From Roseburia sp. (GTDB taxonomy: Bacteria; Bacillota; Clostridia; Lachnospirales; Lachnospiraceae), in assembly GCA_022771695.1 (NCBI GenBank), contig JALEKJ010000040.1:1-64000 (forward strand): a DNA stretch of 64,000 nt, read 5' to 3'. The notes under the pieces were generated by a model. The model had not been told where the DNA came from and ran no database searches. It saw nothing but the letters and a program-made list of their open reading frames with translations. The stretch's first letter is position 1; every line of letters starts with the position of its first letter. The position numbers were made by a program, and so were the translations under genes. Below, piece after piece: positions 1 to 64,000 of this stretch.

Positions 1-2
1 AT

Positions 3-47
3 TTGTTTGATGATGAAGCTGGTGTAGAAGGCTTCTACATCTTCTAA
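3..47 (+). CDS. 3' end of an unidentified gene
   Basis: The first bases read in one open frame as LFDDEAGVEGFYIF followed by TAA at 45-47. A hairpin terminator follows 22 bases later, which supports this being the true end of a plus-strand gene that enters from the left edge. The acidic, aromatic tail is too short to assign to a family. The frame is the only one of the three without an early stop, and that is the whole basis for the call. Confidence 0.45.
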   Translation: MFDDEAGVEGFYIF

Positions 48-69
48 TTTCACACCGTTTATTTGTTGT

Positions 70-94
70 GCCCGCTTTCCAGCGGGCTATTTTC
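70..94 (+). terminator. Terminator of the left-edge gene
   Basis: A 6-bp GC-rich stem (gcccgc 70-75, gcgggc 82-87) with a 6-base loop is followed by tatttt. It lies directly after the partial plus-strand gene. Confidence 0.7.
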
Positions 95-134
95 ATATCA
101 AGAGTTCTCCGAAGGAGAACTTTCCTATAAAGCA

Positions 135-187
135 AAAAAGAGAAAAAGTTAGTCGGAGTAAACTCCGAACTGACTTTTTCTCTTTTT
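135..187 (-). terminator. Terminator of the hydratase gene, probably bidirectional
   Basis: A long stem pairs an A-rich left arm and cggagt (153-158 region) with actccg and a T-rich right arm. The hairpin is flanked by A and T runs on both sides, so it can stop transcription from either strand. It sits 4 bases past the stop codon of the minus-strand hydratase. Confidence 0.8.
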
Positions 188-190
188 ATA

Positions 191-2494
191 CTAGCCTCTG
201 TAATAGTTAATCAGGCATCCCTTTAAAATAATCTCACGCTCATCGTCGGTCATCGCGCCAAGTCCTAATGTGAACTCTTTTAGCTGCGTTCCCTCTACCA
301 CATATGCGGTAATCTCACTCTTCTTTTCCTCTACCGCTACGCGGATATCCGGAATGAACAGATAATCCAGATTCTTAAACGGCAACTCACCCTCCGGAAT
401 GATAAACGGAAGCATACCCCAGTTGATGAGGTTGGAGCGATAACGCTTCGTCGCATACTCATTCGCGATATTCGCCCAACCGCCTAACACCTTCTGGCAG
501 GATGCCGCCTGCTCTCTGGCAGAACCGTCACCCGGCTTCACAGCAAAAATCGTACTTCCAAATCCGAGTACTCCCTTCGCCTGGCCCTCGCCAAACTTCT
601 TATCCGGGAATGCTGCACCGATGGTCTCCATTACCGGCTTTAATTCCTCAAACGCTTCTACCGGACACTCCCCTGCTTCCAGTGCCTTCTGCGCTTTCTG
701 AATCTCTTTTGCACGACCTACATAAAGCGGGTCTTTTCTGGAAAGCGCAAACTCTGCCAATCCCAACGGATTCGAGCGGAACGAAGAGGTCTCTCCGGAC
801 GGAATCAGCTCGTCGGTCGTCGTAACCGGATCGTGAATCTCGGATACTACCTTAAGCACCATATTTTCCGGCAATGCACTCATCGCCGGCCAGTCCTTGA
901 TATTCGGTCCAAACTGTATCTCGACACTTGGATCCGCTACGCCCTTGCTGTCAAAAACACGGTTCTCATAAATAGTCTTGTCAAAGAAGTATTTTGGCTT
1001 GGTGTATTCTACATCCACATCGGTCGCTGCGGTAAGGTAGCCCTTATTCGCTGCGGTTGCCGCGATAGAGCGCGCATCCATCAGTGCCACGGATGCAACC
1101 TGACCTTTCTGCACCTTAGAGCCTTCACGGTTCGGGAAGTTTCTTGTAGAATGACGGATGGAGAATGCATTGTTTGCCGGCGTATCTCCTGCACCAAAAC
1201 ACGGTCCGCAGAATGCCGTCTTCACAATCGCTCCGGTCTGCATTAATGTCGCCACCGCTCCGTTCTTCACCAGTTCCATATAGATTGGCGTACTTGCCGG
1301 ATAAACACTAAGCGTAAACTCATCCGGCCCAATAGAGGCACCCTTTAAGATATCTGCCGCATCGCAGATATTTTCAAATCCACCGCCTGCACAACCTGCA
1401 ATGATACCTTGATCTACATAAAGTCTGCCGTTTCTGACCTTGCTCTTTAAATCCAACTTTACTGCACCGTCAAAGCTTACCTCTGCACGCTTCTCACAGT
1501 CATCTAAGATATCCATCAGATTCGCATTCAGCTCCTCAATGGTGTAAGTATTGCTCGGATGGAACGGCATTGCAATCATCGGCTTAATCTCGCTTAAGTC
1601 AATCTCAATCATGCCGTCATAGTAAGCCACCTCACCCGGATTCAGCTCTTTGTATTCATCGGTTCTTCCGTGAATCGCATAGAATTCTTTTACCTTATCA
1701 TCGGTTCTCCAGATAGAGGACAGGCAGGTCGTCTCCGTCGTCATAACATCCACACCGATACGGAAATCAACGCTTAAGTTCGATACGCCCGGCCCCACAA
1801 ACTCCATGACCTTATTCTTCACATAACCACGGTCAAATACCTCACCGATAATCGCAAGCGCGACGTCCTGCGGACCGACACCCTTCTGTGGTGTTCCGGT
1901 CAGATAAACACCGATAACTCCCGGCATATCAATATCATAAGTTTTTGACAGCAACTGTTTTACTAACTCAGGTCCGCCCTCTCCGACTGCCATCGTGCCA
2001 AGTGCACCGTATCTGGTATGAGAATCAGAGCCAAGAATCATCTTACCGCCGCCTGCAAGCATCTCTCTCGCATACTGATGGATAACTGCCTGATGCGGTG
2101 GAACATAAACTCCACCGTACTTCTTTGCACAGGTCAAACCAAACATGTGGTCATCCTCATTGATCGTACCACCCACCGCACAGAGACTGTTATGACAATT
2201 TGTGAGAACATACGGGATTGGGAAACGCTCCAAGCCCGATGCACGTGCTGTCTGAATGATTCCAACAAACGTAATATCATGCGAAGTCAGTTTATCAAAT
2301 TTAATCTGCAGCTTGTCCATGTTGCCGGAAACGTTGTGCTCCTTTAAAATGCCATACGCAATCGTATTCTGTGCTGCCTGCTCCTTCGTAACTGCTGCGC
2401 CCGTCTTGCTCTTTACTGCTGCAAACGCGTCATTGCCGTCTACAATCAGTTCTTTGCCATTTACGAGATAAACGCCACTGTCGTATAATTTCAT
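191..2494 (-). CDS. Aconitase-superfamily hydratase (YbhJ-like)
   Basis: A 767-residue protein of the aconitase/isopropylmalate isomerase superfamily, which (de)hydrates carboxylic acids at a [4Fe-4S] cluster. Seen: DSHTRYG at 157-163, then the three cluster cysteines C368 (GCAGG), C429 and C432 (CGPCFG), with spacing matching aconitase C385/C448/C451, and a C-terminal swivel domain. The length is close to the E. coli YbhJ group rather than the ~640-residue clostridial aconitase, so the substrate may not be citrate. The ATG has a GGAGG site about 9 bases upstream. The gene stands alone between terminators and has its own promoter and a leader hairpin. Whether it serves the TCA branch or another hydroxy acid cannot be told from sequence. 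Confidence 0.88.
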
Positions 2495-2514
2495 GTTATA
2501 ACCTCCATCTACTC

Positions 2515-2543
2515 AAAAGAGTGCGCATTTTAACAACGCACTC
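2515..2543 (-). promoter_or_regulatory. Hairpin in the hydratase 5' leader
   Basis: A perfect 7-bp stem (gagtgcg 2519-2525, cgcactc 2537-2543) is followed on the minus strand by TTTT at 2518-2515. It lies between the predicted start of transcription (about 2548) and the ribosome binding site. It could be an attenuator, an mRNA-stabilising 5' hairpin, or the terminator of the HAD gene upstream. Confidence 0.5.
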
Positions 2544-2554
2544 ACTTGCAAAAA

Positions 2555-2583
2555 ATTATATAGGTAGCACTAGAAAAAATCAA
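2555..2583 (-). promoter_or_regulatory. Sigma-A type promoter of the hydratase
   Basis: On the minus strand TTGATT (2583-2578) and TATAAT (2560-2555) are separated by 17 bp. The expected start is about 55 bases before the ATG. Confidence 0.65.
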
Positions 2584-2637
2584 GTACTTTTACACGTTAA
2601 ATTGTTACCATTTTAAAATCAAGAGAAAACTTCCTAT

Positions 2638-3294
2638 TTAAAGCTTTCCATCCTCTAACAGCAATATAATATCAAACAGGCTGTCTGCCTCCGCTGTAAT
2701 AATTTCTGCCGTCTCTTTATCCGGCTTCGTTAAGTCCGGAACCATAATCGTACGGATTCCCGCATCCACTGCTGCCCGCACGCCGTTCGGAGAGTCCTCC
2801 ACGGCAATACATTCCTCCGGCGCACATCCGATTTGCTCACACACATACAAGTAGATATCCGGCTTCGGCTTTCCGTTCTCCACCATCGTCGCACAGACAA
2901 TGCGGTCGAATTTCTCATAGACTCCAATCCTTGTCAAATAATCCTTTGTGCGCACCGGATCGGTCGCCGTCGCCACCGCAGTCATAATTCCATGCGCTTT
3001 CAAGTAGTCTAGTATCTCATCCACACCCGGCTTCTTATCAATACCATGTCTTGCAATATGCTCTTTCATCAGCTCCTTGCGGCGCTCTCTGATTGTCCAA
3101 TAAGAAAAGTTCTCTCCAAAAATGCTCTGCAGATATGGCGCCGCATATTTTCCGGCAAGGCTCCGTATCGCAAGTGCATGTTCCTCTTTCATATCATATC
3201 CGGCTTCCGACGCAGCCTGACGCCAGTATATGTTCAGCCACTTTTCGGTATCAATCAATACACCATCCATGTCAAATATTACTGCTTTCACCAT
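2638..3294 (-). CDS. HAD-superfamily phosphatase (beta-phosphoglucomutase-like)
   Basis: A 218-residue subfamily IA HAD hydrolase, probably cytosolic and acting on a small phosphorylated metabolite. Motif I is DMDGVLID (nucleophile D8, acid/base D10), motif II is VATATDP, motif III lies around GKPKPD and motif IV is VEDSPNG, so all catalytic parts are present. The start is placed at the ATG at 3294 because homology begins there (MVKAVIFDMDG); a longer reading to 3369 adds 25 residues that do not look like the family. The start overlaps the end of the histidine-kinase gene by 23 bases, so the two are probably cotranslated. Substrate unknown. Confidence 0.88.
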   Translation of the reverse strand: MVKAVIFDMDGVLIDTEKWLNIYWRQAASEAGYDMKEEHALAIRSLAGKYAAPYLQSIFGENFSYWTIRERRKELMKEHIARHGIDKKPGVDEILDYLKAHGIMTAVATATDPVRTKDYLTRIGVYEKFDRIVCATMVENGKPKPDIYLYVCEQIGCAPEECIAVEDSPNGVRAAVDAGIRTIMVPDLTKPDKETAEIITAEADSLFDIILLLEDGKL

Positions 3295-5308
3295 CTGACT
3301 CGCCCTCCTCTTTATACACTGGGAATACCAAGGTTGCCCGGAACAAATCTCCGTCCACGGAGATATCAAACTGACCTCCCATCAAAATCGTCAGGTTCTT
3401 TGCAATGGAAAGTCCCAGCCCACTTCCTTCCGTCGTTCGTGAAGAATCGCCACGGATAAAACGTTCCGTCAAGTCTTCTACACTGCTATTTTCCAATGCG
3501 AGTGATTTTTCGGACACGTTCTTTATGGAAAAGACTGCCGTGTCACCTGTTTCCTGCACTTCAACGTAAACTCTTGTTTTCTCGAGCGCATATTTTGCTA
3601 CATTATTGTAAAGGTTCTCTATCACGCGGTAGAGATGTCTGCCATCCGACCAGATATAAACCGCCTGCTTCGGAAGCTTGGTGACAATTGTAAGCTCCTT
3701 GCTCTCAAACTTCTCATTGAACTCCCCACCGGTCTGACACACCAGCTCCACAATATCAATCTGCTGCATGTCAAGCTTGACATTTCCGGAGCTTACCTTC
3801 GATGCCTCAACCAAGTCTTCCGTCAACTGCTTTAATCGCTGAGATTTTTCGTCCAGAATCCGCACGTAATTTTTCACCCGCTCGTTCTCAATGTCTTCCA
3901 GCTTAATTAGGTTGACATAATTTATAATCGATGTCAACGGCGTCTTGATGTCGTGAGATACATTCGTAATCAAATCCGCTTTCATACGCTCGTTTTTCGT
4001 GCTGTCATCCACTGCATGCAAAAGTCCTGCGCCGATATTGTTGATTGCCTCAGCAAGCTGTCTGTCCTCTCCGTGCAAATCTTCCACATCAATCTTTGCA
4101 TTTAAGCCGCCGTCTGCAATCTCTTCCACCCCCTGCAGAATACGGTACTGCTCCACGGCCTTGCGCAGCATAATATATGCCTCCATCCCACAGAATACCA
4201 GCAGGAGAATCAGTGCAAGTATGTTTCCATAATAGAATGCCCCCACTGCCAGCACAAAGCAGACAACCATGTGTATTGCAAATGCTATGAGCACGCGTAC
4301 CGTCACGGAACGCTCCCGGAATGTTTTTTCCAACCCTTTTCCAAGCCAGCAGACCAGACTGTTCTCCCACATGACCTCTGCCTTTAGCCGCCGCACCATG
4401 CTCAGATAAAAAATCAAAAATATCGCATCAATTAAAAAGCTGACACTTCCGGATGCGACCAAAAGTCCCGACACATCCCACTCCTTGTTGGTAACTTCCG
4501 CTACCAGCAAAAGCAACTGGCTTGCAATCATGACAAATCCTGCAATCATAAGCTCTGTCTTCACTCTGTCGATGGAGCTTAGGCAGATTTCTTCACATTC
4601 CTCACGGCGTCCTGCGGCAAGCGTAAGGTAGACCAGACTTAAAATCCAACCAATCAGTCCGATAATCGTTCCTACGATGCTGACCTTAATCCACGGATGC
4701 AGACGGCTGTACTCCACCTGTGCGTCATACAGGTCGTCCATCGCTGAAAGCTGTGTATCGACGCCGATTACCAGCACGACATCCTCAAGGGGCCAGTACA
4801 TCTGACTGTTATAGCCATTAAAGAAATAGTTCTCCAGCCCGCGGATATCCGTACCAAACTCTTTGTTCTCCATATCATAGAGCAGATAATCCCCCATCGT
4901 CTTCGCTTCCATGAGAATCGTCTGCGTATCAAAGGTTTGCCCCTCTCTCGTATCCGGCTGGTTTGTATACCAAACACCGCCTACCTTATACCAATAGCAG
5001 AAGTTTGTGTTCTCCTGCTTAAATTCATTGGTATACCGTAGATAAAGTTTGTCATCCTCCGAATTGCGAAAATCGCCCTTCTGTGTCAGCAGCATGTATT
5101 CACTTAAGTCACTGCATTTCTGCTCCATACATTTTAAGTAATAACCGGAGCTTAAAAAATCTTCCGTCCCGATATCCGTCAGCTCCAAAATATTTTTATT
5201 GATCAATGCCACAAGCAAAAAGACGCTCACCGTGAGTATGACCGTAAAAAACGAATGCAGCAGCACCCCTGTGATTTTCATTCCATAACTATAGGATTTA
5301 TTATCCAT
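3272..5308 (-). CDS. Membrane sensor histidine kinase
   Basis: A 678-residue HisKA kinase, partner of the response regulator 11 bases upstream. Seen: a first membrane segment near residues 10-35, an outside domain of about 160 residues, then several further hydrophobic segments (about 210-390), a HAMP-like linker, the phosphoacceptor H-box NVSHDIKTPL near residue 450, the N-box NLYNNVAKYAL near 567, and the G-box GSGLGLSIAKNL. The 4-6 extra membrane helices between sensor and H-box are more than in a classical PhoR-type kinase. The signal cannot be predicted. SD-like GGGGAAG precedes the ATG. Confidence 0.93.
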   Translation of the reverse strand: MDNKSYSYGMKITGVLLHSFFTVILTVSVFLLVALINKNILELTDIGTEDFLSSGYYLKCMEQKCSDLSEYMLLTQKGDFRNSEDDKLYLRYTNEFKQENTNFCYWYKVGGVWYTNQPDTREGQTFDTQTILMEAKTMGDYLLYDMENKEFGTDIRGLENYFFNGYNSQMYWPLEDVVLVIGVDTQLSAMDDLYDAQVEYSRLHPWIKVSIVGTIIGLIGWILSLVYLTLAAGRREECEEICLSSIDRVKTELMIAGFVMIASQLLLLVAEVTNKEWDVSGLLVASGSVSFLIDAIFLIFYLSMVRRLKAEVMWENSLVCWLGKGLEKTFRERSVTVRVLIAFAIHMVVCFVLAVGAFYYGNILALILLLVFCGMEAYIMLRKAVEQYRILQGVEEIADGGLNAKIDVEDLHGEDRQLAEAINNIGAGLLHAVDDSTKNERMKADLITNVSHDIKTPLTSIINYVNLIKLEDIENERVKNYVRILDEKSQRLKQLTEDLVEASKVSSGNVKLDMQQIDIVELVCQTGGEFNEKFESKELTIVTKLPKQAVYIWSDGRHLYRVIENLYNNVAKYALEKTRVYVEVQETGDTAVFSIKNVSEKSLALENSSVEDLTERFIRGDSSRTTEGSGLGLSIAKNLTILMGGQFDISVDGDLFRATLVFPVYKEEGESDGESSNI

Positions 5309-5319
5309 GAAAGCTTCCC

Positions 5320-6012
5320 CTAATTTTTGTCTATCTTATATCCAACGCCCCAGACTACCTTTAAATATCTCGGCTCCTTCGGATTAATCTCAATTTTCTC
5401 GCGAATATGTCGAATATGAACTGCAACCGTATTATCTGCTCCGATGGCATCCTCATTCCAAATATTCTCATAAATCTGGTTGATAGAAAAAACTTTGCCC
5501 TGATTCTTGACCAATAGCAGAAGTATGTTGTATTCAATCGGGGTAAGCTTTACGACCTCCCCATCCACGGTTACCTCTTTCAAGTCATCGTTAATAGACA
5601 GTCCGCCCACAGTATATACCGCCTCGCTGGTGTCTGCCGCATTGCCAAGCTGCGTATAGCGACGAAGCTGAGACTTTACACGTGCTACAAGTTCAAGCGG
5701 ATTGAAGGGTTTTTCCACATAATCGTCTGCCCCGATATTAAGTCCCAATATCTTGTCCGCATCCTCCGTCTTCGCAGAAAGAATAATGATTGGGATACTG
5801 CTCTGTTCGCGAATCTTCAAGGTCGCACGGATACCGTCAAGCTTTGGCATCATCACATCCATAATCAGCAGATGTACCTCGTTATCCTTAAGGATTTCAA
5901 GCGCTTCCTCGCCGTCATATGCCTTCAAGACATGATAGCCCTCCTGTTGCAAATAAATATCTATTGCTTCTACAATTTCTTTATCATCGTCACATACCAA
6001 AATTGTCTGCAT
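5320..6012 (-). CDS. OmpR-family response regulator
   Basis: A 230-residue two-domain regulator. The receiver carries the acidic pocket DDD near residue 8, the phosphorylation site D52 (LIMDVMMP) and the conserved switch Lys in VEKPFNPLEL. The C-terminal half is a winged-helix domain (LTPIEYNILLLL ... VWGVGYKID) that binds direct repeats near promoters. It is the first gene of a regulator-kinase-HAD phosphatase operon. Targets are not shown by the sequence. Confidence 0.95.
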   Translation of the reverse strand: MQTILVCDDDKEIVEAIDIYLQQEGYHVLKAYDGEEALEILKDNEVHLLIMDVMMPKLDGIRATLKIREQSSIPIIILSAKTEDADKILGLNIGADDYVEKPFNPLELVARVKSQLRRYTQLGNAADTSEAVYTVGGLSINDDLKEVTVDGEVVKLTPIEYNILLLLVKNQGKVFSINQIYENIWNEDAIGADNTVAVHIRHIREKIEINPKEPRYLKVVWGVGYKIDKN

Positions 6013-6127
6013 CGCTTCTCTCCATTCTTCTGATGAAATATACCTATTCTACATTTTGTTATTGTTCATTTTAACAGGAAAATTTAAATTGTAGTAGGGG
6101 AGATTTCTTAATTGATTCTTAAAATTC

Positions 6128-6961
6128 CTATTCCTTTATCTCAAGATTCTTATAATACTGCATCGGCGTCACGCCATATTCCTTCTTAAATGCCCGAAAA
6201 AAATGGTTATAGCCACCAAATCCACCCAACTGATACACCTCGCTGATTGCTTTTCCCTGCTCGATATATTTGCGGCACAAATCCAGTCTCGCCTTCACGA
6301 TATACGCATGCGGTGTCTGCCCGGTAAGCCTTTTAAATTCCCTGCAGATATGATATCTGCTGACAAAAAATTCCTTTTCCAACTGTTCCAAGGTTAAGTC
6401 CTCTGTTAAGTGCTCTCTGATATAAATGAAAATATCATCCATCATAATATGGCGACGCTTCCTGCTTTTATGTACCCGGTCCGCACCAATGCAGGCGCGA
6501 AGCGATAAAATGAGCAGCATTGAGATAAGGTTCTTCTCATACAACTTCTGTCCGTAAGGATTTTCTTCCTCTTGCATATCGCTCAATTTCAACGCAATAT
6601 TTTTTATCAGCATGGACGCTTCACTGTCAGCATGAATAACCGTTACTTTAAAAGGGACAAAGCCAAAGCCTTCCTCAAGCTTTGTCTCCTCATCCGATAG
6701 CTCTCGCAAAAATTCCGGCAGTACCCGCAGTTCTAAAATCTGTAGCTGATATCTGCCTCCCCGAAAGCGCATCGTTGACTTCTCACCCGGTTTTAAGATG
6801 ATAACATCCTCCGTGCTGCAGAGCTTCATCTCACCGTCCATCTCAAAATAGCTTGTTCCGCGGGAAACATACAAAATCATATAATATTTTCCCGCAGCAA
6901 ACTGTCTTTCCGTCGCCTCCAAAAAATCATGTTTCATCGCAATATAACTTTTTCTTTCCAT
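6128..6961 (-). CDS. AraC-family transcriptional regulator
   Basis: A 277-residue AraC/XylS-type regulator. An N-terminal cupin-like ligand domain (about 1-150) is followed by the double helix-turn-helix, with LTLEQLEKEFFVSRYHICREF and the second helix pair ending FFRAFKKEYGVTPMQYY. The start is set at the ATG at 6961, which has GGAGAGG five bases upstream; an upstream ATG at 7021 has no good ribosome site. It is transcribed divergently from the transporter-hydrolase-reductase operon and almost certainly controls it. The repeated TGCATT-like boxes between them are likely binding sites. The inducer is unknown; if the operon handles bilirubin, a tetrapyrrole is a candidate. Confidence 0.9.
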   Translation of the reverse strand: MERKSYIAMKHDFLEATERQFAAGKYYMILYVSRGTSYFEMDGEMKLCSTEDVIILKPGEKSTMRFRGGRYQLQILELRVLPEFLRELSDEETKLEEGFGFVPFKVTVIHADSEASMLIKNIALKLSDMQEEENPYGQKLYEKNLISMLLILSLRACIGADRVHKSRKRRHIMMDDIFIYIREHLTEDLTLEQLEKEFFVSRYHICREFKRLTGQTPHAYIVKARLDLCRKYIEQGKAISEVYQLGGFGGYNHFFRAFKKEYGVTPMQYYKNLEIKE

Positions 6962-7060
6962 AGATTCCTCTCCACGCATAGTCATTTTTACCATAGAATC
7001 TGTTTTTAGCATATCATGCATGCACAGTTATTACAACATGTCAATTTTTGCTAGTTCTCG

Positions 7061-7102
7061 TGCAATAAATGGATATGCATTGTTTTTTGTGCATTCTATA
7101 AT
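7061..7102 (+). promoter_or_regulatory. Promoter and putative AraC-regulator boxes of the transporter operon
   Basis: A good -10 (TATAAT 7097-7102) has no recognisable -35, as expected for an activator-dependent promoter. Three TGCAWT half-sites sit upstream and over the -35 position, at 7061-7066, 7076-7081 and 7090-7095, spaced 15 and 14 bp. Confidence 0.5.
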
Positions 7103-7149
7103 GAAAATAACCTAATAAATCATCTATACATAAGGAAAAGGGGGCTATT

Positions 7150-8526
7150 ATGAACAACACAAGACCATTCTCCATGAGAGACAAAATTGGTTACACCCTA
7201 GGCGACCTCGGAAACTGCTGTACAGAACAGTTCCGCGCCATGTATCTGACGGTATTCTACACACTGGTATTAAAAGTAAATCCGGTGCATGTAGGTATTC
7301 TGATGCTTATCACCAAAATCTGGGATGCCATCAATGACCCGATTATCGGCGCATTGGTAGACAGCCGTGAAAACAAAGGAAAAGGAAAATTCATTCCATG
7401 GATTAAAATGTTTGCTTTTCCAACCGCCGTTTTATGTACGCTCGGCTTCGTAAATGTCAGCAATCTTGATTACGGACTTCGCCTTGCCTACATGTTTATC
7501 ACCTATGTCGTATACGAGATTATGTACACCTGTGTAAACGTGCCATTCGGAAGCTTATCCAGCGTTATGACCGATGATGTCAATCAGCGTACCGACCTCT
7601 CCCGTTATCGCAGCCTTGGCGGAACCATCTTTATGACCGTCATTGTCATTGCCGGTCCATTGATTCTCTACAAAGACAATCAGCCGGTTGCAGAAAATTT
7701 CTTAATTATGTCCGGTGTCTGTGCAGCCATCGGTTTTATCTGCTTAATGATTACCTCTGCATGGTGTAAAGAGCGTGTTGCACCTGCGCCGGCACCAAAG
7801 AAAGAAAAGTTAAACTATCTTGAAGTTATAAAAGAAATTGCAAAGAACCGTGCACTTTTAGGATGTATGCTCTCCAGCTTTGTCGGCATCGTAGGCGCCG
7901 GTATGGTGAATGCCTTAAATACATATCTTTTCAGAGATTACTTCGGAAACGTAGCAATTATGGCTGTGTCCGGTATGTTAAGCGTATTATGGTCCGTCAT
8001 CGCTTTTGTCGGCATCAAGTTTGTTGCCAAGAAGTTTGGTAAAAAAGAATGGATTATGTACAGTGCAAGCTTCTCTGTTGTTGTATTTGCCGTATTATTC
8101 TTCTTCCCATTAGAGAACCCGATGCTGTTTATCATCATCAACGGTATCTGCTACCTTGGTGTCTGTGGTTTCCAGGTACTTATCTGGGCACTTGTAAATG
8201 ATGCCATCGACTATCAGGAATTACAGACCGGTCAGAGAAACGAAGGTATCGTATATTCTGCATACACTTTCTTCCGCAAGCTTGCAAACGCAGTTTCCGG
8301 AAGTATGGGAAGCTTCGCACTTGCTATCGCAGGTTTTGATGTAAACCTTACTCAGCAGAGTTCGGAATTCGCCGGACACCTCTGGAAAACCTACACCGGA
8401 ATCTATGTTGTAGGATATCTGCTTGCAGTGCTGATTCTTAAATTTGTTTATCCATTGACCAAGGAAAAAACTGCTGAGATGCTTGCAGAATTAGCAGAAA
8501 GACGTAAAGGAGCAGCAAATGATTAA
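7150..8526 (+). CDS. GPH-family cation symporter (MelB/UidB-like)
   Basis: A 458-residue, 12-helix transporter of the glycoside-pentoside-hexuronide:cation symporter family. The signature lies in the first third: KIGYTLGDLGN near residue 12 and WDAINDPIIGALVD near residue 55, whose two Asp correspond to the cation-site acids of MelB. The family moves sugars, glycosides and glucuronides with Na+ or H+. SD AAGGGGG precedes the ATG. It is the first gene of an operon whose second gene overlaps its end by 8 bases and whose third is a BilR-like reductase, so the cargo may be a conjugate that is then hydrolysed and reduced. The cargo itself is inference. Confidence 0.92.
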   Translation: MNNTRPFSMRDKIGYTLGDLGNCCTEQFRAMYLTVFYTLVLKVNPVHVGILMLITKIWDAINDPIIGALVDSRENKGKGKFIPWIKMFAFPTAVLCTLGFVNVSNLDYGLRLAYMFITYVVYEIMYTCVNVPFGSLSSVMTDDVNQRTDLSRYRSLGGTIFMTVIVIAGPLILYKDNQPVAENFLIMSGVCAAIGFICLMITSAWCKERVAPAPAPKKEKLNYLEVIKEIAKNRALLGCMLSSFVGIVGAGMVNALNTYLFRDYFGNVAIMAVSGMLSVLWSVIAFVGIKFVAKKFGKKEWIMYSASFSVVVFAVLFFFPLENPMLFIIINGICYLGVCGFQVLIWALVNDAIDYQELQTGQRNEGIVYSAYTFFRKLANAVSGSMGSFALAIAGFDVNLTQQSSEFAGHLWKTYTGIYVVGYLLAVLILKFVYPLTKEKTAEMLAELAERRKGAAND

Positions 8527-9265
8527 ACAGATTTCTCTTGTAAACCGTTCCGGTCATACGCTTCGGGGAATACTCAATTTCCCCGAAGAGAAAGAAATAG
8601 CACCGGTACTCATCAACCTCCACGGCTTCGGAGGAACAATGGGCGGTTACAAAGGGCTTCACACCCACATGGCAAGGACACTTGCCGAGAACGGCTTCGC
8701 CTGTGTCCGCTTTGATATGTACGGAAATGGCGAAAGCGACGGCGAATTTTCTGACATGACGTTTACTTCTTTATTGGAAGATACCGAGGATATCTTTGCA
8801 TGGGTAAAAGAGCAACCATGGGCAGATACCAATCATTTGATTCTCTCCGGGCAAAGCATGGGCGGCTATGTCGCTTCCTGTGCTGCTCCCCGCCTCACAC
8901 CGTCTGCCCTGGTGCTCATGTGCCCGGGTGCCGGCATGTGGTACGGTGCTCTGGAACGCTCTCTTGCCATGGAGGAAAAAGGAATCTTTTTTGCAGATAT
9001 TGAAGGCTTAAAGTTTTCTACTTCTTTTAACAAGGATCTGCATCAATATGAACCGTTTTCCACGGCAGAAGGCTATCACGGACCGGTACTTTTAATCCGT
9101 GGTACCAAAGACGAACTCGTGGATGAAGCCACCTGTGAAAAATATCGCGGAATTTACGGTGATTCTTGTACTTACGTCACCATCGAAGGCGGTAATCACA
9201 ATTTCTCCAGCCTTCCTGCCAGAGAGGCGTGTGAACAGGCAATTCTTAATTTTTTGGCAAATTAA
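8519..9265 (+). CDS. Alpha/beta-hydrolase, esterase type
   Basis: A 248-residue cytosolic serine hydrolase. Catalytic residues visible are S113 in GQSMG, D198 in GTKDEL and H227 in GGNHNFS, with the oxyanion motif HGFGG at 35-39. The layout resembles the Est1E/cinnamoyl esterase group of rumen and gut bacteria (about 245 residues), so an ester bond to a bulky aromatic or carboxylic acid is the likely target. Its start overlaps the transporter gene by 8 bases, which implies coupled translation, and the reductase follows after 59 bases. Two readings fit: an ester of a plant phenolic acid, or the acyl-glucuronide ester of bilirubin. Confidence 0.9.
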   Translation: MIKQISLVNRSGHTLRGILNFPEEKEIAPVLINLHGFGGTMGGYKGLHTHMARTLAENGFACVRFDMYGNGESDGEFSDMTFTSLLEDTEDIFAWVKEQPWADTNHLILSGQSMGGYVASCAAPRLTPSALVLMCPGAGMWYGALERSLAMEEKGIFFADIEGLKFSTSFNKDLHQYEPFSTAEGYHGPVLLIRGTKDELVDEATCEKYRGIYGDSCTYVTIEGGNHNFSSLPAREACEQAILNFLAN

Positions 9266-9324
9266 TCTTGTCACCCCGGAAGCAGCCTTTTGCCGCTTCC
9301 CCATTATAGAAAGAAGGAATTATC

Positions 9325-11262
9325 ATGAACATTTTAGATCCAATCAAAGTAGGAAAAACAACATTCAAAAACCGTATCATGTTTCCACCTCTTACCACCG
9401 GCTACGAGGAACGCGACGGCTCCATCGGCGAACAGAGCTTTCAGTTCTATAAACGCCTTGCCGAAGGTGGGGTTGCATATATCGTCATCGGAGATGTTGC
9501 TCCGGTAGCAACCTTCAGCCCGACGCCAAAGCTTTTTAAGGAGGAACAGATTGCACCGTTTAAGCGCCTTGCCGACGCATGCCATGAACATGATTGTAAG
9601 CTCGGCATCCAGCTTTTCCATCCGGAATATAATGTTGACGCATTAAATGCACTGTTTGCACAGGGTAAGATGGAAGAGGCAAGAGCAAGACTTCACCATG
9701 ATATGCAGCATTTTATCAACGAAGTAACGGAAGAACAGTTAAATACCCTGCTTGACCGCATGGAGGTCTGTGCAAAACTTGCAGAGCGTGCAGGCGTTGA
9801 TTGTATCGAAGTTCACGGCGATCGTCTCGTTGGTTCTCTGTGTTCAAAGATTTTAAACCAGCGTACCGATAACTACGGCGGAAGCTTTGAAAATCGTACA
9901 CGGTTTGCATTAGCACTGGTAGAGCGCTTGAAAAAAGCAGTTCCTGACATGGTCATTGACTATAAACTGCCAATTATCACACCGTTAAAAGATGGCGGCT
10001 TACGCGGAAAAGGCGGTCTGGAATTAGAAGAAGCAAAAAAACTGGCAGTTCTTTTGGAAAAAGCCGGCGTTGATACGCTCCACGTAGCACAGGCAAACCA
10101 TACCGGAAATATGGCAGATACGATTCCTCCGATGGGCACACAGCCATATGGATTTACCGTATACTGTGCCGAAGAGATAAAGGAACTGGTAAGCATCCCG
10201 GTATCCTGCGTCGGAAGAGTCGTTACCCCGGAGGCAGCAGAAGCCATTGTCTCCTCCGGCAAAGCAGATATCGTCGGATTAGGACGCTCCCTGCTCACAG
10301 ACCCTGATTTTGTGAAGAAGTGTGAAGCCGGAAACACCTGCTGCGTCAGAACTTGTATCATGTGTAACAAGGGCTGTACCGACAACATCCAGAATCGCGC
10401 TTTCTTAAGCTGTGTTCTCAACGCAGAAAACGGTTACGAAGGAAAACGTGTCATTACACCGGCCGAGAAGAAGAAAAACATCGCTGTTATCGGTGCCGGT
10501 ATTGCCGGATTAGAGGCGGCAAGAGTTGCTGCCACAAAGGGGCACAACGTTACCGTATTTGAGAAATCCCTGCAGGCAGGCGGTCAGCTTCTGATTGCCA
10601 GTGTTCCACCGCGCAAAGAGGAGATGATGCGAATCTTAAATTATTATCAGGCAGTTTTGGCTACACTTCCGGTTACCTTCCGTTTCGGCACCACATTGGC
10701 TCCGGAAAACTATACCGATTATGATGATATTATCGTTGCAACCGGCGCCTCCAACTTTATCCCACCGATTCCGGGACACGAGCTTCCAATCGTAACCAGC
10801 GCGTGGGATGTATTGGCAAAGAAATCCATTGTTTTTGGCAAGGTTGTTGTCATCGGTGGTGGTCTTGTCGGTGTAGAGACCGCAGAATATTTAGCAGGAC
10901 TCGGCTGTGAAGTCACGGTTGTAGAAATGCTGGATGCAATCGCAAAAGAAGAAAGCAACACCATCCTGCCTACACTCACCAAAGAACTGGATTCCTATGG
11001 CGTTGTACGCTACACCAATACAAAGCTTGACGAAATCCACGCGGCATCCGTCACTGTTACAACAACCGCTCCGGATGCCGAGCCGAAGACTTTTGACATC
11101 CCTGCCAACTTCGTAGTTATGGCGGTCGGTGCCAGAAAGCATCTGCCGGAAATGAACGACTGTCCGGTTCCGGTTCATTATGTAGGCGACTGCGGCGGCG
11201 AACGTCCAAGCAATATCGACCACGCCGTAAAGAGCGCATATGATGCTGCAAATTCGTTATAA
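9325..11262 (+). CDS. bilR: BilR-type bilirubin reductase candidate (Old Yellow Enzyme with Fe-S and FAD/NAD domains)
   Basis: A 645-residue reductase with the architecture of 2,4-dienoyl-CoA reductase and enoate reductase. It has an FMN TIM barrel (1-335), a [4Fe-4S] site C344-x2-C347-x3-C351-x11-C363, an FAD Rossmann fold starting at IAVIGAGIAG (386) and an NAD fold with VVVIGGGLVGVE. At the substrate position the usual HAxHxxY-type motif is replaced by HGDR at 164-167. That motif, at this numbering, is the one reported for gut bilirubin reductase BilR, which reduces bilirubin to urobilinogen. Known bil loci often carry a flavodoxin-like bilS; none is here, and the C-terminal redox half may take its place. 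The family is certain, the BilR function is likely but unproven, and a related unsaturated compound is the alternative. Confidence 0.8.
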   Translation: MNILDPIKVGKTTFKNRIMFPPLTTGYEERDGSIGEQSFQFYKRLAEGGVAYIVIGDVAPVATFSPTPKLFKEEQIAPFKRLADACHEHDCKLGIQLFHPEYNVDALNALFAQGKMEEARARLHHDMQHFINEVTEEQLNTLLDRMEVCAKLAERAGVDCIEVHGDRLVGSLCSKILNQRTDNYGGSFENRTRFALALVERLKKAVPDMVIDYKLPIITPLKDGGLRGKGGLELEEAKKLAVLLEKAGVDTLHVAQANHTGNMADTIPPMGTQPYGFTVYCAEEIKELVSIPVSCVGRVVTPEAAEAIVSSGKADIVGLGRSLLTDPDFVKKCEAGNTCCVRTCIMCNKGCTDNIQNRAFLSCVLNAENGYEGKRVITPAEKKKNIAVIGAGIAGLEAARVAATKGHNVTVFEKSLQAGGQLLIASVPPRKEEMMRILNYYQAVLATLPVTFRFGTTLAPENYTDYDDIIVATGASNFIPPIPGHELPIVTSAWDVLAKKSIVFGKVVVIGGGLVGVETAEYLAGLGCEVTVVEMLDAIAKEESNTILPTLTKELDSYGVVRYTNTKLDEIHAASVTVTTTAPDAEPKTFDIPANFVVMAVGARKHLPEMNDCPVPVHYVGDCGGERPSNIDHAVKSAYDAANSL

Positions 11263-11394
11263 TTAGAATTTTAAAAATTTATTTTGTAAAGCTTAAGAAT
11301 CACCGCCCAATATTAAGAAAGGCTTTATTGTAAGTATTTTTTTCCTGTCTTATCATAAAGAACATAGCAAATAATACTATCAGGAGGACAGAAA

Positions 11395-12447
11395 ATGAGT
11401 GCATTACCAAAAAAAGCCAAGCACAAGGCAATTTTGCTTGTTGCTGAGATTTTTATCTTAATTGTGTTGGCGGTGATTCTTTTTGTTGTTGTAAAATTAT
11501 CAAAAATCGAAAAAAACCAGTTAAATCTGGACAATATAACCATTAATGAAGACCTGTCAGACGAGACAAAAGAAATCTTATCAGACTATCAGACAATCGC
11601 TCTCTTCGGCTTGGATAACCGCAAGAATGGGAGTCTCTCAAAAGGGCGCAGTGATGTCATCATGCTGGCAAACATCAACCGAAAAACGCATGATGTAAAG
11701 CTTGTATCTATCTACCGTGACACCTATTTGGATACCGGAGACGGCATCTATGAGAAATGTAACGCTGCATATGCAAAGGGTGGTCCCGAACAGGCACTTT
11801 CCATGTTAAATGCCAACTTAGACTTAGCGATTACCGATTATATCACCGTAGATTTCAACGCTATCATAGAGTGTATTGATTTGCTTGGAGGTGTCGAAAT
11901 GACTATCACGGACGATGAAGCCACCTTGATGCTCGGCTATATCCGGGAGTTGAATGAGCTGACCGGAAACAGTTCTAAGTGTCCAAGCTCCGGCGGTACC
12001 TACACCCTCGATGGTGTTCAGGCAACTGCCTATGCGCGTATCCGCTATGGCGGCGGTGACGATTACAAGCGTACCGAGCGCCAGCGCGCAGTCATTGCCG
12101 CCATGGTAGAAAAGGCGCAGAAATCCAATTTGAAAACATTAAACAGCTTAATCAATCAGCTTTTTGGCGATATTGAAACCAGCTTCTCCAATGGTGAGCT
12201 CATCGCACTGGCCGCAGATGTATTCCAGTATCAGCTTGGCGAGACAAGCGGCTTCCCATTTGAAAAAAATTCTCATCGTTATAGTAAAGAGGGAGATGTG
12301 GTTATTCCTTGTGATCTCGCATCAAATGTAACCAAGCTGCATGAATTTTTGTTTGGTACTGCCGATTATGTTCCGTCCACTACGGTGCAGAACAACAGCA
12401 ACGATATCATCAACAAGACCGGCTATCGCCAGGGCGACGGATATTAA
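11395..12447 (+). CDS. LytR-CpsA-Psr family protein (cell-wall glycopolymer ligase)
   Basis: A 350-residue LCP protein that attaches teichoic-acid-like or capsular polymers to peptidoglycan outside the membrane. It has a cytosolic lysine-rich start, one membrane anchor (about 12-37) and the LCP domain: RSDVIMLANIN near 80, the conserved Arg/Asp in VSIYRDTYL, FNAIIECIDLLGG, and the YARIRYGGGDDYKRTERQR block near 215-235. SD AGGAGGA lies 7 bases before the ATG. It is monocistronic and ends just before a large palindromic element. Confidence 0.93.
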   Translation: MSALPKKAKHKAILLVAEIFILIVLAVILFVVVKLSKIEKNQLNLDNITINEDLSDETKEILSDYQTIALFGLDNRKNGSLSKGRSDVIMLANINRKTHDVKLVSIYRDTYLDTGDGIYEKCNAAYAKGGPEQALSMLNANLDLAITDYITVDFNAIIECIDLLGGVEMTITDDEATLMLGYIRELNELTGNSSKCPSSGGTYTLDGVQATAYARIRYGGGDDYKRTERQRAVIAAMVEKAQKSNLKTLNSLINQLFGDIETSFSNGELIALAADVFQYQLGETSGFPFEKNSHRYSKEGDVVIPCDLASNVTKLHEFLFGTADYVPSTTVQNNSNDIINKTGYRQGDGY

Positions 12448-12500
12448 AAGATACTCCTCAAATGCGTATCATTCCTATTACCGGAACATTTATTGCATCA

Positions 12501-12723
12501 TGTTTTCGCGAAACAAATTTCAAAATCTTTTCGAGCAGAATCCGAGAATTTTAGAACTTGCGCCTGAAATTATGTGTCATGTCTCTTTCGCCGACCGAAC
12601 AGACCGCGGACATTTACACGCGTTTTGTACAGGCGTTGAAAAGACAGAACTCATAACATCTTTCAGACGCGAGTTCGTAAAAATCCCGGATTTTGTAAGA
12701 TGATTTTGAAATTTCGTTTTACA
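12501..12723. repeat. 223-bp imperfect palindrome, MITE-like or structured RNA
   Basis: Nearly the whole stretch pairs with itself. The outer arms (12501-12575) and (12655-12723) match through blocks such as aaatttcaaaatctt against gattttgaaattt and gcgcctgaaa against tttcagacgc. The inner arms align around the centre near 12605. The tips read TGT and ACA. The right tip supplies the TAA stop of the neighbouring minus-strand gene. No coding potential is convincing. It may be a non-autonomous mobile element, a bidirectional terminator or a folded RNA. Confidence 0.6.
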
Positions 12724-13018
12724 TCTGTCGCAATTCTTCTATTTTTTGTCTGACATTTTGGAGCGCTCTTCCGGACAGTTCTTCTTCCTCTTCTGCTTTC
12801 CGTCGGGCAATTCTGAGGCACTCCTGTCTTCTTATTCCCAACACGATAAACACATCTACAATAAGATATGTCAACGGGATATTCAACAAAATTCCCAGCA
12901 CCTCAAAAAAAAGCAGAATGATAACTCCCGGTAGCAAAATCAAATTTGAATAAAGACAAAGTCTTGTAAGTTCGGACATTTCCCGAAACCAATGATTCTT
13001 TTTAAAATTTACCTGCAT
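12719..13018 (-). CDS. Small membrane protein, unknown function
   Basis: A 99-residue protein I do not recognise. One long hydrophobic stretch or hairpin (about 22-65) is followed by a charged tail rich in Arg, Lys and Glu (about 66-99) that should form a coiled coil. Its start is 5 bases past the stop of the coiled-coil gene upstream, so they form one transcript. The final codons lie in the tip of the large palindrome, which suggests that the original C-terminus could have been changed by an insertion. Confidence 0.6.
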   Translation of the reverse strand: MQVNFKKNHWFREMSELTRLCLYSNLILLPGVIILLFFEVLGILLNIPLTYLIVDVFIVLGIRRQECLRIARRKAEEEEELSGRALQNVRQKIEELRQM

Positions 13019-13023
13019 ATTCC

Positions 13024-13806
13024 TTACTTCTCACTTTTCCGAATCTTTCCAAAAATTGACGAGCGTTCCGGCTTCTTTTCTTCCTGCTCCGCTCCTCCGT
13101 TCTCTTCCTTCCATTTAAAATATTCCGAGTCCAGATTTACCTTAACATCTGCCGTTACAGGCTCTGTTTTCTCCTCCGGCATTTCCTCCGGCACATCTTC
13201 CGCCAATGGAATACCGGCTTTCTCGAAATACTCCGTGTTAATCTTTATCTCAGGCTTAATTGCTGCATAGGTGGATGGCTGCTGTTCCTCATCCTTTGCT
13301 TTTGCCCGTTCTTTCTCAATCTGCTTATTGCGCTCTTCAATTAACTTAAGGTACTTATTTGTATCGCGCAAATCCTCCAGATGACTCTTTAATTCGGACT
13401 GATCCCGATGGACGACCGCCTTTTCTTTCTGCAGTTCGGCACTCATCTTTTCATAAATCTGCTGCACGGAATCTGCTGCATCCTGCATAATATCCTGTAC
13501 GCGGCGCAGTGCCTCATTCGTGTAAAGTACAGAGCCCGCATAGACATCCTCTGCCATGTGATTTGCATCCGAGACAATCTCATCGCTCTTGCGACGAAGT
13601 TCCCGCTCTGCGGCTGCACGGCTTTGCACTGTCATCTCATGTTCTTCCATCAATTCATAGATGCAGACATTCAAACGCTGTAAGAGATTCAACACCTCTT
13701 TCTTATCCACGATAACGCGGTTTGTTTCCTTGTCGTACACCTCGCTCTGTGAAAGTAAAATATGAATATCTCGCAAAACCTGTTCTGTCTTATCCTGCGC
13801 GCCCAT
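13024..13806 (-). CDS. Coiled-coil protein, DivIVA/ATPase-subunit-like
   Basis: A 260-residue soluble protein with heptad-rich segments from about 40 to 165 (ELMEEHEMTVQSRAAAEREL, NKQIEKERAKAKDEE) and a low-complexity, Glu/Pro-rich C-terminal tail. No catalytic motif is visible. Such proteins in Clostridia are often scaffolds at the membrane or septum, but that is only a parallel. SD AGGAG precedes the ATG. It follows the 5'-nucleotidase gene by 24 bases and precedes the small membrane protein by 5, so the three genes may be one operon at the cell surface. Confidence 0.7.
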   Translation of the reverse strand: MGAQDKTEQVLRDIHILLSQSEVYDKETNRVIVDKKEVLNLLQRLNVCIYELMEEHEMTVQSRAAAERELRRKSDEIVSDANHMAEDVYAGSVLYTNEALRRVQDIMQDAADSVQQIYEKMSAELQKEKAVVHRDQSELKSHLEDLRDTNKYLKLIEERNKQIEKERAKAKDEEQQPSTYAAIKPEIKINTEYFEKAGIPLAEDVPEEMPEEKTEPVTADVKVNLDSEYFKWKEENGGAEQEEKKPERSSIFGKIRKSEK

Positions 13807-13830
13807 GACTCACTCCTGTATTGATAAAAA

Positions 13831-15804
13831 TTACTTCTTTACTATTCTATCCGCATTTTTCCTGCTCATGCGTTTTATCAATTTTACCACTAACCTGATG
13901 ATGAACACAACTATCAAAATAACAATCAATACGATTGCCACAATCATAACCGCGTATTTATTCGGGTTCTTAATCAAATCCGCAATGTTTTTGCTGTCTT
14001 CGACCTGCTTGCGTCCCTCTATCTCACTGTAAGACACAGGTACGTTTGCTATCCCATCCTCGTCCGTATCCGGAAACGACTGCATATATCTCGCAATCGC
14101 ATCCCATGCCTTTAACTCCTTGCCGCCCTCCATGATAATTACATCCTCAAAGTCCTCTATCGGATTTCCTTCAGCATCCTTCGGCACAAGCGACAACAGC
14201 CCGTAGGACATATCTGTCACGGCACTTAACATCTGTCCGCTGTAGAGGTCCGCAACAACGCGATATAGCTTATCGTCTTCTAATTCTACCCGGTTACCCT
14301 CGTTATCTACCAAATATACATCGGTTACTTTATTTAATATCATACGGTTCGGGTTATACGAAAAGTTTAGACCGCTCATGTAAAGTCTTGCCGTCGTCAT
14401 ATAATCTGATATTGATGCATCAATCTCTGCCGCAATTTTAAGCTCTTTTCCGGTCAGATACACACTAATCAGCGGATATCCCGGCACACCGTCCGCTCCG
14501 ATTCCAAGAGAATAGGAATTAAATACACTCTCTACCGTGATATCACCCAGACCATAAGTATCGCGTACACAGCCGCTTGGCACAACTGCAACGTCTACCG
14601 GATTCCCGTCATATCCGTCTGCATGTTCAACCGCATAGGCAAATGCATCCGACATGATATTTCCCAGATTGTGTTCGGTATGTACAAACTCCAGCTCGTT
14701 TAAACTTGCAAATTCTATGCTTTCATTCTGTGCCAGCACCATCTCTCTCGTATAACCGAAATCTGCCAGATAACCGGTATCAACTGCTGCCATAAATGCG
14801 TCCACCCGCTCCTGCGTTGCCGCATCCTGCGCTATCTGCGTATCGATCGGTATCAACTCGTACTCCGTAATATTCCAGCGTCCGTTCTCTTTCTGTGTCA
14901 TCGAAAGCGAACCGAGGTTCTTGCCGTATTCTCCTACCGACACGATATAGGTATCCCCATGCACGATTGGCTCTGCAAGCTCTGTATGCGTGTGTCCGCT
15001 GACAATCAAATCCAGTTCCGGAACATTTTTTGCCAATATCTCGTCTTCCGACTTTCTCTCGTCCTCCCATGTACCGCTATGTGATACGCACACAATCATA
15101 TCGACATCTTCATTTGCCCCAATCTCTGCCACTGTCTCTTTTACCGCCTCAACCGGGTCTTCAAACTGTAACTCGCAGGTCGGTGCGCATGCAAGTGCAT
15201 CCTTGCCGAAGACACCGATAACCGCAACATCGACGTCACCTTTTTCAAGAACCACATAATCCTTCACGCCGTACTCCGTAAAACCGTCCCGGATTATCTG
15301 CTGCCCTTCACTAAGTCCCGCTGCCTCCATCGCTTCCCAGTCAACATTACATACCAGAAGCTCCGGCAGGTCTTCCCCACTTGCTGCGGCATTATTAAGC
15401 ATATTGGCAAGACCCTTGGAGCGATAGTCAAATTCATGATTACCGAGGGTCGTCACCTCACATCCCAACTCGCCCAACATGCGAAGCTCTGCCGCTTCGT
15501 CCTCATAAATTGTCTGCACCAATGTTCCCATGGAGAAATCTCCGCCATCGAGAATCAACGTATCCGGATTCTTCTCTTTTTGTGCATCAATGATTGTCTT
15601 CATCCTTGAGAAACCGCCGACTTCTTCCGTACCGGACTCTGTCACTGTCGTAAAACTGTTCAGATGCGAATGCGTATCATGCATAAATACAACATCCAAC
15701 TGCTTCGGTGTCTCCGCTGCCAAAAGCGAACCCCCAGACACTGCCTGCGGCAACAGACAAGCCGTTGCCAAAAGTAATGCCAATACCTGTTTTTGCTTTT
15801 TCAT
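13831..15804 (-). CDS. Secreted, membrane-anchored 5'-nucleotidase/UDP-sugar hydrolase
   Basis: A 657-residue member of the UshA/CD73 family, which removes phosphate from extracellular nucleotides using two metal ions. Seen: a signal peptide (about 1-30, cleavage near SLLAAET), metallophosphatase motifs HDTHSH at 42-47, GGDFSMG, GNHEFDY, VSHSG and SGHTHTE, then the 5'-nucleotidase C-terminal substrate domain. A single membrane helix near residues 620-645 followed by basic residues anchors the enzyme outside the cell. It is one of two 5'-nucleotidases within 5 kb; the other is cytosolic and belongs to the importer operon. Together they suggest active salvage of nucleotide phosphate. Confidence 0.92.
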   Translation of the reverse strand: MKKQKQVLALLLATACLLPQAVSGGSLLAAETPKQLDVVFMHDTHSHLNSFTTVTESGTEEVGGFSRMKTIIDAQKEKNPDTLILDGGDFSMGTLVQTIYEDEAAELRMLGELGCEVTTLGNHEFDYRSKGLANMLNNAAASGEDLPELLVCNVDWEAMEAAGLSEGQQIIRDGFTEYGVKDYVVLEKGDVDVAVIGVFGKDALACAPTCELQFEDPVEAVKETVAEIGANEDVDMIVCVSHSGTWEDERKSEDEILAKNVPELDLIVSGHTHTELAEPIVHGDTYIVSVGEYGKNLGSLSMTQKENGRWNITEYELIPIDTQIAQDAATQERVDAFMAAVDTGYLADFGYTREMVLAQNESIEFASLNELEFVHTEHNLGNIMSDAFAYAVEHADGYDGNPVDVAVVPSGCVRDTYGLGDITVESVFNSYSLGIGADGVPGYPLISVYLTGKELKIAAEIDASISDYMTTARLYMSGLNFSYNPNRMILNKVTDVYLVDNEGNRVELEDDKLYRVVADLYSGQMLSAVTDMSYGLLSLVPKDAEGNPIEDFEDVIIMEGGKELKAWDAIARYMQSFPDTDEDGIANVPVSYSEIEGRKQVEDSKNIADLIKNPNKYAVMIVAIVLIVILIVVFIIRLVVKLIKRMSRKNADRIVKK

Positions 15805-15872
15805 AAATATACTCTCCCTTAATTAATATATTATCGTAAATACAGTCCCCCTTTGACCGTATCTATGACCCC

Positions 15873-16997
15873 CTAGATTTCTATCAACTCATATTCGGCA
15901 CTGCCCAGACCGATTTTTACTGCCTGTTCGATGCAGCTCTTCCAATTCGTATCCGGATGTGTCATATGGAAGTGATCGTGATGTCCGACTTCTTCTCTAT
16001 GTGCCATGCAATTCTCATGCAGCACGCTGTGATTCTCTAACATTGGCTGACGGTTACACAGGTCTGCACATGCCACGTCAAGCGCTACCGGATCAAAGGA
16101 TGCCAGCATTCCGACATTCGGAATAATCGGCACATCATTCTCCGCATGGCAGTCACAATTCGGTGACACATCACAAATTAATGAAATATGAAAACATGGT
16201 CTTCCCTGACAGACTGCCTTGGTGTATTCCGCAATCTTATAATTGAGCACATCATTGGAATTCTCCTGCGTCGGATGCACCGCATCCTTCGGACAGGCAC
16301 CGATACAACGACCACAGCCCACACATTTATTCAGGTCAATCGTGGCCTTGCCATCCGTAATCACCGGCGCATCATGGGCGCAGATTCTCTTACATGCCCC
16401 GCAACCGACGCATCTGCTCTGCGCTACCGCAGGCTTGCCCTGATTGTGCATCTCCATCTTACCGGCTCTTGAGCCGCAACCCATACCGATATTCTTAAGC
16501 GCTCCGCCAAATCCGGTCGCTTCGTGTCCCTTAAAGTGTGTCAGCGAGATAAAAATGTCCGCATCCATAATTGCCTGACCAATCTTGGCTTCTTTTACAT
16601 AATCGCCATCCACCGGTACCAGCGCCTCATCCGTTCCTTTCAATCCGTCTGCAATGATGACATGACATCCGGTGGAAAAAGGAGAGAATCCATTGGCATA
16701 TGCGGTATCCATATGGTCGAGCGCGTTTTTTCTGCTACCGACATAGAGTGTGTTACAATCTGTTAAAAACGGCTTTCCACCCTGCTCTTTTACAATGTCC
16801 GCTACAACCTTCGCATAGTTCGGGCGCAAAAATGCAAGATTACCGTACTCTCCGAAGTGAATCTTAATCGCTGCATATTTATCCGTAAAATCAATTTCCT
16901 TCATACCTGCCGTGATGCAGAGACGGCGCAGCTTCTGAAGTAAGTTCTCATTCGCCGTCGTCTTAAAGCTCGTATAATATACCTTTGACTGTCCCAT
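15873..16997 (-). CDS. DUF362 protein with two 4Fe-4S ferredoxin clusters
   Basis: A 374-residue protein. The DUF362 domain is split around a bacterial ferredoxin insert. The insert has CVGCGACKRICAHD near 193 and CVGCGRCIGACPKD near 222, each supplying CxxCxxC plus a distal Cys, enough for two [4Fe-4S] clusters. The family is common in anaerobes and is thought to act in electron transfer or metal-centre handling; no reaction is established. SD GGGAGGA lies 6 bases before the ATG. It is flanked by intergenic gaps and probably transcribed alone. Confidence 0.9.
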   Translation of the reverse strand: MGQSKVYYTSFKTTANENLLQKLRRLCITAGMKEIDFTDKYAAIKIHFGEYGNLAFLRPNYAKVVADIVKEQGGKPFLTDCNTLYVGSRKNALDHMDTAYANGFSPFSTGCHVIIADGLKGTDEALVPVDGDYVKEAKIGQAIMDADIFISLTHFKGHEATGFGGALKNIGMGCGSRAGKMEMHNQGKPAVAQSRCVGCGACKRICAHDAPVITDGKATIDLNKCVGCGRCIGACPKDAVHPTQENSNDVLNYKIAEYTKAVCQGRPCFHISLICDVSPNCDCHAENDVPIIPNVGMLASFDPVALDVACADLCNRQPMLENHSVLHENCMAHREEVGHHDHFHMTHPDTNWKSCIEQAVKIGLGSAEYELIEI

Positions 16998-17102
16998 CGT
17001 ATTCCTCCCTGTGTTGTATTCCGCAAATTTACCTGCTTTCCATTCTTTTTACAAAAACTATACTTATATTTTACACAAATTTTGTCCATATGTAAACGGA
17101 CA

Positions 17103-17145
17103 CAAAAAACCTCCTCAAGGTCTAACACTACCTTGGGGAGGTCTT
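17103..17145 (-). terminator. Terminator of the importer/nucleotidase operon
   Basis: A 13-bp stem (acctcctcaaggt 17109-17121 with accttggggaggt 17130-17142, one mismatch) has a T6 tail on the minus strand and a T5 tail on the plus strand. It lies right after the 5'-nucleotidase stop codon. Confidence 0.85.
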
Positions 17146-17146
17146 T

Positions 17147-18679
17147 TTATACTTCAATGTAAGGATTCTGTGTAAAATATTCCATGATAAGCTCAACCAT
17201 CTCCGTATTAATTTCACGCACCACTTCACAATCTTTATATACTTCATAGCCGCCGGTACCTGTATGGCGATAATTATTAAGACAAAACGTATAGGTATCC
17301 TCTTCGCATACCGCCTTGCCCTGATAGCATAAGTTTACAATGCGGTTTCCAATCGGCTTAGCCGGATTAATGTCATAGGTAACCCCTGCATAATAGTCAT
17401 AATTATAGTGCTCGACCTTCGGTTCCAAAAAGCTCTTAGAAACCTGTACTTCTCCGTCTTCTGCAACCGCAAAGTACTCAGCGCTGCGCTCCATAGCTTT
17501 TTTTAGCTGCTTTCCATTAATCTTGCATACCACCAGCGTATTCGGATAAGGATATGTCGCTATAATATCCCGCATACTTACTTCTTTGCGAAAGCCCATA
17601 ATCTCATTTGCCAAACCTACGGCAGAGAGCTGAGCCCCGGAGAAATACAACTGTATCCTATTTAAAAAATCTGCAATCGGAGAACCATGAAGCGCCATAT
17701 CTACCTTATCCGTCGGAGCAAGTTCACGGCTTAAATGCCCTACCGGTCGGTCCAGCCAGCTCTGCACATTCTGTTCCATATCCATATACTTTCTACGCAG
17801 GGCGTCGCCCAAGTCATCGTCTGCTGCCTGTTGTCCTTCTTTGGCTACCTTTTTCATCCGTGGAATTCTTCGCTCAGAATATATTTCTTTTTTTCCGTCT
17901 TCCACTGCAATCTCCAGATAGTGATATTCTTTTGCAAAGTCCTTCGGCTGCACCACATATGTTCCGTGTAACAACTGTCCGTCAATCGACATATGCTGAT
18001 GCCCTGTGAGCAAAATGTCAAAATCCAATTCTTCACAGATGCGATACGCTACGTTCTCTTTCGTCTCTGACAGAACTTTTCCCGTTGCAACCTCACGTTC
18101 AAACCCGCCATGATAGATGCAGATGGTGATATCCACCTGTCCCCGTAACTCATCTAAAGCCCTTTTTGCAGCTTCAAACGGGTCTGTCACACGCACTCCT
18201 GCAAGATTTTCCGCTTTCTCCCAGACATTGACATAGTCTGTTACGATACCGACAATGCCTACTCGAAGACCGCTCGGCATCTTATGTATCTCATACGGAT
18301 ACAGAGCATTTCCCTCCTTGTCCGTCACATTCTGGCAAACGCATTTTCCATGGTGTGCATTCCGGTACTCTGACTGATATTCCTGCCCATAATTAAAATC
18401 ATGATTGCCCAGCGTATAATAATCATATCCACAGTCATTCATAATTTCGGCAATGAGCTTTGGTGATTTTAGCTGCTGTTTGCAATAGTAAGCGAAAGCT
18501 GAACCCTGCAGAATATCACCGCCATCAATAATCAATGTATGCTCATCTTTGCGAAAATCTGTCACACACTGAAATAGTCCCATATCTTTTTCCTGCTTAT
18601 CTCCATAAGTTGTCGGATAAAAATATCCGTGCACATCCGAAGTAAAACAGATTTTTAATAATTTTTTCTGCTGTTTCAT
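17147..18679 (-). CDS. Cytosolic 5'-nucleotidase/metallophosphatase linked to a Phn-type importer
   Basis: A 510-residue metallophosphoesterase of the 5'-nucleotidase family without a signal peptide or anchor. Motifs: TSDVHGYFYP near residue 13, DGGDILQGSA, GNHDFNYG, IYHGGFE and LTGHQH, followed by the substrate-binding C-terminal domain (TYPYPNTLVVCKINGKQL and NNYRHTGTGGY). It is the last gene of a lacI-phnD-phnC-phnE-phnE operon and starts 36 bases after the second permease. The pairing suggests that the importer's cargo is a phosphate ester hydrolysed inside the cell, since no C-P lyase or phosphonatase gene is present in the window. Confidence 0.9.
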   Translation of the reverse strand: MKQQKKLLKICFTSDVHGYFYPTTYGDKQEKDMGLFQCVTDFRKDEHTLIIDGGDILQGSAFAYYCKQQLKSPKLIAEIMNDCGYDYYTLGNHDFNYGQEYQSEYRNAHHGKCVCQNVTDKEGNALYPYEIHKMPSGLRVGIVGIVTDYVNVWEKAENLAGVRVTDPFEAAKRALDELRGQVDITICIYHGGFEREVATGKVLSETKENVAYRICEELDFDILLTGHQHMSIDGQLLHGTYVVQPKDFAKEYHYLEIAVEDGKKEIYSERRIPRMKKVAKEGQQAADDDLGDALRRKYMDMEQNVQSWLDRPVGHLSRELAPTDKVDMALHGSPIADFLNRIQLYFSGAQLSAVGLANEIMGFRKEVSMRDIIATYPYPNTLVVCKINGKQLKKAMERSAEYFAVAEDGEVQVSKSFLEPKVEHYNYDYYAGVTYDINPAKPIGNRIVNLCYQGKAVCEEDTYTFCLNNYRHTGTGGYEVYKDCEVVREINTEMVELIMEYFTQNPYIEV

Positions 18680-18715
18680 TCATTCCCCTTAATTCTATTA
18701 TTTTGTATTACAACA

Positions 18716-19525
18716 CTAGCCTCTTGCCAGTTTAACTCTGATTTTGGTAGAAAATACTTCAATAATTAAAATTAGTATGATTAAACCAGTCAAAATTGCG
18801 CCTACCTGATTCCACTTATATGCGCTCATAGCAAAAATAAGCGGCGCTCCAATTCCACCTGCTCCAACCAATCCAAGCACCGTAGCATCTCGGAGATTCA
18901 TGTCAAACCGGTAAATCAAGGTTGACATAAAATCCGGAAATAACTGTGACAAGATTCCATAGCGTATTTTTTGGAATGTGGTACATCCTGCCGCATCCAA
19001 AGACTCCAAAATTTTGGTATCCAAATCCTCTATGCTTTCAATAAACATCTTGCTTACCATGCCGATGGAGCACAATGACATGGTAAGAAGTCCTGCGAAT
19101 GGTCCCGGTCCTGTCACTCGAATGAACATCAGTCCATAGACAAATGCGGGTATTGTCCGTATTGCCATGATAAAGATTCGAAAAATCAATGCTATCGGTC
19201 TTGGCACCAGATTCGTTGCAGACAAAAAAGATAACGGTACAGAAAGCACTGCCCCTACAATCGTCCCAAGGAACGCGATACACATAGTTTCCAGCAAAAG
19301 ATATGCCACTCCTGAGGTTGAAAAATCAAAGAGCAGCTCTGTATCCGGATGAAAAATTCCACTGATAATCTTTCCTGCCACACTTAGACCATCGCCACCG
19401 CTATTTCCGGTCTGCACAGCAGACATCGACCATGCCATCAGCGCCGCCACCAACAATGCCACCAGAAGCTTTGCATACCAGGTCTTTGGTTCCTGCTCAT
19501 ACATCTTGTCTATTTCTTTTTTCAT
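18716..19525 (-). CDS. phnE: Phosphonate-type ABC transporter permease 2
   Basis: A 269-residue inner-membrane permease of the PhnE family with about six helices. The EAA loop is visible as ESLDAAGCTTFQKIRYGIL near 185-205, and VLGLVGAGGIGAPL near 230 is typical of the family. It begins 13 bases after the first permease gene, so the two presumably form a heterodimer with the PhnC ATPase. Two PhnE genes are usual in Firmicute phn-like loci. The substrate is set by the binding protein. Confidence 0.92.
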   Translation of the reverse strand: MKKEIDKMYEQEPKTWYAKLLVALLVAALMAWSMSAVQTGNSGGDGLSVAGKIISGIFHPDTELLFDFSTSGVAYLLLETMCIAFLGTIVGAVLSVPLSFLSATNLVPRPIALIFRIFIMAIRTIPAFVYGLMFIRVTGPGPFAGLLTMSLCSIGMVSKMFIESIEDLDTKILESLDAAGCTTFQKIRYGILSQLFPDFMSTLIYRFDMNLRDATVLGLVGAGGIGAPLIFAMSAYKWNQVGAILTGLIILILIIEVFSTKIRVKLARG

Positions 19526-19538
19526 CGTTCGGTCCTCC

Positions 19539-20360
19539 TTAGGTCAGTTTCCTACGAATATAATGGCTGAGTGCCTCAATCACCAACACCGTACCAAAAA
19601 GAATAATCAGTATCATGCCGACGCTATCATACTCTCTCCAACCAATCTTCTCATTCAAAATCAGTCCCAGTCCCCCGGCACCTACATAGCCCAGAATGGC
19701 AGCATAACGCACATTTCCTTCCAGGCAAAACAGACAGACAGACAAATACGCCGGCAGAACCTGTGGCTGTATTGCTGTCATAAACGCATAGGCTTTTCCT
19801 GCACCCATAGCCTCCATTGCCTCATAAGCCCCCATATCTACTGTCTCAATCAGCTCATAAAGCTGCTTTCCCACATAGGCAAAAGTAAACACAGCAATCG
19901 CAACCGTCCCTGCCATGGTTCCAAGCCCCCAAATATAGGTTGCTATCAGTGCTGCCACAAGCGTCGGTATTGTGCGCACAATGCTGAGAAAAATCCTTAC
20001 AACACTAAGCACAACACGATTCTTAATCAAATTGCTGGAGGCCACAATCGCAAACGGAATTGCAAGTACACTTCCTACAAAAGAGCCAAGAAGCGACATT
20101 TTTATCGTATCAAGAAGTGGCCCCCAGATATTTCCGATATACCCTGTGTTTGGCGGAAACATCTGTCCCAATATTACAAAAAACTGATTCCCCCTTGTAA
20201 GAATTGTTTTCAACGAAAATCCGGTAATCCGTACGGATATTGCAGTAGCAATCACAAGCAGTAGCAAAATAAGCGGTGTTCTCGAACATTTCTCCTCTAC
20301 CACCTTACCATTAGCCAAAACCACCTTTTTCGGTTTGAATATCTTATCGTATACTCCCAT
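19539..20360 (-). CDS. phnE: Phosphonate-type ABC transporter permease 1
   Basis: A 273-residue PhnE permease. One N-terminal helix (about 30-48) precedes the binding-protein-dependent transport domain. The EAA loop reads EAMEAMGAGKAYAFMTAI near 180-197, followed by YAAILGYVGAGGLG. Its ATG shares a base with the phnC stop codon (TAATG), so translation is coupled. It pairs with the second permease. Confidence 0.92.
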   Translation of the reverse strand: MGVYDKIFKPKKVVLANGKVVEEKCSRTPLILLLLVIATAISVRITGFSLKTILTRGNQFFVILGQMFPPNTGYIGNIWGPLLDTIKMSLLGSFVGSVLAIPFAIVASSNLIKNRVVLSVVRIFLSIVRTIPTLVAALIATYIWGLGTMAGTVAIAVFTFAYVGKQLYELIETVDMGAYEAMEAMGAGKAYAFMTAIQPQVLPAYLSVCLFCLEGNVRYAAILGYVGAGGLGLILNEKIGWREYDSVGMILIILFGTVLVIEALSHYIRRKLT

Positions 20361-21121
20361 TAGTTTTCCTCCGCATTGTCCGGTATCTTTCCTTCATAAA
20401 TAGCATTTAAAACTTCCGGTGTGACCTCCTTTGACGGTCCGTCATAAACAATCTTTCCTGCACGAATACCGATAATACGGTCTGCATATTCCAATGCCAA
20501 TTCCACATGGTGAATATTAATCAGAATAGAGATATTCATATCCTGATTAATTTTTTTAAAGTCGCTCATAACCTGCTTTGCAGTAACCGGATCAAGAGCT
20601 GCTACCGGCTCGTCTGCAAGAATAATCTCCGGATTTTGTGCAAGAGTACGTGCCAACGCAACCCTCTGTTGCTGACCTCCGGATAACTGATCTGCGCGAA
20701 TATATGCTTTATCCAAAATACCCACTTTATCCAATGCCTCTAATGCCGCCAGCTTATCTTCCTTTTTAAATACTCCTAAAAGCACCCTCCAAAAAGGCAT
20801 TTCCGGCACCTTTGCCATCAATACATTCCGGATTACCGTAGTTCTTGTCACAAGATTAAAGGACTGAAATATCATACCAATCTTTCGACGGAACTTGCGC
20901 AATTCTTTGCCTTTTAAGTTTTTCACTTCCAGTCCATCCACGGTAAGTGTTCCGTCTGTGATATCATGCATACGGTTAATCGTGCGAAGCAGAGTCGACT
21001 TACCTGCACCGGAAAGTCCGATAATTCCTACAAACTCCCCCTGCTCAATGGTCAGATTCACATGGTCTAGTCCAACCACCCCATTGGGATATACCTTAGA
21101 TACATTTGAAAACTCTATCAT
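20360..21121 (-). CDS. phnC: Phosphonate-type ABC transporter ATPase
   Basis: A 253-residue ABC ATPase. Walker A is GLSGAGKST at 35-43, the signature is LSGGQQQRVALART, Walker B is EIILADEP, and the H-loop His lies in ILINIHH. The start is set at the ATG at 21121, which has AAGGAG close upstream; a reading from 21160 adds 13 residues encoded in the intercistronic hairpin. It energises the two PhnE permeases. The homology is clearly to PhnC, but the operon's partner enzyme points to phosphate esters as well as phosphonates. Confidence 0.93.
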   Translation of the reverse strand: MIEFSNVSKVYPNGVVGLDHVNLTIEQGEFVGIIGLSGAGKSTLLRTINRMHDITDGTLTVDGLEVKNLKGKELRKFRRKIGMIFQSFNLVTRTTVIRNVLMAKVPEMPFWRVLLGVFKKEDKLAALEALDKVGILDKAYIRADQLSGGQQQRVALARTLAQNPEIILADEPVAALDPVTAKQVMSDFKKINQDMNISILINIHHVELALEYADRIIGIRAGKIVYDGPSKEVTPEVLNAIYEGKIPDNAEEN

Positions 21122-21149
21122 ATATACTCCTTCCACTCTATCGCACAAA

Positions 21150-21174
21150 GGCTGCGGCAATTTCTGCCGCAGCC
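21150..21174 (-). promoter_or_regulatory. Intercistronic hairpin between phnD and phnC
   Basis: A perfect 10-bp GC-rich stem (ggctgcggca 21150-21159, tgccgcagcc 21165-21174) with a 5-base loop and only a short T3 tail on the minus strand. It probably stops part of the transcripts or protects the upstream message, so more binding protein than ATPase is made. Confidence 0.65.
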
Positions 21175-21199
21175 CTGTCGTTTCTCTTTGCTCACAAGA

Positions 21200-22297
21200 T
21201 TAATTTGCTGCACTCAGCTCCTGAATCAGTTTCTGTGCTTCTCTTTCTTTATCATAATCTGCAGACTCTGCAGGTGCATATCCGTTATGACTATAGATTG
21301 CGATAACTTCCTTGCCTGCATCCATATTACCAATATTGATCAATGCCGTCTGAATTGCTGCCTTTAAGTTCTCATCCATATTTGGAGAAGACTTGCTGAC
21401 ACATACGGTATCGTTATAGATTGCATCTGTGACACCGATTACATTGGTCTCTTCCCAGATAGATGCGCTACGGCTAAACTCTGTTGTCCAACTCTCCTCA
21501 TAGTCGCGTCTTGCATCTGCATAAGTTACCAGTACATCTACCTGTCCGGATGCAAGTCTAGCAAACGCACTTGCGTAAGAATCAGACTGTACTGCACTGG
21601 ATAAATCTGTGATACCCTTCTGGTATCTGTCCTGTAACCATAAAGACGGGTAAATATAACCGGCTGGTGAAGAAGAAGACATTACGCTCCAATTTGCACC
21701 GTCTAAGTCCTCCCATGTAAGCTCTTCACCGCCATTCACCTTCGCAGCTAACTCCTGACCCTTGTCAGAAGGACCTGCAATGATAAGTGCACGGTAAGAT
21801 ACTGCCTGATTTGCAGATGTCTCTGTAGGCTGTCCGTCATTCCAATCTGCTGCATTTGCAGAATCTTTGCTTAATCCATCTCTGGTTGCTGTTAAAATAA
21901 CATCGCATCCATCATCGTAAAGTACATAGGTACCGCCCGGAATAAATCCTACATCAGCGGTTCCTGCGGCAAGCGCCTCGCCTACTGCCTCATAGGTAGT
22001 TCCTACGGAGATTACTACCTCATCTACATCATAACCTAACCCGGCAAGCTCTTCTTTCATTAAATTGCTTAATGGCTCCGTTGCTGTTACAATTTCCTCC
22101 GGATCTCTGGATGGAACAAAATATACGTTTAATGTATCTAAATGTACATTTTCCGCCACATCCACGTTTTCACTGCTCGCTGTATTTTCTGCAACATCCG
22201 CTGCATTTGTATCTGTACTCTTTGCATCTGTTCCACAGCCTGTCAGTGCGGTTACACACATTGCTGCGGTCAATAAAGTCGCTGTTAATTTCTTCAT
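21200..22297 (-). CDS. phnD: Phosphonate-type substrate-binding lipoprotein
   Basis: A 365-residue PhnD/SsuA-like solute-binding protein. It starts with a lipoprotein signal whose lipobox LTGC puts the lipid-bearing Cys near residue 21, so it is tethered outside the membrane. A Ser/Thr/Asp-rich linker (about 25-50) leads to the periplasmic-binding fold with YFVPSRDPEEI and GFIPGGTYVLY, as in PhnD. It starts 40 bases after the lacI stop codon and has SD GAGGAG. The ligand could be a phosphonate, phosphite or phosphate ester. Confidence 0.92.
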   Translation of the reverse strand: MKKLTATLLTAAMCVTALTGCGTDAKSTDTNAADVAENTASSENVDVAENVHLDTLNVYFVPSRDPEEIVTATEPLSNLMKEELAGLGYDVDEVVISVGTTYEAVGEALAAGTADVGFIPGGTYVLYDDGCDVILTATRDGLSKDSANAADWNDGQPTETSANQAVSYRALIIAGPSDKGQELAAKVNGGEELTWEDLDGANWSVMSSSSPAGYIYPSLWLQDRYQKGITDLSSAVQSDSYASAFARLASGQVDVLVTYADARRDYEESWTTEFSRSASIWEETNVIGVTDAIYNDTVCVSKSSPNMDENLKAAIQTALINIGNMDAGKEVIAIYSHNGYAPAESADYDKEREAQKLIQELSAAN

Positions 22298-22337
22298 AAT
22301 CGTGAAATCTCCTCTCTCTTGTTAAACAACTACATTC

Positions 22338-23312
22338 TCATGCGCTGTCCCCCACCTCCAGCTTCGCCGGTAGATATACTTTCATGCTGTCTTTTCTCTT
22401 ATCAATGATGCGTTCCAACAAAAGCTTAATTGCTGTAGACCACACCATATCCGGCAGCATACGAAGACTGGTATAAGTCGGATACTTTGTCTGCAATGTC
22501 TCAATATCCCGGTAAATGACTACCGCAATATCCTTTGGTATCCGGTATTTCTGCTCTTTTATCGCCTCTAAGGCTCCCTCTGCAACCTCATCATTTCCCA
22601 GAATCAACACCTCAGGCACATCTCCGGTCGCAAGAAGTCCCTTTGTCAGCTTATAGCCGCTTTCCCTGCTAAGTTCTCCCACGCAGAAATACTTTTCCTC
22701 ATAGCATCCCTTCTGTCGTAAAATTTCCTGTAAGCCTTCCAGACGATGTACACCGATTCTTACTCCCGCCGCCTCGTAAATACCACCAATATATCCGATA
22801 CTGCGATACTCCTTCTGGTCTAGGAGATAATGTACCATGTCAATAAGACCTTGCTTATAGTCCATGATAATACGGTCAAATTCATAATCCTTCAGCTCGG
22901 AATTGACAAACAGGATTGCATAGCTCTGTCTTCTAAGGAAGTTCATTTCTTCCTCAGAAAAAGAACCAAATGCAATAATTCCGTCTACCTTCATATCCTC
23001 ACCATAGACAATTCTCCGAAAGCTGACGTCCGCTTTCTGCGACATTGTCGCGGCAATACACGAAAGTGAGTCCAGTCGCATATCCGGTCTGTCTTTTCTT
23101 ACGATATGCCAGTCTGCTACACCAATGACAATCTGATTGCCATTCTGCGCATGACGCATCTTCGGCGGAATATACTTTAACTCATGAGCAATCTTAAATA
23201 TCTGGTTCCGTACCTCCTGCGTAACTGCCAGTGTCTCATCCTGATTCAGAACTCTTGATACGGTAGCTGGTGAAACATTCGCCAACTGTGCTATCTCTTT
23301 GATTGTTGCCAT
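22338..23312 (-). CDS. LacI/GalR-family repressor, first gene of the importer operon
   Basis: A 324-residue repressor with the helix-turn-helix IAQLANVSPATVSRVL at the N-terminus and a periplasmic-binding-like effector domain. The start is the ATG at 23312 (MATIKEIAQLAN), where the family begins; the ATG at 23345 has no ribosome site. Its gene is cotranscribed with phnD 40 bases downstream and so probably regulates its own operon. LacI control is unusual for phosphonate systems, which normally answer to phosphate starvation, and hints at a sugar- or nucleoside-containing cargo. Confidence 0.9.
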   Translation of the reverse strand: MATIKEIAQLANVSPATVSRVLNQDETLAVTQEVRNQIFKIAHELKYIPPKMRHAQNGNQIVIGVADWHIVRKDRPDMRLDSLSCIAATMSQKADVSFRRIVYGEDMKVDGIIAFGSFSEEEMNFLRRQSYAILFVNSELKDYEFDRIIMDYKQGLIDMVHYLLDQKEYRSIGYIGGIYEAAGVRIGVHRLEGLQEILRQKGCYEEKYFCVGELSRESGYKLTKGLLATGDVPEVLILGNDEVAEGALEAIKEQKYRIPKDIAVVIYRDIETLQTKYPTYTSLRMLPDMVWSTAIKLLLERIIDKRKDSMKVYLPAKLEVGDSA

Positions 23313-23333
23313 ATAATCACGCCTTTCTCCTGC

Positions 23334-23362
23334 ATTATATTTCACGATTTTTCGAATTTCAA
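23334..23362 (-). promoter_or_regulatory. Promoter of the lacI-phn operon
   Basis: On the minus strand TTGAAA (23362-23357) and TATAAT (23339-23334) are 17 bp apart. An AT-rich near-palindrome of gtaaa/tttac units lies just upstream at about 23370-23400 and could be an operator. Confidence 0.65.
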
Positions 23363-23461
23363 TAGGAAAAGTAAATTTTTACTAAAATTTTACCAACTTT
23401 TACAAGACCTATACATAAGGCTTATAAAAGCAATTATTATCTCTTATGAATATGCTTATTC

Positions 23462-24184
23462 TCAGGTTTCTTCCATTACTAAGTTCCGAATCTTTCCAAC
23501 GGAAATATACCCATCCAGTACCGCATACATATCCGTGCCTTCTGCTCCCTCTGTCACCGGAATTCCTGCCGCTGACAGGCGGAAGCTTCCGTCTGTATAA
23601 TCTTCTCTCTCATAGTGGTCCAGATAAAACTGGCTTTGCGCTGCCTGCTCTACCTCTAAAATGCCGCGGTATTTTGCAAGACCGCAGCCCGGAAAATTGA
23701 TATTCCAAATTTCATTTGCTGCAATTTCGCGCTCCAGCAAATCCTTTGTCACGGCAAGCATATGTGCCTCCGCCACCTCATAGTTTCCATTGCTCTCATT
23801 GGAAAATGCCATCGCCGGTACACCCTGCATAATCGCCTCCATCGCGGCACCGACCGTCCCTGAATATGCAATATCAAATCCGATATTATAGCCAAAATTA
23901 ATGCCGGAAAAAACAACGTCCGGCTTCTCCGGCAACAAATACATCAATGCAACCTTCACGCAGTCCGCCGGTGTCCCATCCACACTGTATGCGTGGACAC
24001 CCTCGACCGGAAATGTCTCCCGCCTTACCATAAGGTCTGCGTGCACCGTAATGCGCTGTGACATGGCGCTGCACTGCTCCTTCGGTGCCACCACCCACAC
24101 TTCGCCAAGCTCCTTTGCCATTCTCGCTAACCTTGCAATTCCCTCTGCTCTGATTCCATCGTCATTCGTCACTAATATTCTCAT
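23462..24184 (-). CDS. surE: 5'/3'-nucleotidase SurE
   Basis: A 240-residue SurE, a metal-dependent nucleoside monophosphate phosphatase. The metal site is the start motif ILVTNDDG (D8, D9), with SAMSQRIT (Ser near 39) and SGINFGYN (Asn near 91). The family fold follows in full. The start is the ATG at 24184 behind GGAG; a GTG two codons earlier overlaps the ribosome site. It adds a third nucleotidase to this 10-kb stretch. It may be read with the HTH-Uma2 gene, which ends 15 bases upstream. Confidence 0.93.
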   Translation of the reverse strand: MRILVTNDDGIRAEGIARLARMAKELGEVWVVAPKEQCSAMSQRITVHADLMVRRETFPVEGVHAYSVDGTPADCVKVALMYLLPEKPDVVFSGINFGYNIGFDIAYSGTVGAAMEAIMQGVPAMAFSNESNGNYEVAEAHMLAVTKDLLEREIAANEIWNINFPGCGLAKYRGILEVEQAAQSQFYLDHYEREDYTDGSFRLSAAGIPVTEGAEGTDMYAVLDGYISVGKIRNLVMEET

Positions 24185-24199
24185 AATCACTCCGTCCCT

Positions 24200-24943
24200 C
24201 TAAAAATGAATCTTCAGTTCACCGTCATATATTCGTACCGGAATCTCATCCTCCCAGCCGTAGATGCTCGGCAGGAAGTCATCCCCTTCATAATAGCAGA
24301 TAACTCTGCCTCCTTTGATATCTACAATCCAATATTCGCGCACACCTGCTACCATATACTTGCGCAGCTTGATATCACCGTCCCGCTTGCGGCTGGACGG
24401 CGATAATATCTCTGCCACAAAATCCGGCGCGCCATAGATGCACTTTTCGGTAATCTTCTCTCTGTCGCAGGTAATCGTAAAGTCCGGCTGCACCATCGTA
24501 TACTCATCACAGTCCAACTGCACGTCCACTGGCGAGGCAAGCGGCACGCAGTTTCCGCCCTTCTTTTGAATGTATATCGCACTCTGGGCTACCAGATTCG
24601 TGACCGCCATCTGATGAGTCGTCGTAGGTGCATCCATATAAAATACCTTGCCATCAATCAGCTCCACGCGCACATCCTTCGGAAATGCATAATAATCGCC
24701 CAGTGTATAGACCTTGTCATCCATGCCGCACTGATAGGATGACACTTCCCGCACAAAATCCGCCCGCTCCTGTTCCTCCCGAAAGGCTGCTTCAAGCGCA
24801 TTCATCGTATCATAGCGGGGCGACTGCGTCTCACCGTTCAGTATCTTGTTAATCGTACCCGTCGGTACGCCACTGCGAGATGCAAGCTCCTCGGTCGTCC
24901 ACTTGAACTTCTTCTTCATCTCCTTCAGGTAATCTGCGTACAT
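24200..24943 (-). CDS. HTH-Uma2 fusion protein
   Basis: A 247-residue fusion. Residues 1-60 form an XRE-type helix-turn-helix (TEELASRSGVPTGTINKIL), and residues 85-235 form a Uma2/DUF820 domain of the PD-(D/E)XK nuclease fold. The core acids are in VQPDFTI and AEILSPSSRKRD, followed by YMVAGVREYWIVD. The start is the ATG at 24943, with AGGAGGGGG upstream. Two identical palindromes cover its promoter, so the HTH part probably represses its own gene. Uma2 proteins have no settled role; a nuclease is inferred from the fold. Confidence 0.88.
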   Translation of the reverse strand: MYADYLKEMKKKFKWTTEELASRSGVPTGTINKILNGETQSPRYDTMNALEAAFREEQERADFVREVSSYQCGMDDKVYTLGDYYAFPKDVRVELIDGKVFYMDAPTTTHQMAVTNLVAQSAIYIQKKGGNCVPLASPVDVQLDCDEYTMVQPDFTITCDREKITEKCIYGAPDFVAEILSPSSRKRDGDIKLRKYMVAGVREYWIVDIKGGRVICYYEGDDFLPSIYGWEDEIPVRIYDGELKIHF

Positions 24944-25003
24944 TCGAATCCCCCTCCTGTCCCCCGAATAGTGAATTGACACGTCTGTGACTTTTATAGT
25001 TTC

Positions 25004-25032
25004 ATATTAACCGGAAAACGGTTAAAAGTCAA
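25004..25032 (-). promoter_or_regulatory. Promoter of the HTH-Uma2 gene
   Basis: On the minus strand TTGACT (25032-25027) and TAATAT (25009-25004) are exactly 17 bp apart. One operator palindrome fills the spacer. Confidence 0.75.
25007..25025. promoter_or_regulatory. Operator 1, palindrome TTAACCG-N5-CGGTTAA
   Basis: A perfect 7+7 palindrome placed between the -35 and -10 boxes. A bound repressor would block RNA polymerase directly. Confidence 0.75.
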
Positions 25033-25039
25033 CGCGGAA

Positions 25040-25058
25040 TTAACCGTTCATCGGTTAA
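25040..25058. promoter_or_regulatory. Operator 2, identical palindrome upstream of the -35 box
   Basis: The same TTAACCG-N5-CGGTTAA arms, centred 33 bp (about three helical turns) from operator 1, so both face the same side of the DNA. Confidence 0.75.
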
Positions 25059-25265
25059 TTCTATGCCATCTTTTGCATTTTTTCGCAGCACATATCGATG
25101 ATTCGTCCGGAAAAATCATAAACTTCACACAATATTCAGAAAACCATCACATATCATCCAAAAAATTTTATTTTTTCTGTGATTCAGAAGAAATCAGTGA
25201 CTTTTTTCCCACTTTGTTATAAAATATAAGTACAATATTTTTATCTGCAAAGGAGAATGTGCGTT

Positions 25266-27317
25266 ATGAAGTTCAAAAAAATTCGTACAAAGATGCTTGT
25301 GCTTATCCTTCCGGTTATTATTCTTGCACTTGTTACCTTAACCGCAATTTCTGCATTTTCCTGTACCTCAATGCTCTCCGAGCAAATTCAGGAAAATATG
25401 GCGGTTTCTCTGACTGCCGAGTCAAGAGCCGTCACAGAATATCTTGATGTCGTAGAATCTACAGCGACAACCTTATCCCGCACGGTAGGCAATACCTATA
25501 AAACACTTACCCTGACGGAATACGAAGATATGCTTGCGGATGTCATTTCGGACAATGACATTGTTCTCGGAAGCGGGATCTGGTTCGAACCGCATGCATA
25601 TAACGAGGAAAAATACGTCGGACCATACATTTTTAAAAACGGTGATTCCATTGATGTCACCTACGACTACAGCAACGCAGAGTATGATTATTTTTCACAG
25701 GAGTATTACACGCTTGCCAAAGCAGCAACCTCTCCGGTTATTACTGACCCTTACTATGACCCAACCTCCGGAATTGTAATGTCTTCCTGTACCATGCCAA
25801 TCTTTGATAATGATAAGTTTATCGGCTGCGTTACCGTAGACATCGAGCTATCCTCCATTCAAAACGTGATTAATTCTATCGTAGTCGGCGAAGGCGGATA
25901 CGCTATGCTGGTAACCTCAAACGGTACATATCTTGCCGGTGTGGACGAGCAAAAGGTCTCTGAAGGAGCAAGTATTCTAGCGGATCCGAATTCTTCCCTT
26001 GCTGCTGCAGGCGAAGACATTTTAGCAAATGCAAATGGACAAACCGTATTTAACGATGATAGCGGAGCACCTTACAACCTTTACTATCAGGTCATTCCTT
26101 CCACCGGCTGGTACATTATTCTTTGCATGCCACAAGCTGAGTTGTTTACTCCTACACTCAATCTGGTCATCAAACTCGCGCTGGTAGGAATCATTGCACT
26201 GCTCTGTTCCTTAATAGCAGTGCTTGTACAGGTTTCTTCCATTGCAAAAAGTGTGCAGCGCGTACAGGCATTTGCCGGCTCTCTTGCAACAGGAGACTTT
26301 ACCATTGATCCGCTTACCGTTCAGTCCGCTGACGAGCTCGGTTCGATGGGAACCTCATTAAATAACATGTATAACAGCAACAAAGACGTCATTCGTAACA
26401 TCTCTGAGCACGCAGACAATATCAACAACGCCAGTGGCCAGTTACGTGATTCCTCCTCCGATTTGTTAGAGGAATTCCATACCATTCAGGTCTATATGAC
26501 GCAGATAAACGAAGCCATGATGTCCGCGAGTGCTGCTACAGAGCAGGTAAATGCAAGCACGGAGGAAGTAAACGCTTCCGTTTCCGTTCTCGCTTCCGAA
26601 ACAGAGGAGAGCATGCATCGTTCCGAAGAAATCAAGGAACGGGCCAACGCAGTCGAACAGTCCAGCAGAAGCTCCTACAACACAGCAACGCAGCTCTCTA
26701 CACGCTTTGAGCAGCAGCTACGTGCCAGCATTGAAAATACCAAGATTGTCGAAAATATTGGCGAACTCGCCAGTGTCATTGCCAATATTGCAGAACAAAT
26801 CAACCTTCTTTCCTTAAATGCCTCTATTGAGGCTGCAAGAGCCGGGGAACAGGGAAAAGGCTTTGCCGTAGTTGCCGGAGAAATCGGTAAGCTTGCCGGG
26901 GAAACCGCGAGCGCCGTGCAAAGCATTCAGAGCACGATTTCTGAAGTACAGTCTGCGTTCCAGCAGTTGACCTCAGATGCACAGAATATGCTCTCTTTTG
27001 TACAGGATACGGTTACACCTGATTACAACAACTTTGTGGAGACTGCAAATCAGTACGGAAAAGACGCTGACTTTATGGCTACCACCTCCAATAAGATTTC
27101 GGAGATGTCCTCAAACATCCGCCAGATTATGAACGAGGTTACCGAGGCGATTCAGAACATTGCAGAATCCTCTCAGGAGACAGCAACCATCAGCAGTACA
27201 GTACTTAATTCCGTGGATGCCGCTTCCTTAACCGTCAATGATGTATCGGATATGTCACAGAAGCAGCAGCTTATTGCAGATAACTTAGATGCAGTTGTAA
27301 AGAAGTTCCAGTTATAA
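25266..27317 (+). CDS. Methyl-accepting chemotaxis protein with dCache sensor
   Basis: A 683-residue chemoreceptor. Membrane helix 1 (about 10-33) and helix 2 (about 298-322) flank an outside double-Cache domain ([29 protein letters not shown]) that usually binds amino acids or other small organics. A HAMP domain and a long signalling coiled coil follow, with the hairpin tip [20 protein letters not shown] near 515. The start at 25266 is chosen because AGGAG lies 10 bases upstream; the in-frame ATG at 25257 is too close to it. The cell must be motile or use the receptor for another output. Confidence 0.93.
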
Positions 27318-27349
27318 ATTTTGGTTTTTATTGTGTAGGTATTCGAAAA

Positions 27350-27394
27350 AGGCTGGATAAGAAACAGGTCACAAACCTGTTTCTTATCCAGCCT
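27350..27394. terminator. Perfect 20-bp hairpin between convergent genes
   Basis: The 20-base arms 27350-27369 and 27375-27394 are fully complementary around the loop cacaa. The minus strand has a T5 tail (27349-27345) and the plus strand a weak T-rich tail. It lies between the convergent chemoreceptor and esterase genes and probably stops both. Confidence 0.8.
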
Positions 27395-27494
27395 ATCATT
27401 TCCAACAAATATTTTACCTGCTGGGCAAACACATCTATATATGGATTTTATTTATTAACTTTGCTTTTCTCTACAATCAGAAACCGTCACATTA

Positions 27495-29633
27495 CTACTC
27501 TAAATACGATACATCATTTAACGCTTTCAGCGTGTATGCACCATTATCATACTCTAAAATCGTAATGGAACAGTTATCCAGCCCTGCTTCCAATGTCTGA
27601 TACAACGGATCATCCGGACAAATCACATCCAACAGGGAAATGATAGAAAGTCCGTGTGTCGATATCAGAACATTTCCACCTTCCGGCAAATCGGCTGCTG
27701 CTAAATCTAGTACACGTTTCACACGGGCACCTGTCTCTTCATAGGTCTCACCACCTACATCATCATAGCCGACCCATGCATGATACTCATCATCCCAAAG
27801 TGTACTTGCATCTGTAGCCTCCAATTCACCAAAGTTAATTTCACGGAGTCCTTCTGTAACAGTTATATCCACATCTCTGCCTTCCATAATCAGGTTACAA
27901 GTATCCACTGCTCGCTTGCTGTCGCTGGTATAAACTGCTGCAAAGTCAATGTCCTTTAATCCATTACTCAGTGCCTGTGCCTGCTCGATGCCCAATTCTG
28001 TCAATGGGCTATCGCACCAGCCCTGAACCAATTCCTGAACATTATATTCCGTCTGTCCATGACGTGTGATGTAAAAGTATACAGGAGGGAAAACTTCCTT
28101 CTCAATCGGAAGCTTGGGCATGTTTCCTTCGCCCTGCTGCTGTGAAAGCCACTCAAAGATTGTCTGCTCTGCGCCATCCACTGTCTCTACACACTCATTA
28201 TTCAATGTATAAATCCAAGACCAATGTCCATCGTACTCATATGGAGAACCATCTTCGTTGAAGTATTCACCGGTGGTATCTACAACGCTGTCAAATAATG
28301 AATAGTAGATTTCTCCACCTGCTTTGCTTACGCGGTCATATAAAGCATTTGAATATTCATAAACCGGTACTTCTTCTCCCGCCTCATTTGGCGTTACATG
28401 ATATAAATACGGCGGCTCCTCATCCCAGTAGCCTTCGTACAAGGTTACAATCGAATCTGTCTTTGACGCAGTCAGCCACATCGGAACCTCTGCCAATGTC
28501 GCAATATCTTCTTCCGAAAGCCACTCATTTGCATATGGCTCACAGACAGGGAACGCTGCTGCAAATGCTCCCGGATAGCTTAAGAGCATGTTAATTGTCA
28601 TAAAGCCACCATTAGAGCATCCACCCAAATACACACGTGTTGTATCAATTTCCGGATGTGTTGCTATGAACTCTGTAATCAGAGACATTAATGCTTCTGT
28701 ATAATAGGATTTTCCTGTATTATTCAGTAACGACGCTGAGCCTGCAGCTTGACCGCTGGTATCCATCCACATAGTAGGTGACTGTGGCGCCAGAACCGCT
28801 GCCCCGGTATCTCCAAAGTATTGCTGAACATCATCCGTAATTAAATTTACAACCTTATTTCCAAGGATTGCAACATTTGGGTCTGTTCCGCCTTCTCCCG
28901 CTCCATGAAGCCAGATAATAAGAGGTGTACTTCCCTCTGCCTCACTTTTCTCTGGAAACCAGGATGCATAGGTCAAGTCAATCTGACGATTACCATCATC
29001 GTAGGTGTAGGTGTACTTTCCGTCAGTGTCAAAATCATCCGCCAGCACGTTAATATTTCCTACATAGCCGTCTGCTGTCGTTGTCGCCATCGCTACCGGA
29101 GTTCCCTCGCTTGTCATTAATTCATTCACTAACGATACCTGATAGCTTGTCTCTGCATAATCGTTCTGATACGTAAGCATGTTAAACCAGAATGGAGATC
29201 CCGCCTCCAAATATGGAGCTATTTCCATCTCCAGCGTTACATGTGTACCGTTTTCTGTCGGCTGTCCTGCTTCGTCGGAAAGGTATGCATTTACAACATT
29301 CCGTTCCTCAACATGCTCTGTTGGCTCGCCAATTTCCCATGTCTCTTCGTTTAAATCACCATAGGTGCGAACAGAAGAAACTGTAAAAGCCTCCGCTTTC
29401 ACAGAAGATGCGTCGAGTTCCACTCCAAAATCCAAAATAATTTTGGGAATAGCCGGTCCCCAGTCCCTTCCTTCTGTCACAGTCACATAGGTAGGCTTGA
29501 TTGCACCATCATCCTGCACAGCTGGTGTCTCCGTTCCATCTGCCTCATTTGTTTTCCCGCCATTTCCGCATCCAACCATGGATGACACTGCAAAAAGCGT
29601 GGCTAATAAGGCTGCTGCTACTCTTCTTTTCAT
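27495..29633 (-). CDS. Lipoprotein fusing an esterase to a histidine phosphatase
   Basis: A 712-residue surface lipoprotein. The signal ends in the lipobox MVGC (Cys22). Residues about 40-210 resemble the Ig-like N-domain of EstA-type esterases. Residues about 225-490 form an alpha/beta-hydrolase with oxyanion motif LHGAGEG and nucleophile Ser in GGCSNGG near 338. Residues about 515-712 form a phosphoglycerate-mutase-like histidine phosphatase with RHGQTEYN (phospho-His near 523) and a second His in STHGLSII. Both halves look catalytically complete. Two hydrolases in one exported chain is uncommon and suggests a substrate bearing both ester and phosphate groups. It stands alone, with SD GGAGAGG. 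Confidence 0.88.
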   Translation of the reverse strand: MKRRVAAALLATLFAVSSMVGCGNGGKTNEADGTETPAVQDDGAIKPTYVTVTEGRDWGPAIPKIILDFGVELDASSVKAEAFTVSSVRTYGDLNEETWEIGEPTEHVEERNVVNAYLSDEAGQPTENGTHVTLEMEIAPYLEAGSPFWFNMLTYQNDYAETSYQVSLVNELMTSEGTPVAMATTTADGYVGNINVLADDFDTDGKYTYTYDDGNRQIDLTYASWFPEKSEAEGSTPLIIWLHGAGEGGTDPNVAILGNKVVNLITDDVQQYFGDTGAAVLAPQSPTMWMDTSGQAAGSASLLNNTGKSYYTEALMSLITEFIATHPEIDTTRVYLGGCSNGGFMTINMLLSYPGAFAAAFPVCEPYANEWLSEEDIATLAEVPMWLTASKTDSIVTLYEGYWDEEPPYLYHVTPNEAGEEVPVYEYSNALYDRVSKAGGEIYYSLFDSVVDTTGEYFNEDGSPYEYDGHWSWIYTLNNECVETVDGAEQTIFEWLSQQQGEGNMPKLPIEKEVFPPVYFYITRHGQTEYNVQELVQGWCDSPLTELGIEQAQALSNGLKDIDFAAVYTSDSKRAVDTCNLIMEGRDVDITVTEGLREINFGELEATDASTLWDDEYHAWVGYDDVGGETYEETGARVKRVLDLAAADLPEGGNVLISTHGLSIISLLDVICPDDPLYQTLEAGLDNCSITILEYDNGAYTLKALNDVSYLE

Positions 29634-29670
29634 TTTCCCTCTCCTTCCTTTACTATACCCATTTTAGGGT

Positions 29671-29704
29671 AAAAAAAGGGCATCCAGCACTTTTTATGGA
29701 TGCC
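29671..29704 (-). terminator. Terminator of the GH3-GtrA operon
   Basis: An 8-bp stem (ggcatcca 29679-29686, tggatgcc 29697-29704) is followed on the minus strand by T7. It lies 18 bases past the GtrA-like stop codon. Confidence 0.85.
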
Positions 29705-29722
29705 GCTTTTCTACTGTATATA

Positions 29723-30328
29723 TTACTTTTCTCCTTCCGGCTCCTGTTTAAAGATTACTTTAAAGATTGGGAAGAATACCCAGAAGGAAATTGCACAGTT
29801 AATAATCATCGTCACGACATCTGCAAGTGTGACTCCCACTCCTCCCAATGCGTTCTGGAAGAAGTTGTAAATCGGGTCCTTATAGAATCCCTGAAGTGCT
29901 GCCGCTCCGATAGAAATAATGATGTAAGCGACCACATACCAGAATGCCGCTTTCGCAACAGAACTGTTGGACTTAAACGTCACATTCCTCTGCAAAAAGA
30001 AGTTAATGACCTGAGCGATTGCCATGGTAATTTCTACTGCCAAAAAATATGCCAGACCGCCGCCGCCCCCCTGCGAAATTGCGCCTGCCGCATAATCAAA
30101 TACATAATAGGGAGCTCCGCCCACACTTCCGCACTGCAATATCTGGAAGTTGGTGTCTACCAATGAAGTAAACCCAAACATCCACTTAAAGAGAGGCATT
30201 AAAATCATCTGCAACACGGTCACACCATTGCTGACGATAAAAAATACTAAAAACTGTGCAATTGTCGGATGCTTCTCGGAAAAACCTTTCCAAATCCGAA
30301 CAACTGGGTTTGTTGCCATATCGCTCAT
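29723..30328 (-). CDS. GtrA-like four-helix membrane protein
   Basis: A 201-residue membrane protein with the GtrA pattern of paired helices and the signature INFFLQRNVTFKS near 120. GtrA proteins are thought to help move lipid-linked sugars across the membrane for cell-surface glycosylation. The start is the ATG at 30328 behind CGGAGG; a reading from 30349 adds residues before the ribosome site. A poly-Gly stretch (QGGGGG) lies in the loop before helix three, and the protein is longer than the usual ~130 residues. It follows the anchored beta-glucosidase gene by 81 bases and shares its terminator. Confidence 0.78.
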   Translation of the reverse strand: MSDMATNPVVRIWKGFSEKHPTIAQFLVFFIVSNGVTVLQMILMPLFKWMFGFTSLVDTNFQILQCGSVGGAPYYVFDYAAGAISQGGGGGLAYFLAVEITMAIAQVINFFLQRNVTFKSNSSVAKAAFWYVVAYIIISIGAAALQGFYKDPIYNFFQNALGGVGVTLADVVTMIINCAISFWVFFPIFKVIFKQEPEGEK

Positions 30329-30409
30329 TTTTAACCTCCGTTTCCTCATGAGTCTCTGTATTTCTCATGATTCCGGCGGTACAACCGCCCGCCGGAATCT
30401 CATTGCTTA

Positions 30410-33355
30410 TTACTCTTCTGCCTTTGACTCGTTTACTACCGTTACCACCGGCTCTGCAGCCATGTCTTTTTTGTAGCGTTTGATTGTTCTATACTCCAGG
30501 AATACAGCCAATGCCGCAAGAAGGATGTCTATCACAATCGCCATAATCTGCCATCCCATTAATCCCTCACTCAAATTCTCCGGATCGTACGCTCGGCTGT
30601 TTACAACGGTGTACATAATATTCTTACATGCCTGACGCATTGCCTGAACACTGGTTGCGCTCGTAGTATCTGTTACATGATTGGTCTCTGTGTCGTATGC
30701 AACTAACATACAGTCCGTACCGTTTCGGATTGCTATATCAGAATCCATAAAAGCAAGTGAGCCAAAGTAATCTGTCAGCACAAAGCCCTCAAATCCCCAC
30801 TCGTCACGTAAAACGGTATTGCAAAGCTCGCTGCTACCTCCTGCCCAACGTGTTCCGATGTAGTTGAAGGAGGACATCATCGCCATAGCACCGCCCTCTT
30901 TTACTGCGATTTCAAACGGTTTCAGATAAATCTCACGGATGGACTGCTCGGAAGCCCATGTACAAAGCATCATGTCACGATTAGTTTCCTGATCGTTCAA
31001 TGCAAAATGCTTTAAATATGCGTATACACCCTGCTTTGCAGCTCCCGCGGTTGCATTAGCAGCCATATAGCCGGATAATACTCCGTCCTCAGAATAGTAT
31101 TCAAAGTTACGTCCTGCGAATGCGCTGCGGTGCGTATTCATGGCCGGTGCATACCAACCGGATACATCCATCTCATCTGCCATCTTACCGATGCTTTCAC
31201 CAAATGCCTCTGCAAGATTCTTATTCCAGGTGCTTGCAATCATAACTGCAGACGGAAATCCAATGGAGCCCATTCCGGTAAAGTTATTATTAATCGATGC
31301 AGGACCATCACAGTCCACCGTCATTACTTTTCCAACACTGCCTGCTGCCGAGGTCTGATATCCACCGATAGCGATTAAGGTATCCATATCAGAAATGGTA
31401 AGCTGATCCAGTAAGCTCTCCCATCTCTCGTCATCATAATCTGCGCCGCGTAAGTCAGCAAGAACGATTCCATTCTTTGCACCGGTTGTCGGCATCACGT
31501 CGTCTGCATTGTTGTATATACTTGGGTCATAATTTACATTGTTGATAAAAGTTGCCTTATCTTTTTCCGACATAGAATAATTTGTCGGAGCCGCAGTAGC
31601 CTCTGCATAGTTTGCAAATCCATCTGCTCTGGAAAGATAAGTTAAATCTCCCTCTGCATACTCAAACGTATTCTCTGCTGCGGTAGCATCGGAAGCACGT
31701 TTATTATCCCCGCTGTATGTAATCGTGTCTGCCACAGAATAGGTCTGCTCAGAAATGATATGATGGGAATCGCTGCGGATAGAAATAAGGTAATCGCCTG
31801 CCTCAAGTACGTAAGCTCCTGCCCCTTTTGCATCATAGGAAGCCATATCCTCTACATCAAAGCTGATGGATATTGTCTCAGATGCGCCCGGCTCTAAAAT
31901 TCCTGTCTTCTCGAACGCAATCAGGTTTACGGATGCCTTTTCAATACCGCCATTTGTATATGGAGGATTGTAGTATACTTCTACGACATCCTTACCTGCA
32001 ACGTTACCTGTATTAGTCACTGTTACCTCAAAAGAAATCGTGCCGTCACTCTCTGTGACTGCTCCCATTTCCTGCGTAAATGTAGTGTAGGAAAGTCCAT
32101 ATCCAAATGGATAAATTACCGCATCATCATAATTTATTAAGCCTTCTTCTGCTGCTGTTTCATAAAACTTGTAGCCCACATAGATGTTATCTACATAGTT
32201 GACAAAGGTTGGGGTATAAATATACTCTTCGCCGGTTTCCCAATCAGTCTCAGCATAAGCAAATTCATCCACATTGTCATAGAAAAAGCTTCCGAAGTTG
32301 TTCCATGTTGGTGTTTCTGTTAAATCTGCCACAAATGTATCACTTGTCTTTCCGGATGGATTCACGGTTCCGGCAAGGATTTCGCCAAGTGCTTCAAAAC
32401 CACTCTGACCGGCGCCCGGACACCAGAGTACGCTATCGATACCATACTCATCCACAAATCCAAGCTCCATAGTGTTTGCAGCATTTACTACAAGGATTAC
32501 CTTATCATAGTCTGCTGTCACGCGCTTAAGCATTGCCTCTTCTCTATTTGTCAACTCCAGAAAATGTTTCGATGCATCAAGGTCATCTTCATTGGAACTC
32601 ATGCACAAACCGTAAGAGCCAAAAGTTCCTCCGTCCACAAACGTGTTCTCAATCGGCTCGAGACTGGTAGGAAGATCTGCACCCTCTCCACCGGAACGTG
32701 CAATTACAACGACCGCCGTATCAGAAAATTCCTTTGCAGGTTCAAAAACACCTGCCTCCTCATATTCCTGCATAGATGGATCCGGAATTGTCCAATCCTG
32801 TCCCCACATGCCAACCGTTGGACGAGTCTCGCGATAGCCGGTATAGAAGTTTACCAATTCCTCATTGATTTCAAATCCGGCATCCTTCAAACCATCCAGG
32901 ATAGATACTTTTTCATAAGTATCAGAAACACTTCCTGAACCGGTTCCGCCATATACCGGGTTTGTCGAAGACCATCCAAATACGTTCAATTTGGTATTGC
33001 CCGCAAGCGGAAGTGTACTACCTTCATTTTTCAGAAGAACAATTCCTTCCTCTGCAATATCCGTACAAAGGTCCATTGCCTCCTCGGATGTCTCATCAGA
33101 GATACTGCCTTCTCCCATAGCCAGCGAAATCATACTGGACATCGGAATGAAACAGATTAAGTTTAAAATTACTACCACCGCCATAAAGAATGCAATCCAT
33201 GCCTGTTTACGAATCATTTTCTTTAACGGTTTTTTCACCTTCATGCAGGCAACGGTAACAATTACCGCCAGTGCCAAAACAATACCTAATGCTATTAAGT
33301 ACGGTTTACATGAATTAAGAACGTTCATCACGTCTTGAATGTTAATAGCTAACAT
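30410..33355 (-). CDS. Membrane-anchored GH3 beta-glucosidase with permuted domains
   Basis: A 981-residue glycoside hydrolase family 3 enzyme. Two membrane helices (about 16-38 and 50-78) open the chain and a third (about 943-963) ends it. Between them the usual order is reversed: the GH3 C-domain comes first (EEGIVLLKNEGSTLPL near 108), then a fibronectin-III-like domain, then the catalytic barrel (AGRNFEYYSEDG, YLKHFALNDQE) with nucleophile Asp in VLTDYFG near 861. Reversed GH3 enzymes are known in ruminococci, but triple membrane anchoring is notable. It should trim oligosaccharides at the outer face of the membrane. SD GGGAGG. A LytTR-like site lies upstream. Confidence 0.9.
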   Translation of the reverse strand: MLAINIQDVMNVLNSCKPYLIALGIVLALAVIVTVACMKVKKPLKKMIRKQAWIAFFMAVVVILNLICFIPMSSMISLAMGEGSISDETSEEAMDLCTDIAEEGIVLLKNEGSTLPLAGNTKLNVFGWSSTNPVYGGTGSGSVSDTYEKVSILDGLKDAGFEINEELVNFYTGYRETRPTVGMWGQDWTIPDPSMQEYEEAGVFEPAKEFSDTAVVVIARSGGEGADLPTSLEPIENTFVDGGTFGSYGLCMSSNEDDLDASKHFLELTNREEAMLKRVTADYDKVILVVNAANTMELGFVDEYGIDSVLWCPGAGQSGFEALGEILAGTVNPSGKTSDTFVADLTETPTWNNFGSFFYDNVDEFAYAETDWETGEEYIYTPTFVNYVDNIYVGYKFYETAAEEGLINYDDAVIYPFGYGLSYTTFTQEMGAVTESDGTISFEVTVTNTGNVAGKDVVEVYYNPPYTNGGIEKASVNLIAFEKTGILEPGASETISISFDVEDMASYDAKGAGAYVLEAGDYLISIRSDSHHIISEQTYSVADTITYSGDNKRASDATAAENTFEYAEGDLTYLSRADGFANYAEATAAPTNYSMSEKDKATFINNVNYDPSIYNNADDVMPTTGAKNGIVLADLRGADYDDERWESLLDQLTISDMDTLIAIGGYQTSAAGSVGKVMTVDCDGPASINNNFTGMGSIGFPSAVMIASTWNKNLAEAFGESIGKMADEMDVSGWYAPAMNTHRSAFAGRNFEYYSEDGVLSGYMAANATAGAAKQGVYAYLKHFALNDQETNRDMMLCTWASEQSIREIYLKPFEIAVKEGGAMAMMSSFNYIGTRWAGGSSELCNTVLRDEWGFEGFVLTDYFGSLAFMDSDIAIRNGTDCMLVAYDTETNHVTDTTSATSVQAMRQACKNIMYTVVNSRAYDPENLSEGLMGWQIMAIVIDILLAALAVFLEYRTIKRYKKDMAAEPVVTVVNESKAEE

Positions 33356-33444
33356 TTCTTTCTCCTCCCATTCTTTCTATTTGTTCGTTCTCGAACTTCG
33401 TAGCTTAATACTAGCACAAATACTGTTTTCTGGTGATTTTCTGC

Positions 33445-33473
33445 ACAAACTGCATTTTTTATTCACAAACGGT
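33445..33473 (-). promoter_or_regulatory. Putative LytTR regulator site upstream of the anchored GH3
   Basis: On the minus strand ACCGTTTGT and GCAGTTTGT lie 20 bp apart start to start. The first fits the known LytTR half-site pattern [TA][AC][CA]GTTN[AG][TG] fully and the second misses one base. The nearby LytTR regulator is the obvious binder. Spacing is one base short of the usual. Confidence 0.45.
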
Positions 33474-33495
33474 TGTATGCATTGTATTGATTCAA

Positions 33496-33542
33496 CAAAA
33501 AAAGCCATCAAGATTTGTGCTGTTTGCACAATCCCTCAGGCT
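33496..33542 (-). terminator. Terminator of the LytTR/GHKL operon
   Basis: A stem of agcc...ggct with an inner perfect gcacaaat/attgtgc pairing (33503-33542) has T7 on the minus strand. It lies 11 bases past the sensor kinase stop codon. Confidence 0.8.
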
Positions 33543-33553
33543 TTTTCTCATTT

Positions 33554-34876
33554 TTATATTGACTTTTTCTCTGGCAGTGGAATTAGAACTTTAAGGTCAA
33601 ACCAGTTATTCTTCGTGTCGATATTCACCGCTCCCTCATACTTATTCGCCGTGTATTGAATGCTCTTTAGCCCATATCCGTGGAACTGTTTCTCTTTTTT
33701 GGTGGTGGCAAAAAGTCCTTCCTTCGCATCGAGCGTTCCCTCATAATAATTCTCAAACCGTATCATAAGAAACCTCTTCTGCTGGCTAACCGTGACATGA
33801 ATCAGGCGCTTTTCTTTATCCGAAATCTTGAGTTCACACTCGATGGCATTGTCAAGCGCATTTCCAAAAATACTGCAGATATCCATAATATCCATAAAGT
33901 CAAGCAAACTTCCATCCGCAACCGACGTCAGCGTGATTCCATGCTTATCACAATAAAGGCTCTTGCTGGTAAGTACCGTATCCAAAACCTTATTTCCGGT
34001 CTTGTTCTGTAGCTCATACTGCTTAATTTCCTCTTCCATCTTATTAAGAAACTCGTTTCGCTTTTCCGGATCCTGCTCACTTCGCAGGATTGCTATCTGA
34101 TGCTTCAAATCGTGGTACTTATAATTAATAAGGTCGATACTTTCTCTCGACTGCTTATATTGTTTATACTGATTCTGCAATACATTTTGAACAGCCTCAA
34201 GTTCTCTCCGAACCCTTACCTCACTACACTGCATCAGATGTGCACAAAGCATGGCAACTCCGGCAAATCCCACCAAGGTTCGAATATTTGCTATTTCTCT
34301 GGCATACTGGCTACTAAATGGTGTTTGTACAGAAAGGAAGCTCAAATTGCTGATAGCAAATACTGCCGTCCCAATAATCAATGCCACTAGGCACTCCCGC
34401 AGCTTGATATTCATTACTCCGTCTTTGGGCATATGCTTTGACAAAACCCCCCATAATATGAAATTAACGCCTCCATATACAGCAAAAAATACCATTGCTC
34501 CCATCAAATCCAGCGCATCTGTCTCATTTGGCCAACAAAAAAATATAATCTGCCATTCCAGTGACGCTGTAAACTCCGCAATAACAAATGCAATGATCCC
34601 AAAATATGCTGCATCCAAATACGGAATGTCACAGCACAGATAAATGTATAGCATCATAAGCATAATTGCTATTATCATACAGGGAATCCAAAAAATGAGA
34701 GGTACATTCTCCGTCACTCTTAGAAATACCATCTGTGCGATAAGTGCAACTACGGAAATCATTATCACAACATGATTTTTGTAGCGCTTCTTCAACATTA
34801 AAATAAACACCAGGCAGGCTATCCATTCTGCCACTGCTGTATACACACGCGGAATATCCGGCAATACAGAGCCCAT
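33554..34876 (-). CDS. GHKL sensor histidine kinase (AgrC-like)
   Basis: A 440-residue kinase. Six or seven membrane helices fill residues 1-215, as in peptide-sensing AgrC/BlpH kinases. The phosphoacceptor His is in YHDLKHQ near 257. The GHKL ATPase follows, with FGNALDNAIEC and GYGLKSIQY near 400. Its ATG directly abuts the TAG of the LytTR regulator gene (TAGATG), so the two are translated together. No peptide pheromone gene is apparent in the window. The neighbours on both sides are beta-glucosidases, its likely targets. Confidence 0.92.
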   Translation of the reverse strand: MGSVLPDIPRVYTAVAEWIACLVFILMLKKRYKNHVVIMISVVALIAQMVFLRVTENVPLIFWIPCMIIAIMLMMLYIYLCCDIPYLDAAYFGIIAFVIAEFTASLEWQIIFFCWPNETDALDLMGAMVFFAVYGGVNFILWGVLSKHMPKDGVMNIKLRECLVALIIGTAVFAISNLSFLSVQTPFSSQYAREIANIRTLVGFAGVAMLCAHLMQCSEVRVRRELEAVQNVLQNQYKQYKQSRESIDLINYKYHDLKHQIAILRSEQDPEKRNEFLNKMEEEIKQYELQNKTGNKVLDTVLTSKSLYCDKHGITLTSVADGSLLDFMDIMDICSIFGNALDNAIECELKISDKEKRLIHVTVSQQKRFLMIRFENYYEGTLDAKEGLFATTKKEKQFHGYGLKSIQYTANKYEGAVNIDTKNNWFDLKVLIPLPEKKSI

Positions 34877-35587
34877 CTACTTCACCACCTCTCCCCAGTA
34901 CTTCGTAAGCGCCTCCATAAACTCTTTTTTTCGGGCGCGGCTTAAGAGCAGCGGCTCTCCTTTTACCATGGCACAACCGTCCTGAATACCATCCACATGC
35001 GCCAGATTGATAAGATACCCTTTATTCCCTCGAAAGAAGTTCATCTCACCAAGCTTATCCTCCACATCCTTCATCGTTCCCGAGGCTTCGTAATCACCGG
35101 ATGCCGTATGAAAAATCAGATTATGTCCCTGGCTTTCGATGTAGTAGATGTTTGCCACATCTAATCGAATGGTACCGCCCTTGATATTTACGGAGATAAT
35201 CTTCTGCTCCCGCTTTTTCATACGGCCGATGGCACGCGAAAGGCGCTGTGAAAATGCGAAATATGATACAGGCTTTAGGACATAGTCGAGCGCATCCACC
35301 GCATATCCACGGATGGCATACTGTGCCATGTTGGTAATGAAGATAATAACGACCTCGGTGTCAACCTTGCGAATCTCCTCCGCTGCGGACATGCCATCCA
35401 TAAATTTCATTTCCACGTCCATGAGGATAATGTCAAACTGTGCCTTATATTTGTGTACAATATCGTCCCCGTCTGAATAGACCGTGATATCGAACACGTC
35501 ACCGTTTTCTTTTTCGTATTGCTTTAAGTAGTCACGAAGCTGCTCGGCATACATACTCTCATCTTCAACGATTGCAATTTTTATCAT
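34877..35587 (-). CDS. LytTR-family response regulator (AgrA-like)
   Basis: A 236-residue regulator with a receiver domain (phosphorylation site D57 in ILMDVEM) and a LytTR DNA-binding domain from about 130 (ISVNIKGGTIRLDV, FFRGNKGYLINL). The start is the ATG at 35587 behind GAGGGGG; 20 more residues to 35647 would run back over the promoter. Partner of the GHKL kinase. LytTR half-sites upstream of the anchored GH3 gene suggest that it controls that gene. Confidence 0.93.
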   Translation of the reverse strand: MIKIAIVEDESMYAEQLRDYLKQYEKENGDVFDITVYSDGDDIVHKYKAQFDIILMDVEMKFMDGMSAAEEIRKVDTEVVIIFITNMAQYAIRGYAVDALDYVLKPVSYFAFSQRLSRAIGRMKKREQKIISVNIKGGTIRLDVANIYYIESQGHNLIFHTASGDYEASGTMKDVEDKLGEMNFFRGNKGYLINLAHVDGIQDGCAMVKGEPLLLSRARKKEFMEALTKYWGEVVK

Positions 35588-35618
35588 ATGTTCCCCCTCG
35601 TTTCCTTCACTACCTATT

Positions 35619-35647
35619 ATTATACTTAAAAATGACAGCAACTGCAA
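35619..35647 (-). promoter_or_regulatory. Promoter of the LytTR/GHKL pair
   Basis: On the minus strand TTGCAG (35647-35642) and TATAAT (35624-35619) are 17 bp apart. The -35 box overlaps the edge of the upstream GH3 terminator. Confidence 0.6.
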
Positions 35648-35694
35648 AAAAAGTTATAATTCAGATTATAATAATCCGAATTATAACTTTTTTT
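35646..35694 (-). terminator. Terminator of the cytosolic GH3 gene
   Basis: A very long AT-rich stem (gttataattc...gaattataac with inner gatta/taatc, one mismatch) is flanked by A7 and T7, so it can act on both strands. It lies 7 bases past the GH3 stop codon. Confidence 0.85.
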
Positions 35695-35701
35695 AAATTT
35701 T

Positions 35702-38095
35702 CTATCTTTTCACACACACCTTAATAAAATGTCCGGTACCCTTGATACGGTGACCGTTCGCCATCTCGGTGAGTGCCCGTGCCATGTCCATGGTTACGAT
35801 TCCGTTCGTCATTTTCGCGTAACCGCGGATTGGCATATTATAGTTAAATAGTACATTCAGATTTGGCTTGCCCTGCCACTCTCCAAACTTCACCATCAAT
35901 TTCAGAACTCCGCAGAACAGTTTGCCAAAGATTCCTTTTCCATAGTAGAGCTGGCAGACTGCATCGTTCATATGAATCTCGCCGCTCCAACTGCCGTCCG
36001 GGACTTCCCTGCCATAAAGCACCCGATACTCGTTATCGCTTACGTTCTCGATTCGTCCGGTGAAATAGTCCGGCAGACTCGCCTTGTCATATCCGCCCTC
36101 TGCAACCGTTCCGTCAACATAAATCTCTGTCATAAGTGGTGTGTCTTCGACATTGGCACCGACATAGACAGTGTAATTGCCGGTTTCAATCTCCCATGTA
36201 TTTGTTCGTACATCAAAAAAACGGAACGCTTTGTCGTCAAGCGCAATCGTGACCTCTTTTTCCTCACCCGCCCTCAAAAATACCTTTGCAAAGCCCTTGA
36301 GCTCCTTGACCGGGCGGAATACTGTGTCAGATTTTCTTCCGATATAGAGCTGCGCGATTTCTGCACCGTCACGCTCACCGGTATTCTTCAAGGTGAAAGT
36401 TGCTGTATTTTTTTCCACATGCAGGTTACTGTATGTAAATGTCGTGTAGGAAAGTCCATAGCCAAACGGGAAGCGCACCGCCTTTCCCACAGTCGTGTAA
36501 TAACGATATCCCACATAGAGGCTCTCGCGGTATTCGCTGCTTCGCTCCTTGCTCGGATAGTATGCGTATGCCGGTGTATCCTCATAATGGTATGGGTATG
36601 TCTCGTTTAATTTTCCGGACGGATTGTACTTGCCGGTCAACACACGAAGCATTGCGGACGCGCCTGCCTGTCCGCCCAGATAACCATGCACGATGGCTTT
36701 TACCTTGTCAAACCAAGGCATCTCCACGGCGGAGCCTGCGGATAACACGACAATCACGTTATCATTTACCGCTGCAACCGCTTCTATCAGTTCATCCTGT
36801 GCCTGTGGCATATGCATATGCACACGGTCCAAGCCCTCGGATTCGCTGATTTCATCCAAGCCGGCAAAAATAAGCACCGTCTCTGCCGCTTTCGCCGCCT
36901 CGACCGCCTGCTGCAAGAGCTTCTGATTCGTTTTGCGGTTGCGCACATAACCCTGCGCATAAGACTGCATTACCAATCCGCTCTCACCAATCACATCCAC
37001 AATCGCTTCCGGCGTTTTGGTCGGATTTACAAGAGAAGAACCGGCACCCTGATAGCGAGGAGCTTTCGCAAAATCTCCGATCACCGCCACCTTTGTTCCT
37101 TCTGCAAGCGGAAGGATGTTTTCCTCATTTTTCAGCAAAACTACGCTCTCTTCTGCCACTTTCCTTGCCAATTCGTGGTGCTTTTCCACGTCAAATATCT
37201 TGCCTTTTCCGTCTTCCGTCGCCTGATGCGTTGCAAAAATAACACCGAGCAGCTCATCTAGGCGCTCATCTAAGACTTCCTCTGCAAGCGTACCATTTTC
37301 CACCGCACGTATAATATCCTTCATACCGGAATCGCCGGTTCCCGGCATCTCCAAATGGCTGCCACATGCCACACCGAGCGCGTGGTCGTTGCTGCCACCC
37401 CAGTCGGAAACCACATAGCCGTCAAATCCCCATTCATCAACCAGAATTTCACGTAGCAGGTGCTTGTTCTCATTGGCATAGACGCTGTTGATTTCATTAT
37501 AGGCAGACATAATCGACTTTGATTTGCCCTCTTTGATTGCGATTTCAAATCCGGTCGTGTAGATTTCACGGAAGGTTCGCTCATCTACGACGGAGTTCAT
37601 CGCCATACGGCGAAGCTCCTGGCTGTTGGCTGCAAAGTGCTTCGGACAGGCGGAAATTCCCTTGCTTTGAATCCCCTTGACATAGGCTGCCGCCATCTTG
37701 CCCGCATGATACGGGTCCTCCGAAAAGTATTCAAAGTTCCTGCCGCACAGGGGGCTTCTTTTAATGTTTAATCCCGGACCTAAGATGACGTTGACATCCA
37801 TGGTCACTGCTTCCTCTGCAAGCGCCGTTCCGATTGCCTCTCCTAATGATTCGTCCCAGCTATTCGCCACAGTCGCCGCCGTCGGGAAACAGGTCGCCGG
37901 AAGACTTTTCCCTAATCCTAAGTGGTCACCGGAGCCGCCCTGTCTTCGCAGTCCGTGCGGTCCGTCTGACATTGCCATCGACGGAATCCCATATTGCGGA
38001 AAGTCCACCGTCTCCCAGGTGTTCTTTCCCGACATCATGCGCGCCTTTTCCTCCAAAGTCATTTTACTGATAATTTCCCCATATTTTAAACTCAT
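35702..38095 (-). CDS. GH3 beta-glucosidase, cytosolic
   Basis: A 797-residue family 3 glycoside hydrolase in normal order: catalytic barrel (1-300; GRNFEYFSEDP, CPKHFAANSQE, nucleophile Asp near 231 in VVSDWGG), C-domain (LLKNEENILPL near 325), fibronectin-III-like domain (YTTFTYSNLHV near 560) and a further ~130-residue tail. There is no signal peptide, so it acts on imported glucosides. The start is the ATG at 38095 with AGAAGG upstream; an ATG five codons earlier lies in the ribosome site. It is the intracellular counterpart of the anchored GH3. Confidence 0.93.
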   Translation of the reverse strand: MSLKYGEIISKMTLEEKARMMSGKNTWETVDFPQYGIPSMAMSDGPHGLRRQGGSGDHLGLGKSLPATCFPTAATVANSWDESLGEAIGTALAEEAVTMDVNVILGPGLNIKRSPLCGRNFEYFSEDPYHAGKMAAAYVKGIQSKGISACPKHFAANSQELRRMAMNSVVDERTFREIYTTGFEIAIKEGKSKSIMSAYNEINSVYANENKHLLREILVDEWGFDGYVVSDWGGSNDHALGVACGSHLEMPGTGDSGMKDIIRAVENGTLAEEVLDERLDELLGVIFATHQATEDGKGKIFDVEKHHELARKVAEESVVLLKNEENILPLAEGTKVAVIGDFAKAPRYQGAGSSLVNPTKTPEAIVDVIGESGLVMQSYAQGYVRNRKTNQKLLQQAVEAAKAAETVLIFAGLDEISESEGLDRVHMHMPQAQDELIEAVAAVNDNVIVVLSAGSAVEMPWFDKVKAIVHGYLGGQAGASAMLRVLTGKYNPSGKLNETYPYHYEDTPAYAYYPSKERSSEYRESLYVGYRYYTTVGKAVRFPFGYGLSYTTFTYSNLHVEKNTATFTLKNTGERDGAEIAQLYIGRKSDTVFRPVKELKGFAKVFLRAGEEKEVTIALDDKAFRFFDVRTNTWEIETGNYTVYVGANVEDTPLMTEIYVDGTVAEGGYDKASLPDYFTGRIENVSDNEYRVLYGREVPDGSWSGEIHMNDAVCQLYYGKGIFGKLFCGVLKLMVKFGEWQGKPNLNVLFNYNMPIRGYAKMTNGIVTMDMARALTEMANGHRIKGTGHFIKVCVKR

Positions 38096-38171
38096 GATTC
38101 CTTCTCCCATCTACATCGCTATTTTATGGATTCTGATTTTATCCTAGCAGATTTTTTGTCTCATGAGCAAA

Positions 38172-38208
38172 AATGGCACGAATGGTCATTTTTTTGCATA
38201 AATGGTCA
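38172..38208 (-). promoter_or_regulatory. Direct repeats upstream of the cytosolic GH3 gene
   Basis: On the minus strand TGACCATT occurs twice (38208-38201 and 38188-38181, 20 bp apart), followed by the related GTGCCATT (38179-38172). They sit upstream of a plausible promoter (GAGACA...TAAAAT near 38160-38135), the usual place for an activator. Confidence 0.45.
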
Positions 38209-39381
38209 ATGATAAACAACCTTTCCGTCAATAATTGTATATAAAATCCGCGAATCAACAGAGAAAGGTGTACCTTTTATCAATACAAAGTCCGCATCTT
38301 TTCCTTCTTCAATACTTCCGACACGGTCTGCCGCCCCGATATGCTTTGCCGCATTGATGGTAACCGCCTTTAGTGCCTCAAACTCCTTCATACCATTGAA
38401 AACTGCGCGTCCTGCGCACAATGTCAGATAGCGCTCCTCCACAACCGGGGAATCGGTGATAATCGACACCTGGCATCCGGCATCGGCTAGAATTCCCGGT
38501 GTTTCAAAGCCTTTGTTTTTCAGTTCGTATTTGCCGGCATGCCCAAAGGAAGGTCCTACCGCCACCGGAAATCCCTCTTTTGCAAGATCCTCTGCAATCA
38601 GTGCTCCGTCGGTCGTATGGTCAATTCTTAAATCGAGATTAAACTCTTTTGCAATGCGGATTGCAGTAAAGATATCGTCCGCGCGATGTGCGTGCGCTTT
38701 TAGCGGTATCTCCCTCCGGATAACCGGCAGCATCGCCTCAAGCTTATCATCATAAGCCGGCAGCTTCGAATAATCAATATGGTCCGGATATCCGGCTTCC
38801 TCCAGCTTTTTCTCATAAATCTGTGTCTTATGCAGTATTTCGCGCAGCTTTGCTGCCACGGACATGCGTGAATAGACGCCCTTCTCCTTATAACAATTTT
38901 TCGGATTCTCACCAAATGCAATCTTCATCGCAGATTTTTCTTTTACAATCATATCGTCCACGCGTTTTCCATAGGTCTTGATAACACAAAAGGTCCCGCC
39001 GATGATGTTGGAACTTCCCGGACCGGTTGAGACGCAAGTCACTCCACCCTCACGCGCCATCCGAAAGGTCTCATCCTGCGGGTTAATTGCATCCACCGCC
39101 GAAAGCTGCGGTGTAATCGGGTCATTGATCTCATTGTAGTCCTGACCCGCATAACCTACCGCATAGCCGTCAAGTCCAAGATGGCAATGTGCCTCCACGA
39201 ATCCCGGGTAGATATCAATGCCAGTCGCGTCAATCACCTCAGCCTCATTGATGACTTTTCCCTCAAGTACCGGTGCAATCTTTTTTATTTTGCCATTCTC
39301 CACTAGAATGTCTGCCACGAACGGCTCCTCCGTAATCGCATTGTGAATGATTCCCTGTTTCAATAATAAGTAGCTTCCCAT
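38206..39381 (-). CDS. Metal-dependent amidohydrolase
   Basis: A 391-residue amidohydrolase of the imidazolonepropionase/dihydroorotase-like group. Metal-binding motifs: EAHCHLGL (HxH near 64), the HAHRADD block near 232, RIDHTTDG, and a late Asp in IITDSP. The small beta domain at both ends is normal for the superfamily. Members hydrolyse cyclic amides or peptides; this one is usually annotated only as amidohydrolase and its substrate is open. There is no signal peptide. It is separated from the PTS operon by a terminator and from the GH3 gene by 110 bases. Confidence 0.88.
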   Translation of the reverse strand: MGSYLLLKQGIIHNAITEEPFVADILVENGKIKKIAPVLEGKVINEAEVIDATGIDIYPGFVEAHCHLGLDGYAVGYAGQDYNEINDPITPQLSAVDAINPQDETFRMAREGGVTCVSTGPGSSNIIGGTFCVIKTYGKRVDDMIVKEKSAMKIAFGENPKNCYKEKGVYSRMSVAAKLREILHKTQIYEKKLEEAGYPDHIDYSKLPAYDDKLEAMLPVIRREIPLKAHAHRADDIFTAIRIAKEFNLDLRIDHTTDGALIAEDLAKEGFPVAVGPSFGHAGKYELKNKGFETPGILADAGCQVSIITDSPVVEERYLTLCAGRAVFNGMKEFEALKAVTINAAKHIGAADRVGSIEEGKDADFVLIKGTPFSVDSRILYTIIDGKVVYH

Positions 39382-39521
39382 ATACTGTTCTCCTTCCGCC
39401 GTCTTCTGCGGCGCTTTTCACTCTTTCTTTATAGTAGTTTTTCCAAGGCAGGGCTGTACTATTCTTTTACTATATCATTCGGATAATACAGCTACAAGAG
39501 TGACGCGTTCTTTCTTATGAA

Positions 39522-39561
39522 CAAAAAACAGGGCCGCACTTCATGTACCATGAAGCGCCCC
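39522..39561 (-). terminator. Terminator of the fructose PTS operon
   Basis: A strong stem (gggccgcacttcatg with catgaagcgcccc, 39531-39561) is followed on the minus strand by TGTTTTTTG. It lies just after the ptsI stop codon. Confidence 0.88.
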
Positions 39562-39575
39562 CTGCCTCTCTCTTA

Positions 39576-41243
39576 TTATTTACTTAAGTCTGCATTTCTG
39601 ACTTTATCGCGAACTTTCAAAATCATAGACGGTGATACGGACAGTTCATCAAAGCCCATGCGGAGGAACTGTTCCGTCAGTGTAAGGTCTGCTCCCAGTT
39701 CACCGCAGATGCCAACCCAGCAGCCCTCTTTGTGCCCATTATCCACAACCATCTGAAGCATCCGAAGCACTGCCTCATGATGTGCGTCATAGATGCTGTC
39801 GAGCTTTGGATTCTGTCGGTCGATTGCCAGGGTATACTGTGTCAGGTCGTTCGTGCCGATGGAGAAGAAGTCCACCTCTTTTGCCAAAAGATCACTGATC
39901 ATGACCGCCGCGGGTGTCTCTATCATGACGCCAATCTCACAATCCTTATAAGGAATTCCCGCCTCCGTGAGCTCTGCCTTCACCTCTGCGATGATTTGTT
40001 TAATCTGTTTTACTTCGCTTACAGAGATAATCATCGGAAACATAATCGAGATGGTTCCATAATAGCTGGCACGGTAAATCGCGCGGAGCTGTGTCTTGAA
40101 AATATCTTTTCTGTCTAAGCAGATGCGAATCGCGCGGTAGCCCATTGCCGGGTTTTCCTCTTTTTCCAAGCCAAAGTATCCGACCTGTTTATCCGCACCG
40201 ATATCTAAGGTACGGATAATCACCTTCTTGCCTGCCATATTTTCTGCTACCGCCTTATATGCCGAAAACTGGGCTTCCTCTGTCGGATAGTCCTCGGATT
40301 CCAGATAGAGAAACTCGCTCCGAAACAAACCGATACCCCCGGCATCGTTCGCAAGGGCATTTGCCACATCTGCCACACCGCCAATGTTTGCATAAATATT
40401 GATTTTCCTGCCGTCTAAGGTTATGTTCTCCTTACCCTTCAGCTCCTGCAGCAAGCGTTTTTTCTGTTCGTCTTCCTCTTTTTTCGCCTGATAGCTTGCA
40501 AGCGTTGCCTCATCTGGATTTACATAAAGCCTCCCCGTATAGCCATCCACAATACCGAATGCACCGTCCAGTGTGACTGGCTGTGAATCTCCCACGGCTG
40601 CGGAGCCAGCAGGCTCTGCCACCTCTGGAAAATCGACTCCGATTAACGCCGGAATGTTCATCGTGCGCGCTAAAATTGCTGTATGTGAGTTCGTAGAGCC
40701 ATGTCGAGTCACAAAGGAGAGTACCTTGGACTTATCGAGCTGCACAGTCTCGCTCGGTGCCAAATCATCCGCCAAAAGAATCACCGGCTCGTCTCCGGTC
40801 ATGCCGCCGTGCGTCGCACCCTGGAGAATCGAGATTACACGATTGGAAATGTCCTTGACATCGGCTGCACGCTCACGCATGTAATCGTCATCCATCGCCG
40901 CAAACATCTGGGAAAAGTTATCACCGGTTGTGGCAACCGCAAACTCTGCATTGACCTCCTGTGTAGCAATCATATTGGTAATGGATTCAATATAGTCGGG
41001 GTCATCAAGCATCATCTGATGCACCTCAAAAATCATCGCATTGACTTCGCCGATCTCCTTCAGAGCCTTCTCATAAAAGGTGGCAAGCTGCTCCTTTGCC
41101 TGCTCTTTTGCCGTCATAAAGCGCGCTGTCTCCGCATCTGTATCGGTTACTTTCATGCGCTTTACCTGATTATCTTTTTTATGGTATACCGACAATCTGC
41201 CGACAGCGATTCCGCCAAATACGCTTTTCCCTTCCAATACCAT
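39576..41243 (-). CDS. ptsI: PTS enzyme I
   Basis: A 555-residue phosphoenolpyruvate-protein phosphotransferase, cytosolic. The phosphorylated His lies in TNSHTAILAR near 190. The PEP-binding barrel has GIGLFRSEFLYL and the catalytic Cys region GICGELGAD near 500. It passes phosphate from PEP to the HPr encoded 24 bases upstream. It is the last gene of the fru operon, an unusual place for the general EI, which suggests a private phosphate chain for fructose or that this is the only EI of the genome. Confidence 0.95.
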   Translation of the reverse strand: MVLEGKSVFGGIAVGRLSVYHKKDNQVKRMKVTDTDAETARFMTAKEQAKEQLATFYEKALKEIGEVNAMIFEVHQMMLDDPDYIESITNMIATQEVNAEFAVATTGDNFSQMFAAMDDDYMRERAADVKDISNRVISILQGATHGGMTGDEPVILLADDLAPSETVQLDKSKVLSFVTRHGSTNSHTAILARTMNIPALIGVDFPEVAEPAGSAAVGDSQPVTLDGAFGIVDGYTGRLYVNPDEATLASYQAKKEEDEQKKRLLQELKGKENITLDGRKINIYANIGGVADVANALANDAGGIGLFRSEFLYLESEDYPTEEAQFSAYKAVAENMAGKKVIIRTLDIGADKQVGYFGLEKEENPAMGYRAIRICLDRKDIFKTQLRAIYRASYYGTISIMFPMIISVSEVKQIKQIIAEVKAELTEAGIPYKDCEIGVMIETPAAVMISDLLAKEVDFFSIGTNDLTQYTLAIDRQNPKLDSIYDAHHEAVLRMLQMVVDNGHKEGCWVGICGELGADLTLTEQFLRMGFDELSVSPSMILKVRDKVRNADLSK

Positions 41244-41267
41244 ACTGTCACCTCCGCATACGCGTTC

Positions 41268-41525
41268 CTACAAGTTCTCTTCCATAAATTGATGCAGCTT
41301 CTCTATCGCTTCCTCTGCTTTATCACCGTCGGCACGGATGACAATCTCCTCGCCACATTTTACGCCAAGTCCCATCACACCTAATATGCGCTTTGCGTCT
41401 ACTTCCTTGTCTCCCTTGCAGATTGTCACGGTGCAAGGAAAGTTTGCCGCTTCTTTTACCAACAGTCCTGCCGGTCTTGCATGGATTCCCTGTGCATCTT
41501 TAATTACATATTTAAATTCTTTCAT
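41268..41525 (-). CDS. HPr phosphocarrier without the regulatory Ser46
   Basis: An 85-residue HPr. The active His15 is present in GIHARPAG, so it can carry phosphate from EI to EIIA. The position that is Ser46 in Gram-positive HPr is Arg (AKRILGV) and the nearby Ser52 is Gly. It therefore cannot be a substrate of HPr kinase or a CcpA corepressor by that route. The start at 41525 has AAGGAAGG upstream; the longer reading overlaps that site. It lies between fruA and ptsI, 63 bases after fruA. Confidence 0.93.
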   Translation of the reverse strand: MKEFKYVIKDAQGIHARPAGLLVKEAANFPCTVTICKGDKEVDAKRILGVMGLGVKCGEEIVIRADGDKAEEAIEKLHQFMEENL

Positions 41526-41588
41526 GCTATTCCTTCCTTTCATCTGCAAGCGGGTCAAGGACCCGCCGCATGTACGCAATGATTGCCG

Positions 41589-43502
41589 TTATTTTGTAAC
41601 TTCTTTCTTCAATACCCCGAGCAGCACACACGCTACTGCGGAGCCTGCTGCCAATGCAATTAAGTACATCAGCGGATTACCTACGGTTAAGAATACGAAA
41701 ATTCCACCGTGTGGTGCCATGAGTGTGCAGTTAAATGCCATAGACAATGCTCCTGCCACAGCAGAACCTGCGACACACGCCGGTATGACGCGAAGCGGAT
41801 CCGATGCCGCAAACGGGATTGCTCCCTCTGTAATGAAGGAAAGTCCCATGATGAAGTTGGTTGGACCTGCCTTCTTTTCTTCTGTCGTAAACTTGTTTTT
41901 AAAAAACAATGTTGCCAATGCGATTGCAATCGGTGGTACCATACCGCCAATCATAACTGCTGCCATGATATTGTAATTTCCTGCTGCGATGGATGCCGTA
42001 CCGAATACATACGCCGCTTTGTTCACTGGACCACCCATATCTACAGACATCATGCCGGCAAGCAGTGCACCAAGCAAAATTGCGCTTGCGCCGCTCATAC
42101 CGTTCAAGCCGTTGTTAATCATTGTATTGAGAGCTCCGATTGGCGGCTCAACAATATAGGTCATAACAACACCAACGATAAAAATACCAAGCAGCGGGTA
42201 CAATAACACCGGTTTGATTCCTTCCAAACTGTCCGGGAGCTTTGCAAAAAGCTTCTTTAACAATCTGATGGTGTATCCTGCAAGGAATCCCGCCACCAAT
42301 GCGCCGAGAAATCCGGAGGTTCCGTTTGCCGCGATTGCTCCACCGACAAATCCGACTGCAAGCCCCGGTCTGTCTGCAATGCTCATTGCGATAAAGCCTG
42401 CGAGAATCGGCAGCATGAATCCAAACGCGGTACCGCCAATAGATTTAAACATTGCCGCAAGCGGTGTAATCGTACCGAAGTTTCCACGCGCTTCCATAGG
42501 AAGAGCATTTAAGTCTACTAAAAATCCATCAATCAAAAATGCGATTGCAATCAGGATACCTCCGCCAACAACGAACGGGAGCATATGCGATACACCATTC
42601 ATCAAATGTTTGTAAATCTGGTGTCCGATGCTGTCGCTGCCTTCTTCCAAATTATCTACCTCTCCACGAGATGTTGCGTGGTATGTAGATACATTTCCTG
42701 CCATTGCTTTACGGATAAGGCTCTCTGCCTTGCTGATACCGTCTGCAACCTTACACTGAATCACCGGCTTTCCATCAAAACGCTCCATCGGGACCTGCGT
42801 GTCTGCTGCAACAATAATACAGTCTGCTTCTGCAATTTCCGCCTTTGTAAGCACATTCTTTGCTCCGCCGGAGCCTCTCGTCTCAACCTTAATTCGACAT
42901 CCCAATTCTGCTGCCTTCTTCTCAAGGCTCTCTGCCGCCATATACGTATGCGCGATTCCGGTCGGGCATCCGGTTACTGCAAGGATATACTTGCCTGCTG
43001 CCGGAACTTCTGTCTTCTGAGCCTTCGTGACAGTATCTGCGTCCTTATCCGCTTCCGCCATATCGATGACATCTAAGAATTCCTCCACCGTTCTCGCATT
43101 GCGAAGACCCTTCGTAAAGTTCTCATCCATTAACAATACGGACAGTTTGCTCAGCACATCAAGATGCACATTGTCCTCTGAGTTTGGTGCAGCAATTAAA
43201 AAGATTAAGTCCACCTTACCTCCATCAAGTGCATCAAAGTCAACTCCGTCACTTACTACCATTGCAGCAAGTCCCGGTCTTGTCACCGCGTCGGACTTAC
43301 AGTGCGGAATCGCAATTCCCTCACCAATTCCGGTAGTTCCCTCTTTTTCTCTTGCATACACCCCCTGGCGGTACTTCTCTACGTCATTAATTTTCCCGCT
43401 CTTTGCCATCAACGCAACCATCTGGTCGAGGGCATCTTTTTTGCTTGTAGCACTTCCGCTTAGCTCAATGCTTTCGATTGCTAACAGCTCTCTGATTTTC
43501 AT
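41589..43502 (-). CDS. fruA: Fructose-specific PTS EIIABC
   Basis: A 637-residue three-domain permease. EIIA (1-150) has active His67 (GIAIPHCKS). EIIB (about 170-270) has phosphorylated Cys179 in VTGCPTGIAHTYMAAESL. EIIC (about 300-637) is the membrane channel with roughly nine or ten helices. It imports fructose as fructose 1-phosphate. The start is the ATG at 43502 with GGAGGAGG upstream. It follows fruK by 80 bases; the order fruR-fruK-fruA is standard in Firmicutes. Confidence 0.96.
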   Translation of the reverse strand: MKIRELLAIESIELSGSATSKKDALDQMVALMAKSGKINDVEKYRQGVYAREKEGTTGIGEGIAIPHCKSDAVTRPGLAAMVVSDGVDFDALDGGKVDLIFLIAAPNSEDNVHLDVLSKLSVLLMDENFTKGLRNARTVEEFLDVIDMAEADKDADTVTKAQKTEVPAAGKYILAVTGCPTGIAHTYMAAESLEKKAAELGCRIKVETRGSGGAKNVLTKAEIAEADCIIVAADTQVPMERFDGKPVIQCKVADGISKAESLIRKAMAGNVSTYHATSRGEVDNLEEGSDSIGHQIYKHLMNGVSHMLPFVVGGGILIAIAFLIDGFLVDLNALPMEARGNFGTITPLAAMFKSIGGTAFGFMLPILAGFIAMSIADRPGLAVGFVGGAIAANGTSGFLGALVAGFLAGYTIRLLKKLFAKLPDSLEGIKPVLLYPLLGIFIVGVVMTYIVEPPIGALNTMINNGLNGMSGASAILLGALLAGMMSVDMGGPVNKAAYVFGTASIAAGNYNIMAAVMIGGMVPPIAIALATLFFKNKFTTEEKKAGPTNFIMGLSFITEGAIPFAASDPLRVIPACVAGSAVAGALSMAFNCTLMAPHGGIFVFLTVGNPLMYLIALAAGSAVACVLLGVLKKEVTK

Positions 43503-43582
43503 CCTGTTTCCTCCTCCTATATGGATTTCTATTTTTAATTTGTGAGAGTTTCCCGGCCTCTTGCCGTTCACTCTACACAAAA

Positions 43583-44497
43583 TTAAAACAAGGTTTTATT
43601 TTTATCCAACAAATCCAGCACTTCTTCTCTGGTTGCCAGCTCCTCCGAGAATGCCGAGGCGCTTCCGGTGCAGACTCCCATCTGAAACGCCTTTTCATAA
43701 GTTCCATTCTCCAGATAACCTGCCAAAAAGCCTGCTACCATCGAGTCTCCTGCTCCGACAGAATTAACAACTGTTCCCTTTGGTGCCTCCGCTTGATATA
43801 CGGTTCCATCCTCCGCCAACAGAACCGCTCCGTCACCCGCCATGGAAACCAGAACATTTCTCGCGCCCTGCTCCTGCAGCTTTCCCGCATACTTGATAAC
43901 ATCTGCCTTTTCTTTGATTTTAACGCGGAAAATCTCTCCCAATTCATGGTTATTTGGCTTGATTAAGAACGGTTTGTACTTGAGTACATTTACCAGCAAA
44001 TCCTTTGTCGCGTCTACCACCACACGCAAGTCTTTTTCTTTTAAGTGTTCCATAATATCCATGTACATGGTTTTAGGCATGACATCCGGAATGCTTCCCG
44101 CCATCACCAGGATGTCTCCGTCCTGCAGCGCGTCCAAACGCTCATAGAGTTTTTTGATATCATCCTCGTCAATCGTCGGTCCCTGTCCGTTAATCTCTGT
44201 CTCCTGCTCGGAGCGAAGCTTTACGTTAATGCGGGTCATGCCCTGCTCCACCGGGATGAATTCTGCATGAACTCCTTTTTCTTCTACCAGACGCTTTAAC
44301 TCCTCTCCGGTGAACCCTGCCAAAAAGCCAAGTGCCGTATTCTCAAAGCCCAAGTTTCCAAGCACCATCGACACGTTGATGCCTTTTCCGCCCGGAAAAA
44401 TCACTTCCCTACTCGTCCGGTTCACGACTCCACAGGTGAATTCAAGAACAGTCACGATATAGTCCAAGGATGGGTTAAATGTTAATGTGTAAATCAT
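43583..44497 (-). CDS. fruK: 1-phosphofructokinase
   Basis: A 304-residue PfkB-family kinase that converts fructose 1-phosphate to fructose 1,6-bisphosphate. It has the PfkB patterns FPGGKGINVS near 33 and VVNSVGAGDSMVAGF near 245, where the Asp is the catalytic base. The start at 44497 is behind AAGGAGG. It begins 11 bases after the fruR stop codon and so is cotranscribed. Confidence 0.95.
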   Translation of the reverse strand: MIYTLTFNPSLDYIVTVLEFTCGVVNRTSREVIFPGGKGINVSMVLGNLGFENTALGFLAGFTGEELKRLVEEKGVHAEFIPVEQGMTRINVKLRSEQETEINGQGPTIDEDDIKKLYERLDALQDGDILVMAGSIPDVMPKTMYMDIMEHLKEKDLRVVVDATKDLLVNVLKYKPFLIKPNNHELGEIFRVKIKEKADVIKYAGKLQEQGARNVLVSMAGDGAVLLAEDGTVYQAEAPKGTVVNSVGAGDSMVAGFLAGYLENGTYEKAFQMGVCTGSASAFSEELATREEVLDLLDKNKTLF

Positions 44498-44508
44498 GGA
44501 AATCCTCC

Positions 44509-45252
44509 TTATACATTCACAATATTCCGGCACTTCTGAAAAGCTGTCTGACGCATTCCGGTCGTGATAACCGTTGCACTCTCGAAAGGTGCGAATGTTA
44601 CACTTGATATCTGATTGAACTTACTCTCATCTGCTAAAATATAGCACTCTTTACAGTTCTCCATGGATTTTCTTTTTACCAATGCCTCCTTTAGCTCCGG
44701 TGTGGAAAATCCCTTCTGAATGCTGACACCGTTCGTTCCCCAGAAGCCTTTGGTGAAATTATATTTATCCAGTGTCACAACAGCCTCCTCACCAACGATT
44801 GCTTCCGTGACCGCCTTAAACTCTCCGCCTAGAATATACACGGTGCATCCGTGGTCTGCCAGCTTTTTCGCATGTGTGATTGCGTTTGTCACAAAAATCG
44901 CCTGCTTATTCGCAATATAGTCAATCATCCGCTCCGTCGTCGTTCCTGCATCAATATAAACAAAATCTCCTGCTGTAATCAGTTCTGCCGCGTAGCGGGC
45001 AATTTTTTCTTTGGCATCCTTATTCTGCTCCTTGCGGTGCATTACCTCATCATCTCTGGTACTGTACACTGTGCCCTTTAAAATGGCACCGCCATGTACC
45101 TTGGTCAACTGACCGCTGGCATCCAATGCTGTCAAATCTCTTCGGATTGTAGATTCAGAAGCGTCAAGTTCCGTCATCAACTGCTGCACGGTCACGCTTC
45201 CCATACTCTCTAGTATGGATAATATTTTTGCAAATCTTTCTTCCGTCAGCAT
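44509..45252 (-). CDS. fruR: DeoR-family repressor of the fru operon
   Basis: A 247-residue DeoR-type regulator. The N-terminal helix-turn-helix is TVQQLMTELDASESTIRRDL, and the sugar-phosphate isomerase-like sensor domain holds VYIDAGTTTERM near 100. Fructose 1-phosphate is the usual inducer. It is the first gene of fruR-fruK-fruA-HPr-ptsI. Three 13-bp direct repeats around its promoter are likely binding sites, so it controls itself and the whole operon. Confidence 0.94.
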   Translation of the reverse strand: MLTEERFAKILSILESMGSVTVQQLMTELDASESTIRRDLTALDASGQLTKVHGGAILKGTVYSTRDDEVMHRKEQNKDAKEKIARYAAELITAGDFVYIDAGTTTERMIDYIANKQAIFVTNAITHAKKLADHGCTVYILGGEFKAVTEAIVGEEAVVTLDKYNFTKGFWGTNGVSIQKGFSTPELKEALVKRKSMENCKECYILADESKFNQISSVTFAPFESATVITTGMRQTAFQKCRNIVNV

Positions 45253-45283
45253 ATTTTATCCCTCCACATTCAGTCATTTTCTT

Positions 45284-45296
45284 TCAAAATCATTCA
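45284..45296 (-). promoter_or_regulatory. FruR operator copy 1
   Basis: TGAATGATTTTGA on the minus strand, matching TGAnnGAnTTTGA. It lies about 8-20 bases after the predicted transcription start, where bound repressor would block elongation or initiation. Confidence 0.6.
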
Positions 45297-45310
45297 TCTC
45301 ATCTAATTGC

Positions 45311-45339
45311 ATTATAAGTTCAATTTCAGTCAAAGTCAA
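45311..45339 (-). promoter_or_regulatory. Promoter of the fru operon
   Basis: On the minus strand TTGACT (45339-45334) and a perfect TATAAT (45316-45311) are 17 bp apart. Confidence 0.75.
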
Positions 45340-45342
45340 TCA
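45330..45342 (-). promoter_or_regulatory. FruR operator copy 2, over the -35 box
   Basis: TGATTGACTTTGA on the minus strand. It covers the -35 hexamer. Confidence 0.65.
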
Positions 45343-45349
45343 CATTCAG

Positions 45350-45362
45350 TCAAAATCGTTCA
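45350..45362 (-). promoter_or_regulatory. FruR operator copy 3
   Basis: TGAACGATTTTGA on the minus strand, 20 bp (two turns) upstream of copy 2. Confidence 0.65.
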
Positions 45363-45395
45363 CAAAAAGGAGTTCCGCAATTTGTATGATTTGCA

Positions 45396-45431
45396 TAAAA
45401 ACAGGGCAGCAAGCTTACTGCTTACTGCCCT
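45396..45431 (-). terminator. Terminator of the first tandem chemoreceptor
   Basis: Arms agggcag (45403-45409) and ctgccct (45425-45431), with extra pairing inside, have a T5 tail on the minus strand. Confidence 0.8.
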
Positions 45432-45450
45432 ATCCATACTTCCTTACCAA

Positions 45451-47175
45451 TTACTCCAACTTAAATTTATTTACCTCTGCGTTTAACTGATTTGCAATGT
45501 TCATATTAGAGTTGGCTTCGTTTCCGATATCGCCGACACTTGATGTCAAATCTACCGACATTTCTGTCACATTCGTAACGCCTTTTGCACTCTCTTCCAC
45601 TGCAATGCTGACCGCAGAAATCGCTTCCTTAATCTCATCGATACTCTGCTTCACTTCACCGCTCTCATCTGCAAATTCCTGCATCATGCGGCTCATGTTT
45701 CCAACATCTTCCTGATAGCTTCCACTTGTCTCAAGCAGCTTCTCATATCCATTCATAGCAGTCTCATCCAGGAAGGTGAGCATCGCTTCCGCCTTCTGGG
45801 CCAGTTCATTAACTGCTCCGACTACTTCTGCGCTGACACGCTGAATCTGTGCTGCTGTCTCTGCCGAGTTCATCGCAAGCTTTCCGATTTCATCGGCAAC
45901 AACTGCAAATCCTTTTCCGGCTTCTCCGGCACGTGCAGCCTCGATGCTTGCATTCAACGCAAGCAGGTTTGTCTGCTCCGTAATGTTGATGATATTTGCA
46001 GTAAGTAAACTGATTTCCTCTACCGCTTTTGATTTCTCAATCTTCTCATTTACAGCAACTGCCATATCCTGCGCCAGAACTTTTGCTTCCTTCTGTTCTT
46101 CCACAGCCTTCTCATAGATATCTGCCGCTTTGCCCATAATTTCACCGGAAGACTCCCTGCCGCTGTTAGCATTTTCCGAAATGTTGCCAATCGCTTGGTA
46201 CACTTTTCCGATGGATTCGTTAATCTGGTTTAGGGATGCGCTGGTCTCTTCCATTGCTGCGCTCATCTCTTCCATCGTTGCCGATACGTCCGTGATGTTA
46301 ATTTCTGCACTGGACAGGTTCTGTACCACCGTCTTTGAAGAATTGTTGAGCTGCACGGAATTACCGGCAATATTAAGCATGATGCCACGGATATGTTCCA
46401 AAAGTTTGTTCACATTATTCGCAATCAGCTCCATCTCATCACCGGAAGTAATCTCAAGTTTCTGAGTCAGGTCTCCTTCACTGTGAACCAAATCGTAAAT
46501 TTTCCGGTTCACCATCTGTAACCCTTTTACCGTTCGTCCGACAATAATACTTAATACGGCAATCGCAGCAATCAGGCAAATGGCTGCCATGACAATTACC
46601 TGACGTGTTATTGCATTCAGCCGCTCTACGATATTTGCTGCATCATAATCACTTCCGATAACACCGACAATCTCACCTGCACTGTTTTTTATTGGCATAT
46701 ATACTGTAATTACATCGCCATATCCCGTGTCCTCGATATAATCCTGTACATAACTTTCGCCTGCAAATGTATTTGCCATCTCTTGGTATGATTTTTCAAA
46801 TACATTACCGACTTTTGCCTGTAGCTCTGAGTTATCCGTATCTACTCCGTAGTAAACCTGGCTGCCATCTGTATACAATGTGTACAGATAAGCGATTCCA
46901 AATTCATTCTGAATTGCTCGCAGCGAAGTCAATAGAGTCTGATACTCTTCGGTATCCTCGCACCCCGGTGTAAGCTTGCCAACTAAATCTCCATCCGCAA
47001 CGCTCACAGCAATCTTAGCTGCCATCTCGGCTTCTTCCACACCCATCTCAACCATACCGGCATTGATGCTCCGATAAGAAGAAATCCCCAGTATCACGCA
47101 AACAAGTAGAACCAACAAGCTTGCGGGAAACAGTATCTTCACACGGATACTTGCCTTTCTCGTTTTCTCCTTCAT
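45451..47175 (-). CDS. Methyl-accepting chemotaxis protein, tandem copy A
   Basis: A 574-residue chemoreceptor. Membrane helix 1 (about 14-34) and helix 2 (about 192-212) flank an outside Cache-type domain ([33 protein letters not shown]). A HAMP domain and the signalling domain with tip [20 protein letters not shown] near 395 follow. It is very similar along its whole length to the receptor upstream, mostly differing in the sensor, so the two arose by duplication. The 5' leader is also shared (caatatctattgcaag). Confidence 0.93.
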
Positions 47176-47316
47176 AAGTCCTTGCTCCTTTTTATAGATT
47201 TCAATTCCGTCTTACAAATCCTTATAGTACCATTTTACCAAAATCAATATCTATTGCAAGTGTTTTGTCTGAATTTTTACAGCATCTTTATTGACTTTTC
47301 TTACTTCTTGCACGCG

Positions 47317-47347
47317 AAAAGGAGGCAAAACTTTTGCCCCCTTTTTC
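47317..47347 (-). terminator. Terminator of the second tandem chemoreceptor
   Basis: aaaaggaggcaaaa (47317-47330) pairs with cttttgccccctttt (47331-47345) with almost no loop and T-rich ends. Confidence 0.7.
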
Positions 47348-47387
47348 ACTGGCTCAAGTACAAATTTTTCGTAAAACAATCGCCTGT

Positions 47388-49112
47388 TTACTCCAATTTG
47401 AACTTGCCAACCTCACTATTTAGTTGTTCTGCAATACTCATATTAGAATTGGCCTCATGTCCGATATCACCGACACTTGCTGTTAAATCTACCGACATCT
47501 CTGTTACATTTGTAACACCTTTTGCACTCTCTTCTACTGCAACACTGACTGCAGAAATCGCTTCCTTAATTTCATCAATACTCTGTTTTACTTCGCCGCT
47601 CTCATCTGCGAATGCCTGCATCATCCGGCTCATATTGCCGACATCCTCCTGATAGCTTCCACTCGTCTCAAGCAGCTTTTCATATCCGTTCATCGCGGTT
47701 TCGTCAAGGAAGGTAAGCATCGCTTCTGCCTTCTGTGCCAGTTCGTTTACCGCTCCGACTACTTCTGTGCTCACGCGCTGAATCTGTGCCGCCGTCTCTG
47801 CAGAGTTTGTGGCAAGCTTTCCTATTTCATCGGCAACGACCGCAAATCCTTTCCCGGCTTCCCCCGCGCGTGCCGCCTCGATGCTTGCATTGAGCGCAAG
47901 CAGATTCGTCTGCTCCGTAATACCGATAATATTCGCAGTCAACAAACTGATTTCCTCTACCGCTTTTGATTTTTCAATCTTTTCGTTTACGGCATCTGCC
48001 ATATCCTGCGCGAGAACCTTTGCTTCTTTCTGCTCCTCCACTGCTTTGGCATAAATATCTGCCGCCTTTCCCATGATTTCTCCGGAAGATTTCTTACCAC
48101 TGTTGGCATTTTCTGAAATATTTCCGACTGTCTCATACACTCGTCCGATAGATTCGTTAATCTGATTCAGGGACGCGCTTGTTTCCTCCATCGCCGCGCT
48201 CATCTCTTCCATTGTTGCGGATACATCCGTAATATTTACCCTTACGCTGACGATATTTTGCACTACTGCTTTTGTGGAATCACTGAGCTGTATGGAGTTG
48301 CCTGCAATATTGAGCATAATACTTCTAATATGCTCCAGAAGTTTGTTCACATTATTTGCAATCAGTTCCATCTCATCTCCGGAAGTAATCTCAATCCTCT
48401 GCGTCAAATCACCTTCGCTGTGAACCAAATCATAAATTTTCTGATTCACCAACTGTAACCCTTTTACTGTGCGTCCAACAATCGCATTTAATATACCAAG
48501 TGCAGCGATTAAGCAAATGACTGTCATCACAATGACCTGACGTGTCGTTTTGTTTAAGCGTTCTACAATATTGGATGCATCGTAGTCACATCCGATAACG
48601 CCGACAATCTGTCCCTTACTGTTTTTGATTGGCATATACACGGTAATCACATCACCTGATTGGGTACTCTCAATATAATTCTGCACATAATTCTCACCGG
48701 AAAATGTGGCCGCCATCTCCTCATACGATTTTTCAAAGATATCGCCAACGTTTGCCCGCTGACCCGTCTGACCCGTATCTATTCCATAGTACACCTGATT
48801 ACCATCTGTATATAATGTGTATAAATAATCAATCCCATAGCCTTGCTGGACTGCACGTAGCGAAGCCAAAAGTGCCTGATACTCCACGGTATCCTCACAT
48901 CCCGGTGTGAGCTTGCTGACTAAGTCTCCATCCGCTGCCCTCAAAGAAATCTTAGCCGCCATCTCGGCCTCTTCAACGCCCATTGCTACCATACCTATAT
49001 TGATACTCTGATACGCAGAAATCCCCAATGCTACACAAACCAGTAATATCAACATACTTGCAGGTAACAATATCTTCGCACGAATGCTTATTTTTCTCGT
49101 TTTCTGTTTCAT
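47388..49112 (-). CDS. Methyl-accepting chemotaxis protein, tandem copy B
   Basis: A 574-residue chemoreceptor of exactly the same length as copy A. It has the same two helices, the Cache-type sensor ([17 protein letters not shown]), HAMP and signalling tip. Differences gather in the ligand domain ([20 protein letters not shown] against [20 protein letters not shown]) and in the segment just after HAMP (SVRVNITDV against SAEINITDV), while the cytoplasmic tail is almost identical. That pattern fits two receptors with related but separate ligands sharing one signalling array. Confidence 0.93.
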
Positions 49113-49220
49113 AAGCCCTTGCTCCTTTTATTGATTTTCTTTACAAACCCCGCAGCGCTATTTTAACAAAATCAATATCTATTGCAAGGACTTCTGTCAG
49201 AAATTCCCTGTTTTTAAAAG

Positions 49221-49254
49221 AAAAAGGACAGAGTCACCAACAATGCTCTGTCCT
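49221..49254 (-). terminator. Terminator of the atp operon
   Basis: A perfect 9-bp stem (aggacagag 49225-49233, ctctgtcct 49246-49254) is followed on the minus strand by TTTT-C-TTTT. It lies 15 bases past the atpC stop codon. Confidence 0.85.
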
Positions 49255-49268
49255 ATCCCTTTTAAAAA

Positions 49269-49679
49269 TTATTTTGCGATATCAATTCGTACCAAAGCCT
49301 TGCGCAACGCAAACTCCGCACGCTTCACATCAACCGCTTCTGTTTTATTGGCAAGACGCTCCTCGGCACGCGCTTTGGCAGCCTCGGCTCTGTTCTTGTC
49401 AATCTCATCCGGCCATTCCGCAATCTCTGCAAGAAGTGTCACCTTATCTGGCAGAATCTCCGCAAAACCGGAATGAACCGCTGCTATAACGTCCTCTTCC
49501 CCGTCGTTATGAATCTTCACAATCCCGGGGGCAAGAACGGTGGTGAGTGGAATATGTCTTTTATAGACACCAAGTTCACCGGCAGCCGTATTAAATTCTA
49601 TCATTGTTGCCTCTCCGGTATGGAACACACGGTCAGGCGTAATGATTTCTACTTGAAAAATCCTGCTATCGTCTGCCAT
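49269..49679 (-). CDS. atpC: ATP synthase epsilon subunit
   Basis: A 136-residue F1 stalk subunit with the N-terminal beta sandwich (FQVEIITPDRVFHTGEA, GELGVYKRHIPL) and the C-terminal two-helix arm rich in Ala, Arg and Glu that can inhibit rotation. The start is the ATG at 49679 behind AAGGAGG. Last gene of the operon, 24 bases after atpD. Confidence 0.95.
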   Translation of the reverse strand: MADDSRIFQVEIITPDRVFHTGEATMIEFNTAAGELGVYKRHIPLTTVLAPGIVKIHNDGEEDVIAAVHSGFAEILPDKVTLLAEIAEWPDEIDKNRAEAAKARAEERLANKTEAVDVKRAEFALRKALVRIDIAK

Positions 49680-49703
49680 AATCATCCTCCTTACGGTCTA
49701 CTT

Positions 49704-51101
<1,398 letters not shown>

Positions 51102-51134
51102 TTATTTCTCCTTACTTTTTGTTATTGTTATGTT

Positions 51135-51282
51135 CCTAGATAAGCATCCCGACTGCAACGGCACTCGAAAATGCTCTGCATTTTCTCGTTCTCGTTGCAC
51201 CCTCATATCAAGTGCCCTGCCCCTGCCTCTGTGCAAGCACAGGCAGTGCCATTTCACTTGATACTCGGTCTGCTTATCTAGG
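51135..51282. repeat. 148-bp three-way-junction repeat inside the atp operon
   Basis: A perfect 12-bp outer stem (cctagataagca 51135-51146, tgcttatctagg 51271-51282) encloses two further hairpins. One is 51154-51199 (tgcaacg...cgttgca with an inner aaaatgc/gcatttt). The other is 51206-51263 (tatcaagtg...cacttgata with an inner cctgtg-type stem). The outer stem contains the TAG stop of atpG. It is either an inserted mobile palindrome or a folded RNA between atpG and atpD. Confidence 0.7.
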
Positions 51283-52141
51283 AAATCGCTGAAGCACCGG
51301 CAATAATCTCCGTCAACTCCTGTGTGATGGAGCCTTGTCGAGCCCTGTTGTATTTCAGTGTCAAATCACTAATTAACTCATCTGCATTGCTGGTTGCAGA
51401 ATCCATCGCCTGCATTCTCGCCCCGTTCTCACTGGCAACCGCTTCTACAAGCGCGCCATAAAACAGGCTGGTCACATACTTCGGAATAATCATATCCAGC
51501 GCCTCTTCCTCATTTGGCTCATAATTCATGAGTACATTGGAATCTGCTGCCTTTTCGATTTCCTCCTCGTCAAACTCTACCGGGAGAAGCTTGATTAATG
51601 TCGGCTCATGGCTTACCGTATTCTTAAAATGCGTATAAGCCAGATAGATTTCACCAATCTCGCCGGATACATATGCATCAAGAACTTTCTTACAAAGCAT
51701 CGCTGCATCTTCGTATGACGGAGATTCTATGATGCCTGACGCCTCTTCCTTGATGGCGTATCCCTTGCGCTCTAACGCCTCTTTTCCCTTATTACCGATT
51801 GCGTAGATTTCAAGGTCTTCTTTGGCCAATTCTTCGCTTCCGGTCACAAGCTTTACGACATTGGAATTGTAACCTCCGGCAAGACCACGGTTCGAGGTAA
51901 TGACAACCACTGCCTTTTTCGTGGAATCTCCCTTATTTAAATATGGGTGATTGATACTGCCGGACTTCGCCAGCATAGAAGTTACAGTCTGATACATATA
52001 ATTAAAATATGGATTCGTCTGCTCTGCTCTATTTCTGGCTTTCTGCAGTTTAACGGTAGAAACAAGCTTCATGGCTTTTGTGATTTGCTGCGTACTCTGT
52101 ATGCTGCCTTTTCTTCTCTTTATGTCTCTCATCGAGGCCAT
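51278..52141 (-). CDS. atpG: ATP synthase gamma subunit
   Basis: A 287-residue central-stalk subunit. The two conserved end helices are visible: ASMRDIKRRKGSIQSTQQIT at the start and SDLTLKYNRARQGSITQELT at the end. The start is the ATG at 52141, the position where the family begins. The stop codon sits in the outer stem of the cloverleaf repeat, though the C-terminal end still has the expected length (IIAGASAIS). Confidence 0.96.
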   Translation of the reverse strand: MASMRDIKRRKGSIQSTQQITKAMKLVSTVKLQKARNRAEQTNPYFNYMYQTVTSMLAKSGSINHPYLNKGDSTKKAVVVITSNRGLAGGYNSNVVKLVTGSEELAKEDLEIYAIGNKGKEALERKGYAIKEEASGIIESPSYEDAAMLCKKVLDAYVSGEIGEIYLAYTHFKNTVSHEPTLIKLLPVEFDEEEIEKAADSNVLMNYEPNEEEALDMIIPKYVTSLFYGALVEAVASENGARMQAMDSATSNADELISDLTLKYNRARQGSITQELTEIIAGASAIS

Positions 52142-52211
52142 AACTGAAACACCGCCTTTCATTCTCGCTATTTCCCGCTCTGATATAACATAAGCGGAAT
52201 ATTTCTACCAT

Positions 52212-54270
<2,059 letters not shown>

Positions 54271-54283
<13 letters not shown>

Positions 54284-54795
54284 GTCGAATCACCCATTTC
54301 TTTCAATGTCTCTTCTACCAGCGTATCCTGCACAGTCGCATCAATATTTGCAGCGACAACTTTTGCCGCCATCATAGATGCAACCGTAATCATCTCCTGT
54401 TTTACCTCATCCATTGCGCGCTTCTTGGAAAGCTCCGCTTCCTCGTTCGCAGTTCGGATGATACGAGCAGCCTCTTCCTTGGCTTCACTCTCAATACGCG
54501 CAGCATTTTTCTGCGCTTTCTGACGAGCTTCACTTAAAATTTGTTCTGCTTCTTTGTCAATATTCTTTAGCTTGGCTTCATATTCTGCCTTTAATGCGGA
54601 TGCATCTCTCTTATCCGTCTCTGCTGTCTCAATATCCGTCGCAATGCGGTTCTTACGATCCTCTAACATCTTGCGTGCCGGATTAAAAAGCATCTTCGAC
54701 ATGAACATAAATAAGAAAAAGACTGCTATCGCCATGAGAACAACATCATGAAGCAGCTGTACGTCCAAGCCAAAAAGTCTTAGCATTTCCTCCAA
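54271..54795 (-). CDS. atpF: ATP synthase b subunit
   Basis: A 174-residue peripheral-stalk subunit with one membrane helix (about 17-36) and then a long charged helix (about 40-150) that dimerises. It starts with TTG at 54795, behind AAAGGAGG seven bases away; the ATG three codons on is too close to a weaker site. The segment KMLFNPARKMLEDRKNRI is typical of b. Confidence 0.93.
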
Positions 54796-54885
54796 GGTCT
54801 GGCCTCCTTTCCGTTGTTATATTTAGGAAAAGTGCTTATGCCTCTTCCACAATCTGCGAAAAATGGCTTGCCATTCTTCTAATGG

Positions 54886-54904
54886 CACAAATCTCTGATT
54901 TGTG
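54886..54904 (-). promoter_or_regulatory. Hairpin after atpE
   Basis: A perfect 8-bp stem cacaaatc/gatttgtg with loop tct follows the atpE stop codon by 5 bases. There is no T tail, so it more likely shields the 3' end of the c-subunit message, which is needed in many copies, than ends transcription. Confidence 0.5.
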
Positions 54905-54909
54905 ACTAT

Positions 54910-55176
<267 letters not shown>

Positions 55177-55219
55177 CTAAAAAATTATTCTGTTTCGTAA
55201 CTGTTCAGTACACTCACAG

Positions 55220-55957
55220 TTACTCTGCTTCATAGTTCTGACCGATGTATGTCATTGTCAACATACAGAATACATATGTCTGAATTGCTCCCGAGAACAA
55301 GTCAAAGTAAACATGGAGTGCTGCCGGCCATACAAGAGCAATCTTGCTCAGCAGTCCATATACCAATGCCATCATAACAGTTCCCGACAATACGTTTGCA
55401 AACAAACGTAAGGACAGCGAAACCGGTACTGCAATCTCGCTGATTAAGTTAATCGGCAGCCAGATTGGCAGCCATGGTGGCAAAGGGGAACACATATCCT
55501 TCCAAATCTGTTTCAGTGGCAGATTTTTAAACTGCGTAATATGAATAAGGAAGAATGTAATAAGACCCAATGCGAATGTCGTACCGAAATCGGCGGTTGG
55601 CGGTCTTAAGCCAAATAATCCGGAAATATTGCTTAATAGGATAAAAATAAAGATTGTGCTGATGTAGTTCACAAACTTCGGTGCCGCTATTTTTCCCATC
55701 GTACTTTGCACCATATTACCCAACATCTCAACAATAAGCTCAACCACATTCTGGAAGCCTTCCGGTATTTCCTTTGCATGCTTTATCGCCCGATTGCCGG
55801 CTATGGCAAACGCCATCATAAGCAACATGACAATTAAGATGCAAACATGTGATGTAGTAATCCAGACTTCCTGCCCAAAGATTTCGTATTTAAAGATACC
55901 GTGTATCATGAAATCGATGTTTTCAGCACCGGATGACATCAAAATTGCGTTGTTCAC
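55220..55957 (-). CDS. atpB: ATP synthase a subunit
   Basis: A 245-residue membrane stator with five or six helices. The essential Arg of helix 4 lies in VSLSLRLFANVLSG near 175-190. It is predicted to start with GTG at 55957, which has a strong GAAGGAGG five bases upstream; the track-length reading of 263 residues would begin inside the preceding gene. It forms the ion path with the c ring. Confidence 0.94.
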   Translation of the reverse strand: MNNAILMSSGAENIDFMIHGIFKYEIFGQEVWITTSHVCILIVMLLMMAFAIAGNRAIKHAKEIPEGFQNVVELIVEMLGNMVQSTMGKIAAPKFVNYISTIFIFILLSNISGLFGLRPPTADFGTTFALGLITFFLIHITQFKNLPLKQIWKDMCSPLPPWLPIWLPINLISEIAVPVSLSLRLFANVLSGTVMMALVYGLLSKIALVWPAALHVYFDLFSGAIQTYVFCMLTMTYIGQNYEAE

Positions 55958-55970
55958 TGTTTCACCTCCT

Positions 55971-56405
55971 TCAGATAGCTTCACTATCTTCACTGTTTGA
56001 AGATACATCACCTCTTCCTTGCAGTTTCGAAATTAATTTATGTGCAAAGGGCTGTAAATAGGCCGAAACCTTTAAACCCAAGACACCGATAAAAGCGGCA
56101 AACAGATTGCCAAGGTTCCATTTCATCATAACAAAAAATACAATCACAACAACTGCATAACGCAGAATAGACTTGGCAATAATCCTTGCCTGCGCCCGGG
56201 ACTCTCCATAGATATCTATCGCATCCTGCAATACTACCGCAATGTTGATTGCCATCCCACAGGCAAGCGCAATCCCAATTACAAGTCCTGTTGTGTAGCG
56301 CAACTTGTCCGAAACGAACCAGACGCCGATAAACTCAACCAGAACTCCGTATATCAGAATTCCCAGAACGAGTCCCGGCAATGCATCATTTAATCTTTTC
56401 AACAT
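55971..56405 (-). CDS. atpI: ATP synthase subunit I (AtpI-like)
   Basis: A 144-residue protein with four membrane helices (about 9-27, 35-60, 75-95, 98-118), as in the AtpI/UncI family that helps build the c ring and may carry ions. The start is the ATG at 56405, one base after the stop of the previous gene (TAGTATG), so it depends on coupling. There is no ribosome site of its own. Family resemblance is by topology and place more than sequence. Confidence 0.78.
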   Translation of the reverse strand: MLKRLNDALPGLVLGILIYGVLVEFIGVWFVSDKLRYTTGLVIGIALACGMAINIAVVLQDAIDIYGESRAQARIIAKSILRYAVVVIVFFVMMKWNLGNLFAAFIGVLGLKVSAYLQPFAHKLISKLQGRGDVSSNSEDSEAI

Positions 56406-56406
56406 A

Positions 56407-56637
56407 CTATTTGTCTGATTCACCGTCCTGTCCGTATATCTTCTTCGCCATCTTAAAAATATTCGTAAAGCCGGCAAGCGCGCCTATAATAAACAATGGC
56501 ACTGATAAAAAAGGCATATCGTACCGCTTGCCCAGCCATGCGCCAAACAATGTGCACATAAAAATTGGAACAATCATATTCAACCCAAATTGTAAGATAA
56601 GGGTCAATGTTTGAAAAACTTTTTTATTATTCTTCAT
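56407..56637 (-). CDS. atpZ: AtpZ/AtpI-type small membrane protein
   Basis: A 76-residue protein with two membrane helices (LNMIVPIFMCTLFGAWLG and FLSVPLFIIGALAGFTNIF), the pattern of AtpZ (F0F1-ATPase_gene1), a small accessory thought to act with AtpI. It is the first gene of the operon. Its ATG has no Shine-Dalgarno sequence and lies only about 3 bases after the predicted transcription start. Confidence 0.8.
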   Translation of the reverse strand: MKNNKKVFQTLTLILQFGLNMIVPIFMCTLFGAWLGKRYDMPFLSVPLFIIGALAGFTNIFKMAKKIYGQDGESDK

Positions 56638-56646
56638 AATAGTTAC

Positions 56647-56674
56647 ATTATATCATTTTTCCCATTTTTGTCTA
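56647..56674 (-). promoter_or_regulatory. Promoter of the atp operon
   Basis: On the minus strand TAGACA (56674-56669), a 16-bp spacer, and an extended -10 TGATATAAT (TATAAT at 56652-56647). Transcription would start near 56640, almost on the first codon. Confidence 0.65.
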
Positions 56675-56761
56675 TGAATTAATCTTAATTCTATGAATAT
56701 AATTTCGTGCACATTGTTTGAATCCTGTTAATTATTTTACACTTTTCTGTACGAATCTGCC

Positions 56762-56801
56762 AAAAAAAGGAAAGATATACCACATGTTGTATATCTTTCC
56801 T
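56762..56801 (-). terminator. Terminator of the Sua5-upp-deaminase operon
   Basis: A 13-bp stem (aggaaagatatac 56768-56780, gtatatctttcct 56789-56801) is followed on the minus strand by T7. It separates this operon from the atp genes. Confidence 0.88.
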
Positions 56802-56807
56802 CAGATA

Positions 56808-57293
56808 CTATAGTACCATATGCACTTCCCGATTCGTATGCTCATATCTTTGCAGAGTTACACCTGCTGCCGCAAGCATCCGCTTGGACGCAATAACAGA
56901 CGGTGTTCCGTCATACTTATCACTATCATAGACAAGACGCCGGATTCCGGACTGAATAATCGCCTTCGCACACTCATTGCACGGAAAAAGAGTTACATAC
57001 ATCGTTGCTCCGTCAAGACTGCCGCCGCGGTAATTCAAAATGGCATTCAACTCGCTGTGTGTTGTATAAAAATACTTGTTTTCAAGCGGCTCTCCCTCAC
57101 GTTCCCAAGGAAACTCATCATCGGAGCATCCCATCGGAAATCCGTTGTAACCCATAGATAAAATCTTATGGTCCGGACTCACAATACAGGCTCCGACCTG
57201 CGTATTCGGGTCCTTGGAACGCATTCCAGACAGCGTAGCCACGCCCATAAAATACTCATCCCAACTGATATAATCTTGCCGTTTTCCGCTCAT
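56808..57293 (-). CDS. dCMP deaminase (ComEB-like)
   Basis: A 161-residue zinc deaminase that makes dUMP from dCMP for thymidylate synthesis. Zinc and catalytic residues are H79-S80-E81 and P104-C105-x2-C108 (FPCNECAK). The substrate loop GYNGFPMGCSDDE matches the dCMP branch. SD GGAGG. It follows upp by 15 bases and closes the operon. Confidence 0.93.
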   Translation of the reverse strand: MSGKRQDYISWDEYFMGVATLSGMRSKDPNTQVGACIVSPDHKILSMGYNGFPMGCSDDEFPWEREGEPLENKYFYTTHSELNAILNYRGGSLDGATMYVTLFPCNECAKAIIQSGIRRLVYDSDKYDGTPSVIASKRMLAAAGVTLQRYEHTNREVHMVL

Positions 57294-57308
57294 TTTAAAA
57301 CCTCCGGA

Positions 57309-57938
57309 TTATTTGGTTCCAAAAATACGATCTCCCGCATCTCCGAGTCCCGGTACAATATAACCGTGGTCGTTCAGATGATCATCTAAAGCACCAATGT
57401 AAATGTCTACATCCGGATGTTCCTCCTGCATCTTCTTCACTCCCTCCGGTGCTGCGATAATGCACATGAGGCGGATGTTCTTGACACCCTTATCCTTTAA
57501 CATCTGAATTGCCGCTGCGGAAGAGCCTCCCGTTGCAAGCATCGGGTCGACTACAAACACTTCGCGATTTGCACAGTCATCCGGCAATTTACAATAGTAC
57601 TCAACCGGCTCTAGTGTTTCAGGATCCCTGTATAATCCGATATGTCCGACCTTGGCAGCCGGAATCATGGAAAGCATACCATCTACCATTCCAAGTCCTG
57701 CTCTAAGAATCGGTACTACCGCCAGCTTCTTGCCTTTTAATTCTTTTACGGTTGTTGTGCAGATAGGCGTCTTGATTTCCACATCCGAAAGCTTTAAGTC
57801 TCTGGTTGCCTCGTAGCACATCAGCATCGCTATCTCGCTTACCAATGTACGGAAATCCTTAGAGCCTGTCTCCTCTCTTCTGATGATTCCGATTTTGTGC
57901 TGAATCAATGGGTGATCCATAACCATTACTTTTGACAT
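57309..57938 (-). CDS. upp: Uracil phosphoribosyltransferase
   Basis: A 209-residue salvage enzyme joining uracil and PRPP to give UMP. The PRPP loop is [16 protein letters not shown] near 130, and the uracil-binding end is [16 protein letters not shown]. Full length, SD AAGGAG. Its neighbours match the Bacillus order ywlC-ywlE-upp-atp, with the deaminase inserted. Confidence 0.97.
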
Positions 57939-57940
57939 TG

Positions 57941-58399
57941 CTATTCTCCTTCGTTTAAAAGATTTACAAGTTTTAAAATTGTCTTACGCAGCATCTCATA
58001 ACAGAGTCCATATGTCTGCAGCGTGCCGCCGTAAGGATCTATGATTTCCAATTCTTCTCCCACCAGTTCGGTCAGAACACAGACATTCTCGGGGTTGGCA
58101 TTCTTGTATTTCTCAAGAAGCTTCTCCATCTGCGCATGTTCCATCAGCAATACCAGTGTATCCTCGGTAAAGTCTTCCTCCGAGAGCTGCGTAGACATAA
58201 ACCCCTCTGTATTAATCCCGTTACTTATCATAACAGTCTCTGCTTTCTGATTCAACGGTTCCGGGAATAATACCACTAATCCCCTTGTCAGGATTTCTAC
58301 TGGTCTTTTTAGATTGTATTCTGCCAATATGCCTGCCGCCATCGGCGCCCTGCAGGTATCGCTTCCGCAAACGAACATGATTCTATTATACTCTTTCAT
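57941..58399 (-). CDS. Low-molecular-weight protein phosphatase (YwlE-like)
   Basis: A 152-residue phosphatase. The active loop is C11-GSDT-C16-R17 (C-x5-R) at the N-terminus and the general acid Asp lies in IIDPYGG near 125. In Firmicutes the gene next to Sua5 is YwlE, an arginine or tyrosine phosphatase. Here the loop Ser-Asp-Thr-Cys resembles YwlE, but which residue it prefers is not certain. The start is the ATG at 58399 behind AGAAGGG; a TTG just before it is less likely. It ends 2 bases before upp. Confidence 0.9.
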
Positions 58400-58414
58400 C
58401 AAATAACCCTTCTC

Positions 58415-59467
58415 CTATACTGTTAATACCTGATGTCCTGCCGCCTTAAGCAGACGGTTCATTATCGCCTGCCCAATCCGCGGTGTCGCAAAGCTCTCGG
58501 AATAGATGACCTCTATATCCAAGTCGTCAAATTCGCGCAATATCTTATAGAGGTGTCTGGCAATCGCGTCCTCATCAGACCGCGCACCGATACTCATCGT
58601 ACAATCGCTGTTGTAACGCTCCATCGTCTCATCGGTTGCTATAATGCCAACCTTCTGCCCGGCAGCCTGTTTTTCGCTCACCAGCCTGTTAATCGCCTCT
58701 ACAACTACGTCTGTCTGCCCCTCGACCAATATCAGATCTGCTTTTGGTGCATAGTGTTTATACTTCATTCCCGGCGCCTTCGGCTTCCGCTCAGAATCCG
58801 CGGCAATAATTCCGGGATCTATACACACTTCCTCACCAAGCACTTCTTCAAGCATCTCTCTGGTGATATAACCCGGTCGCAAAATCATCGGCACACGCTC
58901 TGTTAAATCAATGATTGTGGACTCAATTCCAATGCCTACCGGTCCCCCATCCAGTATCATCGGTATCCTGCCATCCATGTCCAGTGCGACATGTGCTGCC
59001 TCGGTCGGGCTCGGTTTACCCGAAGTATTCGCGCTTGGCGCTGCAATCAAACAGCCACTCTCTTCTATCAGATGTAATGCAACCGGATGGTTCGGCATGC
59101 GGACTGCCACCGTTTCCATACCACCGGTCGTCTCATAAGGCACCTTTTCATTCTTCCAGACAATCATCGTAAGCGGCCCCGGCCAAAAAGCGTCCGCGAG
59201 CAATTTTGCCTGCTTTGGAACTTCTTTCGCAATGGATACCAGCTCCTCAAATCTGGCTATGTGAACAATCAGCGGATTGTCTGATGGCCTCCCTTTTGCT
59301 GCGTATATTTTGTTTGCGGCTTCCGGGCGAAGCGCATCCGCTCCGAGTCCATATACTGTCTCTGTCGGAAATGCCACCAGTTCCCCTTTTTGAATGAGTT
59401 TGGCAGCTTCTTTTATACATATATTATCTATATCAGCAGAGTTTATCTTCAAAACCTTTGTCTGCAT
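58415..59467 (-). CDS. Threonylcarbamoyl-AMP synthase (Sua5)
   Basis: A 350-residue enzyme making the threonylcarbamoyl-AMP used for t6A in tRNA. The YrdC domain (about 1-210) shows FPTETVYGLGADA, KGRPSDNPLIVHI and APSANTSGKPSPTEA, and the extra Sua5 domain runs to the end. It is the long Sua5 form, like B. subtilis YwlC. First gene of the operon Sua5-phosphatase-upp-deaminase. Confidence 0.94.
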   Translation of the reverse strand: MQTKVLKINSADIDNICIKEAAKLIQKGELVAFPTETVYGLGADALRPEAANKIYAAKGRPSDNPLIVHIARFEELVSIAKEVPKQAKLLADAFWPGPLTMIVWKNEKVPYETTGGMETVAVRMPNHPVALHLIEESGCLIAAPSANTSGKPSPTEAAHVALDMDGRIPMILDGGPVGIGIESTIIDLTERVPMILRPGYITREMLEEVLGEEVCIDPGIIAADSERKPKAPGMKYKHYAPKADLILVEGQTDVVVEAINRLVSEKQAAGQKVGIIATDETMERYNSDCTMSIGARSDEDAIARHLYKILREFDDLDIEVIYSESFATPRIGQAIMNRLLKAAGHQVLTV

Positions 59468-59525
59468 TATTCATTCCTGCCTTTCTGTATGATTATGACA
59501 CAATTCCAAAAAATAGGCAACCTAC

Positions 59526-59554
59526 TTGCTATGTTTTTGTAAATGTGGCATAAT
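59526..59554 (+). promoter_or_regulatory. Promoter of galM
   Basis: TTGCTA (59526-59531) and CATAAT (59549-59554) with a 17-bp spacer, about 90 bases before the galM start. The minus-strand Sua5 promoter must share the same 184-bp gap. Confidence 0.5.
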
Positions 59555-59651
59555 TATGTCCGTTAGGTTCATGCTATAAAGTATGAGCCGTTTTATTCGG
59601 GGACTTACAGGGATAATATCCATGATAACGTCCCGTAGGAAAGGAGTTTCC

Positions 59652-60689
59652 ATGAAAATTACAAAATCGGATTTTGGTACTACGAACACCGGAGAAAATA
59701 TTCATATATACCACTTGGAAAATACAAGCGGTGCTTACGTCGAGGTGATTGACTTCGGCTGCCGCCTTGTAAAGATTGTTGTACCGGACCGCGAAGGTAG
59801 CATGACCGATGTCTGCCTCGGCTTTGACGCGATGGAGGGCTACGAAAAAGACGATGCCAGCCTTGGTGCCGTTGTCGGACGCGTTGCAAACCGCATCAAA
59901 GACGGTCATTTTTCCTTGAACGGAAAGGATTATCAGCTTGCCGTTAACAACGGCTCTAACCATCTGCATGGCGGTCTTGTCGGATACGGTTCGAAACAAT
60001 GGGATGCAAAGATAAAAGACGACAAACTCATCCTGACGATGAATTCTCCGGATGGAGAGGAAGGTTATCCCGGTAACCTGACACTCTCTGTCACTTACGG
60101 CTGGTCAGAAGATAATGAGCTTTCTATCTTATACGAAGCTTCCACCGACACAGATACATTGTTAAATGTTACCAGCCACGGATATTTCAATCTGAACGGC
60201 GAAGGTGCAAGCGATATCCTATCTCATGAGCTTTTTATCGACGCGGACATGATTACTGAGCTGGATGATACACAGGCTCCTACCGGAAAGCTGATTTCCG
60301 TGGAGGGAACACCGTTTGATTTCCGTACTATGCACACCATCGGGAAGTTCCTCTCCTCCGATTATGAGCAGCTCCGTAAGTTCGGTACGTATGACCACAA
60401 TTTTGTCATCAATGGCACCGGTCTCCGCGAGGCCGCTGTACTTCAGTCCAGGGACAGTGGCATACGTATGACCTGCTTTACGGATCAGCCGGGCATGCAG
60501 CTCTATGTGGCAAACCAGCCAATCAATCTTCCGGGCAAAAACGGTAAGAGCTATGAACGCCATACCAGCGTGTGTCTTGAGACGCAGCATTTCCCAGATG
60601 CCATCAACCACGAAAACTTCTCCAGTATCGTGTTGACACCGGAGGAGCCGTTCCGTTCTAAGACGTTATATCATTTTTCGACATTTTAA
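59652..60689 (+). CDS. galM: Aldose 1-epimerase (galactose mutarotase)
   Basis: A 345-residue mutarotase that interconverts alpha and beta sugars. Active residues are His in NGSNHLHGG near 100, His in TSHGYFNLNG near 177, and the catalytic Glu in CLETQHFPDA near 308. The start is the ATG at 59652 with AAAGGAG; the longer reading runs into the leader. It stands alone, cytosolic, and fits the glucoside and fructose catabolism nearby. Confidence 0.95.
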   Translation: MKITKSDFGTTNTGENIHIYHLENTSGAYVEVIDFGCRLVKIVVPDREGSMTDVCLGFDAMEGYEKDDASLGAVVGRVANRIKDGHFSLNGKDYQLAVNNGSNHLHGGLVGYGSKQWDAKIKDDKLILTMNSPDGEEGYPGNLTLSVTYGWSEDNELSILYEASTDTDTLLNVTSHGYFNLNGEGASDILSHELFIDADMITELDDTQAPTGKLISVEGTPFDFRTMHTIGKFLSSDYEQLRKFGTYDHNFVINGTGLREAAVLQSRDSGIRMTCFTDQPGMQLYVANQPINLPGKNGKSYERHTSVCLETQHFPDAINHENFSSIVLTPEEPFRSKTLYHFSTF

Positions 60690-60724
60690 TATCGGTTTGC
60701 AAAAACTAACCATGTGCTAAATTT

Positions 60725-60763
60725 AAAACACGAGCTTTTCTCTCTTGTAAAGCTCGTGTTTTT
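60725..60763 (+). terminator. Terminator of galM
   Basis: A stem aaacacgagctt/aagctcgtgttt with loop ttctctcttgt and a T5 tail. Confidence 0.88.
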
Positions 60764-60775
60764 GTATTAAAATGA

Positions 60776-61006
<231 letters not shown>

Positions 61007-61026
61007 TTCGCGCTTTATAGCAAGCA

Positions 61027-61062
61027 AAGAAGCCGTCACGGTTGTGACGGCTTCTTCTTTTT
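61027..61062. terminator. Shared terminator of ferredoxin and the MerR-like gene
   Basis: A perfect 13-bp stem (aagaagccgtcac 61027-61039, gtgacggcttctt 61044-61056) with loop ggtt and a C-T5 plus-strand tail. The last codons of the minus-strand MerR-like gene lie inside the stem. Confidence 0.88.
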
Positions 61063-61665
61063 AAAGATTCCTTTTTTCTCTTCTTTGCCTCGCAAGTTTT
61101 CGCGTATTGCCGCATCCAGCTTCCGAAAGCGTTCTTCTTCTTGCTCTTCACGCTCGCGCATAAGGTAATTCATCTCTTTTAGCACCTGCTTCCCAACCTC
61201 CTCACTGATATTCTCACTCAGTTGTTGATTGTTTGCAGCGATTGCCGTCCCTACAATCTGTGTCATAAGCTCCGTGAATTGTGCCATCTTGTCAGTGTTG
61301 TCCAAGACGCTCTGCTGATTTTCTCTCGTCTGTATGGATTGTCTTGTCTTACCTAAGACGGCCACGCCGGTAGACGGATGCTGCATCTCTTCAACCGAAG
61401 AATGCGGCTGTGACTGTGGCTCTGCCACGAGCCCTTCTACCGGTCCGTTATGTACAATCATGCGAATCGCCTTCAGTTGATAGCCCTGCTCTTTTAACTC
61501 CTTTATCCTTTGGAACTCCTGAATGTTCTCCTTCGTATAATACCGGTGCCCCATCTCATTGCGCGGAATGTCAAGCTCCAGTTCATCCTCCCAGTAACGT
61601 AATACATGCGATTCCACGTTGACAATATTGGCAGCGTCGGAAATCATGTAACGTACTTTTTCCAT
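61036..61665 (-). CDS. MerR-like DNA-binding protein
   Basis: A 209-residue protein. Residues 1-75 form a MerR-type winged helix (ISDAANIVNVESHVLRYWE, HRYYTKENIQEFQRIKEL). The remainder has no metal-binding Cys. Instead there is a Gln/Ser-rich linker and a charged coiled coil (about 165-200) ending in a Lys-rich tail. This layout is closer to chromosome-anchoring RacA-like proteins than to metal sensors. SD AAGGAGG. The stop codon lies in the shared terminator. Target unknown. Confidence 0.85.
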   Translation of the reverse strand: MEKVRYMISDAANIVNVESHVLRYWEDELELDIPRNEMGHRYYTKENIQEFQRIKELKEQGYQLKAIRMIVHNGPVEGLVAEPQSQPHSSVEEMQHPSTGVAVLGKTRQSIQTRENQQSVLDNTDKMAQFTELMTQIVGTAIAANNQQLSENISEEVGKQVLKEMNYLMREREEQEEERFRKLDAAIRENLRGKEEKKGIFKKKKPSQP

Positions 61666-61765
61666 TCTGGTTCCTCCTTTTTCTGCCTAACTTATATTAT
61701 AAGCAAGGGGAACCTTTCGTACAACGAAAATCGCTCGTCTTATTCCGACAGAGTTCTGGGATTTG

Positions 61766-62065
61766 TTACATTTTATTCCCTGCATCATATTTAGGAATAA
61801 ACTCAATTTTCAATGTCATATCCATCCCATCCGCAAGGCGCTTCAACAGCTTTAAAGACGGATTTCTTGTTCCGTTTTCAAGCTTACTGATGTCTGCCTG
61901 ATTGATTCCGGTTCGCTCTGCCAACTGCTTCTGCGTAAGATTCTGAGAGGTTCGCGCATCCACAATCGCCCGGATAATGTCCATTTCCGGTTGAATATCA
62001 TCATACTCTTTTCTAAATTCCGGATCTTTCAGCATTTCACCTAAGGATTCTTTAAATGTTTTCAT
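61766..62065 (-). CDS. HigA-type antitoxin
   Basis: A 99-residue XRE-family antitoxin: an N-terminal toxin-neutralising segment (1-35) and a helix-turn-helix (TQKQLAERTGINQADISKLE) at about 45-65. The start at 62065 overlaps the end of the toxin gene by 14 bases. It would bind the toxin and, together with it, repress the promoter through the palindrome upstream. Confidence 0.9.
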   Translation of the reverse strand: MKTFKESLGEMLKDPEFRKEYDDIQPEMDIIRAIVDARTSQNLTQKQLAERTGINQADISKLENGTRNPSLKLLKRLADGMDMTLKIEFIPKYDAGNKM

Positions 62066-62420
62066 AATCAACACCCTTTCTTTTTAAATAATCCGCTCTA
62101 TACTTTTTTGCTCTTTCAATCTCTCTTCTCGGTGTCTTTTGCGTTTTCTTTATAAAACCATTTGTAAGAACTATTTTCCCCTCATTCCAAAAGAAATATA
62201 ACACTCTAGAAATATCATTGCCTACCTTTCCACGTATTTCAAAAATGCCGTCCCCCAAGTATTTACTGTACGGTTCGCGCAACTGATTTCCCTTTTCTTC
62301 CAGGACTTCAACAATCGCATATAATCTGGCAGACATTTTCTTATCCAACGAACGCATAAACTGCTCTGCCGGTCTTTCTCCATTTTCTTTTTCATAGAAT
62401 TCGACTGTAAATTGTTCCAA
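62052..62420 (-). CDS. HigB/RelE-type toxin (Gp49-like)
   Basis: A 122-residue RelE-superfamily endoribonuclease toxin of the Gp49/HigB group, which cuts mRNA on the ribosome. Typical core: FEIRGKVGNDISRVLYFFW and the basic KKTQKTPRREIERAKKY near 92-108. Toxin-first order is usual for HigBA. Translation begins with TTG at 62420, chosen because AGGTGG is six bases upstream and the only nearby ATG is in another frame. A weak start may keep toxin below antitoxin. Confidence 0.9.
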   Translation of the reverse strand: MEQFTVEFYEKENGERPAEQFMRSLDKKMSARLYAIVEVLEEKGNQLREPYSKYLGDGIFEIRGKVGNDISRVLYFFWNEGKIVLTNGFIKKTQKTPRREIERAKKYRADYLKRKGVDYENI

Positions 62421-62440
62421 ACAATTCCACCTTTCTCATT

Positions 62441-62469
62441 ATATTATGGTATATATGCCATAATGTCAA
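62441..62469 (-). promoter_or_regulatory. Promoter and operator of the toxin-antitoxin pair
   Basis: A perfect TTGACA (62469-62464) and TAATAT (62446-62441) are 17 bp apart on the minus strand. A 20-bp near-perfect palindrome, ttatggtata/tatgccataa (62444-62463), fills the spacer, the usual site for an autoregulating antitoxin. Confidence 0.75.
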
Positions 62470-62640
62470 TAAATTTTTTACTAGGAACTTTACACATGAA
62501 CCTTTAAGATATTAGAATTGTGTCATGACTCGGTTTTACGCCGAAAAGATTCCCCAAGATGCATATGATTATAATCGTTTGAATTGCGTTTGTAAATTGT
62601 TTGATTGAAGGATTGTTAGATATGCACAAATTTTTCCACT

Positions 62641-62668
62641 AAAAAAATGCCAGAAAATTCTCTGGCAT
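62641..62668 (-). terminator. Terminator of dnaB
   Basis: Arms atgccaga (62647-62654) and tctggcat (62661-62668) are followed on the minus strand by T6. Right after the dnaB stop codon. Confidence 0.88.
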
Positions 62669-62677
62669 CCTTTTTAT

Positions 62678-64000
62678 TTATTTCTCCATATTGGCAAACT
62701 TTGTATACTGTGGCAGCCATACCAAGTTGACGGTACCGATTGGACCGTTTCTCTGTTTAGCAATGATGATTTCGGAGATACCCTTCATCTCGGAATCGTG
62801 ATTGTAGTAGTCATCACGGTAGATAAACATTACCACGTCGGCATCCTGCTCGATAGCTCCGGACTCACGCAAGTCGGAGAGCATCGGTCTGTGGTCCGGT
62901 CTCTGCTCTACCGCTCGGGAGAGCTGGGACAGTGCGATAACCGGCACGGAAAGCTCTCTTGCCAGCGCCTTAAGGGAACGGGAGATATCGGAAATCTCCT
63001 GCTGGCGGGAATCCGAAGATTTCCCGGAACCGGACATCAACTGTAAGTAATCGATGATGACTAACTTTAGGTCATGCTCTAACTTATACTTACGGCACTT
63101 ACTGCGCATCTCTGAAATGGAGATACCCGGTGTATCATCGATTATCAACTCAGAATTACCGATTGTGCCTGCGCCTTCAATCAGCTTTTCCCAATCCGCA
63201 TCGGAAAGGTTACCGGTACGGAGCGCCTGTGCATCTACTCTGGACTCCAGAGAGAATAGACGGTTTACAAGCTGCTCCTTGGACATCTCGAGTGAGAAGA
63301 TGGCCGTGCACATATGCTCGTGGAAAGCAACATACTGCGCAATATTAAGTACAAATGCGGTCTTTCCCATGGAAGGACGCGCTGCAACAAGAATCAAATC
63401 CGATGGCTGCAAACCCGCCGTACGGTAATCCAAATCGATAAATCCGGTAGGAATACCCGTTACCGTACCGGAGGTTTTCGCTGCATTCTCAATCTTCTCA
63501 AGTGCGTTCATAACAACCTGGCGGATTGGCACATAATCGCCGCCACCGCCGCGCGCGGAAAGCAAATCGAACACCTTTTTCTCGGTGATATCCATCACCG
63601 TCTCGACGCTTTCTTTGCCGAGATAACACTCATTTTCAATCTCTTCGTTCAGCTTAATCAGTTTACGGCGCATCGCATTATCTTTTACAATCTGCGCATA
63701 ATACTTCACGTTTGCCGACGTCGGCACCGCAGTTACCAAATCTCTTACAAATTCCAGACTGGCAATCTCCGGCGGTACATCTTTTTCTTTTAATTTATTC
63801 TGCAATGTCACCAAGTCTACCGGCAGTCCCTTATTGTACAATTCAATCATCGTATCAAATAAAACTCCATACTGCTGGTGGTAGAAATCCTCACTGATGA
63901 GCATCTCCATCGCGGTAACAATGGCATCTTTATCCATAATCATGGAGCCGATGACGGACTGCTCTGCCTCAAGGCTGTTAGGCATAATCCGCTTAATCAA
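62678..64000 (-). CDS. dnaB: Replicative DNA helicase DnaB, 5' end cut by the window
   Basis: At least 440 residues. The N-terminal helical domain (EAEQSVIGSMIMD), the linker and the RecA-like motor with Walker A ARPSMGKTAF, Walker B LVIIDYLQLM and DLRESGAIEQDADVVMF. It unwinds DNA at the replication fork as a hexamer. The frame is open to the window edge; the first codon here, TTG, sits where homologues already have about ten more residues upstream, so the true start is likely beyond position 64000. No intein is seen. Confidence 0.96.
   Translation of the reverse strand: MIKRIMPNSLEAEQSVIGSMIMDKDAIVTAMEMLISEDFYHQQYGVLFDTMIELYNKGLPVDLVTLQNKLKEKDVPPEIASLEFVRDLVTAVPTSANVKYYAQIVKDNAMRRKLIKLNEEIENECYLGKESVETVMDITEKKVFDLLSARGGGGDYVPIRQVVMNALEKIENAAKTSGTVTGIPTGFIDLDYRTAGLQPSDLILVAARPSMGKTAFVLNIAQYVAFHEHMCTAIFSLEMSKEQLVNRLFSLESRVDAQALRTGNLSDADWEKLIEGAGTIGNSELIIDDTPGISISEMRSKCRKYKLEHDLKLVIIDYLQLMSGSGKSSDSRQQEISDISRSLKALARELSVPVIALSQLSRAVEQRPDHRPMLSDLRESGAIEQDADVVMFIYRDDYYNHDSEMKGISEIIIAKQRNGPIGTVNLVWLPQYTKFANMEK

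Follow-up and report, generated by a model that had tools for sequence, protein, structure and literature searches.

The locus studied here lies in a 64,000-nucleotide stretch of Roseburia sp. DNA (the window, meaning the whole stretch analysed) and raises two questions: whether its HGDR-bearing reductase is a bilirubin reductase, BilR, as the first-pass annotation had proposed, and what the genes beside it might do. The features that bear on both are collected in Table 1.

Table 1. Positions of features at the bilR locus of the window, and loci of the BilR sample that hold the symporter-hydrolase cassette
Feature	Position or locus	Strand	Remark
AraC-family regulator, 297-aa ORF, divergent	6128..7021	-	PF12833/PF00165
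Predicted operator, half-sites TCAATTTTT and GCAATAAAT, starts 21 bp apart	7038..7077	+	Conserved block
GPH-family (MFS_2) cation symporter, 458 aa	7150..8526	+	TIGR00792, 292.8 bits (cut-off 231.35)
Alpha/beta hydrolase, feruloyl-esterase/lipase type, 248 aa	8519..9265	+	Pfam
bilR ORF, ATG start, 645 aa	9325..11262	+	Long form without the 28-residue insertion
HGDR codons (residues 164-167)	9814..9825	+	
Stretch with C344, C347, C351 and C363	10354..10413	+	Alignment to E. coli FadH
Cassette loci (1)	L071, L073, L075, L076, L078, L085, L093, L096, L101		
Cassette loci (2)	L102, L123, L132, L134, L135, L137, L138, L139, L147		

The long form that had been read from the sequence was recovered with Pfam, which places Oxidored_FMN (PF00724) at residues 3 to 336 and Pyr_redox_2 (PF07992) at 385 to 605. 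The four cysteines listed in Table 1 align with four cysteines of FadH, which are the Fe-S ligands of that enzyme, and they are invariant in the BilR alignments. The predicted structure (pLDDT, 91.1) has E. coli FadH (1ps9) as its nearest solved fold. The protein also scores 1040 bits against the NCBIfam model NF045599, "bilirubin reductase, long form" (cut-off, 750), and 525.7 bits against the domain model NF045592 (cut-off, 425); both scores lie far past the cut-offs, so that recognition as a BilR is by now a matter of routine annotation. The motif sits exactly where it had been noted, with the same numbering, 164 to 167, as published for R. gnavus BilR, and D166 and R167 are reported there as critical to bilirubin reduction (PMC10769871, main text). 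Roseburia has been on the list of bilR bearers since 2024.

Relatives were collected by scanning a named genome collection with an alignment of 13 non-insertion BilRs. The scan relied not on HGDR but on two further conserved motifs, MFPPLTTG and HTGNM[AG]DT; it matched 212 stretches, of which 188 encode a relative, and from these the best 80 were retained. All 80 of these best 80 of 188 carry HGDR, which rules out a chance motif. Within the same 80, the motif starts at positions 163 to 165 in 39 relatives and at 178 in L082; in the other 40, which have about 28 extra residues ahead of it, it starts at 192. We equate the rows with the motif at 192, and the rest, with the insertion and non-insertion forms of PMC13252198, an equation of the present analysis; one of the former, L086, sits outside the main insertion group in the tree. 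This tree was a quick one (short search, SH-aLRT only, long outgroup branches) of 67 rows, namely, the window protein, the 40 non-insertion and 16 of the 40 insertion forms, 6 BilVs and 4 other OYEs. These OYEs were family matches, from which four further ones were dropped because their longest frame was not full length. The rows exclude the R. gnavus, C. difficile and C. symbiosum BilRs and a named FldZ. As seen in the tree, all 57 BilR rows form a single group (100, starred) apart from the BilVs and the other OYEs; placement beside these had been proposed as a check, and the window protein falls inside the BilR group. So does Faecalibacillus intestinalis (L116, strain SNUG30099), the one species in the tree that the preprint PMC13252198 also assayed, by way of its bilR-bilV operon. 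The nearest relatives in the collection come from MAGs labelled Roseburia, Agathobacter or Lachnospiraceae. BilV itself was rejected as an identity for the window protein, which has HGDR in place of the AHAH motif and is 32 to 33% identical to two BilVs. Overall, the predicted protein is very probably a member of the BilR family with bilirubin-type reduction.

Two unusual relatives were also observed. One, at L067:7502-9547 in G761, a genome of the same genus, shows 61 to 64% identity, has HGGR replacing HGDR and shares the AraC/LCP gene context of the window; G761 has a second BilR, of the insertion type and with HGDR, on a separate contig. The other is the first of three consecutive ORFs of about 700 aa at L082:1995-8672 and has its HGDR at 178.

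The family identity that the first-pass annotation had assigned thus stands on curated models, motif, tree and fold; its expectation of urobilinogen as the product needs a correction. In the published assay, BilR alone reduced methine bridges only, and the vinyl groups needed BilV (PMC13252198, main text). The window genome, which is 99.99% complete and lies in 69 contigs, yielded no BilV, its sole PF00724 match being BilR itself. Therefore, with the assay as a guide, the organism is expected to make divinyl-urobilinogen, not urobilinogen.

Next, we considered the genes around bilR. The absence of bilS and bilQ, which had been pointed out before, was confirmed by scanning the adjacent genes, among which there was neither a bilS-like flavodoxin nor a bilQ-like MarR; what had been overlooked is a conserved symporter-hydrolase-bilR operon. 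The symporter ORF shares its final 8 bp with the hydrolase ORF, and 59 bp separate the hydrolase from bilR, so that there are strong grounds for regarding bilR as closing an operon of three genes, and we infer that the three genes are co-transcribed. An LCP-family gene lies downstream of bilR. The symporter is 65 to 86% identical to 11 cassette orthologues and distant from the E. coli carriers (YihO, 27%; UidB, 25%; YihP, 25%; MelB, 22%). Its score against the UidB model NF007353 is the best among the GPH equivalogs listed, 210.5 bits, and stays under the cut-off of 528. Its nearest solved structures are lysophosphatidylcholine or melibiose carriers, a lysophosphatidylcholine symporter being the top match (E, 7.5e-29). 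The hydrolase has Ser113, Asp198 and His227 invariant in all 14 sequences aligned, and its model (pLDDT, 91.2) is closest to a thermostable lipase and then to feruloyl esterases; feruloyl and cinnamoyl esterases figure among the closest enzymes of solved structure, and the sequence weakly matches 6ny9, the human acyl-glucuronide esterase ABHD10 (E, 4.3e-4). In the hydrolase-bilR gap, a GC-rich inverted repeat without a T run was seen by eye at 9278-9300, a possible mRNA hairpin.

Symporter and hydrolase genes lie near bilR in 18 of the 80 loci (best 80 of 188; Table 1), 17 of them among the 40 non-insertion forms and 1 among the 40 insertion types; five of the 18 (L134, L135 and L137-L139) are near-copies. 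By record title, the hosts include Roseburia and Agathobacter MAGs, "Lactobacillus rogosae" ATCC 27753, Faecalimonas umbilicata, Clostridium thermobutyricum, Romboutsia timonensis, Gemmiger formicilis and Faecalibacterium, and gene order is conserved in loci whose titles belong to four families (Lachnospiraceae, Oscillospiraceae, Clostridiaceae and Peptostreptococcaceae). Cassette-bearing bacteria are common in the human gut. In L132, which has the insertion form of BilR, the symporter-hydrolase pair is on the opposite strand, and this cassette is a separate association. Mapped on the tree, the cassette label changes 7 times, at least 5 of these across starred branches. The other 62 of the 80 loci (best 80 of 188) have no visible cassette, and some could conceal one, since 15 of these symporter-less loci have less than 3.3 kb upstream. 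In the closely related L072 and L074, AraC and bilR are retained with no symporter or hydrolase; together with the 62 loci, this indicates that BilR can do without both. BilV was found near bilR in 25 of the 80 loci, including 3 of the 40 non-insertion ones, and never together with the cassette symporter (0 of 80; best 80 of 188 throughout). In the Collinsella sp. BA40 locus (L092:9115-9924), a 48%-identical hydrolase adjoins bilR, and no symporter is present. No cassette was found in the four loci named Lysobacter, Flavobacterium (two) and Bizionia, a small sample. A scan for a link to haem or bile took in ten proteins encoded next to bilR in six loci (four of those genera, together with L084 and L079) and gave nothing telling.

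The same association was evaluated across whole genomes with symporter thresholds of our choosing, so that the counts cover matches past those thresholds only. Among 397 genomes of the family, BilR passed its cut-off in 10. The symporter (E≤1e-120) was confined to 4 of these BilR-positive genomes, one of them the window's (hypergeometric, 2e-7, a value that assumes independent genomes and ignores relatedness). The hydrolase (E≤1e-40) was found in 6, of which 4 are the symporter genomes (57 to 100% identity) and the other two have 36% and 34% identity. Within the genus, the symporter (E≤1e-100) occurs in 10 of 62 genomes, all 10 with an HGDR BilR gene, and it adjoins BilR in 8 of them. In G727 and G728, the AraC-symporter-hydrolase trio lies away from bilR, and there an insertion-type BilR sits beside BilV. 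Distances of BilR and of its cassette partners correlate over 171 pairs (Pearson, 0.88 to 0.93; Spearman, 0.46 to 0.60), which is compatible with joint descent and was given no weight for want of a species-tree control. We conclude that the cassette is very likely linked to BilR in function.

All 18 cassette loci have an AraC gene no more than 5 kb from bilR. In the window, the gap between it and the symporter gene holds the direct repeat and, downstream of this, TATAAT at 7097-7102; allowing up to 3 mismatches, the operator pattern has one match in the whole window genome. The half-sites that AraC recognizes in the arabinose operon show a spacing similar to 21 bp. A matrix was built from 8 sites, those of the window and seven loci, and applied to held-out loci. 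In each of the 13 held-out cassette loci, its highest-scoring site of the whole locus falls upstream of the operon; five of the 13 are mutual near-copies, and others closely resemble training loci. One of the cassette sites, that of L085, scores low (5.3) and is still the top site within its locus. The top site was so placed in 6 of the 12 held-out loci that have AraC and no cassette and in 2 of 48 without AraC, against a few percent of loci by our estimate of chance. In the AraC-only loci, the scores are weaker (7.9 to 14.7), and the best ones in 20 random 20-kb stretches reach up to 13.8, so that position weighs more than score there. The direct-repeat block stands immediately ahead of bilR in L072 and L074, and the bilV-bilR pairs of L125 and L121 have weaker copies, each the best of its locus (scores, 12.8 and 7.9). 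The AraC protein probably switches the operon via the 21-bp direct repeat, to which it is predicted to bind, and gene and operator together are a candidate bile-pigment sensor. An upstream site scoring 16.6 was also observed at L118:9871-9908, an insertion-type BilR locus of a Roseburia MAG with no AraC gene adjoining; L118 may correspond to the second BilR locus of G761, which would suggest control in trans.

As to what the operon handles, feruloyl esterases split sugar esters to set free an aromatic acid, and in the bilirubin conjugates of bile the pigment is joined to sugar acids or sugars by acyl ester bonds. Human ABHD10 cuts the acyl-glucuronides of two drugs (PMC8389839). Given the esterase-type fold and triad, the ABHD10 precedent and the nearest solved symporters, we read the operon as one for conjugate uptake and ester cleavage. 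The symporter would import an ester-conjugated bile pigment, either bilirubin mono- or diglucuronide or the glucoside or xyloside conjugates; the hydrolase would cleave the acyl-sugar ester in the cytosol; BilR would then pass electrons to the liberated pigment; and the released sugar acid could serve as a carbon source. These steps, the nature of the cargo above all, are proposed on the basis of computed features, namely, family membership, gene order, the shared upstream site and the co-occurrence of symporter and BilR. That BilR belongs to an AraC-switched operon for conjugated-pigment uptake, ester cleavage and reduction seems to us fairly likely. For the cargo itself, a conjugated bile pigment, perhaps bilirubin acyl-glucuronide before others, is a credible and still tentative proposal. 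Counted in its favour were the glucuronide symporter UidB as a member of the GPH family and, with the small sample in mind, the cassette-free loci named Lysobacter, Flavobacterium and Bizionia. The symporter is no closer to UidB than to YihO, YihP or MelB and scores under the UidB cut-off, so the cargo cannot be read from its sequence. Also against this reading, the best matches of the hydrolase are lipases and feruloyl esterases rather than glucuronide esterases, and the window genome encodes, at L160:1477-3351, a 624-aa GH2 protein, beta-glucuronidase-like by eye and beside a GH3-like ORF, which is an alternative candidate for deconjugation. The glucuronate isomerase UxaC has no discriminating value, since it is present in 14 of 14 cassette genomes and also in 9 of 10 BilR genomes without the symporter. 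The bilR literature covered, as far as its main texts go, contained no activity measurement for any cassette BilR.

Other readings of the operon have to be weighed against conjugate uptake. The symporter could run outward and remove urobilinoids, or carry free bilirubin or biliverdin, with the hydrolase handling a side product. Its relative YihP carries a putative-exporter annotation, the lysophosphatidylcholine symporter shows that this fold can handle amphipathic cargo, and co-occurrence with BilR would be compatible; however, the hydrolase, with its triad conserved in all 14 sequences, would be left without a clear role, and in Collinsella sp. BA40 it keeps company with bilR where the symporter is missing. 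We regard this reading as unlikely. The hydrolase's feruloyl and cinnamoyl esterase relatives would suit another cargo, plant phenolic-sugar esters, which would be imported and cleaved before an OYE merely sharing HGDR reduced the cinnamate, and several cassette hosts are fibre-associated butyrate producers. Against this, the reductase lies within the BilR group, where HGDR is universal (80 of the best 80 of 188), the cassette also stands beside an insertion-type BilR (L132), and weaker copies of the upstream site lead the bilV-bilR pairs of L125 and L121. The reported need for D166 and R167 in bilirubin reduction (PMC10769871, main text) points the same way, and we consider phenolic esters quite unlikely.

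The neighbours might also be incidental to an ordinary BilR, as the 62 of 80 loci without a cassette (best 80 of 188) and R. gnavus, with just bilR of bilQ/R/S (PMC10769871, main text), would allow. We disfavour this explanation as very improbable in view of the overlapping ORFs, the order conserved across four families, the shared upstream site and a symporter confined to BilR genomes in both sets searched (397 of the family and 62 of the genus). Equally remote is a 2,4-dienoyl-CoA, bile-acid (BaiCD) or enoate reductase in place of BilR: the fold is shared with FadH, but FadH is 32% identical and without HGDR, the window protein having HGDR and a two-residue gap in the context of FadH Tyr166, and the score under the BaiCD model NF041087, 418.5 bits, falls short of its cut-off of 825.

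Published work already covers BilR and its motif, its occurrence in Roseburia and Faecalibacterium, and the BilR subtypes. The unexpected part is a conserved bilR operon that brings along a transporter, an esterase-like enzyme and a regulator of its own; the main texts of PMC10769871 and PMC13252198 name no transporter, hydrolase or AraC, and cassette, regulator and upstream site were absent from the literature searched, although an earlier description may exist elsewhere. According to the main text of PMC10769871, deconjugation by beta-glucuronidases ahead of reduction is deemed likely, experiments with bilirubin diglucuronide are needed to settle the order, and free bilirubin is open to reabsorption into the enterohepatic circulation. 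If conjugate uptake is correct, ester cleavage and reduction would follow it in one cell, a different route in which bilirubin is captured intracellularly and never released for reabsorption. The broader proposal, that gut butyrate producers (Roseburia, Faecalibacterium and Gemmiger) import intact conjugated bilirubin and process it through a serine esterase, in the place of a beta-glucuronidase, and BilR, under a dedicated AraC sensor of the pigment, is a speculative one that we hold with some doubt. The three genes and the short operator make the order of deconjugation and reduction directly testable.

Finally, the operon was compared with known systems. The long BilR of R. gnavus CC55_001C, compared by its published description rather than by sequence alignment, resembles the window protein in domains, in HGDR at 164 to 167 and in lacking bilS and bilQ; it is, however, the only one of the three bil genes there, whereas bilR of the window is third in an AraC-regulated symporter-hydrolase-bilR operon (PMC10769871, main text). 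The bilQ-bilR-bilS arrangement of C. difficile and C. symbiosum likewise couples a regulator to a BilR barrel, but with a MarR protein, a short BilR and a separate flavodoxin in place of AraC and a long BilR with a fused FAD/NAD half, and the same main text names no transporter or hydrolase for it, unlike the window operon. The bilV-bilR pair of Faecalibacillus intestinalis (PMC13252198, main text) shares the BilR group with the window. Some such pairs (L125 and L121) also have an AraC gene and the weaker form of the upstream site, as in the window; the partner gene encodes a vinyl reductase, unlike the window operon. Outside bile pigments, uidAB and melR-melAB of E. coli place a GPH symporter gene beside the gene of a cargo-opening enzyme, and melR diverges from melAB, by annotation, as the AraC gene does here. 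The enzyme is a glycosidase in those operons, in contrast to the ester-type hydrolase and reductase of the window, and the symporters are just 25% (UidB) and 22% (MelB) identical.
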